Shown here one piece after another: positions 1-64,000 of a stretch of 64,000 nt of DNA. How positions within the stretch are numbered: position 1 is the first letter of the stretch; every line of letters starts with the position of its first letter. Below the pieces are notes generated by a model. That model searched no databases. It was not told the DNA's origin and saw nothing but the letters and a program-made list of their open reading frames with translations. The translations under genes were made by a program, and so were the position numbers. This DNA is from a bacterium ADurb.Bin236 (GTDB taxonomy: Bacteria > UBP15 > UBA6099), in contig MWCD01000012.1 of NCBI GenBank assembly GCA_002069885.1, forward strand, positions 1 to 64,000, in the 5' to 3' direction.

Positions 1-78
1 GGCCCGAGGCGACCCGAATCCAACCGCTGCGGCAACCGCCAGCGCCGCCGCCAGCGCAATCAGTTTCGTCCCTTTCAT
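1..78 (-). CDS. N-terminus of an exported protein (partial)
   Basis: The ATG at 78-76 is followed by 26 codons running off the window edge. The peptide begins MKGTKLIALAAALAVAAA, a basic start followed by a hydrophobic Ala/Leu core typical of a Sec signal peptide. GGAGG lies upstream with suitable spacing, which supports this start. Nothing of the mature protein is visible, so no function can be given. Confidence 0.55.
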   Translation of the reverse strand, partial: MKGTKLIALAAALAVAAAVGFGSPRA

Positions 79-230
79 TACTCCGCCTCCGTCCCGTCCG
101 CGCCGAATCTCTCCATACATTAATAGCGCTTCCGATTTTCGGAAACCAATTATATCACGCAAACCCCAAACCAACAAACACCTTGAGCGCGTCGGAACTC
201 AACCGCAAACCCCCCCCGCTTTTTACTAAA

Positions 231-266
231 TAACACAAGACGTCGTTTGCTGTAACAAAGCGGGAA
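231..266. repeat. 35-bp dispersed repeat, copy 1
   Basis: The sequence around AACACAAGACGTCGTTTG and the following TGTAAC.AAGCGGGA recurs with a few substitutions at 27074-27108. Both copies lie in gene-free DNA. Its role is unknown. Confidence 0.6.
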
Positions 267-336
267 AGGAGCCAATGTTTGATTCGCTGGAGATTTCATA
301 ATAAAATCGCGGTAGAAATACATTCCTATTACTCAT

Positions 337-361
337 CGTTGCCAAGGTCTCCTTGGCAACG
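337..361. repeat. CGTTGCCAAGG palindrome, copy 1
   Basis: Perfect 11-bp inverted repeat CGTTGCCAAGG with a TCT loop. It belongs to a dispersed family with further copies at 517-547, 15422-15452, 29635-29665 and 30304-30333. All copies are intergenic, so it resembles a REP-type palindromic element. Confidence 0.75.
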
Positions 362-516
362 TTAATATTATGGCTGTTGTCCGTTTTCTGTCGGCCGTCG
401 TTTTTGTCAATCATTCGATCCTGCGCGCGCGTTGCTTATCGTCACTCTTCCGATTCCGTCGTTATGCCGTAGGAGCAATTCGCGAATTGCCCGCTGTTTC
501 CGCCGTCCGCCCCGCT

Positions 517-547
517 CATCATTGCCTAGGCATCCTTGGCAATGATG
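517..547. repeat. CATCGTTGCCAAGG palindrome, copy 2
   Basis: 14-bp arms (left CATCATTGCCTAGG) with a CAT loop and one mismatch between arms. It is a diverged member of the family and lies 150 bp from copy 1. Confidence 0.65.
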
Positions 548-776
548 AACAAAGCATTCCCCCTGTGACGATAGAATCAGAGATTGACAGGGCTTAGTTG
601 GAAATAGTCAGTTGCGACATCTGTAACTAATGCGCGTTCGGCAAAACCAAACACTCAGAAATGTTTTCGTAACAGATTCGCATCAATTTCCTCAACTCGC
701 CGAATAGAATCAAAAGAATGACTACTCAAGACAAAACAGCGAGCATGGCAAAAAAGCAAATTTTGAAGCCTTTTCA

Positions 777-1655
777 TTAATCAATGATTCTCGATAGGGC
801 TTCCTTGTATTTTTCTATGGTATTATCGATAACATCCGGCGGAAGCTCAGGCGCGGGCGGCTTCTTATTCCAGCCCATGCTTTCCAAGTAATCGCGGACA
901 TACTGCTTGTCGAAACTGCGCTGAGGTCCTCCAGCCTGATACTCGTTTACCGGCCAAAACCTTGAAGAGTCCGGAGTAAAAGCTTCATCTATAAGAATCA
1001 ACTCTCCGTCTGAAATTCCGAATTCGAATTTGGTGTCCGCTATGATAATGCCTCGACCGAACGCGTAGTCGGCGGCAAACGAGTACAGCTCAAGGCTTAT
1101 ATCGCGAACCCGTTTTGCCATATTTTCACCGACTATTTGACACGCATCGTCGAAAGGAATATTTTCATCATGCTGCCCCGCCGGCGCTTTTGTCGAGGGA
1201 GTAAATATGGGTTCGGCCAGTTTTTCCGACTCCTTCAAGCCTAAAGGCATACTTATGCCACATACCGACCCTGTCCTCTTATATTCATTCCATCCTGAGC
1301 CGGAAATGTAACCGCGGACTATCGCCTCAATTTGAACAGGCTCGGATTTCCTGACGATTACAGCCCTGCCTTTCAAATTATGATCGAGATCGTCGCCGCG
1401 CAATGAAGACAAGTCTTCTTGAATAATGTGGTTGGAAATAATTCCTCGGGTTTTTTCAAACCAGAAGTTGGACATTTGCGTGAGGATGATTCCCTTGCCC
1501 GGAACCGGCGTCGGCATTACAACGTCAAAAGCCGAAAGACGGTCGCAAGCTACGATAAGCAACTTATCGCGATCTTCTGTTTGATATACATCGCGCACTT
1601 TTCCTCTTTTAACAAGTTCCATGCCGAGCAGTTCAGATTCAAAAACAGCTTTCAT
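777..1655 (-). CDS. purC: Phosphoribosylaminoimidazole-succinocarboxamide synthase
   Basis: SAICAR synthase joins aspartate to CAIR with ATP in step 8 of purine synthesis, in the cytosol. The 292-residue product is the normal size for the longer bacterial/yeast-like form. It has the N-terminal KRGKVRDVY and DRLSAFDVVMP blocks, the middle VRGYISGSGW motif and the C-terminal DEAFTPDSSRFWP signature. The ATG lies one base beyond the stop of the upstream chorismate-synthase-like gene (TGAGATG), so the two are probably translationally coupled. All signature motifs look intact, so a normal enzyme is expected. Its partnership with two odd neighbours rather than other pur genes is the unusual point. 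Confidence 0.93.
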   Translation of the reverse strand: MKAVFESELLGMELVKRGKVRDVYQTEDRDKLLIVACDRLSAFDVVMPTPVPGKGIILTQMSNFWFEKTRGIISNHIIQEDLSSLRGDDLDHNLKGRAVIVRKSEPVQIEAIVRGYISGSGWNEYKRTGSVCGISMPLGLKESEKLAEPIFTPSTKAPAGQHDENIPFDDACQIVGENMAKRVRDISLELYSFAADYAFGRGIIIADTKFEFGISDGELILIDEAFTPDSSRFWPVNEYQAGGPQRSFDKQYVRDYLESMGWNKKPPAPELPPDVIDNTIEKYKEALSRIID

Positions 1656-1656
1656 C

Positions 1657-2985
1657 TCAATACGCCGCCTTTCTCAAAGATTGATACCCATAATGAGATA
1701 TCAGACTGTCCAGCAGCACGAGAGCCGCATAGTTCTCCGCAATCGGCCATATTCTTCCCACAATGGTCGGATCACGGCGAGTTATCGCGGCGAGCGTTGA
1801 TGTTTCAAGGGTATATTTGTCTATGGTTGTCTGTGGCTTGTCGATTGTAGGCGTTGGTTTTACCGCAAGGCGCACTATTATGGGCTGGCCCGTTGACAAG
1901 CCTCCCGTTACGCCTCCTGCGTTATTTGTGTCAAATATCACTTTGCCGCCTTCCGAACGCATCTGGTCATTGCTCTGTATTCCGGTCATGTCCTTGACGG
2001 CGAATCCCGCCCCTATTTCCACCCCCTTAACTGCGCCGATGCCGAGCATGCGCCCAAGTTCGGAGTCGAGCTTGTCGAAAACCGGTTCTCCGAGTCCGGG
2101 GGGAACGCCGAGAGCGACCACTTCGACAACGCCTCCAGATGAGTCGCCTGTGTTTGTAATCCGGTTGGCGGCGCGCGTCATTTCCTCCGCGCATTCGATA
2201 TCGGGGCAGTTTACAATATGATGAACGCCGTATTTGTCTTGTGTCTCTTCAGATGAGAAAACTGGCGTTCTCGCTCGTATTTCATCGATCTCGTTTTCTA
2301 TCTCCGCGAATACTTTCATTTTTTCGAGAAATCTCATATCCATTGTGATTCTCTTGCTCACATAGATTTCCTGATAGAAAGGATCATTATCGCATCGCAT
2401 TTTCTTATATGATTCCGTATATGTGAAAGCTCTTTCATGCTCTATCTGTCCACAGCTTACCCCGGCGAGTTCAGTGATGTATGAGAAAACGGTTATTCCG
2501 TGATCTTTAAGAATTTTTTTCGCAATATATCCTGCGGCCACTATCGGCGCAGTATATCGCCCGCTGAAAATTCCCGCCCCGACTGCGTCGTCGTCCGGGC
2601 CGTATTTCATGAACGACGCGTATGACGCATGGCCCGGCCTCGGAGTGCGGTTCGTATCTTGGTACTGCTTCACATGGATGAAATGACGATCAAGATTAGG
2701 GATGACAATCGTCATTGGGGTTCCATTCGTATAATTCCTGTTTCCGGCGTTTTCAATGGTGTCCGCCGCGTTCAACCCTGTGAATATCACAGGCAGATCC
2801 GGTTCTTTTCTAGGCGAGGATAGCTCGTCGGCTCCCGGTTTTCTCAGGAGAAGATCGGCGTATATCTCCTGTTCGCTGAACAATATTCCCGGCGGCAAGC
2901 CTTGCACAGTCGCCGTCAGTCCCTCTTGATACGAGCCTCCGGAAACTGTCACTTGAAAATTCCTTCCGATATGGCATCCGAACAC
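1657..2985 (-). CDS. Divergent chorismate synthase paralogue lacking the GESH histidine
   Basis: The 442-residue product aligns along its length with chorismate synthase, the FMN-dependent last step of the shikimate pathway. Visible blocks are an N-terminal GLPPGI, LRKPGADELSSPRKEPD, TNGTPMTIVIPNLD, RPGHASYASFMKYG near residue 115, a clostridial-like FSGRYTAPIVAAGYIAKK, and the C-terminal NNAGGVTGGLSTGQPI and VKPTPTI. The normally invariant N-terminal GESHG reads GGSYQ, so one of the two proton-transfer histidines is Tyr. The C-terminal GRHDP block reads TRRDP. It is about 50-80 residues longer than usual. The second histidine (RPGH) is kept. It may be an altered-function paralogue or a poorly active synthase. 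It is followed one base later by purC. Confidence 0.75.
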   Translation of the reverse strand: MFGCHIGRNFQVTVSGGSYQEGLTATVQGLPPGILFSEQEIYADLLLRKPGADELSSPRKEPDLPVIFTGLNAADTIENAGNRNYTNGTPMTIVIPNLDRHFIHVKQYQDTNRTPRPGHASYASFMKYGPDDDAVGAGIFSGRYTAPIVAAGYIAKKILKDHGITVFSYITELAGVSCGQIEHERAFTYTESYKKMRCDNDPFYQEIYVSKRITMDMRFLEKMKVFAEIENEIDEIRARTPVFSSEETQDKYGVHHIVNCPDIECAEEMTRAANRITNTGDSSGGVVEVVALGVPPGLGEPVFDKLDSELGRMLGIGAVKGVEIGAGFAVKDMTGIQSNDQMRSEGGKVIFDTNNAGGVTGGLSTGQPIIVRLAVKPTPTIDKPQTTIDKYTLETSTLAAITRRDPTIVGRIWPIAENYAALVLLDSLISHYGYQSLRKAAY

Positions 2986-3154
2986 TGTGTTGCCCTCCGA
3001 TTATTTATAGTTGACAGGTCAAGTTCAGAGTTCAATTTTTCTTGTCGCGACACGCGTCCCTGCCCGCATAAGCGGCGCAGACATTCTCCACTCCTTTAGC
3101 TTCCGCGCGACTGTCTTCTAGCGATTTCAAATCTCTTGCCGACTTAAGACCGAA

Positions 3155-5095
3155 CTAAAGAGCGGGTATCAACTTTTCATAGTCCTCAACCGATCCGCCG
3201 CCAAAACACACGTTGATAATCTCGGCTCCCAGAGGGTCAAGTTCGGCCGACTGAAACTGCGCCAGTTGCTCCTCGAAAAAAGCCTGAAAAACAGCGGCTC
3301 CTCGGTCGTAAGCTTCGGGGCCGACTTCCGGCTGTGTGTCAACATGAAGGAACAAGCGGTCAATCATTCGGCCTTCAAGTTGAAGTTGGCGAGGGGTATA
3401 GCCGAGCAGCGGACAGCGCGCCGGTCGCAGTTGTTCGGAGCGGAAATTGGCGGCGCCGCGCCTCGCCAGATAGTCGCGCGCTATCCATTGCGGCATGAAC
3501 CCGACCTTCCACGCTCCTATGTGCTGATTGGGGCACAGGATGTGGCGCATCCGCGAATGTTGGACGAACTGCTTTAGAAGCAGGTTGGCGTGGTCGATTT
3601 TTCTGCCTGTAGCGAAAGGCCAGTATGAGCCTACGCCTTCGCTGGTCATGCCTTCGGTGTCAACGATACTGGGATTGTCGTGTCCGCGAGGGGACACCAG
3701 ACGCCACAGCCAAGCAAGCGCGGGCGGAAGCAGATGGAACATGCCTATAATTCCATACGTGGGGCGCTCTTTCGTGCAAGGAGGGGTGCGAACTCCGAAG
3801 CTGCGGATATCGACCGACACGGAATCGGAGACTGCCTTTGGAAAAGACTCTCTTGGTATGATTACGCGCGGGTTGGGACAGGGGGCGCCGGGCGCGTCCT
3901 GAATGTGTTCCCATATTAGCGCTCGGCTGCCCGGAACAGTGTCGATGTTTAGGAACAAAAGATTTGTGGGCGGTTCGGCGGTAAGCCTTTCTAGATTCAA
4001 GTCCGTGCCGTAATGCTCAATGTGGTTGACTCGTATGAACCATGCGTCTTCAGCGTCGCAAACGCGCATTTTTCCGGAATCGTTCTGAATAGATGGGTGA
4101 CACATAGCCATGTCGTCCGTGACGGCGAGCAGTTCGCAGCTTCTGGGGACTTCAAGAAATACACTTTCGCCGGTTATGATGTTTTCTCCGAGCAGAAGCC
4201 TGCCGTCCGGGCGGCGGTGCGCCTGCTCTAGCATTTCACTTTTGCCTCCGCCGCTGGCGCCCTCATGCATGATGGTCATTATGTTGTCGTACGGGGTGAC
4301 CACTTGAACAGTCGAACAGTGCGCGGTAATCCAGCCTTCCCGCTCGCCTAGCGCGAGCAGGGCTCCGTAAATCCCCTTCTTTGCGCTGGGACCCGGATAC
4401 AGGTTAAAAGAGAACACTTCGTGCAGATTCTCCTTCCTGTTGTGAGCCACCACTTGACGGCCTTCAAAGCGCGTGTGCCTGAACATCGGCGCGACATACA
4501 GAATAACGCGCGGCGAGTAGTCATCGGGAATGTCGCTCAAAGGAATAATTCCTTGTAGCATCGCCAACCCTAGCGCGAAAAATCCGGTGTTCTCAGGCGC
4601 GACGGCAAGAGCTTCGAAACCCATTCCCGGCCGGCCTGCGACAAACGCGTATGCTGCAAGCTTCTGTTCTGCCAGCCAGTCGAATACCTCCGCCCTCAAT
4701 GGATCAAAATCCTCGCCGTATCTCTCCTTGAAAGTTTCTTTGTCCGTCGGCGACGAATCAGCGATTAACATGCAATCCGGGTCGCGCCTTCTCATGTAAG
4801 GTTCGGTGTAATTAACCGCAACTCCGTTCCTGACACGCATCACTTCAGCCTCGACCACGCGAGTTCCGTCCGGCAATTCGCTACAGACCTTCATCATTCT
4901 GCTTCCGGGCCCGCCGCACGCAATATCTATCAGTTCGTCAATGCCGCTTGCGACTCGCACACCCGGACTTGCTTCAAATACGCGCCGCAACTCTTCGGGC
5001 GGATTAAGCTTTTTCCATGCAGGCGCATCCATAACTAGTTGTGATGCCGCCCTAGCATACACATCGCGCTCTTTTGATTGACTATATTCTCTCAT
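3155..5095 (-). CDS. P-loop protein resembling PEP carboxykinase (DUF4914-type)
   Basis: 646 residues, no signal peptide. A P-loop EGASGGGKSEM near residue 280 resembles the kinase-1 loop of ATP-dependent phosphoenolpyruvate carboxykinase. Further blocks such as NQHIGAWKVGFMPQWIARDYL toward the C-terminus match my recollection of the uncharacterised DUF4914 family; that assignment is from memory and not searched. A nucleotide-dependent enzyme is a reasonable inference, but the substrate is unknown. It starts the minus-strand run that continues 170 bp later into the chorismate-synthase-like gene and purC. Its leader holds tandem terminator hairpins, which suggests regulated read-through. The start has GGCGG a few bases upstream. 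Confidence 0.65.
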   Translation of the reverse strand: MREYSQSKERDVYARAASQLVMDAPAWKKLNPPEELRRVFEASPGVRVASGIDELIDIACGGPGSRMMKVCSELPDGTRVVEAEVMRVRNGVAVNYTEPYMRRRDPDCMLIADSSPTDKETFKERYGEDFDPLRAEVFDWLAEQKLAAYAFVAGRPGMGFEALAVAPENTGFFALGLAMLQGIIPLSDIPDDYSPRVILYVAPMFRHTRFEGRQVVAHNRKENLHEVFSFNLYPGPSAKKGIYGALLALGEREGWITAHCSTVQVVTPYDNIMTIMHEGASGGGKSEMLEQAHRRPDGRLLLGENIITGESVFLEVPRSCELLAVTDDMAMCHPSIQNDSGKMRVCDAEDAWFIRVNHIEHYGTDLNLERLTAEPPTNLLFLNIDTVPGSRALIWEHIQDAPGAPCPNPRVIIPRESFPKAVSDSVSVDIRSFGVRTPPCTKERPTYGIIGMFHLLPPALAWLWRLVSPRGHDNPSIVDTEGMTSEGVGSYWPFATGRKIDHANLLLKQFVQHSRMRHILCPNQHIGAWKVGFMPQWIARDYLARRGAANFRSEQLRPARCPLLGYTPRQLQLEGRMIDRLFLHVDTQPEVGPEAYDRGAAVFQAFFEEQLAQFQSAELDPLGAEIINVCFGGGSVEDYEKLIPAL

Positions 5096-5174
5096 GACTT
5101 TCCGCCTTTCGCTTGTTTTGCAGCAATCAAATGGCTCTCAACGTCAATTGTTTCCTTCATCATCTATTCTCGTA

Positions 5175-5216
5175 AAAAACAAAAAACCGGACGAAGCTAT
5201 TCTTGCTTTCATCCGG
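5175..5216 (-). terminator. Intrinsic terminator or attenuator in the leader of the PEPCK-like gene
   Basis: On the minus strand a stem of CCGGATGAAAGC with AGCTTCGTCCGG is followed by TTTTTTGTTTTTT. It sits 80 bp before the 5095 start codon. No gene lies between it and the preceding terminator at 5262-5299, so it may act as an attenuator in the leader. Confidence 0.65.
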
Positions 5217-5261
5217 CTTCACTTCCGCTTGACTCAGGAATCGAACCGAGCGGACTTGAAA
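5217..5261 (-). promoter_or_regulatory. Leader hairpin between two terminators
   Basis: The minus strand reads TCCGCT ... AGCGGA (6-bp stem) enclosing CTCGG ... CTGAG. It lies exactly between the two U-tract hairpins, giving three consecutive hairpins in the leader. This suggests an attenuator or unknown riboswitch, but no known class is recognised. Confidence 0.35.
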
Positions 5262-5299
5262 CAAAATAAAAAACCACCGGATGCATTCACCGCCGGTGG
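5262..5299 (-). terminator. Intrinsic terminator downstream of the DUF2294 gene
   Basis: The minus strand shows stem CCACCGG and CCGGTGG with a loop containing GGTGAATGCAT, then TTTTTTATTTTG. It lies about 130 bp after the DUF2294 stop and can end that transcript. It could instead be the first half of a regulatory leader. Confidence 0.7.
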
Positions 5300-5430
5300 C
5301 CTATAATTCAACTGGCTAATACTACTGCCCCTTGAATACCTGCCTTTGTTTTCCTTCGCCTAAAAGAATAATAATTTTACGTTTTTTGTCAAGAAAACTA
5401 TTTCTTCATTGTCTAAATATTTTTCGCAAA

Positions 5431-5802
5431 TCATTCTGCAGCCAACACAAGAGAATCCATTACAAAGATAATAACGCGCTCTCCGGTATGAGTGCTGATA
5501 TCCGTATGAAGACTTTTCACTTTTCTGTTCGTAATATCTTGAATAACTATCTCGAGCAGCGTTCGTCCCTTTTCGATCAGTTTTGTTCGCACCTGTTTTA
5601 TGAGAGCCTGACCATCAGGGTCGCCTTCGGACTTCGCCAAATGCTTCTCTGCCGGGGTAAGAACACCGCTCAACCTTACTAAAATCATGTCGTCAATTAT
5701 GTATGTTTTGGTTTCCTCCGGCCCGCGCCCCATATACTCCTTTTCAAATTTCACAATGGCTTCGCTGATGTCGGCCTCAATCTGGCCTTTTGTCCTAATC
5801 AT
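5431..5802 (-). CDS. DUF2294 domain protein
   Basis: A 123-residue soluble protein. It carries the characteristic run KGQIEADISEAI, FEKEYMGRGPEETKTYIIDDMILVRL, GVLTPAEKHLAK and the C-terminal SLHTDISTHTGERVIIF, which match the DUF2294 family at normal length. The family function is not established. GGAGGGG lies about 9 bases before the ATG. It forms a monocistronic unit ending at a strong intrinsic terminator. Confidence 0.85.
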   Translation of the reverse strand: MIRTKGQIEADISEAIVKFEKEYMGRGPEETKTYIIDDMILVRLSGVLTPAEKHLAKSEGDPDGQALIKQVRTKLIEKGRTLLEIVIQDITNRKVKSLHTDISTHTGERVIIFVMDSLVLAAE

Positions 5803-6106
5803 ATCTAACCCCTCCGTTTATAATATTTTGCCATATATGTGGATTGTTTGCTTGTTTTGTTGAATTACTAACGTGAACGCCTTTTAACAGTAATCCGAAT
5901 CCATATGCAATCCTTAGTTTTCATCAATAATCATTCAAAAGTGAAAACTCTTCCCTGCCATTTTCTCACGCTAGCGCCGAATTCGAAACTTCGCTTCCGC
6001 TTTTGGCGCTGGCATGAAATGTTTTGAAAGGGATTTTAAGGGAAAACTTTTTCAAAAGTTTCCCCTTAACCGCAGGAGGCCGCCGCAGAACCTCCCTCTT
6101 GCTCGC
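5803..6106. other. Intergenic stretch carrying a 3'-end element
   Basis: 304 bp between the 89-residue ORF stop and the DUF2294 start. The half next to the ORF stop is the 3'-end element described at 5945-6069. The remainder (5803-5944) shows no gene or clear promoter to my reading. Confidence 0.6.
5945..6069 (-). repeat. 3'-end element, class B copy 1
   Basis: Downstream of the 6107 stop, on the minus strand: hairpin TTAAGGGGAAACTTTT / AAAAGTTTTCCCTTAA, then AATCCCTTTCAAAACATTTCA, then a GC-rich hairpin AGCGCC ... GGCGCT. The same architecture follows four other minus-strand genes. It could act as a terminator or as a 3' UTR structure. Confidence 0.75.
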
Positions 6107-6376
6107 TTAATCGTCTTGGCGCATCCAACTGCGCATGATTTTCGCCATTTCCTCTGCGGGGAAGTTCAGGCCTTTGATGGATTGGTCGGCATCGCGGATA
6201 AGCTGTTTGCGTTCCTGTTCGGCGGACTCGCGCCTGATAGCCGCGCTCCGGCGCTTCTTATTCTTTTCGTTGTCGTACCCGAACGGCACGACCGCGAAAT
6301 CTCTTTTAAGCCTCAAAAGCCTGTCGAGTGTTTCGCTCTGTGTGACGCGTCTCGGTAGCGCCGCTCGTCTTTTCAT
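6107..6376 (-). CDS. Small charged protein, unknown function
   Basis: 89 residues, rich in Arg and Lys, no membrane segment. The middle has a charged helix (NEKNKKRRSAAIRRESAEQERKQ) and the C-terminus reads SIKGLNFPAEEMAKIMRSWMRQDD. I do not recognise a family. AAGGGGAG lies about 9 bases upstream of the ATG, a -10-like TATAAT lies at 6435-6430, and a 3'-end element of the kind that follows real genes follows the stop. These three features support a genuine gene. Confidence 0.6.
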   Translation of the reverse strand: MKRRAALPRRVTQSETLDRLLRLKRDFAVVPFGYDNEKNKKRRSAAIRRESAEQERKQLIRDADQSIKGLNFPAEEMAKIMRSWMRQDD

Positions 6377-6506
6377 AATCCGTTTCTCCCCTTGCGCCGG
6401 GCCGCGCGCGCGGCCGTTTACGGATATTCATTATACCATCTCCGCGCCGGTGAATGAGCGCCGGAGAGAGGTTTTTTCGTCCGGGCCGCGCGGGCCTCAG
6501 GGCGCC

Positions 6507-7526
6507 TCAGAACAGAAATTCCGCTATCTGCACCGCGTTCAGCGCCGCGCCTTTTCTCAGGTTGTCCGCCACCACCCACATATCGTACCCGCACTCGACG
6601 GACGGGTCTTTCCTCAGCCTGCCCACGTAAACGTTGTCCGTTCCCGCAAGCTCCACGCTCAGCGGATACGTCCGCCTGTTCGGGTCGTCCGCGGTCGGAG
6701 CCGGGTCGTCTATCATCGTCAGCCCCGGCGACTTCGACATCAGCGCACGCAACGCGTCCACGCTCAACGGCTTCATCGTCTCCACGTTCACGCTCTCCGC
6801 GTGACAGGTGTACACCGGAACCCTTACGCATGTGGCGCTCACCGCCAGATTCGGGTCCGAGAATATCTTCTTCGTCTCGTTCACCATCTTGATTTCTTCT
6901 TTGGTGTATCCGTTCTCCATGAATTTATCAATGTGCGGCAGCACGTTGAACGCTATCTGTTTGGGATACACGGCAGGTTTGACCTTCTTGCCGGCGACAA
7001 TCGTCTTCACCTGCGTCTGCAATTCCTCGATGGCCTCTTTGCCGGTTCCTGACACAGACTGATACGTCGTGACGACCACGCGCTTGATCCCCAGCTTGAT
7101 ATATATCGGTTTGAGGGCGACGCACAACTGGATGGTCGAGCAGTTCGGGTTGGCTATCATGCCCTGATGTTTCTTTATCTGTTTGATGTTCACTTCCGGG
7201 ACGATGAGGGGCACATCGGGCCGCATCCTGAAGAAGCTGCTGTTGTCAATGACCACCGCGCCGCGCCTGACCGCTTCCCAGCCGAACTCCTGCGAGGCCG
7301 TTCCGCCGCCTGCGAACAACGCGAGGTCCACCCCGTTGAACAGCGAGTCTTTAGTCTCTTTGACGGGCACGCTGGCGCCTTTGAATTTAACTTTCTTGCC
7401 GACGCTGTTCTTTGTGGCCAGCGGTATAAGCTGTTTGACCGCGAACTTCCTCTGTTCGAGGGTCTTTATCATTTCCTGTCCGACAAGCCCCGTGGCGCCC
7501 ACCACGGCAACGATGTATTTTGACAA
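6507..7526 (-). CDS. asd: Aspartate-semialdehyde dehydrogenase
   Basis: NADPH-dependent reduction of aspartyl phosphate to aspartate semialdehyde, feeding lysine/diaminopimelate, threonine and methionine synthesis. The 339-residue protein has the Rossmann motif VAVVGATGLVGQEM at the N-terminus, the catalytic cysteine in NPNCSTIQL near residue 130, and the family block QSVSGTGKEAIEEL. The start is TTG, chosen because GGAGG lies 8 bases upstream and no ATG precedes the Rossmann strand. It is the penultimate gene of a minus-strand run from ribBA; gaps of about 130 bp mean it may have its own promoter. Confidence 0.95.
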   Translation of the reverse strand: MSKYIVAVVGATGLVGQEMIKTLEQRKFAVKQLIPLATKNSVGKKVKFKGASVPVKETKDSLFNGVDLALFAGGGTASQEFGWEAVRRGAVVIDNSSFFRMRPDVPLIVPEVNIKQIKKHQGMIANPNCSTIQLCVALKPIYIKLGIKRVVVTTYQSVSGTGKEAIEELQTQVKTIVAGKKVKPAVYPKQIAFNVLPHIDKFMENGYTKEEIKMVNETKKIFSDPNLAVSATCVRVPVYTCHAESVNVETMKPLSVDALRALMSKSPGLTMIDDPAPTADDPNRRTYPLSVELAGTDNVYVGRLRKDPSVECGYDMWVVADNLRKGAALNAVQIAEFLF

Positions 7527-7663
7527 TTTTCCGACCTCCGCAAAAGTTGGTCCCGGACGCGTCCGGAGATTCTGCCAGCTTCGCCGAAAGAACCGGCGCG
7601 TTCATTTTATATAAAACGCGACACGGGCCGGCGCTCTCCGCGCCCGCGCCCGCCGCGTCGTCT

Positions 7664-8062
7664 TCATCCCCTTATGTATTTCACCAGCGCCGTCCTGTTC
7701 CTCGGCCCGTCGAACTCGCAGAAAAACACCGACTGCCATGTCCCCAGAACCAGCCTGCCGCCGGACACCAGAACCGTCGCCGACGCGCCCACAAGGCTGC
7801 TCTTGATGTGCGCCGGTGAGTTGCCTTCTGCGTGCCTGTAGTCGCCCCTGTCAGGCGCTATCTTCTCCAGCCCCATCAGCAAATCCCTAACCACATCCGG
7901 GTCCGCGTTCTCGTTTATCGTCACTCCCGCCGTCGTGTGCGTCACATACACGCTGCACAACCCCTCGTCAGCGCCCATCTTCTTCAACTCGGCTTCCACC
8001 TCCCGCGTTATGTCTATCATCTGACATCTCGCGGCGGTCCTCACCGTTATCTTTCCCGTCAC
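7664..8062 (-). CDS. yjbQ: YjbQ family protein (UPF0047)
   Basis: 132 residues, the usual length for the YjbQ/UPF0047 family, whose members can show thiamine-phosphate synthase side activity but have no firm physiological role. Diagnostic residues are visible: VTHTTAGVTINENADPDV with the conserved histidine, then DYRHAEGNSPAHIKSSLVG, and GTWQSVFFCEFDGPRNR. The start is GTG with GGAGAG about 8 bases upstream. It lies between DUF1015 and asd in the same orientation. Confidence 0.9.
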   Translation of the reverse strand: MTGKITVRTAARCQMIDITREVEAELKKMGADEGLCSVYVTHTTAGVTINENADPDVVRDLLMGLEKIAPDRGDYRHAEGNSPAHIKSSLVGASATVLVSGGRLVLGTWQSVFFCEFDGPRNRTALVKYIRG

Positions 8063-8159
8063 TTTTCAACTCTCCGGCCTGCGCCGGGCCTTTCTTTTCT
8101 GTCCGTTTTGTTGTTTTCTCTGCTTTTTCTCTGCTTTTTTTCTTTTTTTCGCGTAATTT

Positions 8160-9449
8160 TCACTTATTATCGACTGAATGTTTGTAATTGACAAGTCCTG
8201 TAATCAATTTCGGGAAAAAATAAGTGGATTTCTGCGGCATTACCTGATGCGCGCGGGCCACCTTTTCCAGCGCGTCTATTCCGACCGGGGAGAGGTAAAC
8301 CGCTATGTCCTGTTCGCCGGACTCCACCGCCGCGCAAACCTTCGTCGGGTCTATCTCGTAACTGATATGGTTAAGCAAGTCCTCATTCGACTCAACGAGG
8401 GCGTGTATCACCATCTCCTGACATATCGTTACATTCAAATTTCTCAGTGTTTCGTGCGTGTTTTGTATTTCGGAATTCGCCGCCACCGCCTTCGCTTTCG
8501 GTTCCAGACAATAGAAATTCCGCCCCATCTGCACGCTTATCGCGCAGGATTTTCTATCCCCGTTGATGAGACAATCGGAATCTTCGCGGTTTATCGCTTT
8601 TATGTCAAACCCTTCGGAAAGCTTGTCAAGAACCTTCTTTTCGTCGAAACCGGGCAGGTTGCGCAACATCCTGTGCGCGGCAAGTATGGAAAGCCCCTCG
8701 TCCTGCGCGCTCACAAGATACATCAGCACATAATTATGAGGCCCGTCCGCCCCTTCCGCTCCCAACTCGGCGTTCTTCATCTTGGAGTATTCGAGCGCGG
8801 TTTCGTACCTGTGGTGTCCGTCCGCTATATAGATTTCCCGGCCCTTCATCGCCTCGACGATATTCTCGACCGACTTCTGGTCCGTCACCGTCCACAAAGT
8901 CCGCGTCGCGCCGTCGTCGTGCCTGAAATTCCAGTCCGGCAGCCTGCGGTCAACCACTTCCTTGAGCAGCGACCCCACCTTGTTCTTGGTGTCCGAATAA
9001 AATGAGAACACCGGATTGAATTGAGTCCCGGTGGCCTTCAGCAGCGCCATCCTGTCTTTTTTGTGTTTGGGGAAAGTCTTTTCGTGTGGGAAAACCACCC
9101 CGCCGCCGAACTCTTCCAGCTTCACTACCGCGATGAACCCGCGCCGTATCCGTCTGTATCCTTCCCAGTCGATGAAGTAGTCTTCGACGACATAGACGGC
9201 GGGTTTCGACTCGACGACCATCACGCCGTCCCGCTCCCAGCTTTCGAGCAGGGCCGCCGCCGCCGCGTACTTGCCCTCTCCCTCGTCCTTTGAATAGTCC
9301 ACCCTGACGATGTTGAACTCGCTGCGAGCGTAAAGTTCCTCTCGCTCCTCAGGCGTTATCACGTCGTACGGGGGCGCGACCAGCGAATATATGCCGCCGA
9401 CCTTCGGCCTGTGATATCTGAGCGCCCTGAAAGGTTTGATGTCTGCCAT
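8160..9449 (-). CDS. DUF1015 family protein
   Basis: A 429-residue soluble protein of the DUF1015 family. Characteristic blocks are MADIKPFRALRYHRP, VAPPYDVITPEEREEL near the N-terminus and YIADGHHRYETALEY in the middle. The longer open frame begins with TTG inside trpS. I prefer the ATG at 9449 because homologous proteins begin with this IKPF block and the upstream residues are the end of trpS in another frame. The family function is not established. It is probably co-transcribed with trpS, 37 bp upstream. Confidence 0.85.
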   Translation of the reverse strand: MADIKPFRALRYHRPKVGGIYSLVAPPYDVITPEEREELYARSEFNIVRVDYSKDEGEGKYAAAAALLESWERDGVMVVESKPAVYVVEDYFIDWEGYRRIRRGFIAVVKLEEFGGGVVFPHEKTFPKHKKDRMALLKATGTQFNPVFSFYSDTKNKVGSLLKEVVDRRLPDWNFRHDDGATRTLWTVTDQKSVENIVEAMKGREIYIADGHHRYETALEYSKMKNAELGAEGADGPHNYVLMYLVSAQDEGLSILAAHRMLRNLPGFDEKKVLDKLSEGFDIKAINREDSDCLINGDRKSCAISVQMGRNFYCLEPKAKAVAANSEIQNTHETLRNLNVTICQEMVIHALVESNEDLLNHISYEIDPTKVCAAVESGEQDIAVYLSPVGIDALEKVARAHQVMPQKSTYFFPKLITGLVNYKHSVDNK

Positions 9450-9486
9450 TGGATGCTGAAACTCCGTTCCCGATAAACTCGATAAA

Positions 9487-10479
9487 TTAGATTTGCCCGC
9501 CAAGCCCCATCAGGCTCTTGGTCTCATCGACGGTTTTGCGGGCGATCGCCCTGCATTTCTCCGCCGCCGCCATCAGGCTGTCGCGGACATATTCAGGTTT
9601 CTTTTCCAGTTCCGCGCGCCGCTCCCTTATGGGGGCGACGACTTTCTCAAGGTTTGCCGCCAGAATCTTCTTGCAGTCGATACAGCCGATTCCGGCGGTG
9701 GTGCAGCCCTGCCTTATTTCCGCCAGTTGTTCGTCTCCGGTTACAAGTTCGTGGTAGCTGTAGATGTTGCATTTGAAGGGGTCTCCGGGGTCGGAGCGGC
9801 GCTGCCGGGCCTCGTCCGTTTTCGCCGGGCGCAGCTTTTCCCACACCGCCTCCGCCGGCTCCGTCAGCCCGATGAAATTGTTCATGCTCTTGCTCATCTT
9901 GCCGACTCCGTCCAGCCCCATCACCCTCTTGCCCCGCCCGATTATCGTCTTCGGCTCGGCGAAATACTGTCCGAACTTCGTGTTGAACCTGCGCGCCACT
10001 TCCCGCGTGAACTCAAGGTGCTGCGCTTGGTCCTCTCCCACCGGAACAGCGTCCGCCCGGTAGATAAGTATGTCCGCCGCCTGCAGTATCGGATAGTTCA
10101 ACAGGCCCGCGCTGATATTTTCCCAGCCGTGCTGCTGGCGCTTGTCCTTGAACTGCGTCATCCGGAACAGCTCGCCGAGCGGAGTTGCGCAGTTTAGCAG
10201 CCAGCAAAGCTCGGTGTGTTCCGGCACATGGCTCTGCACGAACAACGTGCAGCGTTCCGGGTCCAGCCCGGCGGCCATATTGTCCAGCGCCGCCTCCCGT
10301 ATCCGCCCCGGCAGCAACGCCGCGTCATACGGCGCGGTTATCGCGTGGTAGTCCACTATCGAAAAGAAACACTCGTACTCGTCCAGCAGTTTCACCCAGT
10401 TCTCTATGGCCCCGAAATAGTTTCCGAGATGTATCGTGCCGCTTGGCTGTATGCCGCTGAGAATTCGTTTTTTGCTCAT
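9487..10479 (-). CDS. trpS: Tryptophanyl-tRNA synthetase
   Basis: Class I aminoacyl-tRNA synthetase charging tRNA-Trp. The 330-residue protein opens with KKRILSGIQPSGTIHLGNYFGA, where TIHLGN is the HIGH-type ATP motif, and has DGVGKMSKSMNNFI near residue 195 as the KMSKS loop. Length is normal for the bacterial enzyme. A CxxCK pattern (GCIDCKKIL) occurs in the C-terminal part. It lies 33 bp after ribH in the same operon, with no T-box-like leader visible. Confidence 0.96.
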   Translation of the reverse strand: MSKKRILSGIQPSGTIHLGNYFGAIENWVKLLDEYECFFSIVDYHAITAPYDAALLPGRIREAALDNMAAGLDPERCTLFVQSHVPEHTELCWLLNCATPLGELFRMTQFKDKRQQHGWENISAGLLNYPILQAADILIYRADAVPVGEDQAQHLEFTREVARRFNTKFGQYFAEPKTIIGRGKRVMGLDGVGKMSKSMNNFIGLTEPAEAVWEKLRPAKTDEARQRRSDPGDPFKCNIYSYHELVTGDEQLAEIRQGCTTAGIGCIDCKKILAANLEKVVAPIRERRAELEKKPEYVRDSLMAAAEKCRAIARKTVDETKSLMGLGGQI

Positions 10480-10512
10480 TGTCGCCTACTTCTCCGAGGT
10501 GGATTGCGCCGC

Positions 10513-10977
10513 TCACATCGACCGCATCAGGTTTGCCATCTCTATAGCCGAGCACGCCGCGTCGAAGCCCTTGTTGCCCGCCTTCGTTCCGGCGCGCTCC
10601 ACCGCCTGATCTATCGTGTCGGCAGTGATGATTCCGTAGATGACCGGAACGCCCGTCTGCAGCGTAACCGTGCTCACTCCGCGCGTCACCGAATTGCACA
10701 CGTGCTCGAAGTGCGGCGTGCCGCCCCGGATTACCGCCGCGAGGCATATCAGCGCGTCGTACTTCTTGCTCAGCGCCATCCGCTGCGCCACCACCGGTAT
10801 CTCCATCGCCCCCGGAACCCACGCCACGTCTATGTCGTCCGCGTTCGCCCCGTGCCTGATCAGCCCGTCCATCGCCCCTTCCAGCAGCCTCGTCGTGATG
10901 AAATCGTTGAACCTCCCGATTGCCACCCCGAACTTCAACCCGGATGCCGTCAGTTTTCCTTCAAAATTGTTCGCCAT
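10513..10977 (-). CDS. ribH: 6,7-dimethyl-8-ribityllumazine synthase
   Basis: Condenses the RibA-pathway pyrimidine with dihydroxybutanone phosphate, the penultimate step of riboflavin synthesis; members assemble into pentamers or capsids. The 154-residue product has [18 protein letters not shown], the substrate-binding [14 protein letters not shown], and the catalytic histidine region [22 protein letters not shown] lies 7 bases before the ATG. It sits 21 bp after ribBA, so both enzymes supplying its substrates are made from the same message. Confidence 0.96.
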
Positions 10978-10998
10978 TTCGTTTCTCCTTCCCGGTCG

Positions 10999-12207
10999 TT
11001 AAATGTCGAGCAGATGTCCCATCCGCTCTTTCTTCGTCTTGAGATAACCCTTGCTCTGCTCCGTCGGCTCCACCTCTATCGGCAGCCGCTCCACTATCTT
11101 TATCCCGTAACCCTCTAGACCGACAACCTTCTTCGGGTTGTTCGTCAGCAGAGCGATTTTCCTTATTCCGAGGTCCGCAAGAATCTGCGCCCCCGTTCCG
11201 TAATCCCTCAAATCAGCCGCAAACCCCAGTTTCTCGTTCGCCTCCACCGTGTCGCAACCGTTGTCCTGCAACTCGTATGCCTTTATCTTGTTTGAAAGGC
11301 CGATGCCCCGGCCCTCCTGCCTCATGTACAACAACACGCCCCGCCCCTTCTCCGCTATCATGTCCAGCGCGCGCTGAAGCTGAACCCCGCAGTCGCAACG
11401 CCTCGAATGAAACACGTCTCCCGTCAAACACTCCGAATGGACGCGCACCATCACCGTCTCTTCATGGTCGAACGGCTCGCCCATCACAAGCGCGATGTGA
11501 TGCTTCTCCTCGCGGGCGGTGTTCTCGTATGCGATGGCGCGGAAATCCCCGAAATCCGTCGGCAGGTTCGCCGCCCCCACCCTCCGCACCAGTTTCTCAT
11601 TTTTGAATCTATAGTCGATAAGGTCTTTTATCTGGAAGATTTTCAGGTCGTGGAGCTTTGCGAACTCCGCAAGTTCCGGCAGCCGCGCCATAGAACCGTC
11701 GTCATTCATAATCTCGCAAATTACGCCCGCCGGAGCCAGACCCGCCATTCGCGCCAAATCCACCGCCGCCTCAGTATGCCCCGCCCTCGCCAGAACCCCG
11801 CCCGGCTTCGCCGCCAACGGGAACAAATGCCCCGGCTTCGCCAAATCCTCCGGCTTCGTCCCCTCGTCTATCAGCGCCTTCACCGTCACCGCCCTGTCCG
11901 CCGCCGATATCCCCGTCGTCGTCCCCTTTGCCGCGTCCACAGACACCGTGAACGCCGTGCTATGCTTCTCCGTGTTGTCCGCCACCATCAACCGCAACTC
12001 CAAATCCCGGCATCTCTGGTCAGACAACGGCACACACACCAGCCCCCGCGCGTGCTTTATCAGGAAATTTATATGCTCAGCCGTACATTTTTCCGCCGCG
12101 ACAATCAAGTCGCCTTCATTTTCCCGGTCATCATCGTCCACAACAATAACAAACTTGCCGTCCTTTATGTCCTTCACCACTTCTTCAACCGTCGAAAACT
12201 CTACCAT
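10999..12207 (-). CDS. ribBA: Bifunctional DHBP synthase / GTP cyclohydrolase II
   Basis: 402 residues with two fused riboflavin enzymes. The N-terminal half (about 1-200) is dihydroxybutanone-phosphate synthase, with [17 protein letters not shown] and the [13 protein letters not shown] region. The C-terminal half is GTP cyclohydrolase II, with the zinc site [15 protein letters not shown] and the [14 protein letters not shown] active-site block. Together with ribH next door it makes the lumazine precursor; ribD and ribE are not in the window. The start has GGGGAG upstream. A promoter is visible at 12328-12355. No FMN riboswitch consensus was seen in the leader. Confidence 0.96.
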
Positions 12208-12327
12208 CGGCCACTCCCCGCTTCCTGCTCATTCATCAAAAAAGCCAATAATGAAGCCGTTTTTACAGCCGCCCGCCGTCTCCGCCCACACATAAACCAG
12301 ACACGGAAAACCGCCATTTAAACGCAA

Positions 12328-12355
12328 ATTATATCATTATTTTTTTCACATTCAA
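12328..12355 (-). promoter_or_regulatory. Sigma-70-type promoter for ribBA
   Basis: On the minus strand TTGAAT, a 16-bp A-rich spacer and a perfect TATAAT lie about 120 bp before the ribBA ATG. No other gene is in position to use it. Confidence 0.6.
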
Positions 12356-12652
12356 TTGATTTCACTATATTCAGTAAATATTTTTTCTATAAAAAATCCA
12401 AAAACAAAAAAACTTACAACACGATAAGAACCCGAATCCAAACAAGCCGAAAAGCCGCCCGGCACATCGCCCCCTGTTCCACCCCCCCCCCAGAATTTTC
12501 CCCTTTGTGCCTTCGTGCCTCCGTAGTTTATATCGCCTCTTTTCCCCCACCTTGCGCGCTCAGTTGCTTTTATGATAATCTCTAAACATGCGCCATTATT
12601 CAGATGACACAAAAAGTTTAGGAAAAGGGGTTTGGCCCGCATTTTTTACCAA

Positions 12653-12814
12653 TGCGGGCAGAAATCGAAGAAAGGGAAGAGATACAAGGCGAATCGAGCG
12701 AGAACGAGGGAGCATACTGTTCCGTATGTGACCGAGTTCGAGTTGATGATTCAACGACATAGATCGCCCTTTATTCGATTTATCGGATTTTCTCTGAAAA
12801 AACCGGGCAGGGAA
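12653..12814. repeat. 165-bp inverted-repeat-bounded element, copy 1
   Basis: Matches 56911-57073 over its length with about 85-90 percent identity by eye. Ends are inverted repeats (GAAATCGAAGAAAGGG at 12661 and CCCTTTATTCGATTT at 12767-12781). CGGGCAG occurs as a direct repeat just outside both ends. It looks like a MITE or a long structured RNA; no protein is encoded. Confidence 0.7.
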
Positions 12815-12896
12815 ACAACCCTTTTTCATAGGGTTTTTCCCCAATCGCCAACGGCGCAAAATCTCTGTTTTTTTATTTATTGAAAGGACACATCCA

Positions 12897-13427
12897 ATGA
12901 GCGAAAACGCGGACGCCATCAAATACCTGCCACTCAGAGCCCAAAAACGAGCCATAAGCGACACCGAAGCGTGGGCCATCCTCCAATCGCCGGACACAAC
13001 ATACGGATTTCTCGGCACGCACGGATTAGCCGCAGAGGACAACATGCCATACGTTATCCCGATGAATTTCGCCGCCGATGCCGACGCCCGCGCAATCTAC
13101 CTTCACACCACCATCGACGCCGCCAGCAAGCGAAACCGCGCCATCGCGGAAAACCCGCGCGCGACATTTGTCGTCGTCGGGCCGGATGCCGCCATGACGA
13201 GCGACGGTTCCGGCCTTGCCTGCAAATTTTCCATGAATTTCACATCCGTGATGGTGTTTGGAACAATCGCGAAAATAGAGACCCCCGCAGAAAAAGCTCG
13301 CGCGCTCAACTTCCTCATGAAACAAAAAGCCCCCGGGCACACAGTATCCGACGTCGCCGAGCCGCACACATACATAACCACCATCTACGCCCTATCCGCA
13401 ACCCACATCTCCGGATCTAGGAAATAA
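12897..13427 (+). CDS. Pyridoxamine 5'-phosphate oxidase-like flavin-binding protein (NimA type)
   Basis: 176 residues with the split-barrel flavin-binding fold pattern: RAISDTEAWAIL, then TTYGFLGTHG, PYVIPMNFAAD, IYLHTT, RNRAIAENPRATFVV and the C-terminal SVMVFGTIAKIE. This is the arrangement of NimA/5-nitroimidazole-reductase-like proteins, which bind FMN or F420 and act on small oxidised compounds. The exact substrate cannot be read. AAAGGA lies about 8 bases before the ATG. It stands alone, divergent from ribBA and 72 bp before the mrr gene. Confidence 0.8.
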   Translation: MSENADAIKYLPLRAQKRAISDTEAWAILQSPDTTYGFLGTHGLAAEDNMPYVIPMNFAADADARAIYLHTTIDAASKRNRAIAENPRATFVVVGPDAAMTSDGSGLACKFSMNFTSVMVFGTIAKIETPAEKARALNFLMKQKAPGHTVSDVAEPHTYITTIYALSATHISGSRK

Positions 13428-13499
13428 ACAAAATAGTAATGAGTTTATTATGGATAATAATTTGCTGAATGATTCTATAATAAGAGGGAGATGGCAATA

Positions 13500-14414
13500 A
13501 TGGCGATACCAGATTTTCAGAGTCTAATGTTACCCATATTAAAACTTTCAGCAGATGGTGAAGAACACTTGATGAAGAACGCCGTTGAAAAACTCGCGGA
13601 CGAATTTAAATTAAGTGAAGAAGAAAGAAAAGTAATGCTACCAAGCAGACGCGCTTTTCTTTTTTATAATCGTGTGGCTTGGGCTAAATATCATCTTTCA
13701 TTAGCTGGATTACTAGAATCTACTTCACGTGGTGTATTTCGCATTACTCAACGAGGAATAGATTCAATTTTAGAGAATCCTAAGAAAATCAATTTGAAAT
13801 ATTTATCAAGATACCCTGAATATGCTGAAGCAAGAAAGAATAACAAAGAAGAAAAACTAGTTTCAAAAGAAATTCAGCTTGACAGATCCGAATCAACACC
13901 AGAAGAATTGCTAGAAGAAGGTTATTTGTCGATTAGGCAATCATTGGCTCAAGATATTCTCGCAAACATTAAGAGATGTTCGCCAAGCTTTTTTGAAAGA
14001 ACAGTGATAGATCTGCTATTAAAAATGGGATATGGCGGGTCAAGAATTGAATCTGGAAAAGCGGTCGGCAAAAGTGGCGATGAGGGCATTGATGGAATTA
14101 TAGATCAAGACAGACTTGGATTAGATAGTATTTATATTCAAGCAAAAAAATGGGATGACAATCCAGTCGGCAGACCAGAGATTATGAAATTCGCTGGAGC
14201 TATTCAAGCAAAAAAGGCAAAAAAAGGAGTTTTTATAACAACTAGCAGATTTACAAAAGAAGCACACGGTTTTGTTGGTGATATCGACAGCAAAATTATT
14301 CTTATTGATGGCGAGAAATTAGCTGAATTAATGATAGATTTCAATGTGGGAGCCTCAACTCAAATTGTTTTTGAAATTAAGAAAATAGATACTGATTATT
14401 TTCTTGAGGAATAG
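13500..14414 (+). CDS. mrr: Mrr-type restriction endonuclease
   Basis: A 304-residue Mrr protein: modification-dependent DNA cleavage in the cytosol. The N-terminal winged-helix region (about 1-100) contains FYNRVAWAKYHLSLAGLLEST and RGVFRITQRG. The C-terminal nuclease has FERTVIDLLLKMGYGG, GKSGDEGIDGII and IYIQAKKW, giving the D-x(n)-QxK catalytic set of the PD-(D/E)XK fold, then GVFITTSRFTKEA. The ATG at 13500 is 9 bases after GAGGGAG; the ATG at 13491 touches that site. Base composition is far more A/T-rich than its neighbours, with many AAA and AGA codons, which indicates recent acquisition. No methylase is adjacent, as is usual for Mrr. Confidence 0.92.
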   Translation: MAIPDFQSLMLPILKLSADGEEHLMKNAVEKLADEFKLSEEERKVMLPSRRAFLFYNRVAWAKYHLSLAGLLESTSRGVFRITQRGIDSILENPKKINLKYLSRYPEYAEARKNNKEEKLVSKEIQLDRSESTPEELLEEGYLSIRQSLAQDILANIKRCSPSFFERTVIDLLLKMGYGGSRIESGKAVGKSGDEGIDGIIDQDRLGLDSIYIQAKKWDDNPVGRPEIMKFAGAIQAKKAKKGVFITTSRFTKEAHGFVGDIDSKIILIDGEKLAELMIDFNVGASTQIVFEIKKIDTDYFLEE

Positions 14415-14995
14415 ATTCGATAGATATATTGAGACCAGATTAAACCGCAGACATTTTGCAAGATTCATTTGACGCGAATTCTGCGGAATAGCTCTTGATG
14501 GCAAAACAGATGTCATGCTCCGAAGACAGGGTTGTTTCATATATCATTATCGTTACTCTAAAACTTCTAAGATTTCTCGCCTCGTTTGAAAATTTTGCGG
14601 AAATCTCGTAATCTCCCGCTCGGCCTCCCCCCGCATCAGCCAAGGCGGATTCGCGATTTGTGAAAATGTGGTTTGCTGCGGCTTGTTAATTAGAATTCCG
14701 GGACGGGCTTATGTGTGGGACGCGCCCCGATTGTCGGTCGCATGGGTGACAAGTTTTTGCAGGGCGGCGGAAAGAGGGCACAGGCAGCACGCGAAGAAGG
14801 CGCGTTGCTTTTGCACCCACAAGCAAAAAACGCTTGAAGGTGGCGCCCGGATGGGTAGGTTTTCATGGCGGGAAAATGATTCAACACCCCCAAAGCAGCG
14901 CATAGGATCAAGCAGCGCATAGGGTCAGGCTGAGACTTTTGACGGTTTTCTGTTTGCTGATAGGCTATTTATGCGTTTGGAGCGAGTGAAAATGG

Positions 14996-15015
14996 GTTCC
15001 CGCTTTCGCGGGAAT
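14996..15015. repeat. Short GC-rich hairpin
   Basis: GTTCCCGC TTTC GCGGGAAT is a 7-8 bp inverted repeat followed by GACGG, a pattern common in dispersed intergenic repeats of many genomes. Confidence 0.45.
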
Positions 15016-15421
15016 GACGGCATGAAAAGAAAAGGGAATGACGGCATAAGAAACTGATCGAATAATGGCAAAGAAGAAAAATGAGGGTAAAAGGAAATAG
15101 AGGAATGAGGGTGGCGGGAATGGGTATTCATGGTGGGCGCGGGAGCCGGGAATGAATTCCCGAAGGGGCAAAGCGACAATGAATTGTCGCACTCCAAAGC
15201 GCGCGGAATGTGGCGCGCGTTATCAGCGCAAATGCATACGAGTAGCGGGTAGGTCTTAATGGAGGGAAAATGATTCGACTCCCCCAAAACGAGTTTGAGG
15301 AGTGGCGCCACAACCCTGTTGTGGGCGCTTGCGAAAACGGGGGGGACTGGCAGCGCGCTTTCCTGCGATGCCTGTACCCTCTTTTCGCTTCTAACCACAC
15401 CGCAGCAAATAGATGATCATC

Positions 15422-15452
15422 CATCGTTGCCAAGGTCTCCTTGGCAACGATG
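15422..15452. repeat. CATCGTTGCCAAGG palindrome, copy 3
   Basis: Perfect 14-bp arms CATCGTTGCCAAGG around a TCT loop, the best-preserved member of the family. It directly abuts the partial 180-bp element. Confidence 0.8.
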
Positions 15453-15454
15453 AT

Positions 15455-15533
15455 AATGCGCCTTGCGCCTCGCATTTCATCCGCTGTGAACAATCGCTCT
15501 TGAATCCCAATGACTGATTCGGGTTTATTTATG
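15455..15533 (-). repeat. 180-bp dispersed element, partial copy 3
   Basis: The minus strand carries CCCGAATCAGTCATTGGGAT, then GAGCGATTGTTCACAGCGGA and TGAAATGCGAGGCGCAAGG. These match the left part of the copies at 22264-22445 and 43925-44113. The match stops where the palindrome begins. Confidence 0.6.
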
Positions 15534-15549
15534 ACCAAGATTGCTCCGA

Positions 15550-15679
15550 AAACCCTTTCCCAACATCTTTTCACATGAGCGCTGCGAAGCGAGGGCGCGA
15601 ACGCGCCCGCTTCGCCGCGCGCATTGAAACGTTTTGAAAGGAATTTTAAGGGAAAACTTTTTCAAAAGTTTTCCCTTAA
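15550..15679 (-). repeat. 3'-end element, class B copy 2
   Basis: Minus-strand hairpin TTAAGGGAAAACTTTT / AAAAGTTTTCCCTTAA beginning about 30 bp after the TPR-gene stop, then AATTCCTTTCAAAACGTTTCA, a long GC-rich hairpin built on GGCGAAGCG, and CATGTGAAAAGATG. Orientation follows the gene it ends. Confidence 0.75.
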
Positions 15680-15708
15680 TCTTTTTCCTTTGCCTTTGCG
15701 GGCGTTGT

Positions 15709-16764
15709 TCAGACAGGCCATTCGTATTTGATTTTATCGAGCGCGGCGGAGGCTTCCTGAGAGTGGTCGCCGTCCGGATCGATGGAGAGGCAGAGTTTAA
15801 ACCTGATGGCGGCTTCAAGTTGCTGACCGGATTCGAGGCATGCGCGGGCGATCCAGAAGTGCGGGTCTGCGTTTTCAGGGTCAAGCTCGGACGCGCGCCG
15901 CCACGCGCTCACCGCCTCGTTCGCCTCGCCGAGCATGTAGTAGGCGTTGCCGAGGTTGAGAAACGTTTCGGGCAATTCCGGGTTGACGTCAGCCGCGTTG
16001 TTGAAGAGGTCGAGCGCGCGGCGGTAGTCTTCGTCTTCGTAATAGATTTCTCCCAGAGCGTTGAGCGCGTCTGCGTTTTCCGGGTCGAACCGGATAGCCA
16101 GATTCAATTCGTCGACGGCGTCCTGAAAAGGCATGTTCGGATGATTGCGGCAAGCGTTGGCGAGGTTGAGGTGGGCGTTTGAGTATCCGGGGACAGCGGC
16201 GAGAGCGCGGCGGAACGCGGCGATTGCGGCGTCCCAGTCCTCGTTGTCCGAGTGGAGCAATCCGATGGCGTTGTGGGCGGGCGCGTGTTCGGGGTCGATC
16301 TCGACCGCCCTTTCGTACATCCGCATCGCCATATCCTGCATATCGTTGTCGTCGTAGAGATTGCCGAGCTCATAAAGTGTTTCAGGGTTGTCGGTTTCGA
16401 TGTCCGCCGCTTTTTTCATAGCGTCGAGCGCGCCGGCGGAGTCGCCGTCCTCGGAGAGGATTTTTCCGAGAAGCTCGAAAGCGGGAGCGAAGGAGGGATG
16501 TTCGGAATTGATGTCGCGCAGCATGGAGACAGCCTTGGCGCGCTGCCCGTCGTTGACATAAAACGAAGCGAGAGCGAATTTGACTGTCGGGGAGCCGGGG
16601 TCGGCGTCGAGCGCTTTCTCGTACATGAACAGCGCCTCGTCGCGCATCTTCAGATACATGTAGCAGCTTCCCAGCAGCCGCATCGCGTCAGCGTCCTTGA
16701 AAGAGCCGCGCAGTTTTTCCTTCGCCTCGCTGATTGTCGCGTCAATATCGTCCTGTCTTGCCAT
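15709..16764 (-). CDS. Tetratricopeptide-repeat protein
   Basis: 351 residues composed almost entirely of 34-residue TPR units, about nine, recognisable from repeats such as ALFMYEKALDADPGSPTVKF, AMRMYERAVEIDPEHAPAHN and ALDLFNNAADVNPELPETFL. No signal peptide or membrane segment is present, so it is probably a cytoplasmic scaffold. GGAGG lies 7 bases upstream of the ATG. It follows plsC after 44 bp on the minus strand and probably ends the tkt-uroD-plsC-TPR transcript, closing at a class B 3'-end element. The binding partner is unknown. Confidence 0.88.
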   Translation of the reverse strand: MARQDDIDATISEAKEKLRGSFKDADAMRLLGSCYMYLKMRDEALFMYEKALDADPGSPTVKFALASFYVNDGQRAKAVSMLRDINSEHPSFAPAFELLGKILSEDGDSAGALDAMKKAADIETDNPETLYELGNLYDDNDMQDMAMRMYERAVEIDPEHAPAHNAIGLLHSDNEDWDAAIAAFRRALAAVPGYSNAHLNLANACRNHPNMPFQDAVDELNLAIRFDPENADALNALGEIYYEDEDYRRALDLFNNAADVNPELPETFLNLGNAYYMLGEANEAVSAWRRASELDPENADPHFWIARACLESGQQLEAAIRFKLCLSIDPDGDHSQEASAALDKIKYEWPV

Positions 16765-16808
16765 AAAGCAACCTCCGCGCGCCTCCGCGCCGTTGTTTTC
16801 GGGATGTC

Positions 16809-17522
16809 CTATCGTTTGCGCCCGCGCATCTCGTCCAGCATGTCTGAAATGACGTCGCGCAGGCGTTCGGATTCGCGGACGTTGACCTCTCTGTCGTCCG
16901 CCGCCGCCGGGTCCACTCTAAACGGCTTGCCGATTCTGACCCGAACCTTGACGGGGAGCGCGGACGGTATCCAGAAGCCTTTGTCCGGCCCGCCCCAGTC
17001 GTGGTAGTTGATGATGTTGGCGACCACCCAGCGTGTTCCGGTCATCGCAACCGGCAGAATCGGAACGCCCGCCTGAGCCGCCAGCCTCGTGGCCCCCGGC
17101 TTGAACTCGTCCAGTTCGTCCCCGCCGGGCCGTATCCAGTGTTTGATCGTCCCTTCGGGAAATATCACGCACAGCTCGCCCGACTTCAGCAGGTCTCTCA
17201 ATGTGTCGAGTTTTTCGCGGACTTCGTTTTTATCCTCCGCCACGCCGTAGCTTTCGTGTATCGGGTGCATAGTTCCGATGCGGGAAAACAGCGGGCCGAC
17301 AAGCGGCATCTCCGCGATCCCGTGCCACGCCAGAAAGTGCATCACCCTGTCCTCCACCGCCGCGCCGAGGAAGAACGGGTCGGAATAGTTCGTATGGTTC
17401 GGGCAGACGAGCGCGCCGCCGGACGGTATGTTTTCCGTCCCCGACACCTCCATCCTGTTGTTGAACTTTAAGAACGCGGCCAGCGCGTCTCGAATCATGA
17501 AATAAAGTTTTTCGTCCGCCAT
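16809..17522 (-). CDS. plsC: 1-acyl-sn-glycerol-3-phosphate acyltransferase (PlsC family)
   Basis: 237 residues with the acyltransferase blocks of lysophosphatidic-acid acyltransferases: NHTNYSDPFFLG (NHx4D catalytic pair) near residue 41, then the lipid-binding FPEGTIKHW and later VPILPVAMTGTRW. It transfers an acyl chain to lysophosphatidate at the inner membrane. No clear transmembrane anchor is seen, so membrane contact may be peripheral. GGAG lies 8 bases before the ATG. It is in line with the URO-D-like gene 21 bp upstream. Confidence 0.88.
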   Translation of the reverse strand: MADEKLYFMIRDALAAFLKFNNRMEVSGTENIPSGGALVCPNHTNYSDPFFLGAAVEDRVMHFLAWHGIAEMPLVGPLFSRIGTMHPIHESYGVAEDKNEVREKLDTLRDLLKSGELCVIFPEGTIKHWIRPGGDELDEFKPGATRLAAQAGVPILPVAMTGTRWVVANIINYHDWGGPDKGFWIPSALPVKVRVRIGKPFRVDPAAADDREVNVRESERLRDVISDMLDEMRGRKR

Positions 17523-17543
17523 AATTTCGTCTCCGATTAGTTA

Positions 17544-18644
17544 TTATTTCTCCGCGCCGCCTATGGGATACGCGCCGTGCCTGCGCGCCGCGCGGAACAT
17601 CGCTATAGCGTTTTCCGGCTTAACGTCCGGGTGAATCGTGTTGGAAGACGACAGGATGTATCCGCCGCCGGGAGCCGCGATTTCTATGGTCTCCTTCACC
17701 GTCCGCTCGACTTCCTCCACGCTGCCGGAAGTGAGCAGGTCGACGCAGTCGATGTTGCCGATGACGCAGGCGCGGCCCGCGCACTTCTTCTTCGTCTCGC
17801 CGATATCCATGCACTGCGGCTGTATCGGATGCACGGCGTCGAACCCGATTTCGAGCAGGTCGTCGAGGATGGCGTTGAGGTTGCCGTCGGAATGTTTTAT
17901 TGCGGGCAGCCCGGCCGCGTGGACGACATCCACAATCTCTTTATATCTCGGTTTGAGATATTCCCTGAAATGAGCGGGGGACATGATGGTCGCCTCGTTC
18001 ATGGCGATGTCGCCGGGCAGCACGACCGCGTCCACCCCGGCGGCGACCGCTCTCTCGAACACCGCGAGGCAAATCTCTGTGGCGAGCTTGGCGGTGTCGT
18101 GGGCGAACGACGGATTGTCGATGTACGCGATGAGCGTGTTAATCATCTCGCCGCGCAAAGCCCAGCTTATCTTGAACGGGTCGGGCATCATCAGCACGTT
18201 TGCGATTCGGCCCTTGAAATGCGATTTTGCGAACATAGCGGCCATGAGCCACGAGTCGTCGACTTTGGGAGGCTTGTAAGATTTGAGGTCGGCGGGAGTT
18301 TTTATCGGGCCGTCGAAAGGGATGGGGTCGCCGTGCCAGCCGACATGCTGGATGACGCCGAGCCTGTCCTTTATGATGTCGCCCTCGATGTGTTCGCGCC
18401 CTAGCAGAGTCGGCATAGTCAGCCCGTCTAGGTCAAGCTCCTCGGCTATGAGAAACAGCGCGCGCATTATCGCCACAAGGTCGTTCGCGTCCATCTGATG
18501 AAGCAGTTTCAGAGGCGGTACGTTGTCAGTGAAATGCTTGGCGATGTTGACTATGCTCGGCTCGTTGAAAGCGAGGTCCCAGATGGGGACCATATCCGGC
18601 GTCCCTCTGTTCAGCGCGGTCAGGAATCTTTCTTTTCCGGTCAT
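17544..18644 (-). CDS. Uroporphyrinogen decarboxylase-family protein (probable methyltransferase)
   Basis: 366 residues of the URO-D superfamily, which includes heme-pathway decarboxylase and corrinoid-dependent methyltransferases such as MtaA/MtbA. It opens with MTGKERFLTALNRGTPDMVPIWD. It has IKHSDGNLNAILDDLLEIGFDAVHPIQP and VIGNIDCVDLL, the arrangement of the methyltransferase-like branch rather than HemE, whose N-terminal arginine motif is not evident. The substrate is unknown. Its ATG overlaps the tkt stop by four bases (ATGA), so it is translationally coupled to transketolase. Confidence 0.8.
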   Translation of the reverse strand: MTGKERFLTALNRGTPDMVPIWDLAFNEPSIVNIAKHFTDNVPPLKLLHQMDANDLVAIMRALFLIAEELDLDGLTMPTLLGREHIEGDIIKDRLGVIQHVGWHGDPIPFDGPIKTPADLKSYKPPKVDDSWLMAAMFAKSHFKGRIANVLMMPDPFKISWALRGEMINTLIAYIDNPSFAHDTAKLATEICLAVFERAVAAGVDAVVLPGDIAMNEATIMSPAHFREYLKPRYKEIVDVVHAAGLPAIKHSDGNLNAILDDLLEIGFDAVHPIQPQCMDIGETKKKCAGRACVIGNIDCVDLLTSGSVEEVERTVKETIEIAAPGGGYILSSSNTIHPDVKPENAIAMFRAARRHGAYPIGGAEK

Positions 18645-20689
18645 GACGCGGAGCCCCCGTTCTTAGTTTTCTGTTTAGCAACAACGCGCCGCGCCGCGTC
18701 CGCCACCGCGCCGGGGACGAAGCCGAACTTCTTGAACAGGGCGGAAGCCGGGCCGGAGGCCCCGAAGCCGTCCATGCCGACAATCTCGCCGTCAAGCCCT
18801 GCGTATCTTTCCCAGCCAGTGCGTATGCCCGCTTCAACGGCGACTCGCGCGCGGACGGCGTCCGGCAGCACGCTCTCTTTGTATTCGGGCGTCTGGGCGT
18901 CGAACAGTTCCCAAGACGGCATGGACACCGCGCGGGCGTTAACGCCCTCGTCCACGAGCGCGCGGGCGGCTTCGAGAGCGATTTCCACTTCGGAGCCGGT
19001 GGCGATGATTATCGCGTCCGGCGCGCCTTCCCTCGCCTGCCACAACGTGTACGCGCCTTTGTGAAGATTGGCGGCAGACGGATATTCAGCGCGGTCAAGA
19101 CACGGCAGGTTCTGCCTAGAAAGCACAAGCGCGGTCGGCCCGGACGAGTTCAACAGAGCCGCGCGCCACGCTTCGACCGTCTCCGCCGCGTCCGCAGGCC
19201 GGATCACCGTCACGTTCGGCATCGCGCGCAGCGACATCAGATGTTCCACCGGCTGGTGCGTCGGCCCGTCCTCCCCCACGCCTATGCTGTCGTGCGTGAA
19301 CACGTATATCACCCGGACGCCCATAATAGCCGCCAACCTTATGGACGGCCTCATGTAGTCGGCGAAAGTGAAGAACGTGCCCGCGTACGGAATCAAGCCG
19401 CCGTGCAGCGCGATCCCGCCGCACACGGCCGCCATCGCGTGTTCTCTGACGCCGAAATGGATGTTATTCGCCGCGCGGTCGGTCGCGCTGAAGCTTCCGG
19501 ACGCGGCCAGCCGCGTGTTGTTGCTGGGGCCGAGGTCGGCGGAGCCTCCGATTAGGTTCGGCAACTTTGCGAACAGCGCGTTCAGGGCCTTGCCCGACGC
19601 CGCCCGCGTCGCCATCGGTTTTGAGTCTGCGGGGATAACTCCCTCAAGCACCGACTCCCATCCTTGCGGCAACTCGCCTTTCATCGCGGACAAGAATTCC
19701 TTCGCGTCCGCCGGATAAAGTTTTTCATAAACCGAGAACAGCTTCGACCATTTAGACTCGGCGCGTTTGCCGCGGGCGACCGCCTTGCGCATGTGAGCGG
19801 CCACTTCCAGCGGCACGATGAATTCCGGTTCGAGCGGCCAGCCGAGCGCCTTCTTGGTGGCGACCGCGTTGTCCGCTCCCAGAGGCGAGCCGTGGGATTT
19901 CTCGCTATCCTCCAGCGGGCTGTGCCGCCCGATGATGGTCTTGCAGATTATGAGAGACGGCTTGGAGGCATCCCTGCGCGCGCGGCGCAGCGCCTTTCTC
20001 ACCGCCGGGATGTCGAACCCGTCCACCGGCCCTATCACCTGCCAGCCGAGGGCTTTGAACTTCGCCGCCACATTCTCTCCGAACGCCAGACTCGTGCGGC
20101 CTTCGATCTGAATTCCGTTGTCGTCGTAAAGGCAGATGAGTTTGCCGAGAGCGAGATGCCCCGCCAAGCTTGCCGCCTCGGTGGAAAGGCCTTCCTGAAT
20201 GTCGCCGTCAGAACAGACGACATACGTGTTGTGGTCCACGATATTGAAGCCGGGTTTATTGAAGCGGGCGGCGAGCCGCGCCTCCGCGAGCGCCATCCCC
20301 ACCGCGTGCGCCAGCCCCTGCCCCAGCGGCCCTGTCGATATCTCCACGCCCGCCGCAAGGTCACGCTCCGGATGCCCCGGCGTCCTGCTACCAAGCTGCC
20401 GGAAGTTTCTCAACTCGTCCAGCGGCAGGTCGTAACCCGACAGATGCAGCAGCGAATACAGCAGCATCGACGCATGCCCGGCGGACAACGCGAACCTGTC
20501 GCGGTCCGGCCACTCCGGGTTCGCCGGGCTGTGCTTCATGAACCCGTCGAAAAGCGCGTATCCCATCGCGGCCATTCCGAGCGGCGCGCCGGGATGCCCC
20601 GAATTGGCCTTCTGCGTGGCGTCCACCGCCAGCATCCTTATCGTGTTCACGCATTTGATTTCCAGTTCCGTTCCGATGTCTTTCATCAT
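18641..20689 (-). CDS. tkt: Transketolase
   Basis: Thiamine-diphosphate enzyme moving two-carbon units in the pentose-phosphate pathway. The 682-residue protein is full length. It has HPGAPLGMAAMGYAL near the N-terminus, the ThDP/metal motif VCSDGDIQEGLSTEAASLAG, HGSPLG, and in the pyrimidine domain GEDGPTHQPVEHLMSLRA, followed by the C-terminal domain IIATGSEVEIALEAA. A clear promoter (TTTACT, 17 bp, TAAAAT) lies at 20726-20754. It heads a four-gene minus-strand operon with the URO-D-like gene, plsC and the TPR gene. Confidence 0.96.
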   Translation of the reverse strand: MMKDIGTELEIKCVNTIRMLAVDATQKANSGHPGAPLGMAAMGYALFDGFMKHSPANPEWPDRDRFALSAGHASMLLYSLLHLSGYDLPLDELRNFRQLGSRTPGHPERDLAAGVEISTGPLGQGLAHAVGMALAEARLAARFNKPGFNIVDHNTYVVCSDGDIQEGLSTEAASLAGHLALGKLICLYDDNGIQIEGRTSLAFGENVAAKFKALGWQVIGPVDGFDIPAVRKALRRARRDASKPSLIICKTIIGRHSPLEDSEKSHGSPLGADNAVATKKALGWPLEPEFIVPLEVAAHMRKAVARGKRAESKWSKLFSVYEKLYPADAKEFLSAMKGELPQGWESVLEGVIPADSKPMATRAASGKALNALFAKLPNLIGGSADLGPSNNTRLAASGSFSATDRAANNIHFGVREHAMAAVCGGIALHGGLIPYAGTFFTFADYMRPSIRLAAIMGVRVIYVFTHDSIGVGEDGPTHQPVEHLMSLRAMPNVTVIRPADAAETVEAWRAALLNSSGPTALVLSRQNLPCLDRAEYPSAANLHKGAYTLWQAREGAPDAIIIATGSEVEIALEAARALVDEGVNARAVSMPSWELFDAQTPEYKESVLPDAVRARVAVEAGIRTGWERYAGLDGEIVGMDGFGASGPASALFKKFGFVPGAVADAARRVVAKQKTKNGGSAS

Positions 20690-20725
20690 TTGCCGTCCCC
20701 CGTTCGATGTTGATACGCTTTGCTG

Positions 20726-20754
20726 ATTTTAGTTAAATGACTATAGATAGTAAA
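20726..20754 (-). promoter_or_regulatory. Promoter for the tkt operon
   Basis: The minus strand reads TTTACT, 17 bp, TAAAAT, about 37 bp before the tkt ATG. Confidence 0.55.
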
Positions 20755-20809
20755 TAACCCGCGTTTCCTGCCGTTGCGGATGAAATTCCCGCAGGTCGCA
20801 ATCGGCGTC

Positions 20810-22186
20810 TCACGGCAACGCGCCTTCCGGCTCTGCTCGGTAACCCGCAAGCTCTGTAAAAACAGTTCCCGCCTGCCGTTCGCCGTCAATCACCGCCTCC
20901 GCTCTGCCGGAGCCCGCCCATACTGCGCGCAGAGGGCCGAACACCCGCGTCTCCTGATAAGGCATATCCTGCCTGATAGTCAGATGCGCGCGCAGCGACG
21001 GGATGGCGACCGCCCAGTCGAGCGGATAAACGACTCCCGTGTCCGGGCTTGTCCACGTATTGAGCGGCTCGACCACGATGTCCCTCACGACTGAAACGCG
21101 CCCGTCTCCCCATTTGACAGTCGCCAGTCGGTGAAACCGCTCCCCGGTGTCCGGCCTGCGGAAGATTAACAGGCTCATGTCCGTTCCGTCTTCGAGTTGG
21201 ACGCGGAACCAGTCCCATCCCGCCGGATTCGCCGCATCGCCAAGCGCGCCGTACTTATGGTCGTACCACAACACGCCGCGCGCGCGCCGCGTCTCTCCGC
21301 CTATCCTCAGGCGCCCCTTCGCCGCCATGCGCGGAAATGAATACAAAAACAAATCCCCGCCGTGTTCCAACCCGACGACGCCGTCGCCGCCCGCGAACAT
21401 CGGCCCCCGCTCCGGCTTCATCTCAAGCTCCGCCTCGAACGCTCCGTCCGTCAGCCTCGCGCCGTATCTCCAGTCCTCCCAGTCGCGTCCGGGGCTTTTC
21501 TCGTTTACGAAATAATTCCCGTCGAACCTCAGCCCAAGCGCCTCGCCCATCACCGTCGGCTCCTCTTTCATAAACCTGTGATTCTTTTCGATTTCGCTCT
21601 CGTCGGATATGTCGGGAGACAACGCGAAGCGGACGTCCCCCGGAAGCGCGGCAACCGCCGACTTCATCGTCGCGGCAGCCGATTTCTCGACAAGCGAGCC
21701 GCTGTGGAACCGGCCTTCGTCTTTCTCCGAAAGGCAATAATACATGAAACGGGCGTCAGGCAGGCCGTCGAATCTTACGATGAAGAATGACGCCGTCAAT
21801 CCGTATCTGCGCCCCTCGTCGTCTTGGAGATGGCCGCTGAATTGCCACCTCTCAAAAGGAGCGTCGGCGCGCGGCCTTTCATCCTCCGGAAGATTTATCC
21901 GGGGAACAGACACGGAGACCTGCGCGAGCGCCTGCGCGGCGACCGCGAACGCCGCCGCTGCAACCGCCGCAACCGCCGCTGTTTTCATCCTGAAAAAAGC
22001 GCTTGAAACTGTTTCCGCCTTCGGCGATTTGGGAAACGCCTTTTGAAACAAGATGTTTGCCGAAACCCCTTTTTCCGAACATTTCGCGTCAATATGTTTG
22101 CGCAACGATGAGAAGAATCGCGGAAACATCAAAGATTTTTCAGACCTCATATACTCTATTGGCAAATCCTTACGCATTCTTTTCAT
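20810..22186 (-). CDS. AttH/CrtC-like lipocalin-fold protein with extended N-terminus
   Basis: Residues about 90-458 match the secreted AttH/carotenoid-hydratase-like family, a double lipocalin-type beta barrel. Visible blocks are FERWQFSGHLQDDEGRRYGL, GVLWYDHKYGALGD and GWDWFRVQLEDGTDMSLLIF. A signal-peptide-like stretch MKTAAVAAVAAAAFAVAAQALA starts at residue 67 (21988). Upstream of it the frame continues for 66 basic residues to an ATG at 22186 that has GGAGG 8 bases before it, a far better ribosome site than the internal ATG. I therefore keep the long start, but a start at 21988 is possible. The substrate is unknown. Confidence 0.75.
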   Translation of the reverse strand: MKRMRKDLPIEYMRSEKSLMFPRFFSSLRKHIDAKCSEKGVSANILFQKAFPKSPKAETVSSAFFRMKTAAVAAVAAAAFAVAAQALAQVSVSVPRINLPEDERPRADAPFERWQFSGHLQDDEGRRYGLTASFFIVRFDGLPDARFMYYCLSEKDEGRFHSGSLVEKSAAATMKSAVAALPGDVRFALSPDISDESEIEKNHRFMKEEPTVMGEALGLRFDGNYFVNEKSPGRDWEDWRYGARLTDGAFEAELEMKPERGPMFAGGDGVVGLEHGGDLFLYSFPRMAAKGRLRIGGETRRARGVLWYDHKYGALGDAANPAGWDWFRVQLEDGTDMSLLIFRRPDTGERFHRLATVKWGDGRVSVVRDIVVEPLNTWTSPDTGVVYPLDWAVAIPSLRAHLTIRQDMPYQETRVFGPLRAVWAGSGRAEAVIDGERQAGTVFTELAGYRAEPEGALP

Positions 22187-22263
22187 CGCCTTTTCCTCCG
22201 AGTCGGGACACGAGCGACACGAACCGATATCCCGCGCCCATCACAATTTGAATTATATAGCAA

Positions 22264-22445
22264 TCCCGAATCAGTCGTCAGAATTCATCGTCAATTGCTC
22301 GGCGCGGACGAAATGCTAGGCGCAAGGCGCAATTTTACAGTGAATGGAACTTATGGTCATGAACAAAAAAAGTGACGACAACAAAGCAGTTCGCCGCTAT
22401 AAAAATCGCCACGGCTCGTCGGACCTAGCGACGAATCCGGGTTCA
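22264..22445 (+). repeat. 180-bp dispersed element, copy 2
   Basis: Shares with 43925-44113 the ordered blocks CCCGAATC, GGACGAAATGCTAGGCGCAA, CAGTGAAT.GAAC, TCATGAACAAAAAAA, AAGCAGTTCGCCGCTAT, AAAATCGCC and CGAATCCGGGTT. No coding potential. It is a mobile or amplified intergenic element of unknown type. Confidence 0.65.
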
Positions 22446-22608
22446 ACACCGCTTGACATCCTGTGCTGCAAATTTTCACCAATGAGACCGATTTGGTTCA
22501 AATCCGGCCCGGGGAACCCGTTTTTCGCAGGATGCTAGCAATGCTAACAGATAATTTTGTGTGCTTATAAAAGATTTTTCACGCGGCTGAAAAATTATTT
22601 TAAGCTTC

Positions 22609-24547
<1,939 letters not shown>

Positions 24548-24616
24548 ATCGGTTTCCCCGCCAACACGGGTTAATTCAAATCCGCAGTTGGATTCTGATA
24601 AATGTTTCGACAACGG

Positions 24617-24648
24617 CGCGGGCGGCGGGCGGAAAAAACCCGCCCGCG
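24617..24648 (+). promoter_or_regulatory. GC-rich hairpin between dnaK and grpE
   Basis: CGCGGGCGG and CCGCCCGCG form a 9-bp stem in the 156-bp gap. No U-tract follows, so it is more likely an RNA-stabilising or partial-termination structure that sets dnaK above grpE than a full terminator. Confidence 0.45.
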
Positions 24649-24703
24649 ATTTCCCGACAGACCCAACACGCGCCATTGAGGCGAGATCGGAACGAGGCAT
24701 CTT

Positions 24704-25321
24704 ATGGTCAAACGAATCATCATAGAAGACGAAAGCGGCGCGGACGCCGGGCAGCCCCACGCGCAGGACACCCCCGCCGCCGAACCGGCCCCGGAACCGC
24801 CCGCAGCTCCGCGCGCGGATTCTACGGACGCTCTGGCGCAGGCTCGCGAGAAAATCACCGAACTGGAAAAAACCCGCGCCGAATACCTTGACATGCTCCA
24901 GCGCATGAAGGCTGAGTTCGAGAATTACAAGCGCAGAACGACGAAGGAAAAGGCGGATGCTCTCAAGTACGGTCACTCCCGAATGGCGGAAAGGCTGCTT
25001 CCCGTGCTGGACAACCTTCAGCGCGGCCTGAAATTTGCGGCAGGCGGCGAGGCTGACACGAAAATCCTCGAAGGCATGTCCCTCGTCGAGCGGCAGATGA
25101 TCGATGTCCTCGCGGAGTTCAACGTTGTTCCCTTCGACTCCATCGGCGAGTTCTTCGACCCGAACATCCACGAGGCCCTCTACACTGTCGATTCGCCCGA
25201 CGTCGAGGACAGCCGGATAACCGAGGAAATTGAGAAGGGGTTCAGGATAGACGAAAAGTTGCTTCGGCCCGCCAAAGTGGTCGTGTGCAGAAAACAACAG
25301 CCGCCGCAACTTTCGGACTGA
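24704..25321 (+). CDS. grpE: Nucleotide exchange factor GrpE
   Basis: 205 residues. The N-terminal third is low-complexity Ala/Pro/Glu. The central coiled coil (ALAQAREKITELEKTRAEYLDMLQRMKAEFENYKRRTTKEKADAL) is followed by the C-terminal beta domain with VLDNLQRGLKFA and FDPNIHEALYTV, matching GrpE, which releases ADP from DnaK. It lies in the heat-shock operon, 156 bp after dnaK and 77 bp before dnaJ. Confidence 0.95.
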   Translation: MVKRIIIEDESGADAGQPHAQDTPAAEPAPEPPAAPRADSTDALAQAREKITELEKTRAEYLDMLQRMKAEFENYKRRTTKEKADALKYGHSRMAERLLPVLDNLQRGLKFAAGGEADTKILEGMSLVERQMIDVLAEFNVVPFDSIGEFFDPNIHEALYTVDSPDVEDSRITEEIEKGFRIDEKLLRPAKVVVCRKQQPPQLSD

Positions 25322-25398
25322 TGTTCAGGCGCTGTTCAGTCAGGATATAATTTGATGAGAAGCGTCCGCCGGAACACACGGCGGCGAGGCGGCGAGCA

Positions 25399-26403
25399 AT
25401 GGCTCAGGACTTCTATAAAATACTCGAAGTCGACAAGAACGCGACGGAGGCCGACATCAAGAAGGCCTACCGGAGGCTCGCGCGCAAACACCACCCGGAC
25501 GTCAACCCGAACGACCCTCAGGCGGAAAAGAAGTTCAAGGACATCAGCGAGGCGTACCAGACGCTGAGCGACCCGAAGAAGCGGCAGGAGTACGACATGT
25601 ACGGCTCCGGCGGATTTCAGGGCGGGCAAGGGTTCCCCCCCGGCGGCGGCGGGTTCGAATACCAGCAAGGCGGGTTCGACTTCGGAGGCGGGGGCGGCGG
25701 GTTCGGAGACATATTCGAGACGCTGTTCGGAGGCGGGCGCGGCGGCGCGGCGTCACACTTCAGGCGGCCCGCTCGCGGCGAGGACATTCATCTCTCTCTG
25801 GCCGTCTCGTTCGACGAAGCCTTCAAGGGCGTGGAAAAAGACATCTCGTTTCAGGGGTTCGACCCGTGCGGCAACTGCGGCGGCTCCGGCTCCGCGCCCG
25901 GCTCGTCCTGCGGCAAATGCGGCGGCTCCGGCAGCGCCCCGGCCATCAAACGCATGTCCGTGAAAATCCCGGCAGGCGTCGATAACGGCTCGAAAATCCG
26001 AATCCCCGGAAAAGGCAGGCCCGGCGCCGCCGGCCAACCCACAGGCGATCTCTACATCATCACTCAGGTCTCCCCCCACAGCCTCTTCGAGCGCAAAGGC
26101 AACAACCTTTACGTCGAACTGCCCGTCACCATTGTCGAAGCCGCGCTCGGAGCGCTGCTCGAAGTGCCCACCCCCGAAGGAAAATCGTCCATCAAGATTC
26201 CCGAAGGCACGGACACCGGCAAAACTTTCAGGCTCAGAGGCAAAGGATTCCCGTCGCTGCAAAATAAAGGGCGCGGCGACCTTTACGTTAAAATAAAAAC
26301 GGCGACCCCCCGCAACCTGTCGAAGGCGGACAGGGAGCTGCTGAGGAAATTCGCCGAATCGCACCCTGAAGATCCGAGGGCGGCGCTTTACGCCGGGCTG
26401 TGA
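25399..26403 (+). CDS. dnaJ: DnaJ-type co-chaperone with a reduced zinc domain
   Basis: 334 residues. J domain at 1-70 with the HPD motif (ARKHHPDVNPNDPQAEKKF), then a Gly/Phe-rich linker, a short cysteine region, and the two C-terminal beta domains ending FAESHPEDPRAAL. Canonical DnaJ has four CxxCxGxG units. Here only two remain, CGNCGGSGSA and CGKCGGSGSA near residues 157-180, with the middle of the zinc domain absent. It can bind at most one zinc. It stimulates DnaK ATPase; the missing second centre may alter substrate hand-over. It sits between grpE and the HspR-like gene. Confidence 0.92.
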   Translation: MAQDFYKILEVDKNATEADIKKAYRRLARKHHPDVNPNDPQAEKKFKDISEAYQTLSDPKKRQEYDMYGSGGFQGGQGFPPGGGGFEYQQGGFDFGGGGGGFGDIFETLFGGGRGGAASHFRRPARGEDIHLSLAVSFDEAFKGVEKDISFQGFDPCGNCGGSGSAPGSSCGKCGGSGSAPAIKRMSVKIPAGVDNGSKIRIPGKGRPGAAGQPTGDLYIITQVSPHSLFERKGNNLYVELPVTIVEAALGALLEVPTPEGKSSIKIPEGTDTGKTFRLRGKGFPSLQNKGRGDLYVKIKTATPRNLSKADRELLRKFAESHPEDPRAALYAGL

Positions 26404-26425
26404 CGCGCGGCGCCGGGAGACGGCC

Positions 26426-26848
26426 ATGGACATAGACAGAGACAAACCCGTTTACGTCATCAGCGTGGTGGCCGACATGCTCGGCGTGCCGCAGCAAACC
26501 CTGCGCATCTACGAGAAAGCCAGCCTCATCCGCCCCAGACGCACCTCACAGAATACCCGCCTCTACTCCCAGTCCGACATCGAAAAACTCCAACGCATCA
26601 TCAGGCTCCATCAAGACCTCGGCATCAACCTCGCCGGTATAGAAGTCATCCTCCACATGCGCATGAAAATGGAGCGCATGCAAACCGAGTTCGAAGGTTT
26701 CGTCAAGTTCGCCCGCGAACGCATCGACTCCGACGCCTTCACCGCCCCCGACGAAAACTCCACCGACCTCGTCCCCCTCTCCGAACAGGGCGCAAACATC
26801 ATGCGCATTATCGACATCCTCACCCGCGACGAATCTGAAAACCGATAA
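26426..26848 (+). CDS. hspR: HspR-like MerR-family heat-shock repressor
   Basis: 140 residues. The N-terminal MerR winged helix reads PVYVISVVADMLGVPQQTLRIYEKASLIRPRRTSQNTRLYSQSDIEKLQRI, typical of HspR (LRxYExxGLxxPxRT with an NxRxYS turn). A helical C-terminal part rich in Met and charged residues follows. HspR proteins repress dnaK operons with DnaK as co-repressor. The position 22 bp after dnaJ fits autoregulation of this operon. I did not find the HAIR operator upstream of dnaK, so the binding site may be the GTCGGAC inverted repeat or something else. Confidence 0.85.
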   Translation: MDIDRDKPVYVISVVADMLGVPQQTLRIYEKASLIRPRRTSQNTRLYSQSDIEKLQRIIRLHQDLGINLAGIEVILHMRMKMERMQTEFEGFVKFARERIDSDAFTAPDENSTDLVPLSEQGANIMRIIDILTRDESENR

Positions 26849-26889
26849 ACCCAAACCGGAACACTGAATTTCAACAGCGCCTCCGGCGG

Positions 26890-27010
26890 CCAAAGAGAAA
26901 CTTTTGAAAAAGTTTCTCTTCGGAATCTCTTCGAAACATTTTAATGGCCGTCGAGAGCGAATCGCTTCCGCTCTTCCCCTCCCGACGCCCTTTGCGATAT
27001 CGTTTATGAG
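26890..27010 (+). repeat. 3'-end element, class C copy 1
   Basis: Plus-strand hairpin AAAGAGAAACTTTT / AAAAGTTTCTCTT, then AATCTCTTCGAAACATTTTA and a GC-rich hairpin GTCGAGAG ... CTCCCGAC-like. It follows hspR by about 45 bp in the same direction. Confidence 0.75.
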
Positions 27011-27073
27011 ATGTTGCTAACGCGCCCGGCGCGAGTCAACCTGCCCGTACCACCTTCGACACTTTAGCTTGAA

Positions 27074-27108
27074 TAACACAAGAAGTCGTTTGTTGTAACT
27101 AAGCGGGA
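27074..27108. repeat. 35-bp dispersed repeat, copy 2
   Basis: AACACAAGAAGTCGTTTG then TGTAACTAAGCGGGAG, matching 231-266 with a few substitutions. Confidence 0.6.
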
Positions 27109-27353
27109 GTGAAAAGCAGGTTTGTTTGAATGCGAGCTACGGAAGGTATTGTGAGTAATCTGGCAATAGTTTTCAATAGTATTGGCCCGACCTTGGATTT
27201 TACTGTCCATTGTTTACCCAAGCCGACTGCAAAAACGCTCGCATTGCCAATTATTTTCACAACCCCTTGCTATTTTGTGGATTTTCTGCAAAAATCAGCC
27301 ATGTGATGTGATACGCAAGCAAAATTTATGACTTATTGTGGAGTGATTCGGTT

Positions 27354-28664
27354 ATGCTTATAGAATTCAAGGTGAAGAACTTCCTCTCATTCAAAGAAGA
27401 AACAACTCTTAGCATGGTGGCCACAAGCGATAGAAAAACCCTGCCCCAGAATGTTATAGAACCGACAGGTGTGTTTAAACAAAGACTGCTAAAGAGCGCC
27501 GTGATTTACGGAGCCAACGCATCTGGAAAGTCGAATTTGATTGAAGCCATGTTTCATGTGCGGTACTTTCTAGAAAATTCTACAAAAGGTAATAACCAAA
27601 CGCCAATTGATGTTAATCCGTTCGCTTTCGACGGAGAGTGCGCGGACAAGCCCAGTATGTTTGAACTCGATTTCCTTCATGAAGGAATCAGATACATTTA
27701 TGGTTTTTCCGTAGACAGGAAAACGGTGCATGAGGAACGGATGTACCATTTTCCAAAGGGGCAACAGGCCATGCTGTTTGAGAGAAGTGAACAAGAGTTC
27801 AATTTCAATCGCGCAAGATTAAAAGAGTTGAAAGATTTGACTCCCAAAACCCGCCACAACAGCCTGTTTCTGACAGTCGCAGCGCAGTTCAACGTCGATT
27901 TCGCAAACAAGGTCAACGATTGGCTGAAAGGGTTCCTTCCCCTACCTTCCATAAATTTTCCTATGATGGAGCATACGGCCTCTTTGCTTAAGAAAGAAGA
28001 TTTCAAAAAAATAGTTCTGGATTTTATGTCAAATGCGGATTTTTCGGTCTTAGATATCGTCGTGGATGAAAAAGAGAGGAAGTTAAGCGAATATGATAAA
28101 AAAATACTCGATTTGATTACGCAAAAAATAGCCGATGAGGAGCCATTAGGCGAATCTGCAAGACCAGAAATTAAAATGACAAAGGATCTCGACATCAAGT
28201 TTTATCACAGAGTTGCCAACGCCGGAGGCCAGCAGGGGATTCCTCTGGATATTGAACTGGAGTCAGACGGGACTCAAAGAATTTTCCAATTATCAGGTTA
28301 TTTAATAGATACAATTCGGAATGGCTTGAAAGTCATTTCGGATGAGTTGGACTTGAGACTGCACCCTTTGCTGTCAGAGTGGCTGATCTCTTTCTTTCAC
28401 AACTATAAAAAAGACTCCTCCGCGCAGTTGATTTTCACTACTCACAACGCCGAGCTTCTTTCTCCCGAACTATTTCGAAGAGACCAGATTTGGTTCGCGG
28501 AAAAAGACGCGTCAACCGGAGCCTCGAAAATATTTTCTCTGTCCGACTACAAGCCCCGCAAAGATGAAAATTTTAGAAAGAACTATCTGGCGGGCAGATA
28601 CGGAGCCGTGCCTATCCTCCGGCGATTCGACGAGTACGCCGAGGAAGGTAGCCCACAGACATGA
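27354..28664 (+). CDS. RloA/AbiL-like AAA ATPase
   Basis: 436 residues with an SMC/OLD-type split ATPase: MLIEFKVKNFLSFKEETTLSM, Walker A YGANASGKSNLIEAM near residue 57, and toward the C-terminus a signature block SDGTQRIFQLSG, Walker B VISDELDLRLHPLL and the switch region IFTTHNAELLSP. This layout is typical of RloA/AbiLi ATPases that partner a TOPRIM-like RloB in phage defence. The ATG at 27354 has GGAG 10 bases upstream; a TTG six codons earlier is less likely. Its stop overlaps the next start (ATGA). Base composition is lower in GC than neighbouring metabolic genes. Confidence 0.85.
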   Translation: MLIEFKVKNFLSFKEETTLSMVATSDRKTLPQNVIEPTGVFKQRLLKSAVIYGANASGKSNLIEAMFHVRYFLENSTKGNNQTPIDVNPFAFDGECADKPSMFELDFLHEGIRYIYGFSVDRKTVHEERMYHFPKGQQAMLFERSEQEFNFNRARLKELKDLTPKTRHNSLFLTVAAQFNVDFANKVNDWLKGFLPLPSINFPMMEHTASLLKKEDFKKIVLDFMSNADFSVLDIVVDEKERKLSEYDKKILDLITQKIADEEPLGESARPEIKMTKDLDIKFYHRVANAGGQQGIPLDIELESDGTQRIFQLSGYLIDTIRNGLKVISDELDLRLHPLLSEWLISFFHNYKKDSSAQLIFTTHNAELLSPELFRRDQIWFAEKDASTGASKIFSLSDYKPRKDENFRKNYLAGRYGAVPILRRFDEYAEEGSPQT

Positions 28665-29320
28665 GCGCCAAGAAATATCGCAAAAAGAAAAAGCTCGCCA
28701 GAAAACCGCCCTTCAAAGAACTGAAGCCGGTTCTACTTATCGTTTGCGAAGGAAAAAAAACCGAGCCTTATTACTTTGAAGACATCAAGAGCAAGTGGAA
28801 GATTACTTCCATGCAGATAGAAATAAAAGGGAGCAATGTCTGTGGAACAGCCCCCAAGGACATCGTGGATTATGCAAAAAAAGAATGGAAGAAAAAAACG
28901 AGGGATGGGATGCCTATCGAAAAGGGGGATGTATGGTGTGTGTTCGATAGAGACGCTCACGAGTCTTTTGACGCCGCGATAAAAATGGCTAAAGACAACG
29001 GCTTTGGTATCGCGGTTTCCAACCCTTGCTTTGAGTTGTGGTATCTGCTTCATTTTCGGAATCAGACTGCGCATATTGAACGCGATGATGTGAAGAGGTC
29101 TCTCCGTGAACATATCATCGGATATGAAAGCAATATGAAGGAGGTGTTCTCAGAAATCAATGACAAGATGGAAAAGGCCGAAAAGCACGCGCACGGATTG
29201 AGATTAAAACATGAAGGAGACGGCAGTCCCGAGACACAGAATCCATCGACTGGAGTTGATGCGCTGATAAAGCGGCTCAGAGATATAAGAGAGCCGGAGG
29301 AAGAGAGAGGGTCTTGTTAA
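28661..29320 (+). CDS. RloB-family TOPRIM-like protein
   Basis: 219 residues. A basic N-terminus precedes LLIVCEGKKTEPYYFEDI (catalytic Glu), VWCVFDRDAHESF (DxD) and SNPCFELWYLLHF, the pattern of RloB/AbiLii, which carries a TOPRIM-like nuclease fold. It is translationally coupled to the RloA-like ATPase by a four-base overlap, so the two form one module. By analogy with RloAB, AbiL and PARIS-type systems the ATPase senses infection and the nuclease halts growth. The trigger and target are not known here. Confidence 0.85.
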   Translation: MSAKKYRKKKKLARKPPFKELKPVLLIVCEGKKTEPYYFEDIKSKWKITSMQIEIKGSNVCGTAPKDIVDYAKKEWKKKTRDGMPIEKGDVWCVFDRDAHESFDAAIKMAKDNGFGIAVSNPCFELWYLLHFRNQTAHIERDDVKRSLREHIIGYESNMKEVFSEINDKMEKAEKHAHGLRLKHEGDGSPETQNPSTGVDALIKRLRDIREPEEERGSC

Positions 29321-29770
29321 AGCGAAAGAGATTGCTACGCGCCATGATTATTGGCGACATGAACGAAAGCTGTTTCACAGACGGGTAATTTGAATTGACG
29401 AGAAGCGCATGGCGCGTCGTTCTGGGCATGGCGGAATTTATTTACTCGGCACTGAAAGCTTAATCGATGTTTTTTTCGCGACAATATTCACACATTTCTA
29501 CTTTAGGTTTGACTCGAACCTTTCAAATTTTGCAGATGTTTGCTAACTCGCGTTTTACATAAATTATCATCATTCTTTATAATGCGGTCATTCTTTCTAG
29601 CGTGTCGGTCGTTTCTCTAAATCGTTGCCTCGCTCATCGTTGCCAAGGTGTCCTTTGCAATGATGATGATTTTAAGGAGCGGCATAGATAGTCGATGCTG
29701 ATATGTGTTTAATTTTAGTAAATCATGTCAGAATATCTGGTGTAACTGCCATGAAGGAGCCGACGCCGCT
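29321..29770. other. Intergenic region before the acetyltransferase
   Basis: 450 bp, A/T-richer than average, with one diverged palindrome (29635-29665). No open frame looks coding. An in-frame GTG at 29705 would extend the acetyltransferase but lacks a ribosome site. Confidence 0.55.
29635..29665. repeat. CATCGTTGCCAAGG palindrome, copy 4
   Basis: CATCGTTGCCAAGG, TGT loop, CCTTTGCAATGATG; two mismatches between arms. Confidence 0.65.
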
Positions 29771-30256
29771 GTGGATAATTCATATGAACTGATTGAGGCA
29801 AAGTTATGTCATATACCTCAACTCGCGATTCATCATCGCATGATGTTTGAGGAGATATGGCAAAATCGTTCTATGACAATCAACGACGATATCGGAAATG
29901 AGATTCAAAACGCTTATGCTGAAAAACTTGAAAATGAAATGCCGTCTGGCATGTGCGTGCCTTGGGGTTTCGTGGATAATGGCAGGATTGTCGCGAGCGG
30001 CGCAATAACAATTGTCAGTTTCGTTCCGGTTCCTCTTGATTTGTCATCAAGAGTCGCTTATCTTCACTCCATGTTCACGGAAAAGAAATATCGAAAAGGC
30101 GGCCTTGCGGGAAGCATCGTGAAGAGGGCTGTCGAACACTGCAAAAAGGCGGGTGTTAAGAGAATTTTTCTTAACGCCAGCGATGCGGGAAAAAGATTGT
30201 ATGAAAATATGGGCTTCGTTTCATCCCCGGAAACAATGAGATTGCTTGTTGATTGA
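29771..30256 (+). CDS. GNAT-family N-acetyltransferase
   Basis: About 161 residues from the chosen GTG, which follows AAGGAG by 11 bases; the open frame extends 22 codons further upstream without a ribosome site. The acetyl-CoA-binding core is visible as YLHSMFTEKKYRKGGLAGSIVKRAVEHCKKAGVKRIFLNAS, with the (R/K)xxGxxG loop, and the C-terminal motif GKRLYENMGFVSSPETMRL. Substrate unknown. Codon use is A/T-richer than the neighbourhood, like the preceding defence pair. It converges on the exported protein gene at 30572. Confidence 0.82.
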   Translation: MDNSYELIEAKLCHIPQLAIHHRMMFEEIWQNRSMTINDDIGNEIQNAYAEKLENEMPSGMCVPWGFVDNGRIVASGAITIVSFVPVPLDLSSRVAYLHSMFTEKKYRKGGLAGSIVKRAVEHCKKAGVKRIFLNASDAGKRLYENMGFVSSPETMRLLVD

Positions 30257-30303
30257 TATATTATGCCTTTAGTCATCGCCTCACTCATCGTTGCTCACTC
30301 ACT

Positions 30304-30333
30304 CATCGTTGCCAAGGTCTCCTTGACAACGAT
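30304..30333. repeat. CATCGTTGCCAAGG palindrome, copy 5
   Basis: CATCGTTGCCAAGG, TCT loop, CCTTGACAACGAT; one mismatch. Confidence 0.7.
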
Positions 30334-30429
30334 AAAAAACGTCACGGGCGCAAACCGGGCGACCCGCCGGGTCGCCCCTACGGGCACAACGCCGCCAACC
30401 GCCATGAACAGGATTCCTCTGAAAAACCC

Positions 30430-30551
30430 TTACCCAACATCTTTTCACATGACACGCGCCGAAGGCGGAAGCGAAGCTCCGCATTCGGCGCTAGCATGAA
30501 ATGTTTTGAAAGGGATTTTAAGGGAAAACTTTTCCAAAAGTTTTCCCTTAA
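30430..30551 (-). repeat. 3'-end element, class B copy 3
   Basis: Minus-strand hairpin TTAAGGGAAAACTTTT / AAAAGTTTTCCCTTAA starting about 20 bp after the 30572 gene stop, then AATCCCTTTCAAAACATTTCA, a GC-rich hairpin GCGCCGAATGCGGAGC..., and CATGTGAAAAGATG. Confidence 0.78.
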
Positions 30552-30571
30552 GAAATTACAGATTTTTCAAC

Positions 30572-31510
30572 TCAGCGGTCGCCGAGCGCGGATTTGAACG
30601 TGTTGCGGTTCTGCTCGTGCCAAGAGTACCACTGTTCGGCCAGATCGCCTTTGTCCCGCGAGAAACGTTCCCCGGAAATCTTTTCCAAAGAGACAACAGC
30701 AGCGTCGACAAGGATGCTTGCGCCGGAGAACTCGCCGCCGATCCCGGAATTGAAGCGCTGTCCGCCGCCGGTGACGACGAACAGGACGAGAGCGTCCACC
30801 GATTCCCGGCACGGGAGGTAGCCGAGCAGTTCTATGATATCGCCGGCGGCGAGCAGGCGGGATTCCGCGCGCAACGCGTCCGCAAGCGCCGGGACCGCCG
30901 AAGTTCCGAGCGAAAGGACGCTCTTTTTTGCCGCCCCGGACGCGTGATAGTCGTAGTTGTTCAACCATTCGGACACCAGTTCCGACGCGGCTCTCGCGTT
31001 CTTCTTCGCTGTGTCCTCTTTTACCGTCACCTTTACCGGGTTCGACATTGCCGAGCCGTTCCAAGCGCCGGGCGTGTTCGGCCTAGAAACATACTCCGCC
31101 GATATCGAGTAGGTTTTTCCCTCCTCAAAAACGAAACATTGGGAGAGGTCGAACGAGCGAAAGCCGTGGTATTCTCCGGGGCGGAACGGAACGGCCGAGC
31201 CGAGGGCCGGGGGTATTTTCGGAGGACAAGCCGACCGCTGCGGCGAGCCTGCCTCGTCCTTCACGACGAAGAACAGCCCCGCCCCGTCCGACGCCCCTAT
31301 CGAAAAGAAATGCGGAGGCACGGCCAGTTCGGCGACGCCGGCGTTCTCTACTTCGCAACTTATCTTCACAGGTTCCCCGGCGTTGATGGCCTCCGGGGTC
31401 AGCAGCTTCGCGACCGCCGACACGCTCTGCGCCGCCGCCGGGCCGCCGGTCGCCGCCGCCGCAACGAGCGCAAACGCCATCGCCGCCGATTTCAGGTGTT
31501 TTATTTTCAT
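30572..31510 (-). CDS. Exported protein, Ig-like plus HEAT-like regions
   Basis: 312 residues with a clear signal peptide (MKIKHLKSAAMAFALVAAAATGGPAAAQ). Residues about 30-165 look like a beta-sandwich domain (AGEPVKISCEVENAGVAEL, GEYHGFRSFDLSQCFVFEEGKTYSISAEYVS). The C-terminal part has a HEAT-like helical region (VLSLGTSAVPALADALRAESRLLAAGDIIELLGYL). I recognise no specific family. GGAG lies about 6 bases upstream of the ATG. It is monocistronic and divergent from the next gene. Confidence 0.7.
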   Translation of the reverse strand: MKIKHLKSAAMAFALVAAAATGGPAAAQSVSAVAKLLTPEAINAGEPVKISCEVENAGVAELAVPPHFFSIGASDGAGLFFVVKDEAGSPQRSACPPKIPPALGSAVPFRPGEYHGFRSFDLSQCFVFEEGKTYSISAEYVSRPNTPGAWNGSAMSNPVKVTVKEDTAKKNARAASELVSEWLNNYDYHASGAAKKSVLSLGTSAVPALADALRAESRLLAAGDIIELLGYLPCRESVDALVLFVVTGGGQRFNSGIGGEFSGASILVDAAVVSLEKISGERFSRDKGDLAEQWYSWHEQNRNTFKSALGDR

Positions 31511-31640
31511 GACGCGCTCCGTTTTTAACTTGTTCGATTATTATAGCGCCATCTGACAAGTTCCGCCCTTCATTAACCCGCCGCGTTTCGGTTTTAAAAC
31601 TTCCGGCGATTTTTCGCGCCTGAAGGTGTAAAATATTCGC

Positions 31641-32471
31641 ATGAAAACACGAGCGTTCATAATCATAAGTTTTATCCTTATTCTCGCCGCGAAGCCCCTC
31701 GCGGCGGCGGAAAACAGGATAACCTATTTTTCCGCGAACATCCTTTACTGTGACCTGCAGGCAAGCGAAAAGAGGGAAGACTATGTTAAACGCAGAGAAG
31801 CCCTCATAGCGCTGCTGTCGGAGATAAAACCAGATATTGTCGGCATTCAGGAAGCGTCCGTCTGCAAGATCTACGGCCATGCTTCCGGAGACGACACGAT
31901 AAAGGAAATCGCGCTAGGGCTGAAGAAGCGGGGATTGAACTACGGCGGGTCGTTCTGGGAGTCGGAGAGGGTCGGCGCGCTGTGGATAGAAGGGCTGGCG
32001 TTCATGTGGAACAGGGAAACCGTGTCGCTCGACAAGACCCATATAAAGTGCCGGCGCCTCGAAACGTCATACCAGCGAAGCGGAGCGCTGATACAAAAAT
32101 CGTTGTGCAGGGCGGACGCGGAGGCAAAAGACGGCGGCGCTCCTCTGCGCGTTTACAACACCCACTTCGAAGCGTACAAAAACGATGTGAGAATAGCGCA
32201 GTCCCTCGAAGTCGCCTCCATCCTGCGGGAAGAACTCGCCGCGCCGGGCGCGCGCGCGCTGTTCGGCGGCGACCTCAACAGCGGCGACATGAGCGCAACT
32301 TACCAAGCCGAAGGATTCAAGACTGTCGCCGCGGACCGCGTGGACTATGTGTTCTCGCTTGGCATACCGGACGGGGACGTTGCGGCGGAAGTGATTCCGC
32401 TCCACTCGATTCCCGGAAAACTCGATATCTCCGACCACAACGGCATCCTCGTTACAATCAGGAACAAGTGA
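31641..32471 (+). CDS. Exported endonuclease/exonuclease/phosphatase-family protein
   Basis: 276 residues with a signal peptide (MKTRAFIIISFILILAAKPLAAA). The EEP fold motifs follow in order: TYFSANILY, PDIVGIQEAS (metal-binding Glu), VYNTHFEA, ALFGGDLNSG (DxN) and the C-terminal KLDISDHNGILVTI (DH pair). The family hydrolyses phosphodiesters in nucleic acids, lipids or small molecules. Export suggests a nutrient-scavenging nuclease or phosphatase in the periplasm or outside. The substrate is not evident. Confidence 0.87.
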   Translation: MKTRAFIIISFILILAAKPLAAAENRITYFSANILYCDLQASEKREDYVKRREALIALLSEIKPDIVGIQEASVCKIYGHASGDDTIKEIALGLKKRGLNYGGSFWESERVGALWIEGLAFMWNRETVSLDKTHIKCRRLETSYQRSGALIQKSLCRADAEAKDGGAPLRVYNTHFEAYKNDVRIAQSLEVASILREELAAPGARALFGGDLNSGDMSATYQAEGFKTVAADRVDYVFSLGIPDGDVAAEVIPLHSIPGKLDISDHNGILVTIRNK

Positions 32472-32567
32472 GCCGCGCCCCGTTACCGCTCCCGGATAAC
32501 CGTTGGAAAAAAACGTGCGCGGGTTGCGGGTTGATTAGCGGGTTCGGCTCCGTTAGTATTAACGTCC

Positions 32568-34409
32568 ATGAATATTGAGGCGAAAGACATAAGGCGGCGG
32601 GTTGAGCTTGAGGTTTTGCCGAGGGTGGAGAGGCCGGGCAGGTACGCGGGCGGGGAGTTGAACAGCGCGCGCGGCTGCGGCTCGGACCCGTCGGCGCTCC
32701 GCGTCGTTCTCTGTTTTCCGGAAGTGTACGAAATCGGGATGTCCAACCTCGGCTTCATGTTGCTGTATCACTTGCTGAACGGCATCCCGGGTGTCGAATG
32801 CGAGAGGGCGTTCGCGCCGTGGCCGGACATGGAGCGCGAGTTGTCCGCGCGCGGCCTGCCGCTTTATTCGCTGGAAAGCTTCACCCCGCTGTCTGAGTTC
32901 GACATTGTGGGTTTTTCGCTGTCTTACGAGATGACGTACACCAACATCCTGACGATGCTGAGCCTCGGAGGCATAGGGAGGAAGTCTACTGACAGAGGGG
33001 ACGCCGGGCCGCTTGTAATTGCGGGCGGGGTGTGCGCGTGCAACCCGGAGCCTCTGGCTGATTTCTTCGACGCGTTCTTCATAGGGGAAGCGGAGGAAGG
33101 CATCGTCGATATAGTCGAGGCGGCGCGCGCGGCGAAGGGGCCGGGCGGCGGCAAACCCGCCCTGCTGAACTCGCTCGCCGATATCCCCGGAGTATACGTC
33201 CCCGCCCTGTGCGAAACATTCGCCGCCCCCTCCGGCCTTACCGCGGTGTCCTGCGGGACTCGCGGCAGCGTGAAGCGCAGGTTCCCGCGCGACCTCGATT
33301 CGATACAGGCTCCGCGCGCGTTCGTCGTCCCCGGAATCGAAGCGGTGCACGACAGAATTCAGATAGAGATATTCAGAGGCTGCGTTCAGGGTTGCAGGTA
33401 TTGCCAAGCGGGGATGATTTACCGGCCTCACAGGGAGCGCGGCGTCGGCAGCCTGACGCGCAACGCGGGGGAATTGTTCGAAGGGATGGGCTGCGACGAG
33501 ATTTCGCTGTTGTCACTGAACGCGCCTGACTATTCCGGGATGGGGGAACTGCTGGACTCGCTGACAGGGTTCGCCGACCCGCGGCGCGTTTCAATCTCCA
33601 TGCCGTCCACGCGAGTGGACACCTTCAGCGGGGAAGTGTATGAGAAACTGCGGCAGGTGCGCGCCACCGGGCTGACGCTCGCGCCGGAGGCAGGCTCACA
33701 GAGGTTGCGCAACGTCATCAACAAGCGGGTGACGGAAGAAGAGATAATGGAAACGGTCCGCGCGGCTTCTCGCGCCGGCTGGAAAAAAATAAAACTGTAC
33801 TTCATGATAGGGCTGCCGACGGAGACGGAAGAGGATGTGCGCGAAATCGCCGCGCTCGTGGCGAAAATGGTCGAGGCGCGAGGCCGCTCCGCCTCCCGCG
33901 CCAAAGGAAAACAGGTCTTCACAGTCAGCGTGTCGAACTTCATCCCCAAGCCCCACACGCCGTTCCAATGGGAGCCGATGGAGAGCATGGAGTCGCTAAT
34001 CGCAAAGAAGCGAATCCTGCGCGGGCTTATCGACCGCCGCGCGGTAAAACTTGACATGCACGATGTGGAGACGAGCTATCTGGAAGCGGCGTTCGCGCGC
34101 GGGGACAGGCGTCTTGGGGCGGTCATCGAGCGCGCGTGGGAATCCGGCTGCCGTTTCGACGGCTGGTCAGACATGCTCAAATTCGACGCGTGGACGGACG
34201 CCTTCGCATCCGCCGGGCTGAACGCCGACCTCTACGCCCGCTCCCAGATGAAGCCTCTTTCTCCAACCCCGTGGTCGCACATCGACTGCGGAGTGTCCGA
34301 GAAATATCTCTTTCTCGAACGCAACAAGGCTCTGCGAGGCGAAACCACGCCCGACTGCGGCCCGCGCGGAGGCGGCTGCTCCGGCTGCGGCCTCGACTGC
34401 TCAAAATAA
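32568..34409 (+). CDS. B12-binding-type radical SAM protein (TIGR03960-like)
   Basis: 613 residues. The N-terminal part resembles a B12-binding domain (VVLCFPEVYEIGMSNLGFMLLYHLLN, IVGFSLSYEMTYTNIL). The radical SAM core carries FRGCVQGCRYCQAGMIYRP, giving the Cx3Cx2C cluster ligands near residue 275, then LTLAPEAGSQRLRNVINK. The C-terminus has an extra cysteine cluster GGCSGCGLDCSK. The layout matches the TIGR03960 family of unknown role, usually next to or fused with a TIGR03936/DUF2344 partner and near ribosomal or RNase G genes. Neither partner is present here. Confidence 0.82.
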   Translation: MNIEAKDIRRRVELEVLPRVERPGRYAGGELNSARGCGSDPSALRVVLCFPEVYEIGMSNLGFMLLYHLLNGIPGVECERAFAPWPDMERELSARGLPLYSLESFTPLSEFDIVGFSLSYEMTYTNILTMLSLGGIGRKSTDRGDAGPLVIAGGVCACNPEPLADFFDAFFIGEAEEGIVDIVEAARAAKGPGGGKPALLNSLADIPGVYVPALCETFAAPSGLTAVSCGTRGSVKRRFPRDLDSIQAPRAFVVPGIEAVHDRIQIEIFRGCVQGCRYCQAGMIYRPHRERGVGSLTRNAGELFEGMGCDEISLLSLNAPDYSGMGELLDSLTGFADPRRVSISMPSTRVDTFSGEVYEKLRQVRATGLTLAPEAGSQRLRNVINKRVTEEEIMETVRAASRAGWKKIKLYFMIGLPTETEEDVREIAALVAKMVEARGRSASRAKGKQVFTVSVSNFIPKPHTPFQWEPMESMESLIAKKRILRGLIDRRAVKLDMHDVETSYLEAAFARGDRRLGAVIERAWESGCRFDGWSDMLKFDAWTDAFASAGLNADLYARSQMKPLSPTPWSHIDCGVSEKYLFLERNKALRGETTPDCGPRGGGCSGCGLDCSK

Positions 34410-34785
34410 TAGCCAATTATCAATATTTGAAAGAAAGCAAACGCCAAAGAGTAACTTTTTCAATATGAATTTCCCTTTTGAATCTCTTCAAAACATTTCA
34501 ATGGTCGACGGGAGAGAATCGCCGCCGCGCTTCCCCTCCCTATGCCCCATGCAAAATCATTTATGAACAATATTCAGGGCAAAATTGTCCGGAGTTCACA
34601 GCGCGTTTGAATTGCATGGGCAATTCACGAATTGCGCTCTGATCCGCTCATAATCAAAGATTGTTTTTTCTTTCCCCTCCTTTTTCCCATGCCATGCGCC
34701 GAAGACGGAGACGCAGCTCCGACATCGTCGCTGCGCGAAACTTTTGAAAGGGCTTTTAAGGGAAAACTTCTTCAAAAGCTTTCTT
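34410..34785. other. Convergent intergenic region with two facing 3'-end elements
   Basis: 376 bp between the radical SAM stop and phoU stop. A class C element follows the plus-strand gene and a class B element follows phoU. Nothing else is seen. Confidence 0.65.
34445..34570 (+). repeat. 3'-end element, class C copy 2 (degenerate hairpin)
   Basis: GCCAAAGAGTAACTTTTTCA, then TTTCCCTTTTGAATCTCTTC, then AAAACATTTCAATGGTCG and a GC-rich hairpin. The near 3' arm has changed to CCC while the distal copy still reads CTCTT, so the 5' AAAGAG can pair only with the distal copy. Confidence 0.65.
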
Positions 34786-34789
34786 TTAC
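34680..34789 (-). repeat. 3'-end element, class B copy 4
   Basis: The minus strand begins at the phoU stop codon itself (TAAAAGAAAGCTTTTGAAGA), followed by AGTTTTCCCTTAAAAGCCCT and TTCAAAAGTTTCG. It is the most diverged class B copy. Confidence 0.65.
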
Positions 34790-35463
34790 CTTTGCGCCGA
34801 CCAACTTGATTTCGGAGAAGCTCCCTCTACTATGAAGACGGCGCTTTCGCAGATGTTGGTGACGTGGTCGGCGATGCGTTCAAGCGACTGCACGACGACC
34901 ATGAGGTGTGACACGTAGTTGATGCAGGAAGGGTCCCGCTTCATCAGTTCAATCAGTTCGGTAAAAATCCTGTGGTTGTATTCGTCTATCGAGTCGTCCA
35001 TGTCTATGACTTTCAGCGCCAGAACGGGGTCGAGGTTGATGAAGGCGTCCAAACTGAGTTTGAACATATCTATGACGCGTTTGGCCATTTCGGGGAGATC
35101 GACATAAGGTTTGAGTTGCGGCAGTTCGGAGAGGATGGCGGCTTTTTTTGATATTTTTGTCGTGTGGTCGGCCAGCCGCTCGATGTCGGAGGATATTTTC
35201 ATCGAGCTTGCGATGAGGCGCAGGTCGGTGGCCATAGGTTGCTGAAGCGCAAGAAGCCTGATGCATGTCTGGTTAATGGCGGCTTCCATTTCGTCGACTT
35301 TTTCATCGTCGGCGATGGTGCGCGCGGCGAGGGCCGCGTCTCTCTCAATGAGGGCTTTTATGGAGGAGCGGATAAGTTCCTCGGCGAGCGCGCCCATGCG
35401 CAGAGTGGATTGTTTCAGGGCCTCTAGCTCCTGAGAGTATGTCCTGCGAACCTGATCGGTCAT
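34786..35463 (-). CDS. phoU: Phosphate-signalling protein PhoU
   Basis: 225 residues, the normal length: two three-helix bundles with metal-binding ExxxD blocks. Visible are [51 protein letters not shown] and the second-repeat [28 protein letters not shown]. PhoU couples the Pst transporter to PhoR/PhoB. The ATG at 35463 overlaps the stop of a pstB fragment and uses GGGAGG inside it; the longer frame upstream is just that fragment read out of frame. No pst, phoR or phoB gene is in the window. Confidence 0.95.
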
Positions 35464-35570
35464 CCGAACCTCCCGGTGATGTAGTTTTCCGTCCTTTTGT
35501 CTTTCGGGCGGGTGAAAATCATATCCGTGTCGCCCTGCTCCACCAGTTCTCCGTCGAGAACCGCCTTTTT
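35460..35570 (-). pseudogene. pstB: 3' remnant of pstB (phosphate ABC ATPase)
   Basis: Reading the frame that ends TGA at 35462-35460 gives a tail [30 protein letters not shown], closely matching the last about 30 residues of PstB. Upstream homology disappears within about six codons and a stop codon follows in frame, so the ATPase core is deleted. The fragment overlaps phoU by four bases (ATGA) and supplies its GGGAGG ribosome site, which may explain why it survives. It indicates an ancestral pst-phoU operon. Confidence 0.8.
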
Positions 35571-35708
35571 CAGCGCGAACCGTCCAGATCCTCGAACCTG
35601 AAATCGCCCTGTCTATCAAAAAATGAAAATGAATTGTGGCGGCAATAGCGATTGTGCGACCTATTGAGTTTATTTCAACCTGAATTTTCCTATAAATGGT
35701 TGAACAGA

Positions 35709-38700
35709 TCAGGCGCGGCGGATGTTTGATGAAAGAGACGGAGCAGCGGCGGCTTCAAGGGGGATGAAGAATCCGGCGCGCGTGAAGCCGCCTGAGCGGT
35801 CGATGCCGATGCGTCCGCCGTGTTTGAGGATGGCGCGGCGGGCCAGAGTCAGTCCTAGGCCCATTCCTCCGGGGTTGGTTCCATAGAACGGCTCGAAGAA
35901 GCGGGAGATGTCGGCCTGCGGATATTCGGGACCGTTGTCGAGGATTTCGACAAGGATGCCCGCCGAGCCGTCAACTTCTGAGCGGAGGGTGCGGGCGACT
36001 ATCTGGCCGCCGCGTCCGTTTTTCGACGCGGCGTTCGCCGCGTTGGCGGCAAGATGCCATATAGCCATTTTCAGCAGGTTTTCGTCCGCCTTCATCTCCG
36101 GGCAGTTCCTGTCGAAGCGGGTTTCGAGGTTGACGTTAGGTGGAAGCATGTCCCTAGCTTCGAGGGCGCGCAGGGTTTCGGCGACCGCGCCGTTGACGTC
36201 GCACGCGCGCATTTGCGCCGGAGTGTCCACCGAGTACATCATCAGGGAGTTCGCGGCGAGAGAAAGTTCTTTTGCGTGCTCTACGACGTCTTCCCAGATG
36301 GCGCGGGTTTCGGGAGCGAAAATGACGCCGCCGAGTTCTTTGATGTCGGCGTTGAGGTTGTCGAGGACAGACTCAAACCTGTCAGCGACGGCGCGGGCGA
36401 GGCGGGTCTTGGTTCTGGCTTCGAGCAGCCGGGAGTCGCGCGCGCGCGATTCCATCTCGCTGCCTATCTCCCGCACGCACACCACGCAGGCCTTATTGCC
36501 TTCGGAGTCCTTCACGGCGGCCCCGGAAACACAGGCGAAGAACTTCTGTCCGCGCAATGTGCGGAGCGTCAACTCGCGTGAGGCCGCGCCTCCGATGTCC
36601 AGCCGCGCGGTGTCGAATATCGGCCCGTCTCCGGACGCGTTAAGCGCGTCTATGCTCTTGCCGAGGAATATCTCTTTGCGCGCCTCGAACCTTCTCGCGA
36701 AGGCCGCGTTCGCCATCAGTATCTTTCCGCCGTCTCCCACCACCGCCATCTCTTCAGGCATGCAGTCTATAATAGAGGAAAGGAATCTTATCTTTTTTTC
36801 TAGGAGCGGTTTTTCGAAGAGGGCGGAGCGCTCGACGTCCCGCTTCGGATCAAGCTGCTTGAGCGAGAAGATAAGCCTGCCGCCCGTTTCCGCCGGTTTC
36901 GATACGGCGCAGACAGACATCTCGAAAGCGGACTTTTCGCCGCCCGCGCCGATCTCGATTTCAACCCGTTCGGCTTCGGACATGTTTTCGGCGGCGTTTC
37001 TTGCCGCCGCGAGCGCGAGATTGCGGCTCTTTTCGGCGACCAGCGAGAAGAAGTCCACGCCTACGATATCGCCCGCAGCGTTGAGGGCGCGCGCGGCGGC
37101 AGGGTTCATCCACTCTATCTTCCCACCGCCGTCCACGGCGATGAGAGGCTCCGGCGCGTCGGTGGATATCTCTCTGAAGAACTTCTCCGCGCCCGCTATC
37201 TTCTCGTGCCTGTTTACGGTCTCGCTGACCTCGCGTCCGTATATGACAGCTCCCCCGCCGCCCGCAGTGAGCGGATAGACGCGGAAGTCGTATATGGAAG
37301 GCGCGCCGCCGTGCGACGGTTGGAACCGGACGTCGCTGACGGTGATTTCCTGAGCGGTTTCAATGGCTTTGCGGACGGCTGACGCGAGCCGTTTCTGCGC
37401 CCACGCGCCGCCCAGCGAACCGAGGCCTTTGCCCATGCAGGGCAACGCCTCTTTCGGCATATACGCCTCCGCCCTTTCGTTCGCCATTATCACCGCGTTC
37501 CACCTGTCTATCACCATGAATAGGTCTTGAATGCTGGAAAGTATAGCCTGATTGAAGCGGGCTGTTTCTCGCACGCTTTCCAGGGTTTTGCCGCTCTCGC
37601 GCCTGTCAGTGGAGATGGATGCGACCATGCGGTTGAAGGCGGAGGCGAGCGGAGCGAACCCGCCCGTCTCTGCTGAGCCGATTTCCTGATTGAGATGTCC
37701 CCGCGCGATGGCGTCCATCCTGCCGCCGAGCATGAACAGGAATCGCGTGATGGACTGAGTCTCCATCACGGATAGCGCCCCGGCGGCTCCGCAGAACAAT
37801 ATTAGGAACAGCAAAAGCGTTTTCAGTATGAAATCGGCTCCGGCGGCGGCTTCCGCATACGGGCGTTGAGTTATCAGCCCCCACCCCATTGATTCGACTG
37901 GGGTGAACGACGCTGCCATCTTCACTTTGCCGTAGCGGTAGACCATTGAGCCTATCTGGCCGGAGAGGACGGCCTTGACCGGGAGAAGTTCGGTGAATTC
38001 CTTGACGGAGCCTTCTTCTTTGTCCGGGTCGCCGCTAGCGACGAGCCTGCCTTCGGCGTCCACAAGGAATGAGAATCCGCTTTTGCCGGATGCGAGTCCG
38101 GTCACCGGCGCGCTGAAGCTCCTGTCGTCCAAATTGAAGCCGGCGGCCACTACGCGGGAGACCCCGCCGCCTTCGCCGTAGGAGGGAACAAAGACGTACG
38201 CGGTGCGCTTTCCGCTGTCTAGCTTGTACATCGAGGAATAGCACGCGGCGACGCCCTCGCGGGCCTGCATCAGGCACTTGTCCTTTACGAGCGCGCGGGC
38301 CGCCCCGCCGTCTTGCTCGGACGAGGCCAACAGCCGGGATTCGCTGAAAAGATACACCGAATCTACCGCCGGCATGTGCTCTATCTGCGATTTGAGAAGG
38401 GAGGAAATGACATGGTAGTCCTTGCCGCGCGCGAGGCTGGACGCCGCGACTGACTGGGCGAACGCGGCGACGTTTCCCGCGGCTCCGGCTACGGCCTCCG
38501 CGCCTGAGCGGGCGAGGGCCAGTTGATCTGTCTTGGTTCTGTCGATGAGAGCGGAACGGGCCTTGAGCGCCGAGACCGCGCCGACCACCAGCACCGCCGC
38601 CGCAACGCACGCGACATACATCATCACATGCCGCGACTGCAAGTGCCTCAAACCAAGCTCGTCCCGCAACGGGCGCTCCGCTCCGTCTTCAGCGTCGATC

Positions 38701-38717
38701 AAATCGCGCCTGTCCAT
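35709..38717 (-). CDS. Large PAS/HAMP sensor protein with degenerate kinase core
   Basis: 1002 residues. Membrane segment about 31-50, an extracytoplasmic double-Cache-like sensor to about 290, second membrane segment about 298-320, HAMP (GRMDAIARGHLNQEIGSAE), then three PAS-like regions (about 390-500, 515-620 and 640-760). The C-terminal ATPase has an N-box-like HLAANAANAASKNG, G1 EILDNGPEYP and G2 GGMGLGLTLARRAILKHGG. The preceding dimerisation helix reads RFESVLDNLNADIKELGG where SHELRTPL is expected, so no phospho-acceptor His is present. GGAGG lies 5 bases before the ATG. It is last in the exb-cohesin-SLH gene set. Confidence 0.85.
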   Translation of the reverse strand: MDRRDLIDAEDGAERPLRDELGLRHLQSRHVMMYVACVAAAVLVVGAVSALKARSALIDRTKTDQLALARSGAEAVAGAAGNVAAFAQSVAASSLARGKDYHVISSLLKSQIEHMPAVDSVYLFSESRLLASSEQDGGAARALVKDKCLMQAREGVAACYSSMYKLDSGKRTAYVFVPSYGEGGGVSRVVAAGFNLDDRSFSAPVTGLASGKSGFSFLVDAEGRLVASGDPDKEEGSVKEFTELLPVKAVLSGQIGSMVYRYGKVKMAASFTPVESMGWGLITQRPYAEAAAGADFILKTLLLFLILFCGAAGALSVMETQSITRFLFMLGGRMDAIARGHLNQEIGSAETGGFAPLASAFNRMVASISTDRRESGKTLESVRETARFNQAILSSIQDLFMVIDRWNAVIMANERAEAYMPKEALPCMGKGLGSLGGAWAQKRLASAVRKAIETAQEITVSDVRFQPSHGGAPSIYDFRVYPLTAGGGGAVIYGREVSETVNRHEKIAGAEKFFREISTDAPEPLIAVDGGGKIEWMNPAAARALNAAGDIVGVDFFSLVAEKSRNLALAAARNAAENMSEAERVEIEIGAGGEKSAFEMSVCAVSKPAETGGRLIFSLKQLDPKRDVERSALFEKPLLEKKIRFLSSIIDCMPEEMAVVGDGGKILMANAAFARRFEARKEIFLGKSIDALNASGDGPIFDTARLDIGGAASRELTLRTLRGQKFFACVSGAAVKDSEGNKACVVCVREIGSEMESRARDSRLLEARTKTRLARAVADRFESVLDNLNADIKELGGVIFAPETRAIWEDVVEHAKELSLAANSLMMYSVDTPAQMRACDVNGAVAETLRALEARDMLPPNVNLETRFDRNCPEMKADENLLKMAIWHLAANAANAASKNGRGGQIVARTLRSEVDGSAGILVEILDNGPEYPQADISRFFEPFYGTNPGGMGLGLTLARRAILKHGGRIGIDRSGGFTRAGFFIPLEAAAAPSLSSNIRRA

Positions 38718-38773
38718 CCGGCCTCCGTCTCATTGCGTCCGCCCCGCGTCGCGGAGCGGCTGTCATTGCCGCG

Positions 38774-39376
38774 TCAGTTGCTCGCCGCGCCGAGAATGGC
38801 AGCCGCCGCGACGCCTATCCACAGCGTGGTCTGCGCTTTCTTGCGGTCGCTTCTTTCATTGTCAAGGTCTCTATTGAGAGCGGCGACGTCCTGATTGAGA
38901 CGCCCGATGTCGTCCCGCATCTTCTTGTTTTCAGCCGCCAACGCGTCCGTCCTCTCGCGGAACTCCACTATCGCCTTCGAGAGGTCGTTCTGGAGGACGA
39001 CTCTGGCCTTCTCATTGTCCGCCACTCTCTGGTCGATGGCCTTCATTCTGTTGTCGTAATCCGATATTTCATTTTTGAAGATGTCGCTGAGTTTCTTTAT
39101 CTCCGCGAGATCTCCGCCGCCGACGCCGATCTCTCCGCGCTCGATCTGGTCGATGAGTTTCGCCAGCGCCGCCGCGAACACAACGCGGCTGAGCGCTTGT
39201 CCGCCTCTGAACTCGCCTGTGTCGTACAGCGCCAGATAGCCTTTGTCCACCAGCTTCTTGACGCTGGAGTACGCCCAGTCCGACTGCTTCATGTCCTTGA
39301 TTTCCGCGTCCGCGCTCGCGACCGACGCCGAGAACGCCGCCAGCAGAACCGCCACAACAATCGCCTTCGCTCTCAT
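38774..39376 (-). CDS. Exported SLH-domain coiled-coil protein with C-terminal anchor
   Basis: About 200 residues from the ATG at 39376, which has AAGGAG 8 bases upstream. A signal peptide (MRAKAIVVAVLLAAFSASVASA) is followed by one S-layer-homology-like unit (DWAYSSVKKLVDKGYLALYDTGEFRGGQALSRVVFAAALAKLI). A long coiled coil follows (about 80-175) and a terminal hydrophobic segment TLWIGVAAAAILGAASN. This resembles envelope-bridging proteins with an SLH wall-binding head. It lies 85 bp after the cohesin-like gene and 57 bp before the sensor gene. Confidence 0.78.
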   Translation of the reverse strand: MRAKAIVVAVLLAAFSASVASADAEIKDMKQSDWAYSSVKKLVDKGYLALYDTGEFRGGQALSRVVFAAALAKLIDQIERGEIGVGGGDLAEIKKLSDIFKNEISDYDNRMKAIDQRVADNEKARVVLQNDLSKAIVEFRERTDALAAENKKMRDDIGRLNQDVAALNRDLDNERSDRKKAQTTLWIGVAAAAILGAASN

Positions 39377-39460
39377 AAACCACACTCCTTGTAATTTTTG
39401 CTATGCCGCAAAATATGTCGGGCCGCGGGCCGCGCGGCCTTTGATTCATCCCCGCCGCGC

Positions 39461-41620
39461 TCATTCCTCGCGCGATTTCACAACCGTCTTCTCCATCGAA
39501 TACTCGACATTCCCGCCGGAGAGGTCTTTGAGAACCATGTCCTCCACGTCAATGCCGCTCTCGCCGGGAGCCACCGCCCTGAAATACACCTTCACAATCG
39601 AGCCTTCTTTTATGTCGAGAGGAGACGTCCGGCGGCCTTTTATACCGGTTATCAAGCCGAGTTTGTTGTCTATGACCGGGTCGCGCCACGGAAGCGGCTG
39701 GCCCTTCTCCACGAACAATGTGCCCTGAGAAGCCATGACCGCCTGAAGCACGTCCGCGTTGAAACGCACCGTCATGTCCGCCTCGCCGATCTGCTCTATG
39801 TCGGTGACGAAAAGTTCGGCGGTGAAAAACATGCCGGGGTAGGTCTCGGCGGGAGCCCCAGTCCATCCCATCGCTACGGGCAGCGGGTCAACTGTCACCT
39901 CGCGCGTCACCGTCTTGTCCTCGGCGCTCTCGGAGGTTATGTTGAACTTGAGAGGAAGCGCGCCGGATTTTTCCCCGTTCGCCGACACGCGCCACGAGAA
40001 CACAACTTCCTGCAGCCCGTCCAGCCTGCGGTAACTCTGTTCGGCTTTCTGGATGCGCGGGAACTCAAGCCCTTCCGGCAGAACCAGATCCACCTTCAGG
40101 CCGTCCAGAGGCGACCTGCCGGTGTTCTTGCACTTGAGCTGCACATGGAACGGAGGGCCGTACGGGCCGTACTCCCTAGTGACCGCGCGCGACACCCTCT
40201 GCGGCGCGACAACCTCGGTCGCCACTTCCGGCGGAGAAAGAAGGGTGACGCCGATTTTCAGGCTTACGGAATCCACCTCGCGGGCGCTTCCGGAGATTGT
40301 TATCGTCTTATCCCCGCCCGCGCCCGGTTTCGGGCGTATCACCCAGCCTATGGTCGCCTCTTCGCCGGGCTCCAGCTTCGCGAAACGCCTTACGCCGGAG
40401 TCCCTGCCCGCAAACTCGATCCCTGTCGGCAGGTCTATGGTTATCAGCACATCGTTCAGAGTTATGTTCGAACTGTTCGCCACGTATGCGTACAGCGTGT
40501 AAGGCCTTATCTGATTTTTGGCGGTCGACCACTCGCCGAGGTGGCGGTTGGCCCCGATGCTCAACACGTCTCCGATCACGTCAAGATAGTCGATTCCGAA
40601 CAGGGTGGCCACCTGAAGCTCGCCCTGAGCGGGGACGACCGTCTCTTCCCAGTAGAGCGCGGTGGCGCTGTCCATGTCGTCCTCGTTCTCCCTCTGGAAC
40701 GAGCCTCCCGGCGTGTGGTGGACGGTCCACAGGTTATCCGCCACCTTTCCCCAGTTGGCAAAAAGAACCCTGTCGGGAGTCGTCAGTCCCGGCCCGCGGA
40801 GCGTGCCGCGCGCCACCACTCCGGGGTCTTCCAGCGAGTCGAAAGCGATCCAGTATTCAGGCACGTCCGCGCCGGTCAACTCGGTCTCGGAAGTCACGCT
40901 CGATTCGCCCACCTTGAACGGAGAGCCGTCGTTGCTGCCGAGGAAAGTGTCTATAACCGCCCTGACGCCCACCTTGCGCGGCGAAGCTCCCAGATTGCGT
41001 ATGTCGTAGCTAATCTTTATCGTGTCGTTAAGTTTCGAGACCGGGCCGCTGACGATGCTCAGCGTTTGAGTCACCTCGACGTCTTCCATGCGGTATCTGG
41101 AGACGATGGCGTTGGCGCCGCTCGTCCGGGGAAGGTCCACCGGCTGACCGTATAGCGCGTCGCGACCCGCCCGCCTGTGCGTTGAGCCGCCGAACACGTA
41201 GTTCTTCCCGTCTATCCGAATCGTGGTGAAAGACGTCCACGGCAGCGCGCCGCCGTAGATGAGTATCTTGCTGTCGTCAGTGTCCCGCGCCGGGTCGCCT
41301 TTGACTGTGCGGGCAAGGAACCGGCCCGTGTCCACCGGCATCACATTCACGTGCGCCGATATGAAGTCGTTGCTGATTACCAACTCCTTGGGGCCGTCGT
41401 ACTGCGGGGCCGGGTCTGCAGCCGGGGAATGACCCTCTGCCGGAGCCGGAGATGGAGCGGGCGTCGCCGCCGGAGCAGGCTCGGTGTTCAGGACTCCGTT
41501 CACGTCCGCTATGCGCGGCTTGGGACTCTCTTCGGCTCCGCGCACGGGCAGAGCGAAAAGCGATAGAGCGACAGCCGCCGCCGCCAGCCATGCCGCCGCT
41601 ATTGTGAGTTTTTTCATCAT
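39461..41620 (-). CDS. Large exported protein with C-terminal cohesin-like domain
   Basis: About 719 residues from ATG 41620, which overlaps the TonB-like stop (ATGA). Signal peptide MMKKLTIAAAWLAAAAVALSLFALPVRGA, then a Pro/Ala-rich linker (about 40-75). A beta-rich middle follows with DUF11-like repeats (SNITLNDVLITIDLPTGIEF and NTGRSPLDGLKVDLVLPEGL). At the C-terminus a cohesin-like domain (YPGMFFTAELFVTDIEQIGEADMTVRFNADVLQAV, GEADMTVRF typical of type I/II cohesins). No dockerin gene is visible. Position in an Exb operon suggests an envelope or surface protein. Confidence 0.72.
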   Translation of the reverse strand: MMKKLTIAAAWLAAAAVALSLFALPVRGAEESPKPRIADVNGVLNTEPAPAATPAPSPAPAEGHSPAADPAPQYDGPKELVISNDFISAHVNVMPVDTGRFLARTVKGDPARDTDDSKILIYGGALPWTSFTTIRIDGKNYVFGGSTHRRAGRDALYGQPVDLPRTSGANAIVSRYRMEDVEVTQTLSIVSGPVSKLNDTIKISYDIRNLGASPRKVGVRAVIDTFLGSNDGSPFKVGESSVTSETELTGADVPEYWIAFDSLEDPGVVARGTLRGPGLTTPDRVLFANWGKVADNLWTVHHTPGGSFQRENEDDMDSATALYWEETVVPAQGELQVATLFGIDYLDVIGDVLSIGANRHLGEWSTAKNQIRPYTLYAYVANSSNITLNDVLITIDLPTGIEFAGRDSGVRRFAKLEPGEEATIGWVIRPKPGAGGDKTITISGSAREVDSVSLKIGVTLLSPPEVATEVVAPQRVSRAVTREYGPYGPPFHVQLKCKNTGRSPLDGLKVDLVLPEGLEFPRIQKAEQSYRRLDGLQEVVFSWRVSANGEKSGALPLKFNITSESAEDKTVTREVTVDPLPVAMGWTGAPAETYPGMFFTAELFVTDIEQIGEADMTVRFNADVLQAVMASQGTLFVEKGQPLPWRDPVIDNKLGLITGIKGRRTSPLDIKEGSIVKVYFRAVAPGESGIDVEDMVLKDLSGGNVEYSMEKTVVKSREE

Positions 41621-42459
41621 TTCGTTATCAGCTCGCATTTCGGGAACGCCCCGCATCTGCACCCGATCTTGGTCTTAAACGTCTTGCCCGGGTCGGACGC
41701 CACCGCGTTCCGGTTGAAGTCCATCTCGATTATTCTGCGCGTCATCTCTATCGTGTTTATGTCAAACCGGGTTTTGGGTTGGTCGTCAAACACGACTTTA
41801 AGCTCGCCATCCGCGTAAGTCACTTCGTAGGTAAAATAAAGCCTGTCGTTGTCCGCGTCGTCCTTCTTGCAGTCAGGAACTCTGGCAAGACCGAAAGAGC
41901 CTTGAGGGAAAGGGCCTACGCCGGGGCCGACGCCCATGCGGTCGTTCCTGCCGTCGCCCACAGTGTCGATAGGCCTGTCGCCGCCCGCGCCCGCGCTTGT
42001 CGCGCCGTCTTCGGCGCGGTCCGCGACCGCTCCCGTCCGGGCGCTCGAATCGCGCCCCGTCTCGCTACCCGTAGCGCGAGGTTGCGTTTTGGAAACCTGC
42101 GGCTCTCTGTCCCGCAGCCTCTCATCCCTCGGCTTGTCCGGCAACACCACCGGCGACTGCGTCCTGTCTCTTACCGGAGCCCTGTCCGGAGCCTCCCTTA
42201 CCACTGGAGCGGCGTCCCGGTCAGGCGAGATGTCGTCCGACGCCGCGACCGGCGTCTTCGCCCCGTCCACAGGAGACGTAACCTTCACCACCCCTATCGG
42301 AAGAAGCCCCTCGCTCAACGCCCCGCCCTGTATCGCCCCGCCCGGCCTGCTGAACAGCAACCCGATTATCAGCAATAGCGCAAGATGCAACAACAGCGAC
42401 GCCGCGTACGACGCCGCTTTCGTCTTGCGCTCGTCTGTCTTTTTCTTCTTCATCGGCAT
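41617..42459 (-). CDS. TonB-like energy-transducer with atypical C-terminus
   Basis: 280 residues. Short cytoplasmic N-terminus with lysines, one membrane segment (SYAASLLLHLALLLIIGLLF, with the TonB-like LLLHxxLL pattern), then a long Pro/Asp/Arg-rich linker (about 45-190), the usual TonB span. The C-terminal domain lacks a recognisable TonB fold and ends in a cysteine cluster GCRCGAFPKCEL with another Cys in PDCKKDDADND. It lies 9 bp after exbD and overlaps the cohesin gene. It probably transmits ExbBD energy to an unusual outer partner. Confidence 0.72.
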   Translation of the reverse strand: MPMKKKKTDERKTKAASYAASLLLHLALLLIIGLLFSRPGGAIQGGALSEGLLPIGVVKVTSPVDGAKTPVAASDDISPDRDAAPVVREAPDRAPVRDRTQSPVVLPDKPRDERLRDREPQVSKTQPRATGSETGRDSSARTGAVADRAEDGATSAGAGGDRPIDTVGDGRNDRMGVGPGVGPFPQGSFGLARVPDCKKDDADNDRLYFTYEVTYADGELKVVFDDQPKTRFDINTIEMTRRIIEMDFNRNAVASDPGKTFKTKIGCRCGAFPKCELITK

Positions 42460-42468
42460 CGACCGCCT

Positions 42469-42897
42469 TTAGTCTCCATCCTTCTGCTTCAACTGCAGCG
42501 CGAGCTTTTTTCCGCCCGAACTGTTCACGATGTCGATCACCCTGACCACGTCGTCGTAAAGAACCTCCGGCTCGGCGGCAACCACGAACGCCGATTCCGG
42601 TTCCGACGACAGTTTTGCCGACACCATCGCCCCCAGAGTGTCCGGCGTAACCTGCAGGTCTTCAAAAAATATCGCCACATCCTGCCCGCCGCCGCCCTTC
42701 ACCGACACCTGCACGTGCTTTTGCAACGGCTCCACTTCCGACTTCTCCGGCAGGTTCAGGTTCATCCCCGTCCGCGCCGAAATCAGAGTGGTCGAGACGG
42801 CGAAGAATATTATCAGCGTGAACGCGCAGTCGATGAGCGGAGTAAAATCTATGCTCGGCTTAATCCTGCTCGACCGCTTGTACCTAATTTGAAACAT
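42469..42897 (-). CDS. exbD: ExbD/TolR-family biopolymer transport protein
   Basis: 142 residues. One membrane helix carries the key Asp: IKPSIDFTPLIDCAFTLIIFFAV, where PLID is the ExbD/TolR proton-site motif. The periplasmic domain has IFFEDLQVTPDTLGAMVSA and DDVVRVIDIVNSSGGKKLAL. With ExbB it forms the proton-driven motor. Its start lies 14 bp inside the end of exbB, so the pair is translationally coupled. Confidence 0.92.
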   Translation of the reverse strand: MFQIRYKRSSRIKPSIDFTPLIDCAFTLIIFFAVSTTLISARTGMNLNLPEKSEVEPLQKHVQVSVKGGGGQDVAIFFEDLQVTPDTLGAMVSAKLSSEPESAFVVAAEPEVLYDDVVRVIDIVNSSGGKKLALQLKQKDGD

Positions 42898-43516
42898 CGG
42901 CCCGGCCCTCCATCCGCATGAAGTTGACCAACTCCGTGACCGACTTCTCCATCTGGTTGATTATCCTGTCCACCCTCGCGGCGAGCAGGTTGTGGAAGAT
43001 CATGAAGATAATCGCTATCGTCAGCCCGGTCGCGGTGGTGATGAGCGCTTCCGCGATTCCGCCCGACAACTGCTCGCTGTTGCCTATGTGCCCGCCCGCG
43101 ATTACGCTGAACAGCTTCATCAGCCCCGTAATAGTTCCTAAAAGTCCCAGCAACGGCGCGACCGTAACTAGGGTGGACAGTATCGGCAGCCCTCTCTCCA
43201 TCCGGGGAGCTTCCTTGAGGAACGCCTCGTTCACGCCCTCTTTCAACTCCTCCAGCTCGAGATCGTGCAGGTCTATCGCGGTGGCAAGCGCCGCCGCCAC
43301 CGGACCCGGCGTCGCTTCGCAGTATCCGACCGCCACCCGATAATCTTTCTTCTTGAGCGCGTCCTTCACTTTGCCGATAAGTTTTTCAGGGTCCGCCCCG
43401 GCGCGGCTCAGACTGTAAAACCGCTCAATTGTTATCGCAAGAGCCACAATCGAGCATAGCAGCAGCGGCCACATCACCGGCCCGCCCTTTGTCATTATGT
43501 CCACTATCGCGCTCAT
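42884..43516 (-). CDS. exbB: MotA/TolQ/ExbB proton-channel family protein
   Basis: 210 residues with three membrane segments: VMWPLLLCSIVALAITIERFYSL near the N-terminus, LPILSTLVTVAPLLGLLGTITGLMKLF and GIAEALITTATGLTIAIIFMIFHNLLAARV, the standard ExbB/TolQ signature set. GGAGGAAGG precedes the ATG. It is the first gene of a minus-strand operon with exbD, the TonB-like gene and the cohesin-like gene. The promoter is at 43607-43635, with a palindromic site over the transcription start. Confidence 0.94.
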   Translation of the reverse strand: MSAIVDIMTKGGPVMWPLLLCSIVALAITIERFYSLSRAGADPEKLIGKVKDALKKKDYRVAVGYCEATPGPVAAALATAIDLHDLELEELKEGVNEAFLKEAPRMERGLPILSTLVTVAPLLGLLGTITGLMKLFSVIAGGHIGNSEQLSGGIAEALITTATGLTIAIIFMIFHNLLAARVDRIINQMEKSVTELVNFMRMEGRADVSN

Positions 43517-43581
43517 CGCCTTCCTCCATTTTTCACTTTGTATTTTTTCATCGTTGAAAGCGCTGTTTTGTCGCTTAAAGT

Positions 43582-43596
43582 GCGGAATAATTCCGC
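43582..43596 (-). promoter_or_regulatory. Palindromic site at the exbB transcription start (candidate operator)
   Basis: GCGGAAT, one base, ATTCCGC: a perfect 7-bp inverted repeat 11 bp downstream of the exbB -10 box. That is where a repressor would block transcription. The regulator is unknown and it does not match the Fur consensus. Confidence 0.5.
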
Positions 43597-43606
43597 TTTG
43601 TCCCAG

Positions 43607-43635
43607 ATTTTATTATGTGCTTAGTTAAAAATCAA
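43607..43635 (-). promoter_or_regulatory. Promoter for the exb operon
   Basis: Minus strand TTGATT, 17 bp, TAAAAT, about 90 bp before the exbB ATG. Confidence 0.65.
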
Positions 43636-43924
43636 GCACCTTTCATAAATATTCACCTATAGTTGCCAACAGTTATTTCTATCATGCTGTTATTGAATAA
43701 CAAATAAACCGCAAATGTTTCCTTGTTGTGTTTGTCGGTTTTGTCGTTCCCCCTCCCCTCGCCTCCGGTCTTTTCTTTTAGACACCTCTGATGCTCAAAA
43801 ATCTACATTTCTATGAAAAAATCCCCCGCATCTTTCGATTCTCTGAAAAATTTCGATTTGCCCGTTGTGCGATCGTTTTCTGCCGAAACTGCGAAGGGAG
43901 TTGGAATACAGCCTGTTTCGAAGG

Positions 43925-44113
43925 TTTATCCCGAATCCGTTGTTAGGATTTGGGAGCGATTGTTCAGAGCGGATGAAATACGAGGCGCAAGACGCATTTT
44001 TGCAGTGAATAGAACATACGGTTCATGAACAAAAAAATGCGCTGCCAACGAAGCAGTTCGCCGCTATGAAAATCGCCTCGGTTCGCCTGCTCTATCGGCG
44101 AATCCGGGTTTAT
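43925..44113 (+). repeat. 180-bp dispersed element, copy 1
   Basis: Longest copy of the family: CCCGAATCCGTTGTTAGGAT, GAGCGATTGTTCAGAGCGGA, TGAAATACGAGGCGCAAGAC, CATGAACAAAAAAATG, AAGCAGTTCGCCGCTATG and CGAATCCGGGTTTA. It shares these blocks with 22264-22445 and, for the left part, with 15455-15533. Confidence 0.65.
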
Positions 44114-44176
44114 TCAGCAATCGCAGAAGGCAAAAAGCCCCTAATCGTTTTTCGTCAAACGGTTTCATCGGGTTCA

Positions 44177-44205
44177 TTGACCGGCGGAGAGAACAAAACT
44201 ATCAT
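44177..44205 (+). promoter_or_regulatory. Promoter for hisC-cmk
   Basis: TTGACC, 17 bp, TATCAT, 47 bp before the hisC ATG, immediately after the 180-bp element. Confidence 0.6.
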
Positions 44206-44252
44206 ATCAGAGGCGCGCCGAAGCGCGCGCAATCAGCCCGGAGGAGGGCATC

Positions 44253-45347
44253 ATGGACATCAAAAAACTCGTTCTTCCGCATCTTTTCGAAATCAAACCA
44301 TACGTACCCGGAAAGCCCATACAAGAGGTTCAGCGCGAGCTTGGCATAGATGATGTGCTGAAGCTGGCGTCTAATGAAAACACGATAGGCCCTTCGCCGA
44401 AAGCGGTCGAGGCGATTCGAGCGGCGGCGGCGGGAGTCAACTTCTATCCTGACGGCGGATGCTACTACCTGAAAGAGAAACTGAGCGCGAAGCTCGGCGT
44501 CGGGGTCGACAACTTGGTGGTCGGAAGCGGCATAGACGAGTTGCTGCGCATACTTTGCGTGTCCTGCCTCGGCCCGAAAGACGAAGTAATTTTCGCCGAC
44601 CCCTCGTTCGTGATGTATAAAATCTCCGCAATGGTGGCGGACGCCACTCTGATATCCGTGCCATGCAAAGACAGATACTACCACGACATCCCCGCCATGC
44701 TCGACCGCGTGACGGACAGAACAAAGCTGTTCTTCGTCTGCAATCCGAACAATCCCACAGGGACGATTGTCAAAAAAGCGGACATCGATCTTCTTATGAG
44801 CAAGATTCCGGAACATGTCCTTGTGGTGTTCGACGAGGCGTATTACGAATACGCTTCCGACCCTGATTATCCGCAGACGATGGAATACTTCAAGTCGGGG
44901 CGCGATGTCGTAATCTTCAGGACATTCTCGAAGGTGTACGGCCTTGCCGGGCTGCGCGCAGGCTACGGAATCATGAGCGAGGAACTTGCGGGCGTGTTCC
45001 ACCGCGTGAGGAATCCGTTCAACGTCAACGAGCTTGCTCAGGTCGCGGCGCTGGCCGCTCTCGACGACGACGAGCACGTCAAACGCGTGGTTGAGGCGAA
45101 CGCGGCGGGAAGAAAACAGTTATATGCGGCTTTCGACGCCATGGGCCTCGAATACGCGCCGTCCGACGCTAACTTCGTTCTGGTCGACATCAAGCGCGAC
45201 TCCGAAGAGATATTCAACGCGCTCCTGAAAAAAGGCGTTATCGTGAGACCCGGCAGGTTCCTCGGATTCCCGTCCGGACTGCGAGTTTCGGTGTCCGACG
45301 AAAAAGCCAACGCTCGGTTCATAGCGGCTCTGAAGGAAGTCCTCTGA
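44253..45347 (+). CDS. hisC: Histidinol-phosphate aminotransferase
   Basis: PLP enzyme of histidine synthesis (class II-like fold I aminotransferase). 364 residues with IKPYVPGKPIQEVQRELG and KLASNENTIGPSPKAVEAI at the N-terminus. FFVCNPNNPTGTIV and VVFDEAYYEYA follow, then FRTFSKVYGLAGLRAGYGI carrying the PLP lysine, and the C-terminal RPGRFLGFPSGLRVSV. GGAGGAGG lies before the ATG. No other his genes are nearby; it may also act on aromatic amino acids. Its stop overlaps the cmk start by one base. Confidence 0.95.
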   Translation: MDIKKLVLPHLFEIKPYVPGKPIQEVQRELGIDDVLKLASNENTIGPSPKAVEAIRAAAAGVNFYPDGGCYYLKEKLSAKLGVGVDNLVVGSGIDELLRILCVSCLGPKDEVIFADPSFVMYKISAMVADATLISVPCKDRYYHDIPAMLDRVTDRTKLFFVCNPNNPTGTIVKKADIDLLMSKIPEHVLVVFDEAYYEYASDPDYPQTMEYFKSGRDVVIFRTFSKVYGLAGLRAGYGIMSEELAGVFHRVRNPFNVNELAQVAALAALDDDEHVKRVVEANAAGRKQLYAAFDAMGLEYAPSDANFVLVDIKRDSEEIFNALLKKGVIVRPGRFLGFPSGLRVSVSDEKANARFIAALKEVL

Positions 45348-46054
45348 TGGACAAGAAAAACATATCGGTTGCGATAGACGGCCCGGCTGGAGCCGGGAAG
45401 AGCACGATCGCCAAGCTGGTGGCGCGCGCCTTCGGTCTGGAATACGCGGACACCGGAGCGATGTACCGTGGCGTGGCTCTTGTGGCGCGGCGCGCGGGCG
45501 TCGCCTCGGACGACGAGGCGGCTCTTTCCCGCATCGCCTCGGAAACGGTCTTCTCTTTCGAGGCCGTCGAGCGCGGCGGCTCCCTCGTCAACCGCGTCTT
45601 CATCAACGGCGAGGAAGTCACGGACGCCATCCGCGAGCCTGAAATTTCTTCCATGGCCTCGGCGGTGTCCGCCCTCAGCGGCGTGCGCGCCGCTCTTGTT
45701 GCCAAACAGAAACAAATGGGAGCCGCCGGCGGAGTCGCCATGGAAGGCCGCGACATCGGCGGCGTCGTCCTGCCGGACGCCGAGATCAAGATTTTCCTCA
45801 CCGCGTCCCCCGAAGCCCGCGCCCGCCGCAGGCATCTTGAACTTCTCGCCGCCGGAAAATCCGCGGATTACGACACCGTTCTCAAAGAGATAATAGCTCG
45901 CGACACTCGCGACACCACGCGCGCCGACTCTCCGCTCAAACAAGCCGACGACGCGGCGTTAGTGGACACCGACGACATGTCTATCGAACAGGTTGTCGCT
46001 AGGATATGCGAAATAGTGACGGAAAAAACGGGCCGACGGCCCCTTACGGCTTGA
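45347..46054 (+). CDS. cmk: Cytidylate kinase
   Basis: Phosphorylates CMP and dCMP with ATP. 235 residues with Walker A VAIDGPAGAGKSTIAKLVA, DTGAMYRGVAL, the substrate loop GRDIGGVVLPDAEIKIFLTASPEARARRR and the C-terminal ARDTRDTTRADSPLKQADDA. It is linked to hisC by TGATG overlap, a pairing also seen elsewhere in bacteria. Its 3' end overlaps the convergent HTH gene by 11 bp. Confidence 0.96.
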   Translation: MDKKNISVAIDGPAGAGKSTIAKLVARAFGLEYADTGAMYRGVALVARRAGVASDDEAALSRIASETVFSFEAVERGGSLVNRVFINGEEVTDAIREPEISSMASAVSALSGVRAALVAKQKQMGAAGGVAMEGRDIGGVVLPDAEIKIFLTASPEARARRRHLELLAAGKSADYDTVLKEIIARDTRDTTRADSPLKQADDAALVDTDDMSIEQVVARICEIVTEKTGRRPLTA

Positions 46055-46925
46055 GTTTCAACAGCCGTTTAATCGGAGAAACCTTCTTCAACGCTTTTGC
46101 CTCGCGAGTGTTCTCCTCGCAGTGTTCGAGATGCCTTGCCTTGAAATCCCTCAGCGTCGCGTTTTCCTTCTTCAACACTTCAACGGACTTCCTGATTTCC
46201 TCGACCGCGTTCTCTTTCTGAGAAAGCTTGGCGCGGACAACCCGCAATTCTTCCTTCACGCGCGCCACATCCGCCGCCGAGTCTCCGCTTTCCGCGATCT
46301 TATTTATTCTTTCCTCTATCGAGGCGAGTTGTTTTTTTATCAGTTCGAGGGACTCCCTGTCCTTGCCCGCCGAAGCGTTCATGGCAGCCGCGAGAGAGCC
46401 TAACGCCCTGCTGATGTTCTCGCGCAACTGCCTGTTTTCAGCGCGAGCCTCTTCTCTCACCGACTCTACCGCCTTCAGCATCTGAAGCGCGATCGCGTTC
46501 ACCACCATCGTCTGCTTCTCGTTCATGGCGAGGAACTTCGCCATGAGGTTGCCGCCGTTGCCCGCCGCCGCCGCGGCTGTTTTCGCGTCTGGCGCGGTCG
46601 CCCTGCTCCGCTCAACTTCCATCGCGCCGGTCTCAAGCGGCATCGTCGTCTGCGCCGGAACCCCGCCTTTCGGCGTCGCGTCTATTGGGTATTTCTCGGC
46701 TAGCTTCTCCGTTATCGCGTCCCACGGCAGGTGCTGCTCCTCGCGCATATCCCTGATATCCTTCAGGACTTCCACCGCTTCCGCTCTGTATCTGCGCGAG
46801 CGCCCCGTCCCGACTCCGGGTATGAAATCGCTGAACAACTCCCTGTATTTCCTCAGCGAGCTTTCAGGCACGTCCAACTGCTTGGCTATATCTTTCAATG
46901 TCATCAATCGCGACAAGTTATCCAC
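46044..46925 (-). CDS. MerR-like HTH protein with long coiled coil (RacA-like architecture)
   Basis: 293 residues. The N-terminal 1-80 is a MerR-type winged helix (TLKDIAKQLDVPESSLRKYRELF, GRSRRYRAEAVEVLKDIRDMRE). A low-complexity linker (about 85-125) follows. A long coiled coil covers about 135-270 (KELRVVRAKLSQKENAVEEIRKSVEVLKKENATL), and the tail is basic (KALKKVSPIKRLLKLKP). This head-plus-coil layout resembles chromosome-organising proteins such as Bacillus RacA more than ligand-sensing MerR regulators. The start is GTG at 46925; ATG at 46904 is an alternative. A near-consensus promoter drives it. Confidence 0.78.
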   Translation of the reverse strand: MDNLSRLMTLKDIAKQLDVPESSLRKYRELFSDFIPGVGTGRSRRYRAEAVEVLKDIRDMREEQHLPWDAITEKLAEKYPIDATPKGGVPAQTTMPLETGAMEVERSRATAPDAKTAAAAAGNGGNLMAKFLAMNEKQTMVVNAIALQMLKAVESVREEARAENRQLRENISRALGSLAAAMNASAGKDRESLELIKKQLASIEERINKIAESGDSAADVARVKEELRVVRAKLSQKENAVEEIRKSVEVLKKENATLRDFKARHLEHCEENTREAKALKKVSPIKRLLKLKP

Positions 46926-46979
46926 CCTACCAGAACCTGTTTCGCATCAATCAGCGCTTCCCTTTGACTGAATGTGAAT

Positions 46980-47008
46980 AATATATCATACGGCATATAC
47001 ACTGTCAA
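46980..47008 (-). promoter_or_regulatory. Strong promoter for the HTH/coiled-coil gene
   Basis: Minus strand TTGACA, 17 bp, TATATT, 55 bp before the GTG start. Confidence 0.7.
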
Positions 47009-47070
47009 AATATCAATAGAGTAATTTTTTTGTGAATATGAATATTGACTTTTCAATTAATTGGCGGTAA

Positions 47071-48408
47071 TCAGCCCGGCGCCGGAGAGTCGTTCGCCGC
47101 ATCCTGTTTCCGCTTCAGCGGACGCAGGCCGATGAAAGCGGCCAGCGCGCAGACTCCCAGTATCGCCGCGCAAGCTCCGAACGGCGCGTAGCGGCCCGCG
47201 AGATTGTACGTGTTCTCCGCGATTGTTATCTCGATTTTCAGCCCGTCGCCATATAGCACCGGACCAAGGAAAAGGCCGATCGCCGCCCCGGCTCCCTGAA
47301 ACGCCGTTACCACGCCCAGAACAGCCCCGCGAAGCCCCGCCCACTCGCCGCGCGTCACCAGCGCCATCCACGCCGGAGCCCCCATCACGAACGCCAGTCC
47401 ATACCCCGCCGCTGCAAGCGCAAGCGTCCACGGCTCCCTCACAATCGCCATCAGGCCGAGACAGACTGCGGAGATGGACATCGACGCCTTCACCGCCGCC
47501 TCCCTTCCCGCCACGTCCGCCAAGCGCCCCGCAGGCAACGCCAGCAACGCTATCCCCGCCCCCGCCAGCGGTATCACGTACCACAAATCCTTCTCCTCCC
47601 ACCCAAGCTCGTCGAACAGGAAGAAGAACGTCGTGTGCGTCACCATGCTCGTGCCCATCATCTGCATGAACGCAATGAAAATCAGAGTGGCGAGCTGTCC
47701 GAGAACCGGCCAGTCCGTCAGGAGTTTTTTCAGGTTCTGCGCCATCGTCGCCGGGTCGGCGGCGCGCGCCTTGCTGTCCGCCCCCGCCTTCACCGCCCTG
47801 CCTATCCTCTTCGACGACCACACCGTCAGAACCATTGCGCACACCATCAGCAGGCTCATAGTCGCGAACACGTGCTCATAGTCGCCGAACGTCGCTTTAA
47901 TCAGCGGGGCCAGCGTGAACCCTATGCCGAGGCTGCACAACATGCAGATGGTAAAAACGCTCATCGCGGTTGCGCGGTGTTTCTCGTCCGTCGCGTCCGC
48001 GAACAGGGCGATAATCGCCGGCCACAGCGCGGCGGCCCCCGCCCCGTCTATCAGCCTCAGCGCCAGAAACGCTCCCGGCCCCTGCGCCTTCGCGTAAAAA
48101 AACGGCGTCACCATCCCCACCGCTAAGCTCAGCATCACAAGATTCGTCCGCTTCACCCTGTCGCCCAGCCCGCCCGTAATCGGCTTCAGCGCCGTCTCAG
48201 ACAACACGAACCCAGACTGCGCCGCCCCGGCCAGCACCTTCGACCATCCCCTGCCCGCAAACAACAGCGGAACCAACGGGATCATCATCTTATAGCAAAG
48301 GTCCGCCGACAGCGTCACCGCCGCAAGCAACAACACCACCGGATACCTTCGGAAAAATTCCCTTATCGATATCCTCGCCTCGTTGTCCGCTCCCCGTTCC
48401 GTGAACAT
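47071..48408 (-). CDS. Major facilitator superfamily transporter
   Basis: 445 residues with about 12 membrane segments. MFS signatures include GLGDRVKRTNLVMLS in the first half (loop 2-3) and LPAGRLADVAGREAAVKASM in the second half, each the GxxxDRxGR-type loop. A cytoplasmic middle loop lies near residue 200. It is probably a small-molecule efflux or uptake carrier; the substrate cannot be told. GAGGAGACGAGGA precedes the ATG. Single gene, divergent from the zinc-ribbon gene. Confidence 0.9.
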   Translation of the reverse strand: MFTERGADNEARISIREFFRRYPVVLLLAAVTLSADLCYKMMIPLVPLLFAGRGWSKVLAGAAQSGFVLSETALKPITGGLGDRVKRTNLVMLSLAVGMVTPFFYAKAQGPGAFLALRLIDGAGAAALWPAIIALFADATDEKHRATAMSVFTICMLCSLGIGFTLAPLIKATFGDYEHVFATMSLLMVCAMVLTVWSSKRIGRAVKAGADSKARAADPATMAQNLKKLLTDWPVLGQLATLIFIAFMQMMGTSMVTHTTFFFLFDELGWEEKDLWYVIPLAGAGIALLALPAGRLADVAGREAAVKASMSISAVCLGLMAIVREPWTLALAAAGYGLAFVMGAPAWMALVTRGEWAGLRGAVLGVVTAFQGAGAAIGLFLGPVLYGDGLKIEITIAENTYNLAGRYAPFGACAAILGVCALAAFIGLRPLKRKQDAANDSPAPG

Positions 48409-48639
48409 CCGATCCTCGTCTCCTCAATACTCGCCCAACACTCTTCTCGGCGACAGTTAAATTTTACACGCATCCGGGATTACTCATAAAGAGAAGTTCA
48501 AAAATGTCCGTCGCGCCGCCGACGAAAAAAATGGCGCTGTAAACGGCGTCGGTTTCGTGCTATGATTCCCCGAAAGCATACCTGCCGGCGCCGGGGTCTT
48601 TTGGCAACCGGGACGCGGCGGACATCGCGGAGGCGAACC

Positions 48640-49629
48640 ATGAAATGCTCCACATGCGGAACCAACCTCGAACCGGGCGACGCGTTTTGCCCTGAATGCG
48701 GAACAAAAGCGGCTCCCGCGCAGGCGGCCGCCAAACCCGCCGCGCCTCCGCCTCCGCAGCATCCTAAACAGCCTGCCGCCGCTGCGCCGCCTCCGCAATA
48801 TCCTAAACAGCCCGCAGCCGTCGAAGACGAGGATATCCTCCCCGGCAAAAAGAAAAAAGAAAAGAAAGAAAAAAAACAGAAACCGCCTAAAGAGCCTAAA
48901 ACGCCAAAAGCCCCGCGCGCTCCCAAGGCCCCGAAAGACCCGAACGCGAAAAAGAAACCAGTCGTGCTGTTGATCGTGTTGCTGGTCGTAGCGGCCGGCG
49001 CGGCGGCGTTTATGACATTCGGCAATAAACCCTCCGAACAGCCCATGCCCATGCCCAACAGACCGGTCCGCCCCGCCGCTCAACGCCCCGCTCCCGCCGC
49101 CCGCGCTCCCAGAACTGGCGACATTCAGGAACCCGGCGTCGACAAATTCGCCGATCGTGTCTGCCGCAACTCAATGTCAGACGTGAAAACCGTGGACGAC
49201 CTTACCAGCTTCGAGTTCATCGCTAGAATATCTGCCGATCCCGCCGCTCTTGCGGCCAAGAAAATCGACCTGCGCGACTATGTTTCCGCCGCCGCAGACG
49301 CGGTCCGCGCGGACATCGAGAAACAAGGTATGAAACCCTGCGAAAGCTGCAGCGTCGCCCTCGCCAAAGAGATGGAATGCGGTCAGGCTCTCGGCGTCCT
49401 CGGCTCTGTGCTCGCAAAAGAGAACCTTCTGAAAAACACGTCCGAGATTCGACCCGCCGCCGCCGAAACCGGCGTGGCAAACTGCGGGGTATTCGTGCTA
49501 GAACAGAAATGGCCGGGCGCGGCTTCGCCCTCTCAAGTCGCCTACTTCACTGGCGAAATCAATGGCAGGCGCTCTATCTTGTTCTATGCCGCCACCAATC
49601 ATTTCGTCTCTGAAATCGCTCCTCAATAA
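48640..49629 (+). CDS. Zinc-ribbon membrane protein, unknown function
   Basis: 329 residues from the ATG that has GGAGG 6 bases upstream. An N-terminal zinc ribbon (MKCSTCGTNLEPGDAFCPECGTK) is followed by a Pro/Ala/Gln repeat (about 25-65: PPQHPKQPAAAAPPPQYPKQPAA). A Lys/Pro tract follows, then one membrane segment (VVLLIVLLVVAAGAAAFMTF, about 108-127) and a C-terminal domain of about 190 residues (SDVKTVDDLTSFEFIARISADPAAL, ESCSVALAKEMECGQ). Topology suggests a cytoplasmic zinc ribbon and an outer C-terminal domain. No family is recognised for the latter. Confidence 0.75.
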   Translation: MKCSTCGTNLEPGDAFCPECGTKAAPAQAAAKPAAPPPPQHPKQPAAAAPPPQYPKQPAAVEDEDILPGKKKKEKKEKKQKPPKEPKTPKAPRAPKAPKDPNAKKKPVVLLIVLLVVAAGAAAFMTFGNKPSEQPMPMPNRPVRPAAQRPAPAARAPRTGDIQEPGVDKFADRVCRNSMSDVKTVDDLTSFEFIARISADPAALAAKKIDLRDYVSAAADAVRADIEKQGMKPCESCSVALAKEMECGQALGVLGSVLAKENLLKNTSEIRPAAAETGVANCGVFVLEQKWPGAASPSQVAYFTGEINGRRSILFYAATNHFVSEIAPQ

Positions 49630-49646
49630 GTTGAAATGAGAAAAAG

Positions 49647-49760
49647 CCAAAGAGAAACTTTTGAAAAAGTTTCTCTTTGAATCTCTTCAAAACGTTTCAA
49701 TGGTCGTCGGGAGCGAATCGCTGCCGCGCTTCTCTCCCGACGCCCTATGTAAAATCATTG
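49647..49760 (+). repeat. 3'-end element, class C copy 3
   Basis: AAAGAGAAACTTTT / AAAAAGTTTCTCTTT hairpin 20 bp after the zinc-ribbon stop, then AATCTCTTCAAAACGTTTCA, then a hairpin CGTCGGGAG ... CTCCCGACG. Best-preserved class C copy. Confidence 0.8.
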
Positions 49761-49774
49761 AAAATAATTCCTCT

Positions 49775-49904
49775 GAGAATCCTTTCCCAGCATCTTTTCA
49801 CATGATACGCGCCTAAGGCGGAAGCAAAGCTCCGTATTCGGCGCCTGCATGAAAGATTTTGAAAGGGATTTTAAGGGAAAACTTTTTCAAAAGCATTCCC
49901 TTAA
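49775..49904 (-). repeat. 3'-end element, class B copy 5
   Basis: Minus strand TTAAGGGAATGCTTTT / AAAAAGTTTTCCCTTAA hairpin 23 bp after the nitroreductase stop, then AATCCCTTTCAAAATCTTTCA, GC-rich hairpin GCGCCGAATACGGAGC..., and CATGTGAAAAGATG. It faces the class C copy across the convergent junction. Confidence 0.78.
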
Positions 49905-49926
49905 CGTTTCGCTTGTTGACTCGCCG

Positions 49927-50502
49927 TCAGAATTTTTCTTTGTGGAGAATCGTGTCTATGGAGCGTTTGGGGACATGAAGGAGACCCCTGTCGTCTCGCC
50001 AATATTTGGTGTCGTCTCCCGCGAGTTCGGTTATGGGAGACTCGGCTGGTTTGCCTAGGGCGACGACGCTATCGACGTCGCAATGGCCGGCGATGCCGAA
50101 AGCTTCTTTGATAGCCGCGCGGTCCACCGAGCGCAACCAGCAGGCCCCGTAGCCTTCTTCGATAGCGGACAGGAGGATATTCTGAACGGCGGCGCCGGAC
50201 TCATGTCCGCCGCCCTTTGCGGCAATGTTCCTGTTGATTAGAACGACTATGTACGCGGCGGGTTTTTTATCTTCCGCCGGGGTGTCGCCGCCGCCGATGA
50301 AACGCGCCCATTTCAGATGCGGAAATATCTTTTCGCACCCCGAAGGCGAAGCCACGGTGATGTATTCAAGAGGTTGGGCGTTTCCCGCCGAGGGAGCGAG
50401 CCGGGCGGCGTCGACAAACTTAATCAACATCGATTCCGGCACAAGCTGATTTTTAAAACGCCTTATTGTGCGCCTGCGCTGTATGGCGGATGAAACATTC
50501 AC
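49927..50502 (-). CDS. Nitroreductase-family flavoprotein
   Basis: 191 residues. FMN-dependent NAD(P)H oxidoreductase fold: SSAIQRRRTIRRFKNQLVPE at the N-terminus (the RRS/TxRxF motif), AARLAPSAGNAQPLEYITV, GAAVQNILLSAIEEGYGACWLRS and VVALGKPAESP. The start is GTG with GGAGG 8 bases upstream. The substrate is not evident. It ends at a class B 3'-end element and converges with the zinc-ribbon gene. Confidence 0.9.
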   Translation of the reverse strand: MNVSSAIQRRRTIRRFKNQLVPESMLIKFVDAARLAPSAGNAQPLEYITVASPSGCEKIFPHLKWARFIGGGDTPAEDKKPAAYIVVLINRNIAAKGGGHESGAAVQNILLSAIEEGYGACWLRSVDRAAIKEAFGIAGHCDVDSVVALGKPAESPITELAGDDTKYWRDDRGLLHVPKRSIDTILHKEKF

Positions 50503-50609
50503 TTGAAGTCGCCTCCGGGAAACCGCCGCAGATTCCGGCCGCGGCGGCGTTCGCGGTTATGATAGCGGGCGGCGCGTTTTTTTCAAGTCCCACGCGCCGC
50601 CCGTCTCTT

Positions 50610-51122
50610 TCACGCGTTCTCTTCCTTCATTATCTTTATCATCTTCGCTATCGTCTGGTTGTCCTTTTCGAGGTTCTTCTTGTAAGCCTCGAGGATAACC
50701 TGTTCAGCCATTTTTCCCAGCAGGGGAAGGTCCACTTTCACTTCCAGCTCAAGCTCCCGCTTGGTCTTCTTCTGCCCGCCTTCCTCGTACTCGTTGTATT
50801 TCGAGTATCCGGTGCACTTGAACAGTTTGCTTCCGGCTTTCGGCGTGATCGTCCACGTGTGGACGTTCGATTCCATGTCATAGACCGATTCGTCGATGGT
50901 CTTCATCATGTCGTCAGAAAGAACTTTCTGGAGCGGTTTCGGGATGCTGGCGGAAAGCTCGATTATCCTCTTGGAGAAAATCTTCTTGCCTTCCTCTCGG
51001 CGGGAAATCTCCTCGTGCTTCTGCAGTTCGGGAAACTTGTCGGGGTTCTCGAACCTTTTCTCTCTGGCCTCCCACACCATGTCGATGGGGCCGTCGAACA
51101 AGAAGTTTGCTTTGAATTTCAT
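50610..51122 (-). CDS. DUF2505-like SRPBCC-fold protein
   Basis: 170 residues without signal peptide. The pattern MKFKANFLFDGPIDMVWEAREKRF, then TWTITPKAGSKLFKCTGYSKY and the C-terminal helix LLGKMAEQVILEAYKKNLEKDNQTIAKMI, resembles the DUF2505 branch of the Bet-v1/SRPBCC fold, which binds hydrophobic ligands. No role is established. GGAGG lies 12 bases before the ATG. It lies 21 bp after the lipoate ligase gene. Confidence 0.75.
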   Translation of the reverse strand: MKFKANFLFDGPIDMVWEAREKRFENPDKFPELQKHEEISRREEGKKIFSKRIIELSASIPKPLQKVLSDDMMKTIDESVYDMESNVHTWTITPKAGSKLFKCTGYSKYNEYEEGGQKKTKRELELEVKVDLPLLGKMAEQVILEAYKKNLEKDNQTIAKMIKIMKEENA

Positions 51123-51143
51123 GTGACTGAAAAACCTCCGGAT

Positions 51144-51932
51144 TTATTCTTCGTCGCCGCAATCCGGTTTTCGGGAGCGGCGAAGATTCCAATCGTCGGA
51201 CGAATACTTCGGAACGAGAGCGGCTGCGGCGACGAGGGTTTCGTTTGACGGCGGTTCCGGGTCTCCCAAATCGAAAACAGTCTGAAAACCCAGCTTGACC
51301 GCTTCCGCCGTTTCCTCGAAGGTCGGCGCGTAGCAGAGGATTTCCTTTAGGGAGCAAACCCGCCTGCGGGCCTCGCTCAGCCCATGTTTTTTATATTTCT
51401 CCTCCGGAACCCGCAACAGCCCGAACATCTTGTTCAGATCCGTGTCAAGCAGCGCCGTGCCGTGTTGCATTATCATTCCGCCGCGCCTGACCTGAGCGCT
51501 TCCGCTTACTTTTTTATCTCCGAAGATAATATCATTAACAGGGGAGAACTTGAAACCATTTCGAAAAAAATCCAGTCCGGCGGCCAGCGCCCCGCAGATG
51601 ATTTCATACGAGGCCGAGATGGGGCCGGGGAAAGCCGATGCCGGGACGACCACGCAGTATGTCAGTTCCGCTTGATGAAAAACCGCCCCGCCGCCGGTAA
51701 TTCGGCGAAGCGCCGGGACTCCCGCCGCGCGGCACGCGTCAAGATCGATCTCTGCCGCGGCGTCCTGCGAGTAGCCGAATGTTATAGCGGGCGGTCGCCA
51801 AGAGTAAAATCGGAGCGATGGGCGCGCCCGACCTGCGGCCGCTTCGTTAAGCAGCGCCTCGTCCAGCGCCATGTTCCACGGCCCTTCCGCCGCCCCCGGC
51901 TCCAGAAACGCCAGCCTCAACCTTTCTTCCAT
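51144..51932 (-). CDS. Lipoate-protein ligase / octanoyltransferase family (LplA/LipM-like)
   Basis: 262 residues from the ATG at 51932, chosen because GAGGGG lies 5 bases upstream; the longer frame is antisense-like sequence inside the phosphoesterase gene. Family blocks are GPWNMALDEALL, RFYSWRPPAITFGYSQ, RRITGGGAVFHQAELTYCVV and the catalytic-lysine region NDIIFGDKKVSGSAQVRRGG. It attaches lipoate or octanoate to lipoyl domains; whether it is a ligase or transferase cannot be decided from sequence alone. It lies 8 bp after the phosphoesterase gene. Confidence 0.88.
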   Translation of the reverse strand: MEERLRLAFLEPGAAEGPWNMALDEALLNEAAAGRARPSLRFYSWRPPAITFGYSQDAAAEIDLDACRAAGVPALRRITGGGAVFHQAELTYCVVVPASAFPGPISASYEIICGALAAGLDFFRNGFKFSPVNDIIFGDKKVSGSAQVRRGGMIMQHGTALLDTDLNKMFGLLRVPEEKYKKHGLSEARRRVCSLKEILCYAPTFEETAEAVKLGFQTVFDLGDPEPPSNETLVAAAALVPKYSSDDWNLRRSRKPDCGDEE

Positions 51933-51940
51933 CGCGCCCC

Positions 51941-53230
51941 TCAGCCCTTCATCGGCGGCGAGTCGAACAGCTTCAGCGTTCTGATGTCGAACGACATGTC
52001 CGGCTGCGCCTGCGCTATCCTTATCGCCCACAACTCCTCGCGCCCGGCGTCGCTTCCCACCGACGTGGTTGCCACGTAGCGCGTCTTGCCCTCCGTAATA
52101 TCCTCGTTCCGGTGTATATGCCCGTAGAAGAAATACGGCGGCTCGAACTTCTTTATCAAATTCATGAACTTGTTCATGCCCGTGCAATCAGAGCACCACT
52201 GTTGCGGCACAGGCTCGAACTGCCTCGGCCCGTGGTGAGCGGCCAGAATCGGAATCCTGTCGCCTGAGGTTTCCATCGCGCGGGCAACGAAACTCAGCTC
52301 CCTTTTGCTCAACGTGCCGCTGTACGAGATAGCCCCGCCGTGTTTTTGAAAATATTCCAAGTTGCGGTTGCGCACCGTCAGCGAGTCCCAGTCGTAGGAG
52401 TTGAAACAAATGAACCTGTGCGGGCCGAAGTCGAGCACGCGCCGCGTCGGGCCGAAGAAGTCGCGCCAATACGTCACGCCGTCCGTCCGCAGCGTTCCGT
52501 CCGCGTCCAGCCACGAATAGAAATCGTGGTTGCCGGGGATTATGACCATCGGGACGCGGGCGTGTTCAAGCAGTTCTGCGACCGCCGCCGGGTAGTCCTC
52601 GTCGTAAGTCTCAGGATACGCCGTTATGTCTCCAGTGAGAAGAATGAACTGCGGGTTCTCTCTGTTTGCGGCCTCGATGGACGCGACGCGGACTTTTTTG
52701 ATGTCCATACCGGGGAACTGTTTTTCGGCGCGCGGGTCGCCCATGTGGTAGTCCGTCACATGCGCAAACTTGAGAGGGGCTTCGAACGATTCGATTACGG
52801 AGACCGAGTGGCGTTGCATGTCCATGCGGGGTTCTCCGCCGGATGTGAACTGGATTTCAAGGTCGTACAGTCCGGAAGGGACGTGGGCGGGTATATCGAT
52901 CTCGAAGTTGCCGCCGCCCTCAGGCAGAGGCGAGTCAAGAGATGTTTCCGCCGCAACCTCCCCGCTGAATGAGCACAACAGCCTCGCCTTGGTCGCGCGG
53001 CCCGCTTTCGACGCGCTCACAGTCGCCGCCGCCCGCCCTCCGGGAACCACGAATTCCGGCTGGCTGAAAGTCGGCCGCTTCAATTCGCGAACCGCGATTT
53101 GAATGCCTTTCGCGCGCGTCGAAAACACCGGCAAACCGAACGCCGAAATCGCGCCCGCTCCGACCGCCAGCTTCCCGGCCGCCGCTAAAAACTCTCTCCT
53201 GCTCATTCTTCCGAAGTTATTTTCTTTCAT
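51941..53230 (-). CDS. Tat-exported metallophosphoesterase
   Basis: 429 residues. A twin-arginine signal (MSRREFLAAAGKLAVGAGAIS) is followed by an Ig-like region (about 55-145). Then comes a calcineurin-like catalytic domain: HVTDYHMGD, FILLTGDITAYPETYDED, VIIPGNHDFY (GNHD) and later AAHHGPRQF and FYGHIHRNED (GHxH). These give the full dinuclear metal site. It probably acts on phosphoesters in the periplasm after folding with its metals in the cytoplasm. GAGGAGACGG precedes the ATG. It lies upstream of the lipoate ligase in one transcript. Confidence 0.9.
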   Translation of the reverse strand: MKENNFGRMSRREFLAAAGKLAVGAGAISAFGLPVFSTRAKGIQIAVRELKRPTFSQPEFVVPGGRAAATVSASKAGRATKARLLCSFSGEVAAETSLDSPLPEGGGNFEIDIPAHVPSGLYDLEIQFTSGGEPRMDMQRHSVSVIESFEAPLKFAHVTDYHMGDPRAEKQFPGMDIKKVRVASIEAANRENPQFILLTGDITAYPETYDEDYPAAVAELLEHARVPMVIIPGNHDFYSWLDADGTLRTDGVTYWRDFFGPTRRVLDFGPHRFICFNSYDWDSLTVRNRNLEYFQKHGGAISYSGTLSKRELSFVARAMETSGDRIPILAAHHGPRQFEPVPQQWCSDCTGMNKFMNLIKKFEPPYFFYGHIHRNEDITEGKTRYVATTSVGSDAGREELWAIRIAQAQPDMSFDIRTLKLFDSPPMKG

Positions 53231-53312
53231 ATCGCCGTCTCCTCTGTTGACAAATGAAAATCAGTCGGCGGAACTTGCGCTGAGGGTGGAATAACCGCGG
53301 GCGCTCGCGTTC

Positions 53313-55364
53313 CTATGCCGCCTCGCCGCCGAACCCTCCGCCGCCCGCGCCTTCAGGCCCGGTTTCCAGAGCCGATATCGGAAGGGTGAAAGTGAAGACG
53401 CTGCCCTTGCCCGGTTCGCTGCTCACCTCGATTTTGCCTCCGTGAAGCTCGACAAGCTCGCGGGCTATCGCCAGCCCGAGCCCTGTCCCGCCGTACTCGC
53501 GCCCGTCGTGCTTGTCAACCTGATAGAACCTGTCGAAAATATGGCTCAGTTCGTCCGCCGGAATTCCTATCCCGGTGTCCGCCACCGAGACCTCAATTTC
53601 ATTCGTTTCCCTTTTATGTCTTGCGCGGATGGAAACGCGCCCGCCCGGCGAGGTGAACTTAATCGCGTTGCCGACTAGGTTTAGCGCGGCTTGGTTTATC
53701 CTGTCCCTGTCCGCGTGGACGCGGGGAAGAGAGTCCTCTATGTCCAATTCGCATTCAAGCCCGGCCTCCCGGAGAGTCTCCGAGAAGACCTCCTCAATGC
53801 CCCTAAGCTCCTTGCCGATGTCGATGTAGGCGCGTCGCAGCTCCAGCCGGCCCGCGTCGATTCGCGACAGGCTCAACAGGTCGCTAATCAGCGCTTCTAG
53901 GTTGCGTCCCCGGCGCAGCACCACTTCAAGACTCTGCGCCGCGTCTTCGTTCACCGCCCCGAACGCCCCCTCCAGTATCATCGACACGTAGCCGATTATC
54001 GACGTCAGCGGAGTCTTCAGCTCGTGCGACACCGTCGAAAGGAAGGTGTCCTTGACCTCGTTCGCCTTGCGAAGGCTCAAGTTGCTGTTCATCAAATCCC
54101 GGTTGACCTTCTCAAGCTCGCGGGAGTACATCTCCAAGCTCGAGTGGGCGGACTTCAGCCGCGACGAATAGTCCTCAACCTGCTGTTTGGACAGTCGCAT
54201 CTCCTCCATCGACCTGTGCAGCCTCACGCTCATGTCGTTGAACGTGTCCGCAAGCTCTGATATCTCGTCGCCTCCGGGGATGTCAATCCTGCGCAGCAGG
54301 TTGCCCCGCCCTATCTCCTCGGCTCCCCTGCGCAGCTCTCTTATAGGCTCGGTTATCCTCTTCGTCAGCAGCAGGCCCACCACGAACGCGGACGCTATGC
54401 CGACGATGATGAAAAATATAAAGTTGCGCAGCGAGACGGCCCGCGCTCGGTTTATCCATTCGGTCGATCCGCTCAACTCCAAAACTGCGGACAACTCGCC
54501 TTCCACGTTGTAAAGCGGGATGTATCCCGATATCTCTCCAAGTTCGGGACGGTTCACAACGTATGCCCCGGTCTCTTTGTATATGGCGGGGTCGAAAACT
54601 GTTCTTGGCGGAGCCGCGACTTCTTTGGGAGCGGTCGACGCCAGAAGGCCCTTGCGCGAAAAGACGCTCGCCCTGCTCTTCGTGCGCTCCGCCACTTCGT
54701 TCAGCGCCGACATGTCCCGCGTCATCAGATATCCGACCACTACCACTCCCACCACGCGGCCCTTCTGCCAATTCTCAGGAGACAATCCCTCCGCGGTGTC
54801 CGCCTCATACGGAGTCAGCACAGGGGCGGCGGCGATAATCGCCAGCCCCTGCGGGCCTGCCGCGCCGGGAGCCGGAGGCTCCGCCAGAAGACCTTCCCGC
54901 CACATCTCCTCGGGGCCGAGCAGCCTGAACGAAGACGCCTCCTGCCCCCCCAAAGCTCTCTTCACCGCCGGGTCGGCGCTGATATCGTCTCCCGTCGAGT
55001 ACGCGCTTTGCGACCTGAACAGAGCCACCCCGTCAGCGTCCGTCACCGTCATGAACGTCAAGTCGGCCTCCGTCAGCCCCCTGATGAAGAACTTGACCCG
55101 CTCCCTCACCAAGTTGCCGATCCGCCCCGCCAGCATCCTGTTGAACCAGATGTCCTTCGACAACACGCGCGCCGGAAGCATCAGCGATTGCTTCTTCTGA
55201 TCCAGCGCCATCCGCGCCACTTCGAGGTCGGACTGCATCTTCATGTCCGATTGGTTGTACACAAGCCGCATCAGAAAAGGCAAATAGAAAGACGTCGCGA
55301 TGGTGATCGACAGCGTGACCGTGACCAGAAAGACTATGACTATTCTAGCGCCTATGCTTCTCAT
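53313..55364 (-). CDS. Membrane sensor histidine kinase
   Basis: 683 residues. Membrane segment about 8-30, an extracytoplasmic sensor of about 280 residues, second membrane segment about 313-335, HAMP ([21 protein letters not shown]), a coiled coil, HisKA with [20 protein letters not shown] near residue 445, and HATPase with [49 protein letters not shown]. All catalytic boxes are intact. The partner may be the receiver-only protein at 57298, but two other genes intervene. It is divergent from the FlgT-like gene. Confidence 0.94.
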
Positions 55365-55468
55365 TCAACCCGCCCGCCCCCGCCGCGATGTCCCGCCGCT
55401 CTCCGGGCGCGCATATCATTATAAGACATCCCGCCCCCGGCGGCAAAACCGTCCCCGCCGCCCTGCGA

Positions 55469-55497
55469 TTGTAATATATCCCTCTTTGAATTAATAT
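55469..55497 (+). promoter_or_regulatory. Possible promoter for the FlgT-like gene
   Basis: TTGTAA, 17 bp, TAATAT, 37 bp before the ATG. Only a partial match to consensus. Confidence 0.35.
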
Positions 55498-55534
55498 AGA
55501 TTAACGGCAAATATCGATTTCTGGAGAAACGACT

Positions 55535-56893
55535 ATGAGAATGATTTTAAGAAATGCGCGCCGCGCGACCCTAACCGCCCTCTGCTTTGCCCTCGTCGCC
55601 ACAGCGCCGGCGGCTGCAGACACCGCGTACGTCGATCTGTCCGCGGGCATAATCGTCGGCGCCGGCAACGGCAAGCCCCTCCCCGGCGAAAGCTACAACG
55701 AAGCCCGCGCCAAAGCAGTCGCCGAAGCCAAGAAAAACATCCGTAAAGCCATTGAACGCCTCCCGGTAGACTTTGACAATCCCGACTCCAAAACTCTCGG
55801 CGACTACCTCGCCTCCAACCCATCCAAAGAACGCCACATCGACGCATTCCTCGATTCCGCCACAGTGTTCCGGGAGACTGAACGCGCCGACAGCTCGGTG
55901 GACGCCACAATAATCCTTGCCGTCGAGGGCAAAAACGGCTTCAAGGCAGCCGCCGCAAGAATGACCGGCAAGGGCATGGTAGAATTCGATATGACAGACC
56001 TGAAAAAAACCGGCGCTCTGCTCGACGACGACCTCCGCGAAGAACTCCGCAAAAGCGTCGCCGCCGCCAGCCCCGACCAGATTGCCCGGCCGTATAGAAT
56101 CGCCATGCCCGCTTTCGTCAACGAGTCCGGCTATTCGCAGACCGACATCGCGGCCGCTCTATCTGAAGCGGTCCGCAACCGGTTCCAGAAAGACCGCCGC
56201 TTCGAAATCATCAACGAATACGAGCAGGACGAGATAATGATGGACAATAAAATAGACATCTCAGACATTCTGGTGGCTGACCCCGCCCGCAAACTGAAAC
56301 TCTCCGGCATAGACGGCGTCGTCGCCGCCGTGGTGACAGGATACGAGGCCAGAACCCGCCGCCATGGCTCTGGAGCATCCGGATTCGCCGAGGTGGACGT
56401 CATCCTGTCAGTCGATCTGCGCGTCCTAAACGCCGACACTGGCAGATGGCTCTTATATAAGGATTTCGAATATGTCCGCACAGACAAAGCCCTCAGCATC
56501 ACGACACAGGAATCTGCCGACGCGTTCATAGGGCTGGCTTCACCAAACGACCCGAAAACCCTATCTTCGAAAACCCTCAAAGCCGCCATTGACGGCATAG
56601 AAGGCGTCATCCGCGACTTCTTCCCCATTGAAGGCTATGTCCTGAAAGTCGCCGACAACAGAGTTTACATCAACCTCACGCGCGCGGACGGACTGGAAGA
56701 AGGCCGCAACCTCGCAGTGTACCGCATCGGAGACCTCCTTTACGACCCCGTCACAGGCGAGGTCATCGATAGAATTCGCGACCGCATAGGCTCTCTGCGC
56801 GCCGTCGAAGTCAAAGACACTTACACTCACTGCTCAACTTCCGAGACTCCCGCACAACCCATCAAACCCGGCGACGTAGTCGTTATGCGCTAG
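55535..56893 (+). CDS. Exported FlgT/CsgG-like protein
   Basis: 452 residues. Signal peptide (RRATLTALCFALVATAPAAA). An N-terminal LPP20/FlgT_N-like part follows (NEARAKAVAEAKKNIRKAIERLPVD). A middle CsgG/TolB-like domain reads IAMPAFVNESGYSQTDIAAALSEAVRNRF. The C-terminal FlgT_C-like domain reads VADNRVYINLTRADGLEEGRNLAVYRIGDLLYDPVTGEVI, ending KPGDVVVMR. FlgT builds an outer flagellar ring in some Gram-negatives, but no flagellar genes are present here, so a general envelope role is as likely. GGAG lies 9 bases before the ATG. Confidence 0.72.
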   Translation: MRMILRNARRATLTALCFALVATAPAAADTAYVDLSAGIIVGAGNGKPLPGESYNEARAKAVAEAKKNIRKAIERLPVDFDNPDSKTLGDYLASNPSKERHIDAFLDSATVFRETERADSSVDATIILAVEGKNGFKAAAARMTGKGMVEFDMTDLKKTGALLDDDLREELRKSVAAASPDQIARPYRIAMPAFVNESGYSQTDIAAALSEAVRNRFQKDRRFEIINEYEQDEIMMDNKIDISDILVADPARKLKLSGIDGVVAAVVTGYEARTRRHGSGASGFAEVDVILSVDLRVLNADTGRWLLYKDFEYVRTDKALSITTQESADAFIGLASPNDPKTLSSKTLKAAIDGIEGVIRDFFPIEGYVLKVADNRVYINLTRADGLEEGRNLAVYRIGDLLYDPVTGEVIDRIRDRIGSLRAVEVKDTYTHCSTSETPAQPIKPGDVVVMR

Positions 56894-57297
56894 CCCGCAT
56901 ATTTAAACAATCCGGGCTGAAATCGAAGAAAGGGATGAGATACGAGGCGAATCGAGCGAGAACGAGGGAGCATACTGTCTCGGTTGTGACGTCAGTTCGA
57001 GTCGATGATTCAACAACGTAGATCGCCTTTTATTCGATTTTCCGGATTTTTCTCGTGGGAAATCCGGGCTAGGATGTTTCGGAAAAGTCTGCGGCAAAAC
57101 GTCTCCGGCTCCAGCAGTTTTTTATAGGACATTAAAAAACATAGAATTTTTCCCTATATCTTAAACAATAACAAATTTTCGATTTTCTGTTTGACTGCTC
57201 GGAGAAACGGGTAGAAGTTCGATATAAGTTGTATTTTTCCATATGCGCCTTCGCGAGGGAAGCGTTTTTTCTCACCGCGGCGGCGGATCGGATGACC
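56894..57297. other. Intergenic region with the 165-bp element
   Basis: 400 bp between the FlgT-like gene and the response regulator. The first part is the large element. The rest is A/T-rich without a clear promoter. The frame of the response regulator extends back to a TTG at 57229 but this looks like non-coding extension. Confidence 0.55.
56911..57073. repeat. 165-bp inverted-repeat-bounded element, copy 2
   Basis: Matches 12653-12814. Inner inverted ends GAAATCGAAGAAAGGG and CCTTTTATTCGATTTT; AATCCGGGCT occurs as a direct repeat at both outer ends. Starts 14 bp after the FlgT-like stop. Confidence 0.7.
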
Positions 57298-57732
57298 ATG
57301 TCGATAGAAACTAACGGCAAAAAGAAAATACTGGTGATAGAAGACGACCGGGATATGAACGATCTGGTCTGCGCCGTTCTATCAGAGGCCGGATACACCA
57401 CTTTTTCCGCCGACTCAGGCGAGACCGGCATCGCAATCGCCGAAAAAGACAGGCCCGACCTTATTTTGCTTGATGTAATGCTTCCGAAAATGGACGGCAT
57501 AGAAGTCTGCCGCTCCCTCTCCTCAGTCGAATCGACAAAAGGAATACCGGTCATCATGGTGACTATCAAGCGGGAGCTTTCAACCAAGCTCGCCTCATAT
57601 ATCGCCGGCGCTAGGCGTTATATTACAAAACCTTTCGGTATCGAGGAATTACTCGAGGAAGTAAAACGCACCCTTAGGCAAACCCATATCACCCGGACGC
57701 TCGATATCGATGTTCTGGACCCGCGTGACTGA
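57298..57732 (+). CDS. Single-domain response regulator
   Basis: 144 residues from ATG 57298 (ATG 57292 also possible). Receiver domain only: KKILVIEDDRDMNDLV acidic pocket, PDLILLDVMLPKMDGIEVC with the phospho-acceptor Asp, PVIMVTIK and ARRYITKPFGIEELLEEVKRTL with the conserved Lys. A short tail follows and no DNA-binding domain. It may relay phosphate from the kinase at 53313 or act by protein contact. Confidence 0.88.
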   Translation: MSIETNGKKKILVIEDDRDMNDLVCAVLSEAGYTTFSADSGETGIAIAEKDRPDLILLDVMLPKMDGIEVCRSLSSVESTKGIPVIMVTIKRELSTKLASYIAGARRYITKPFGIEELLEEVKRTLRQTHITRTLDIDVLDPRD

Positions 57733-58478
57733 ATCGAACAATCGGTCATAACAATCCTCGCTCACCTTCCTCAACACCGTTTGCAAGGCAATCAATTGTC
57801 CGGGTGCTCGTTATTTCCGCCGAGTGTCGCATCGTGGACATTACCGATTGGCGTGGACACGCCGCGTTTTAAATGGACACAATTATGAACAACTTTTGTG
57901 CTCTTGCCGCAGTCTATGTCTGAGAGCTTGCTTTGACACGCAAGATTATGCTAATTTGTCGGGTTTTTCAACATTCTTTTAACTTATCCACATTTCATTG
58001 CGTATACAAACGCAGTTCTCAACACTTGTAAAATGAATCCATTTCAATCATTTTCTGTTTTCAGAATCATTTTTTAGTAACTATTTATCGATGCTTGTTG
58101 ATGTATTTATATGTATTATGTAATAAACTTGTATATCAATTCTGATTCGCCTGCTGTTCTGCTAGTTGCGTGGAACAGCGCGTGTATAACACATCTCTGT
58201 TGAAAACTTTTTATGTTCCCACGCTCGGCTTGAGGCGGGATTCTCAAGTTTTCGTATTCGCCACTGCATGGCCGCCACCGCATTAAGCGCTCTTTTTATA
58301 TGGATACCAATACAATGAACCGACATGTCCACAGCAATCGGCCCATCATAAACGCATTGTGGATACGCTGAAACAGCCAGCGAAGGAAAGTTTTAGGACG
58401 ACACGAAAAGAATAAATAAACATCAAGCGATACTATTTTGTTATATGGGGCGATTATGAAATGTTATGTCTATTTTGG
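57733..58478. other. A/T-rich gene-free stretch
   Basis: 746 bp markedly lower in GC than its surroundings, with no coding frame. It contains GTGGACA-type direct repeats (57835, 57854, 57874), a perfect DnaA-box sequence TTATCCACA at 57985-57993 and a near match TGTGGATAC at 58359-58367. A decayed insertion or an origin-like region are both possible. Confidence 0.5.
57835..57880. repeat. Three GTGGACA-type direct repeats
   Basis: GTGGACA at 57835 and 57854 and ATGGACA at 57874, spaced 19-20 bp. Multiple terminal GTGGACA-like repeats are typical of IS21-family ends. No transposase gene accompanies them. Confidence 0.4.
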
Positions 58479-59375
58479 TCAATTTGTTTTGGAATCAAGG
58501 AATTCCATGAGGCCGACTTCCCATCGAGGCAGGGCGATGCCGAACTTCTTCTTTATCTTGTCGCAGTTAAGAACGGAATAAGCCGGGCGCGGAGCAACAG
58601 GTCTGCCTGCCGATTCGATATAATCATAGGTTGAAATAGGCTTAACATTTTTAACCCTGCCGGGGCGAGCTTCGAATATGCGGCTTGCGAACTCGTGCCA
58701 GTCGCAATGCCCGGCGGCGGTCAGGTGGTATATCCCCGGCTCTCCGAATCCCCTGCTGATATACAGGTCGAGCAGGCGCGAAATCCCGGCGGCCAGATGA
58801 ACTGTGTAGGTGGGGCTGCCCTCTTGGTCGTTCACAACTGAGATTTCCTCTCTTTCGGAACCAAGCCGCAGCATGGTATCGACGAAGTTCCTGCCGTTCG
58901 GTCCGAAGAGCCAAGATGTCCGGATTATGAACCAGCGGCCGCCCTCTTGTCGCACGGCTTTTTCGCCTTCCCATTTCGTATTGGCGTAAACGCCCTGAGG
59001 ATTCGCCGGTTCGCTCTCCAGCAAAGGCGTTTTTCTACCGCCGCCGAAGACATAGTCCGTGCTGATGTGGATGAGGGCTGCGCGGGCGTCGGATGCGGCG
59101 CGGGCTACATTTGCGGCTCCGTCCGCGTTCACCGCGCGCGCCAGTTCAACATTCGACTCGCACCCGTCTACATCGGTGTAGGCCGCCGCATTTATTACCG
59201 CCGCCGGAGCCGCCGCCGCAACCGCGTTTTCCACCGCTTCGGCGTCTCTGATATCGACTTTGTCCTCCGGGATTGGGACCGCCTCGAAACCCGATCTCGG
59301 CAGCGCGTCGAGCAATGCCCATCCAAGCATCCCCGTGCAGCCGAACACCGCTATCTTAGGCCTTTTCCCGCCCAT
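58479..59375 (-). CDS. rfbD: dTDP-4-dehydrorhamnose reductase
   Basis: Last step of dTDP-L-rhamnose synthesis, NADPH-dependent. 298 residues with KIAVFGCTGMLGWALLDAL (Rossmann), INAAAYTDVDGCE, HISTDYVFGG, and the YANTKWEGEKAV catalytic Tyr/Lys block, then RTSWLFGPNGRNFVDTML and DQEGSPTYTVHLA. It lies 9 bp after rmlB on the minus strand. The rmlA and rmlC genes are not in the window. Confidence 0.95.
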   Translation of the reverse strand: MGGKRPKIAVFGCTGMLGWALLDALPRSGFEAVPIPEDKVDIRDAEAVENAVAAAAPAAVINAAAYTDVDGCESNVELARAVNADGAANVARAASDARAALIHISTDYVFGGGRKTPLLESEPANPQGVYANTKWEGEKAVRQEGGRWFIIRTSWLFGPNGRNFVDTMLRLGSEREEISVVNDQEGSPTYTVHLAAGISRLLDLYISRGFGEPGIYHLTAAGHCDWHEFASRIFEARPGRVKNVKPISTYDYIESAGRPVAPRPAYSVLNCDKIKKKFGIALPRWEVGLMEFLDSKTN

Positions 59376-59384
59376 CTCCCGGCT

Positions 59385-60401
59385 TCACCTGTTCTTGTAG
59401 TATTCATCCATGAACTTTTTATATTCTTCCTGCTTTTCCTTAATCCTGCGCCACCAGCCCTCATTTTCGACATACCAGCGGATGGTCTTTTCCATCGCTT
59501 CCTCAAAAGAAGATTTTGCCTTCCAGCCTAGCGCGCCCGCTATTTTATCCGTCCTGACCGCATGCCTTTTAACATGGCCCAACCTATCCTCAACATGCTT
59601 GATTAGGGCGTGCGATTTATTAAGGTATTCCAAAATGATGTCTGTAATTTGTAAAACCGAAAGTTCTTGGCTAGCCCCGATATTAAAGCATTCACCGTTG
59701 TATTTGTCGTCCGCGCGAAGAACTGTGTCAATGCCGTCGCAATGGTCGTCGACGAAAATCCAGTCGCGGGTGTTTCTTCCTGAACCATACACCGGGAGAG
59801 GTTTGTCGTCTATTGCGTTCGTCACGAAGAGAGGAATGAGTTTTTCCGGATATTGGAAAGGGCCGTAGTTGTTGACGCCGCGGGTGATGATGACCGGCAG
59901 GCCGTAAGTGGTGAAGTAAGAGAATGCGAGCCTGTCCGCACCGGTTTTGCTGGCCGCATAAGGGCTTCTGGGCATGAGGGCGTCGGTTTCTTTTGAAGGC
60001 TCGTCGCCGGCGTCGCCGTACACCTCGTCGGTGGAGATGTGGACGAATCTGCGCACGCCGCGCTCGCGCGCCGCTTCGAGAAGCGCCTGCGTGCCGAGCA
60101 CATCCGTCTGGATGAATTCCCCTGCGCTGACGATCGAGCGGTCCACGTGAGTTTCCGCCGCAAAATGAACCACGGCGTCGCATTTCGCCATCAACTCTGA
60201 CACCAGCGCGCGGTCGCAGATATCGCCTTTGACGAACTCGTGCCGCGCGTCGCCCTTTAAATCTTCCAGATTTTCGAGGTTCCCCGCGTACGTCAGTTTG
60301 TCGAGGTTGATTATCTTTATATCGTCGTGTTTTTTCAGCATGAAGTGAACGAAATTCGAGCCAATGAATCCGGCTCCGCCGGTTACGAGGATGGTTTCCA
60401 T
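59385..60401 (-). CDS. rfbB: dTDP-glucose 4,6-dehydratase
   Basis: 338 residues from ATG 60401, which has AAGGA 8 bases upstream; the longer frame is not needed. ILVTGGAGFIGSNFVHFML binds NAD, AAETHVDRSI is the family block, and HISTDEVYGD plus SPYAASKTGADRLAFSYFTTYGLPVIITR give the catalytic Asp-Glu and Tyr-Lys. It converts dTDP-glucose to the 4-keto-6-deoxy sugar for rhamnose and other surface glycans. It is followed directly by rmlD. Confidence 0.95.
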   Translation of the reverse strand: METILVTGGAGFIGSNFVHFMLKKHDDIKIINLDKLTYAGNLENLEDLKGDARHEFVKGDICDRALVSELMAKCDAVVHFAAETHVDRSIVSAGEFIQTDVLGTQALLEAARERGVRRFVHISTDEVYGDAGDEPSKETDALMPRSPYAASKTGADRLAFSYFTTYGLPVIITRGVNNYGPFQYPEKLIPLFVTNAIDDKPLPVYGSGRNTRDWIFVDDHCDGIDTVLRADDKYNGECFNIGASQELSVLQITDIILEYLNKSHALIKHVEDRLGHVKRHAVRTDKIAGALGWKAKSSFEEAMEKTIRWYVENEGWWRRIKEKQEEYKKFMDEYYKNR

Positions 60402-60518
60402 GATAGAGTCCTTTTTCGGTTTTAGAAACAAGCCTTTATGTGCTTGTCCCAATTCGATGCGTCGCTTTGCGCGACGTAAAAAATCCTATTTAACAAAGCC
60501 GGTTTTGTGTTTCGGAAA

Positions 60519-61358
60519 TCAGGTCAACCGGCGAGCAAACTCGTTTGCGACCTTGATTATAGTCGGCACGTCGAGATGTTCAGGCCTGACTGATCCGTCT
60601 ATTTTCAGGTCGGAAAAAACACCGTCCTGCAAACCTGCCGCATCCGCGCCGGAGTCCGACAATTCTCGGCAGACCCCTTTGAGGAGGCTGATTCGCAAGG
60701 AATTATAGCAGGTTTTCCGTCTGTGTTCAAACAAACCGCGAACGATCAGAGAGAAGACCCGCCGGTCTTCCACTCCCGAAGAGCCGGGAGGCAGGGGGGC
60801 GAGAGACACGGCGCAGGAGTCCACTGCGGGAGGAGGGTTAAATGCTTCCGGCGGGACTGTGAAAAGTTCCTCGCACTCAGCCACGGCTTGGCAAAAAACA
60901 GAGAGCATACCGTAGTCGCGGGAGCCGGGAGGCGCGCACATGCGGACGCCCACCTCTTTCTGCACAAGCGCCGCGACCCGGCTGAACAGTTCGCTGCGGT
61001 CGAGCAGTTTGAAGATGATTGGAGAGGAAATGTAGTACGGCAGGTTTCCGGTCGCGACCGCCGGTCTGTCCGCCTCCGGGACTAGGTCGTCTAGGCTGAC
61101 TTTTAGTATGTCGGCCCTTACTACGGAGAGCCGGGGTTCGCCAAAGAAAGAGCGTTCGAGCCGGGCGGCCATCCGCTCGTCGAGTTCGACGGCGACGACG
61201 CGCGCGCCGAGAGCTAGAAGCTCCCGTGTCAGGTTCCCGGTTCCGGGACCTATCTCGACGCAAAAACCTCCGGGGACGACCCGCGCCGCCTCAGCCATGC
61301 GGCGCAGCGCGCCGCGGTCGGTCAGCAGATGTTGTCCAATCTCTTTTCTAAGACGCAT
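60519..61358 (-). CDS. rsmA: 16S rRNA dimethyladenosine transferase KsgA/RsmA
   Basis: Dimethylates two adjacent adenines near the 3' end of 16S rRNA. 279 residues with EIGQHLLTDRGALRRM, CVEIGPGTGNLTRELLALGARVVAVELD (SAM-binding), TGNLPYYISSPIIF (NxPY catalytic block), VQKEVGVRMCAPPGSRDYGMLSVF and the C-terminal RRKTCYNSL. Length is normal. It lies alone on the minus strand, upstream of and divergent from the cdsA unit. Confidence 0.95.
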   Translation of the reverse strand: MRLRKEIGQHLLTDRGALRRMAEAARVVPGGFCVEIGPGTGNLTRELLALGARVVAVELDERMAARLERSFFGEPRLSVVRADILKVSLDDLVPEADRPAVATGNLPYYISSPIIFKLLDRSELFSRVAALVQKEVGVRMCAPPGSRDYGMLSVFCQAVAECEELFTVPPEAFNPPPAVDSCAVSLAPLPPGSSGVEDRRVFSLIVRGLFEHRRKTCYNSLRISLLKGVCRELSDSGADAAGLQDGVFSDLKIDGSVRPEHLDVPTIIKVANEFARRLT

Positions 61359-61572
61359 TTCGCCAGTTCCGGCGGCTTCCGCGCCGCCTCCGCCGTTCTT
61401 TCCGCATTATACTCTATCAGACTTCCTGCGCGCGGCATAGCCGCCCTTTTTGAGTCGGGCGTTCGCGTCTGTTCGCGCGACTTATTGACAGTGTGTTTTG
61501 ATGCAAATAGAATCTTTATAATATAATTCACTAGGCGGGCGGGCAGACGGCGAAAAGCGAGGAATAGCGACT

Positions 61573-61740
61573 ATGAACAACTGGTTGCATGCGATAAAGG
61601 CAGACGACGCGGGAACAGCCGCAAGGGCGCAGCGTTACGCCGCAGCCGCAGCCATCGGGGTGGCGGCAGGACTGTTTTTCTCTGCGGTCGCCCGAATGGT
61701 AATCTCCGCCGCGTCCGCCATATTGACATATGTCTCTTAA
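61573..61740 (+). CDS. Small membrane protein overlapping cdsA
   Basis: 55 codons: MNNWLHAIKADDAGTAARAQ, then a hydrophobic helix AAAAAIGVAAGLFFSAVARMVISAASAILTYV. GAGG lies 10 bases before the ATG. Its last 11 bases overlap the cdsA start (the TAA lies in ATGTCTCTTAA), and cdsA has no clear ribosome site of its own, so translation coupling is likely. Function unknown. Confidence 0.55.
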   Translation: MNNWLHAIKADDAGTAARAQRYAAAAAIGVAAGLFFSAVARMVISAASAILTYVS

Positions 61741-62581
61741 CAAAGACTTCACCGCCCGGCTCGCCATAGGCATATCAGCCTCTCTAATCTTCCTGTGCCT
61801 TGCGTGGTACAACGATGTCGCGCTGTTTCTGGTGATATTCTTTTTCGCTGCGTTCGCGATGTGGGAGTATTACGAACTGGCGCTGAGGAATGGGGGGAAG
61901 TCCGGCAAGGCGGCAGGCTATGCGGCGGCGGCGGCGTTCATGTTGCTGGCATACCGTCCGCCGAACGGCGGAATAGAGCGGCTGCACGCGGCTTTGGCGC
62001 TTTGCGCCGCCGCGCTCATTGCTCTGAAGTTCATTGAAAACTCGCTCCTGTTCCGCGTTCCGGCCGTTTCAATTCTCGCAGCGACGCTTTTCGGCGGATT
62101 CTACATAGGCGGCTCCATGAGTTGTGTGCTGGGACTCAATTTTCTAGACAAAAACCATCTTTCGGCGGCCGTAGGGGACAGGCATCTGCTGTTCCTGTTG
62201 CCTTTTGTCGGCGCGTGGGCGTCGGACACCGGAGCGTACCTCTCCGGCCGGATCGTAGGCAAGGAAAAGTTGTCGCGCATAAGCCCCAACAAAACGGTCG
62301 AGGGAGTGGTCGGCGCGGCATTCGCAGGATTCGTGGCGATATACATCTTCGGGCATGTCCTCAACCTGCCGACGCCGCTGATAATGTTCCTCGGTCTTGC
62401 CATTCCCGTGGTCGGACTCGGCGGCGACCTCTTTGAATCCTCCATCAAGAGGCGGTTCCAAGCGAAGGACTCCGGAGCTTTCTTCCGCAACCACGGCGGA
62501 GTTCTTGACAGGTTCGACAGCATCTTTTTCGTGGCCCCGCTGACATATTTTGCCGTTTATTTTTTCACGCACAGAATTTAG
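61730..62581 (+). CDS. cdsA: Phosphatidate cytidylyltransferase
   Basis: Makes CDP-diacylglycerol, the branch point for phospholipids, at the inner membrane. 283 residues with about seven membrane segments. The C-terminal signature reads SSIKRRFQAKDSGAFF and HGGVLDRFDSIFF (S-x-K-R-x4-K-D...H-G-G-x-x-D-R-x-D). KEKLSRISPNKTVEGVVG is the other conserved block. It overlaps the small membrane ORF and lies 48 bp before the acyl-CoA dehydrogenase. Confidence 0.94.
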   Translation: MSLNKDFTARLAIGISASLIFLCLAWYNDVALFLVIFFFAAFAMWEYYELALRNGGKSGKAAGYAAAAAFMLLAYRPPNGGIERLHAALALCAAALIALKFIENSLLFRVPAVSILAATLFGGFYIGGSMSCVLGLNFLDKNHLSAAVGDRHLLFLLPFVGAWASDTGAYLSGRIVGKEKLSRISPNKTVEGVVGAAFAGFVAIYIFGHVLNLPTPLIMFLGLAIPVVGLGGDLFESSIKRRFQAKDSGAFFRNHGGVLDRFDSIFFVAPLTYFAVYFFTHRI

Positions 62582-62629
62582 ACGCGGCGCGGCCCGCGCG
62601 AGCGGAGTCGGAGCAGCGCGGAGGCCCCT

Positions 62630-63781
62630 ATGCCCGAAGTCCCTCTCGAAAGAAAAATGTTCGTCGACACCATCCGGAAGTTTGCCCGGAACGAGCTTGA
62701 GCTTGTGGCCGACGAGATAGACGCGACCGGCGAATTCCCGGTCAATCTCTACCGGCGGCTGGGCGCGCTGGGGTTCCTCGGACTGCGCCTGCCCGCCGAA
62801 TACGGCGGCTTCATGGAGGGCAACCCGGACTCCGTGACCGTCATGATGTGCGTCGAGGAGATAGCCAAGGCCAGCGCTGGATTCGCACTGTCGGTGGGCG
62901 CGTCGATCACCCTGTTCGCCGCGAACGTGGCGCGGAACGGCAACGAAGAGCAGAAAACCGCATATCTTCCGGGAATCGCAAGCGGAGATAAAATCGGCTG
63001 CTGGGGATTAACCGAGCCGGACGCCGGATCGGACGCTTTGGGGATAAAGACCCGCGCTGTCCGCGCCGAAGGCGGCTGGCTGCTGAACGGACGCAAGACG
63101 TTCATCACTAACGCGCCAATCGCGGACCACTTCATAATCATCGCCAGAACGGGAGGCGAGCCCGGCAGGATAGACGGCGGGACGGCGTTCATCCTAGACC
63201 GTGGCGCGGACGGCCTCTCCACAGGAAAGCCGCTGGACAAAATGGGCATGCGCTGTTCGCCCACCGGAGAGATTTTCTTGGACAACGTCTTCGTCCCTGA
63301 CTCCCGCGTCCTCGGCAAGCCCGGAAACGGGTTCTTCGACATGATGGCGTCGCTTGATTTCGAAAGGTCGGTCGCGGGAGCCATAAACGTGGCGATAGCC
63401 CAGCGCTGCCTCGAAATCTGCTTGGAGTATTCGAAAACGAGAACCCAATTCGGAAAACCAATATCGAAGTTCCAACTCGTTCAGGAAAAAATCGCCCGGA
63501 TGCACAGGGACATCGAGCTTGCCAGAACATATATCATCCACGTGCTGGAGATGATAGACTCCGGGCGGCTTGTCACCGCGCAGGCGGGAATCGCAAAATG
63601 GTTCGCCACCGAAATGGGCACGCAGGCCGCGCTCGATGCCATCCAGATTCTCGGCGGATATGGATACTGCCGCGAATACAAGGTCGAGCGTTACATGAGA
63701 GACGCAAAGCTGCTGGAGATAGGCGCGGGCACGAACGAGATAAACAAGCTGCTTATCGCCAAAGTCCTCCTCGGCGCGTGA
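62630..63781 (+). CDS. Acyl-CoA dehydrogenase (isovaleryl-type active site)
   Basis: 383 residues, FAD-dependent alpha,beta-dehydrogenation of acyl-CoA. Blocks: GFLGLRLPAEYGG, IGCWGLTEPDAGSDALGIKTRA, WLLNGRKTFITNAPIAD, TRTQFGKPISKFQLVQEKIARM, and ILGGYGYCREYKVERYMRDAKLLEI. The usual catalytic Glu in YEGT is replaced (EIGAGTNEINKLLI), exactly the IGAGT pattern of isovaleryl-CoA dehydrogenase, where the base is a Glu on the LDxER helix; here ASLDFERSVAG keeps it. A branched- or bulky-acyl substrate is therefore likely. GGAGG lies 7 bases before the ATG. Confidence 0.92.
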   Translation: MPEVPLERKMFVDTIRKFARNELELVADEIDATGEFPVNLYRRLGALGFLGLRLPAEYGGFMEGNPDSVTVMMCVEEIAKASAGFALSVGASITLFAANVARNGNEEQKTAYLPGIASGDKIGCWGLTEPDAGSDALGIKTRAVRAEGGWLLNGRKTFITNAPIADHFIIIARTGGEPGRIDGGTAFILDRGADGLSTGKPLDKMGMRCSPTGEIFLDNVFVPDSRVLGKPGNGFFDMMASLDFERSVAGAINVAIAQRCLEICLEYSKTRTQFGKPISKFQLVQEKIARMHRDIELARTYIIHVLEMIDSGRLVTAQAGIAKWFATEMGTQAALDAIQILGGYGYCREYKVERYMRDAKLLEIGAGTNEINKLLIAKVLLGA

Positions 63782-63824
63782 GCCTGCGAAAACTGGTTCC
63801 CGAACATCATGTTATTCCCGGTGT

Positions 63825-63853
63825 TTGACATGCATACATCCGTCAAATATCAT
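63825..63853 (+). promoter_or_regulatory. Promoter for the ABC ATPase gene
   Basis: TTGACA, 17 bp, TATCAT ending 10 bp before the ATG at 63864, with no ribosome site between. The transcript would be leaderless or nearly so. Confidence 0.55.
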
Positions 63854-63863
63854 TTCGAATTGT

Positions 63864-64000
63864 ATGATAGCTCTCGAAAACATATCTAAAACGTACAGGA
63901 TTCCGCAGATAAATCCGTTCAGGCGGTCGGTTCCGTCTCAGGCTCTTGCCGGGGCGACACTGACGGCCTCGCGGGGAGAGACGCTGGCGCTTGTGGGCAG
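63864..64000 (+). CDS. ABC transporter ATP-binding protein (partial)
   Basis: Forty-five codons before the window ends: MIALENISKTYRIPQINPFR, then a Leu/Ala-rich strand and SRGETLALVG, the run into a Walker A motif. This is the standard start of an ABC ATPase; the insert after the first strand and the lone ATPase start suggest an exporter or lipid/peptide type, but the family cannot be fixed from this fragment. Confidence 0.8.
   Translation, partial: MIALENISKTYRIPQINPFRRSVPSQALAGATLTASRGETLALVG

Follow-up and report, generated by a model that had tools for sequence, protein, structure and literature searches.

A clade of chorismate synthases in which tyrosine takes the place of the GESHG histidine, encoded in some genomes beside PEPCK or DUF4914 genes

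Chorismate synthase completes the common precursor of the aromatic amino acids by an FMN-dependent elimination that involves no net redox change, and it is a target for both antimicrobials and herbicides. Catalysis in the described enzymes is ascribed to an established pair of histidines, His17 of the GESHG motif and His106 of the RPGH motif, together with Asp367 of an RxD motif (PMC2386126; PMC7144000; PMC3509576). In the proposed mechanism His17 protonates the leaving phosphate (PMC2386126; PMC7144000), and one paper gives this residue as conserved in every known species (PMC2386126). Replacement of His106 by alanine lowers activity about 20-fold (PMC3509576), and an arginine has been suggested as an alternative acid in ordinary enzymes (PMC12697075). 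A literature search on chorismate synthases without the GESHG histidine found nothing relevant.

The stretch of DNA analysed here (the window, 64,000 nucleotides) carries an aroC gene of this latter kind, within a set ordered MpsC - DUF4914 - aroC - purC that is encoded on one strand throughout. The aroC gene lies 169 bp after the DUF4914 gene and one base before purC, and no regulatory RNA near the operon was found in Rfam. The features discussed below are as follows.

5431 to 5802, minus strand: MpsC family gene (PF10057, 140 bits), outermost of the conserved set on its upstream side
3155 to 5095, minus strand: DUF4914 protein, a candidate nucleotide-dependent enzyme of PEPCK fold (PF16260, 998 bits)
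4232 to 4270, minus strand: P-loop of the DUF4914 protein, MHEGASGGGKSEM, in register with the PEPCK P-loop in a profile alignment that is weak alone
1657 to 2985, minus strand: aroC, a GGSYQ-type (His17-less) chorismate synthase of 442 residues with a GTG start
2926 to 2940, minus strand: GGSYQ motif, residues 16-20, with Tyr19 in place of His17 (N. crassa numbering)
2674 to 2688, minus strand: variant-specific RHFIH loop, residues 100-104, with two histidines, H101 and H104, that never vary within the clade
2629 to 2640, minus strand: RPGH, residues 116-119, keeping the second catalytic histidine, of the His106 type
2551 to 2565, minus strand: SGRYT, residues 141-145, with Ser and Arg kept and the Glu of the usual SARET replaced by Tyr144
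2212 to 2457, minus strand: insertion of about 80 residues (177-258), helical, which the alignment shows in the variant clade only
1768 to 1782, minus strand: TRRDP, residues 402-406, with Arg403 and the catalytic Asp405 kept
777 to 1655, minus strand: purC, SAICAR synthetase (NF010568, 426 bits)

The window AroC matches TIGR00033 over its full length (311.6 bits, cut-off 212.2) as well as PF01264 (313 bits, cut-off 27), and just misses the stricter NF003793 (317.8 against 321). Its AlphaFold model (pLDDT 88.7, pTM 0.91) gave 28 significant fold matches in the PDB, all of them to chorismate synthase, with TM-scores normalised by target of 0.79-0.89. The GTG start is supported by relatives whose proteins begin with M[IFL]GC at the corresponding site, and the features picked out by an earlier sequence-only reading, namely GGSYQ for GESHG, TRRDP for GRHDP, a retained RPGH and a length of 442 residues, are all confirmed in the open reading frame. 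The counterparts of His106 and Asp367 (H119 and D405) are both invariant among the variants, and the position of His17 is Tyr in the window and in all aligned variants. The protein is filed here as a chorismate synthase because His17 is a conserved residue of the known mechanism and does not define the activity.

A scan of GTDB species genomes returned 196 relatives, of which the nearest 80, from MAGs, were kept. All 80 carry G[GA]SYQ, RPGH and TRRD, as established by pattern, by inspection of N-termini by eye or by Tyr in the alignment, and the same motifs occur in every same-order genome that has a full-length copy. The relatives are spread over Planctomycetota (mostly Phycisphaerae), Fibrobacterota, Omnitrophota, Ratteibacteria, Armatimonadota, Spirochaetota, Lentisphaerota and other phyla, and across these they share 72-79% identity with the window protein, which is high for such a phylum spread and suggests horizontal transfer. 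A branch with support 100 sets the variants apart from the other enzymes even when the motif, insertion and loop columns are removed. The window gene is a member of a distinct clade of chorismate synthases, and this clade is large and previously unremarked, with Tyr always replacing the supposedly invariant His. Sequencing error and pseudogene formation were rejected as explanations, given that the motifs are shared by the same-order genomes and by all 80 relatives and that dN/dS for the closest pair is about 0.17, a value that reflects purifying selection.

Active-site columns were compared between 51 His-type enzymes and 30 aligned variants. The column of the GESHG histidine is His in all 50 His-type enzymes in which the position is aligned and Tyr in 30 of 30 variants, and that of the SARET glutamate is E in 48 of 51 His-type enzymes and Y in every variant. 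In all, the variants have changed E17 to G, H19 to Y, G20 to Q, E144 to Y and H/S404 to R, they have kept S18, R48, R116, H119, S141, R143, R403 and D405, and they have gained the invariant residues C4, R100, H101, H104 and W413. The sequence-only reading had a catalytic histidine missing and listed the altered GRHDP beside the altered GESHG; the loss at GESHG stands, whereas the GRHDP histidine is not a catalytic one, because the 51 His-type enzymes have H, S, A or T there, with the adjoining R and D invariant. The change from GRHDP to TRRDP was accordingly rejected as a catalytic loss, and judged by these columns only one catalytic histidine, His17, is missing from the window protein. That His17 has gone together with two glutamates suggests rewiring and not a single mutation. 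The RHFIH loop provides a candidate substitute acid or phosphate ligand in H101/H104, which are invariant in 47 variants and not conserved in His-type enzymes; the loop is a low-confidence part of the window model (pLDDT 54), in which the insertion helices (183-200, 202-209, 219-230, 233-237 and 245-252) have high pLDDT. Compared with known AroC (EC 4.2.3.5; PF01264, TIGR00033; for example 1QXO, 4LJ2, 5Z9A, 7RCA), the variant shares the fold, the arginines and serines of the FMN/EPSP site, the RPGH histidine, the RxD aspartate and a genomic link to EPSP synthase, but is only about 30-43% identical to His-type enzymes, has Tyr for His17, is without both flanking glutamates, and adds the 80-residue helical insertion and the loop with its two invariant histidines.

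The absence of a residue said to be universal (PMC2386126) would be in keeping with an inactive pseudoenzyme or a regulatory homologue. This is very improbable, since the rest of the catalytic and phosphate-site residues do not vary among 47 variants, the gene is under purifying selection, and it is the sole copy in most genomes. Among 43 variant-carrying genomes examined, 41 have no His-type aroC, and the variant is alone in four deposited complete chromosomes, CP070715 (genome G046), CP070675 (G054), CP070728 (G060) and CP070806 (G070). Two variant copies are present in three of the 43 (G001, G050 and G074) and both forms in two only (G073 and G076). In a sample of 148 genomes from the phylum of G046, four had the variant without a further match, and none of the genomes listed had both forms, a mutual exclusion expected of genes that do the same job.

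The variants also co-occur with the shikimate pathway. EPSP synthase scored above the cut-off in 25 of 30 variant genomes tested and aroB (DHQ synthase) in 26 of 30, while chorismate-using PF00425 enzymes were present in 25 of 26 variant genomes, with two in the window's own. An EPSP synthase gene (aroA) lies directly upstream on the same strand at 30 of the 80 loci and within 6 kb at 42 (about 0.2 by chance). Sole occurrence, mutual exclusion, linkage to EPSP synthase and the presence of chorismate users together make a working chorismate synthase the most likely function of the variant, which in nearly all carriers would place it in core aromatic biosynthesis. The suggestion in the sequence-only reading of a variant pathway in place of plain housekeeping is to this extent not supported, and the gene is no deviant beside a canonical enzyme; the GGSY form as the only aroC in many genomes is the main part of what that reading had itself set against its proposal.

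A changed function, in which the same fold and reduced FMN would catalyse another phosphate elimination on an EPSP-like substrate, the cluster with the PEPCK-like gene and purC forming a separate pathway, would account for the very long branch that separates the variants from all His-type enzymes in the tree and for the many clade-specific invariants (C4, R100, H101, H104, Y144 and W413). It could also draw on the two genomes that retain a His-type copy and on G001, where the cluster copy is a second one. In G073 and G076 it is the His-type copy that stands next to other shikimate genes, so that the variant there could do something else. Such a change is improbable, given that the variant is usually the sole family member in genomes with EPSP synthase and chorismate users and that EPSP synthase is its commonest neighbour. 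The two forms truly coexist in G076: on contig C82 (locus L145) a GGSYQ aroC precedes an aroA - His-type aroC pair by about 7.8 kb, and the stretch between them has an open reading frame that by eye is aroE-like.

The window gene very probably encodes a working chorismate synthase whose active site has been rebuilt on the side where phosphate leaves. Tyr stands in the place of His17, the proposed general acid, and Gly and Tyr in those of the two nearby glutamates, of GESHG and SARET; the loop with two invariant histidines and the helical insertion of 80 residues are additions. The retained His106, RxD aspartate and Ser/Arg residues should allow protonation of FMN N1 as usual, and removal of the C6 proR hydrogen through N5 would likewise proceed as usual. 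The departing phosphate might take its proton from Tyr19, from Tyr144 or from one of the loop histidines, or might leave as an Arg-stabilised anion; Tyr19 is the simplest candidate for the proton donor. Among the points against this reading is the loss of about 20-fold in the His106Ala enzyme, which leads one to expect a slower enzyme wherever a catalytic histidine is absent, unless something compensates. The locus represents a variant of a known enzyme that is of mechanistic interest, and no new kind of system; a natural Tyr clade that apparently serves as the sole enzyme offers a direct test of the need for a general acid and of its possible replacements.

In the window's own genome (G000) no second PF01264 gene was found, and a canonical second aroC there was accordingly rejected. 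EPSP synthase was not detected in this 92.6% complete genome and is present in the genus-mates G001 and G002, and the window copy may or may not be the only source of chorismate in G000. The sequence-only reading had called the gene a paralogue, which is right insofar as the sister genome G001 has two copies, one in the cluster and one stand-alone, although both are GGSYQ and neither is canonical. G002 and G003 have the stand-alone type only and G000 the cluster copy only, and in the tree the window copy is sister to the genus's stand-alone copy (support 99).

These distributions leave some room, at a lower probability, for a sub-functionalised paralogue, with GGSYQ enzymes being chorismate synthases in general and the copy in the MpsC-DUF4914-aroC-purC set a specialised second one, for instance condition-specific or bound to a PEPCK-like partner. 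The possession of both copies by G001 and of the stand-alone type alone by G002 and G003 fits this, as do the cluster purC, a third homologue that occurs only with the cluster, and genome G050, which likewise has an aroA-linked and a PEPCK-linked copy. On the other hand, with the cluster copy as its only one G000 would use it as the general enzyme, unless another copy lies in an assembly gap. Nor do cluster-type and aroA-linked copies form two clades, an arrangement that was looked for and not seen, with eight changes on the tree. The second copy in G050, that beside PEPCK (L048:3387-4700), reads GASYQ and not GGSYQ, the other being linked to EPSP synthase.

The DUF4914 protein is probably a PEPCK-superfamily enzyme, as the sequence-only reading had supposed. 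All 50 PDB fold matches listed by Foldseek for its model are PEPCK, with E-values reaching 7e-8, albeit from a poor model (pLDDT 44) and at low TM-scores. Direct sequence search against the PDB gave no match, a profile search gave at best E of about 1, to ATP-PEPCK, and hhalign against PEPCK returned a probability of 0.6%, though with the P-loops aligned in register. In comparison with PEPCK (GTP type PF00821, ATP type PF01293), DUF4914 proteins share a PEPCK-like fold and P-loop, have KKG and HCS stretches similar to those of ATP-PEPCK, and take the place beside aroA/aroC that true PEPCK holds in other genomes. They differ in having no significant PDB sequence match and in going unrecognised by PEPCK models: neither PF00821 nor PF01293 reports the DUF4914 gene in G000, for which Pfam gives DUF4914 alone. 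A true PEPCK of the GTP type is encoded elsewhere in the window's genome, and DUF4914 is additional to it. A role as sole PEPCK was rejected on this ground and on that of G062, which is without the GTP type and has ATP-type PEPCK. A literature search on the DUF4914 family found no paper. The present results give this family of unknown function a concrete hypothesis, that of a PEPCK-type enzyme tied to aromatic synthesis.

The neighbourhood recurs in part. The whole MpsC-DUF4914-aroC-purC set is also together in G001, and other loci show the orders aroA-PEPCK-purC-aroC (L033), aroA-MpsC-PEPCK-purC...aroC (L054), aroA-MpsC-DUF4914-aroC (L102), DUF4914-aroA-aroC (L079), MpsC-aroC-PEPCK (L031 and L048) and PEPCK-aroC-MpsC (L099); a further DUF4914 gene directly follows aroA in G043. 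Within 6 kb of variant aroC, PEPCK is found at 8 of 80 loci (chance probability about 6e-11), MpsC at 6 of 80 (about 8e-8) and DUF4914 and purC at 2 of 80 each (about 0.02 each), all of these being overstated because loci were taken as independent. The conserved neighbourhood that had been proposed therefore survives as a recurrence of PEPCK or DUF4914 beside variant aroC, but its purine link comes down to three purC neighbourhoods (window/G001, L033 and L054), and purine involvement is unsupported. The window purC is an ordinary family member but the third homologue in its genome, the PF01259 (SAICAR synthetase) genes of G000 being at 777-1655 of the window, C1:152912-153595 and C2:116815-117441, and the window type is confined to genus members with the cluster (two genomes).

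The PEPCK-like DUF4914 gene beside aroC in the window would probably be connected with the PEP used by EPSP synthase or DAHP synthase. A more ambitious and rather unlikely proposal is that several phyla have a distinct late shikimate pathway, in which a chorismate synthase that does without the supposedly invariant general acid shares its locus with EPSP synthase and with a PEP-forming enzyme of its own (true PEPCK or DUF4914). The three might act as a PEP-channelling unit, and the genomes concerned would have archaeal-type DHQ synthase as well.

Archaeal-type 3-dehydroquinate synthase (PF01959, 415-428 bits) was found in six of seven genomes tested, all seven being variant carriers: G000 (C19:6563-7567), G006, G046, G054, G059 and G070. 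Among 14 control genomes PF01959 matches occurred in archaea only. Classical aroB was not found in G046 and G059, which have the PF01959 gene, and neither classical aroB nor PF01959 was found in the deposited complete chromosome of G060 (L070), which has EPSP synthase and variant aroC.

A published Phycisphaerae genome survey makes no mention of aromatic synthesis. In Phycisphaerae a long secretin-domain gene (PF00263) often lies just downstream of variant aroC on the opposite strand (L036, L057, L062, L070, L073, L077, L088, L089 and others), and several Phycisphaerae loci have a subtilase-dockerin gene upstream of aroA.
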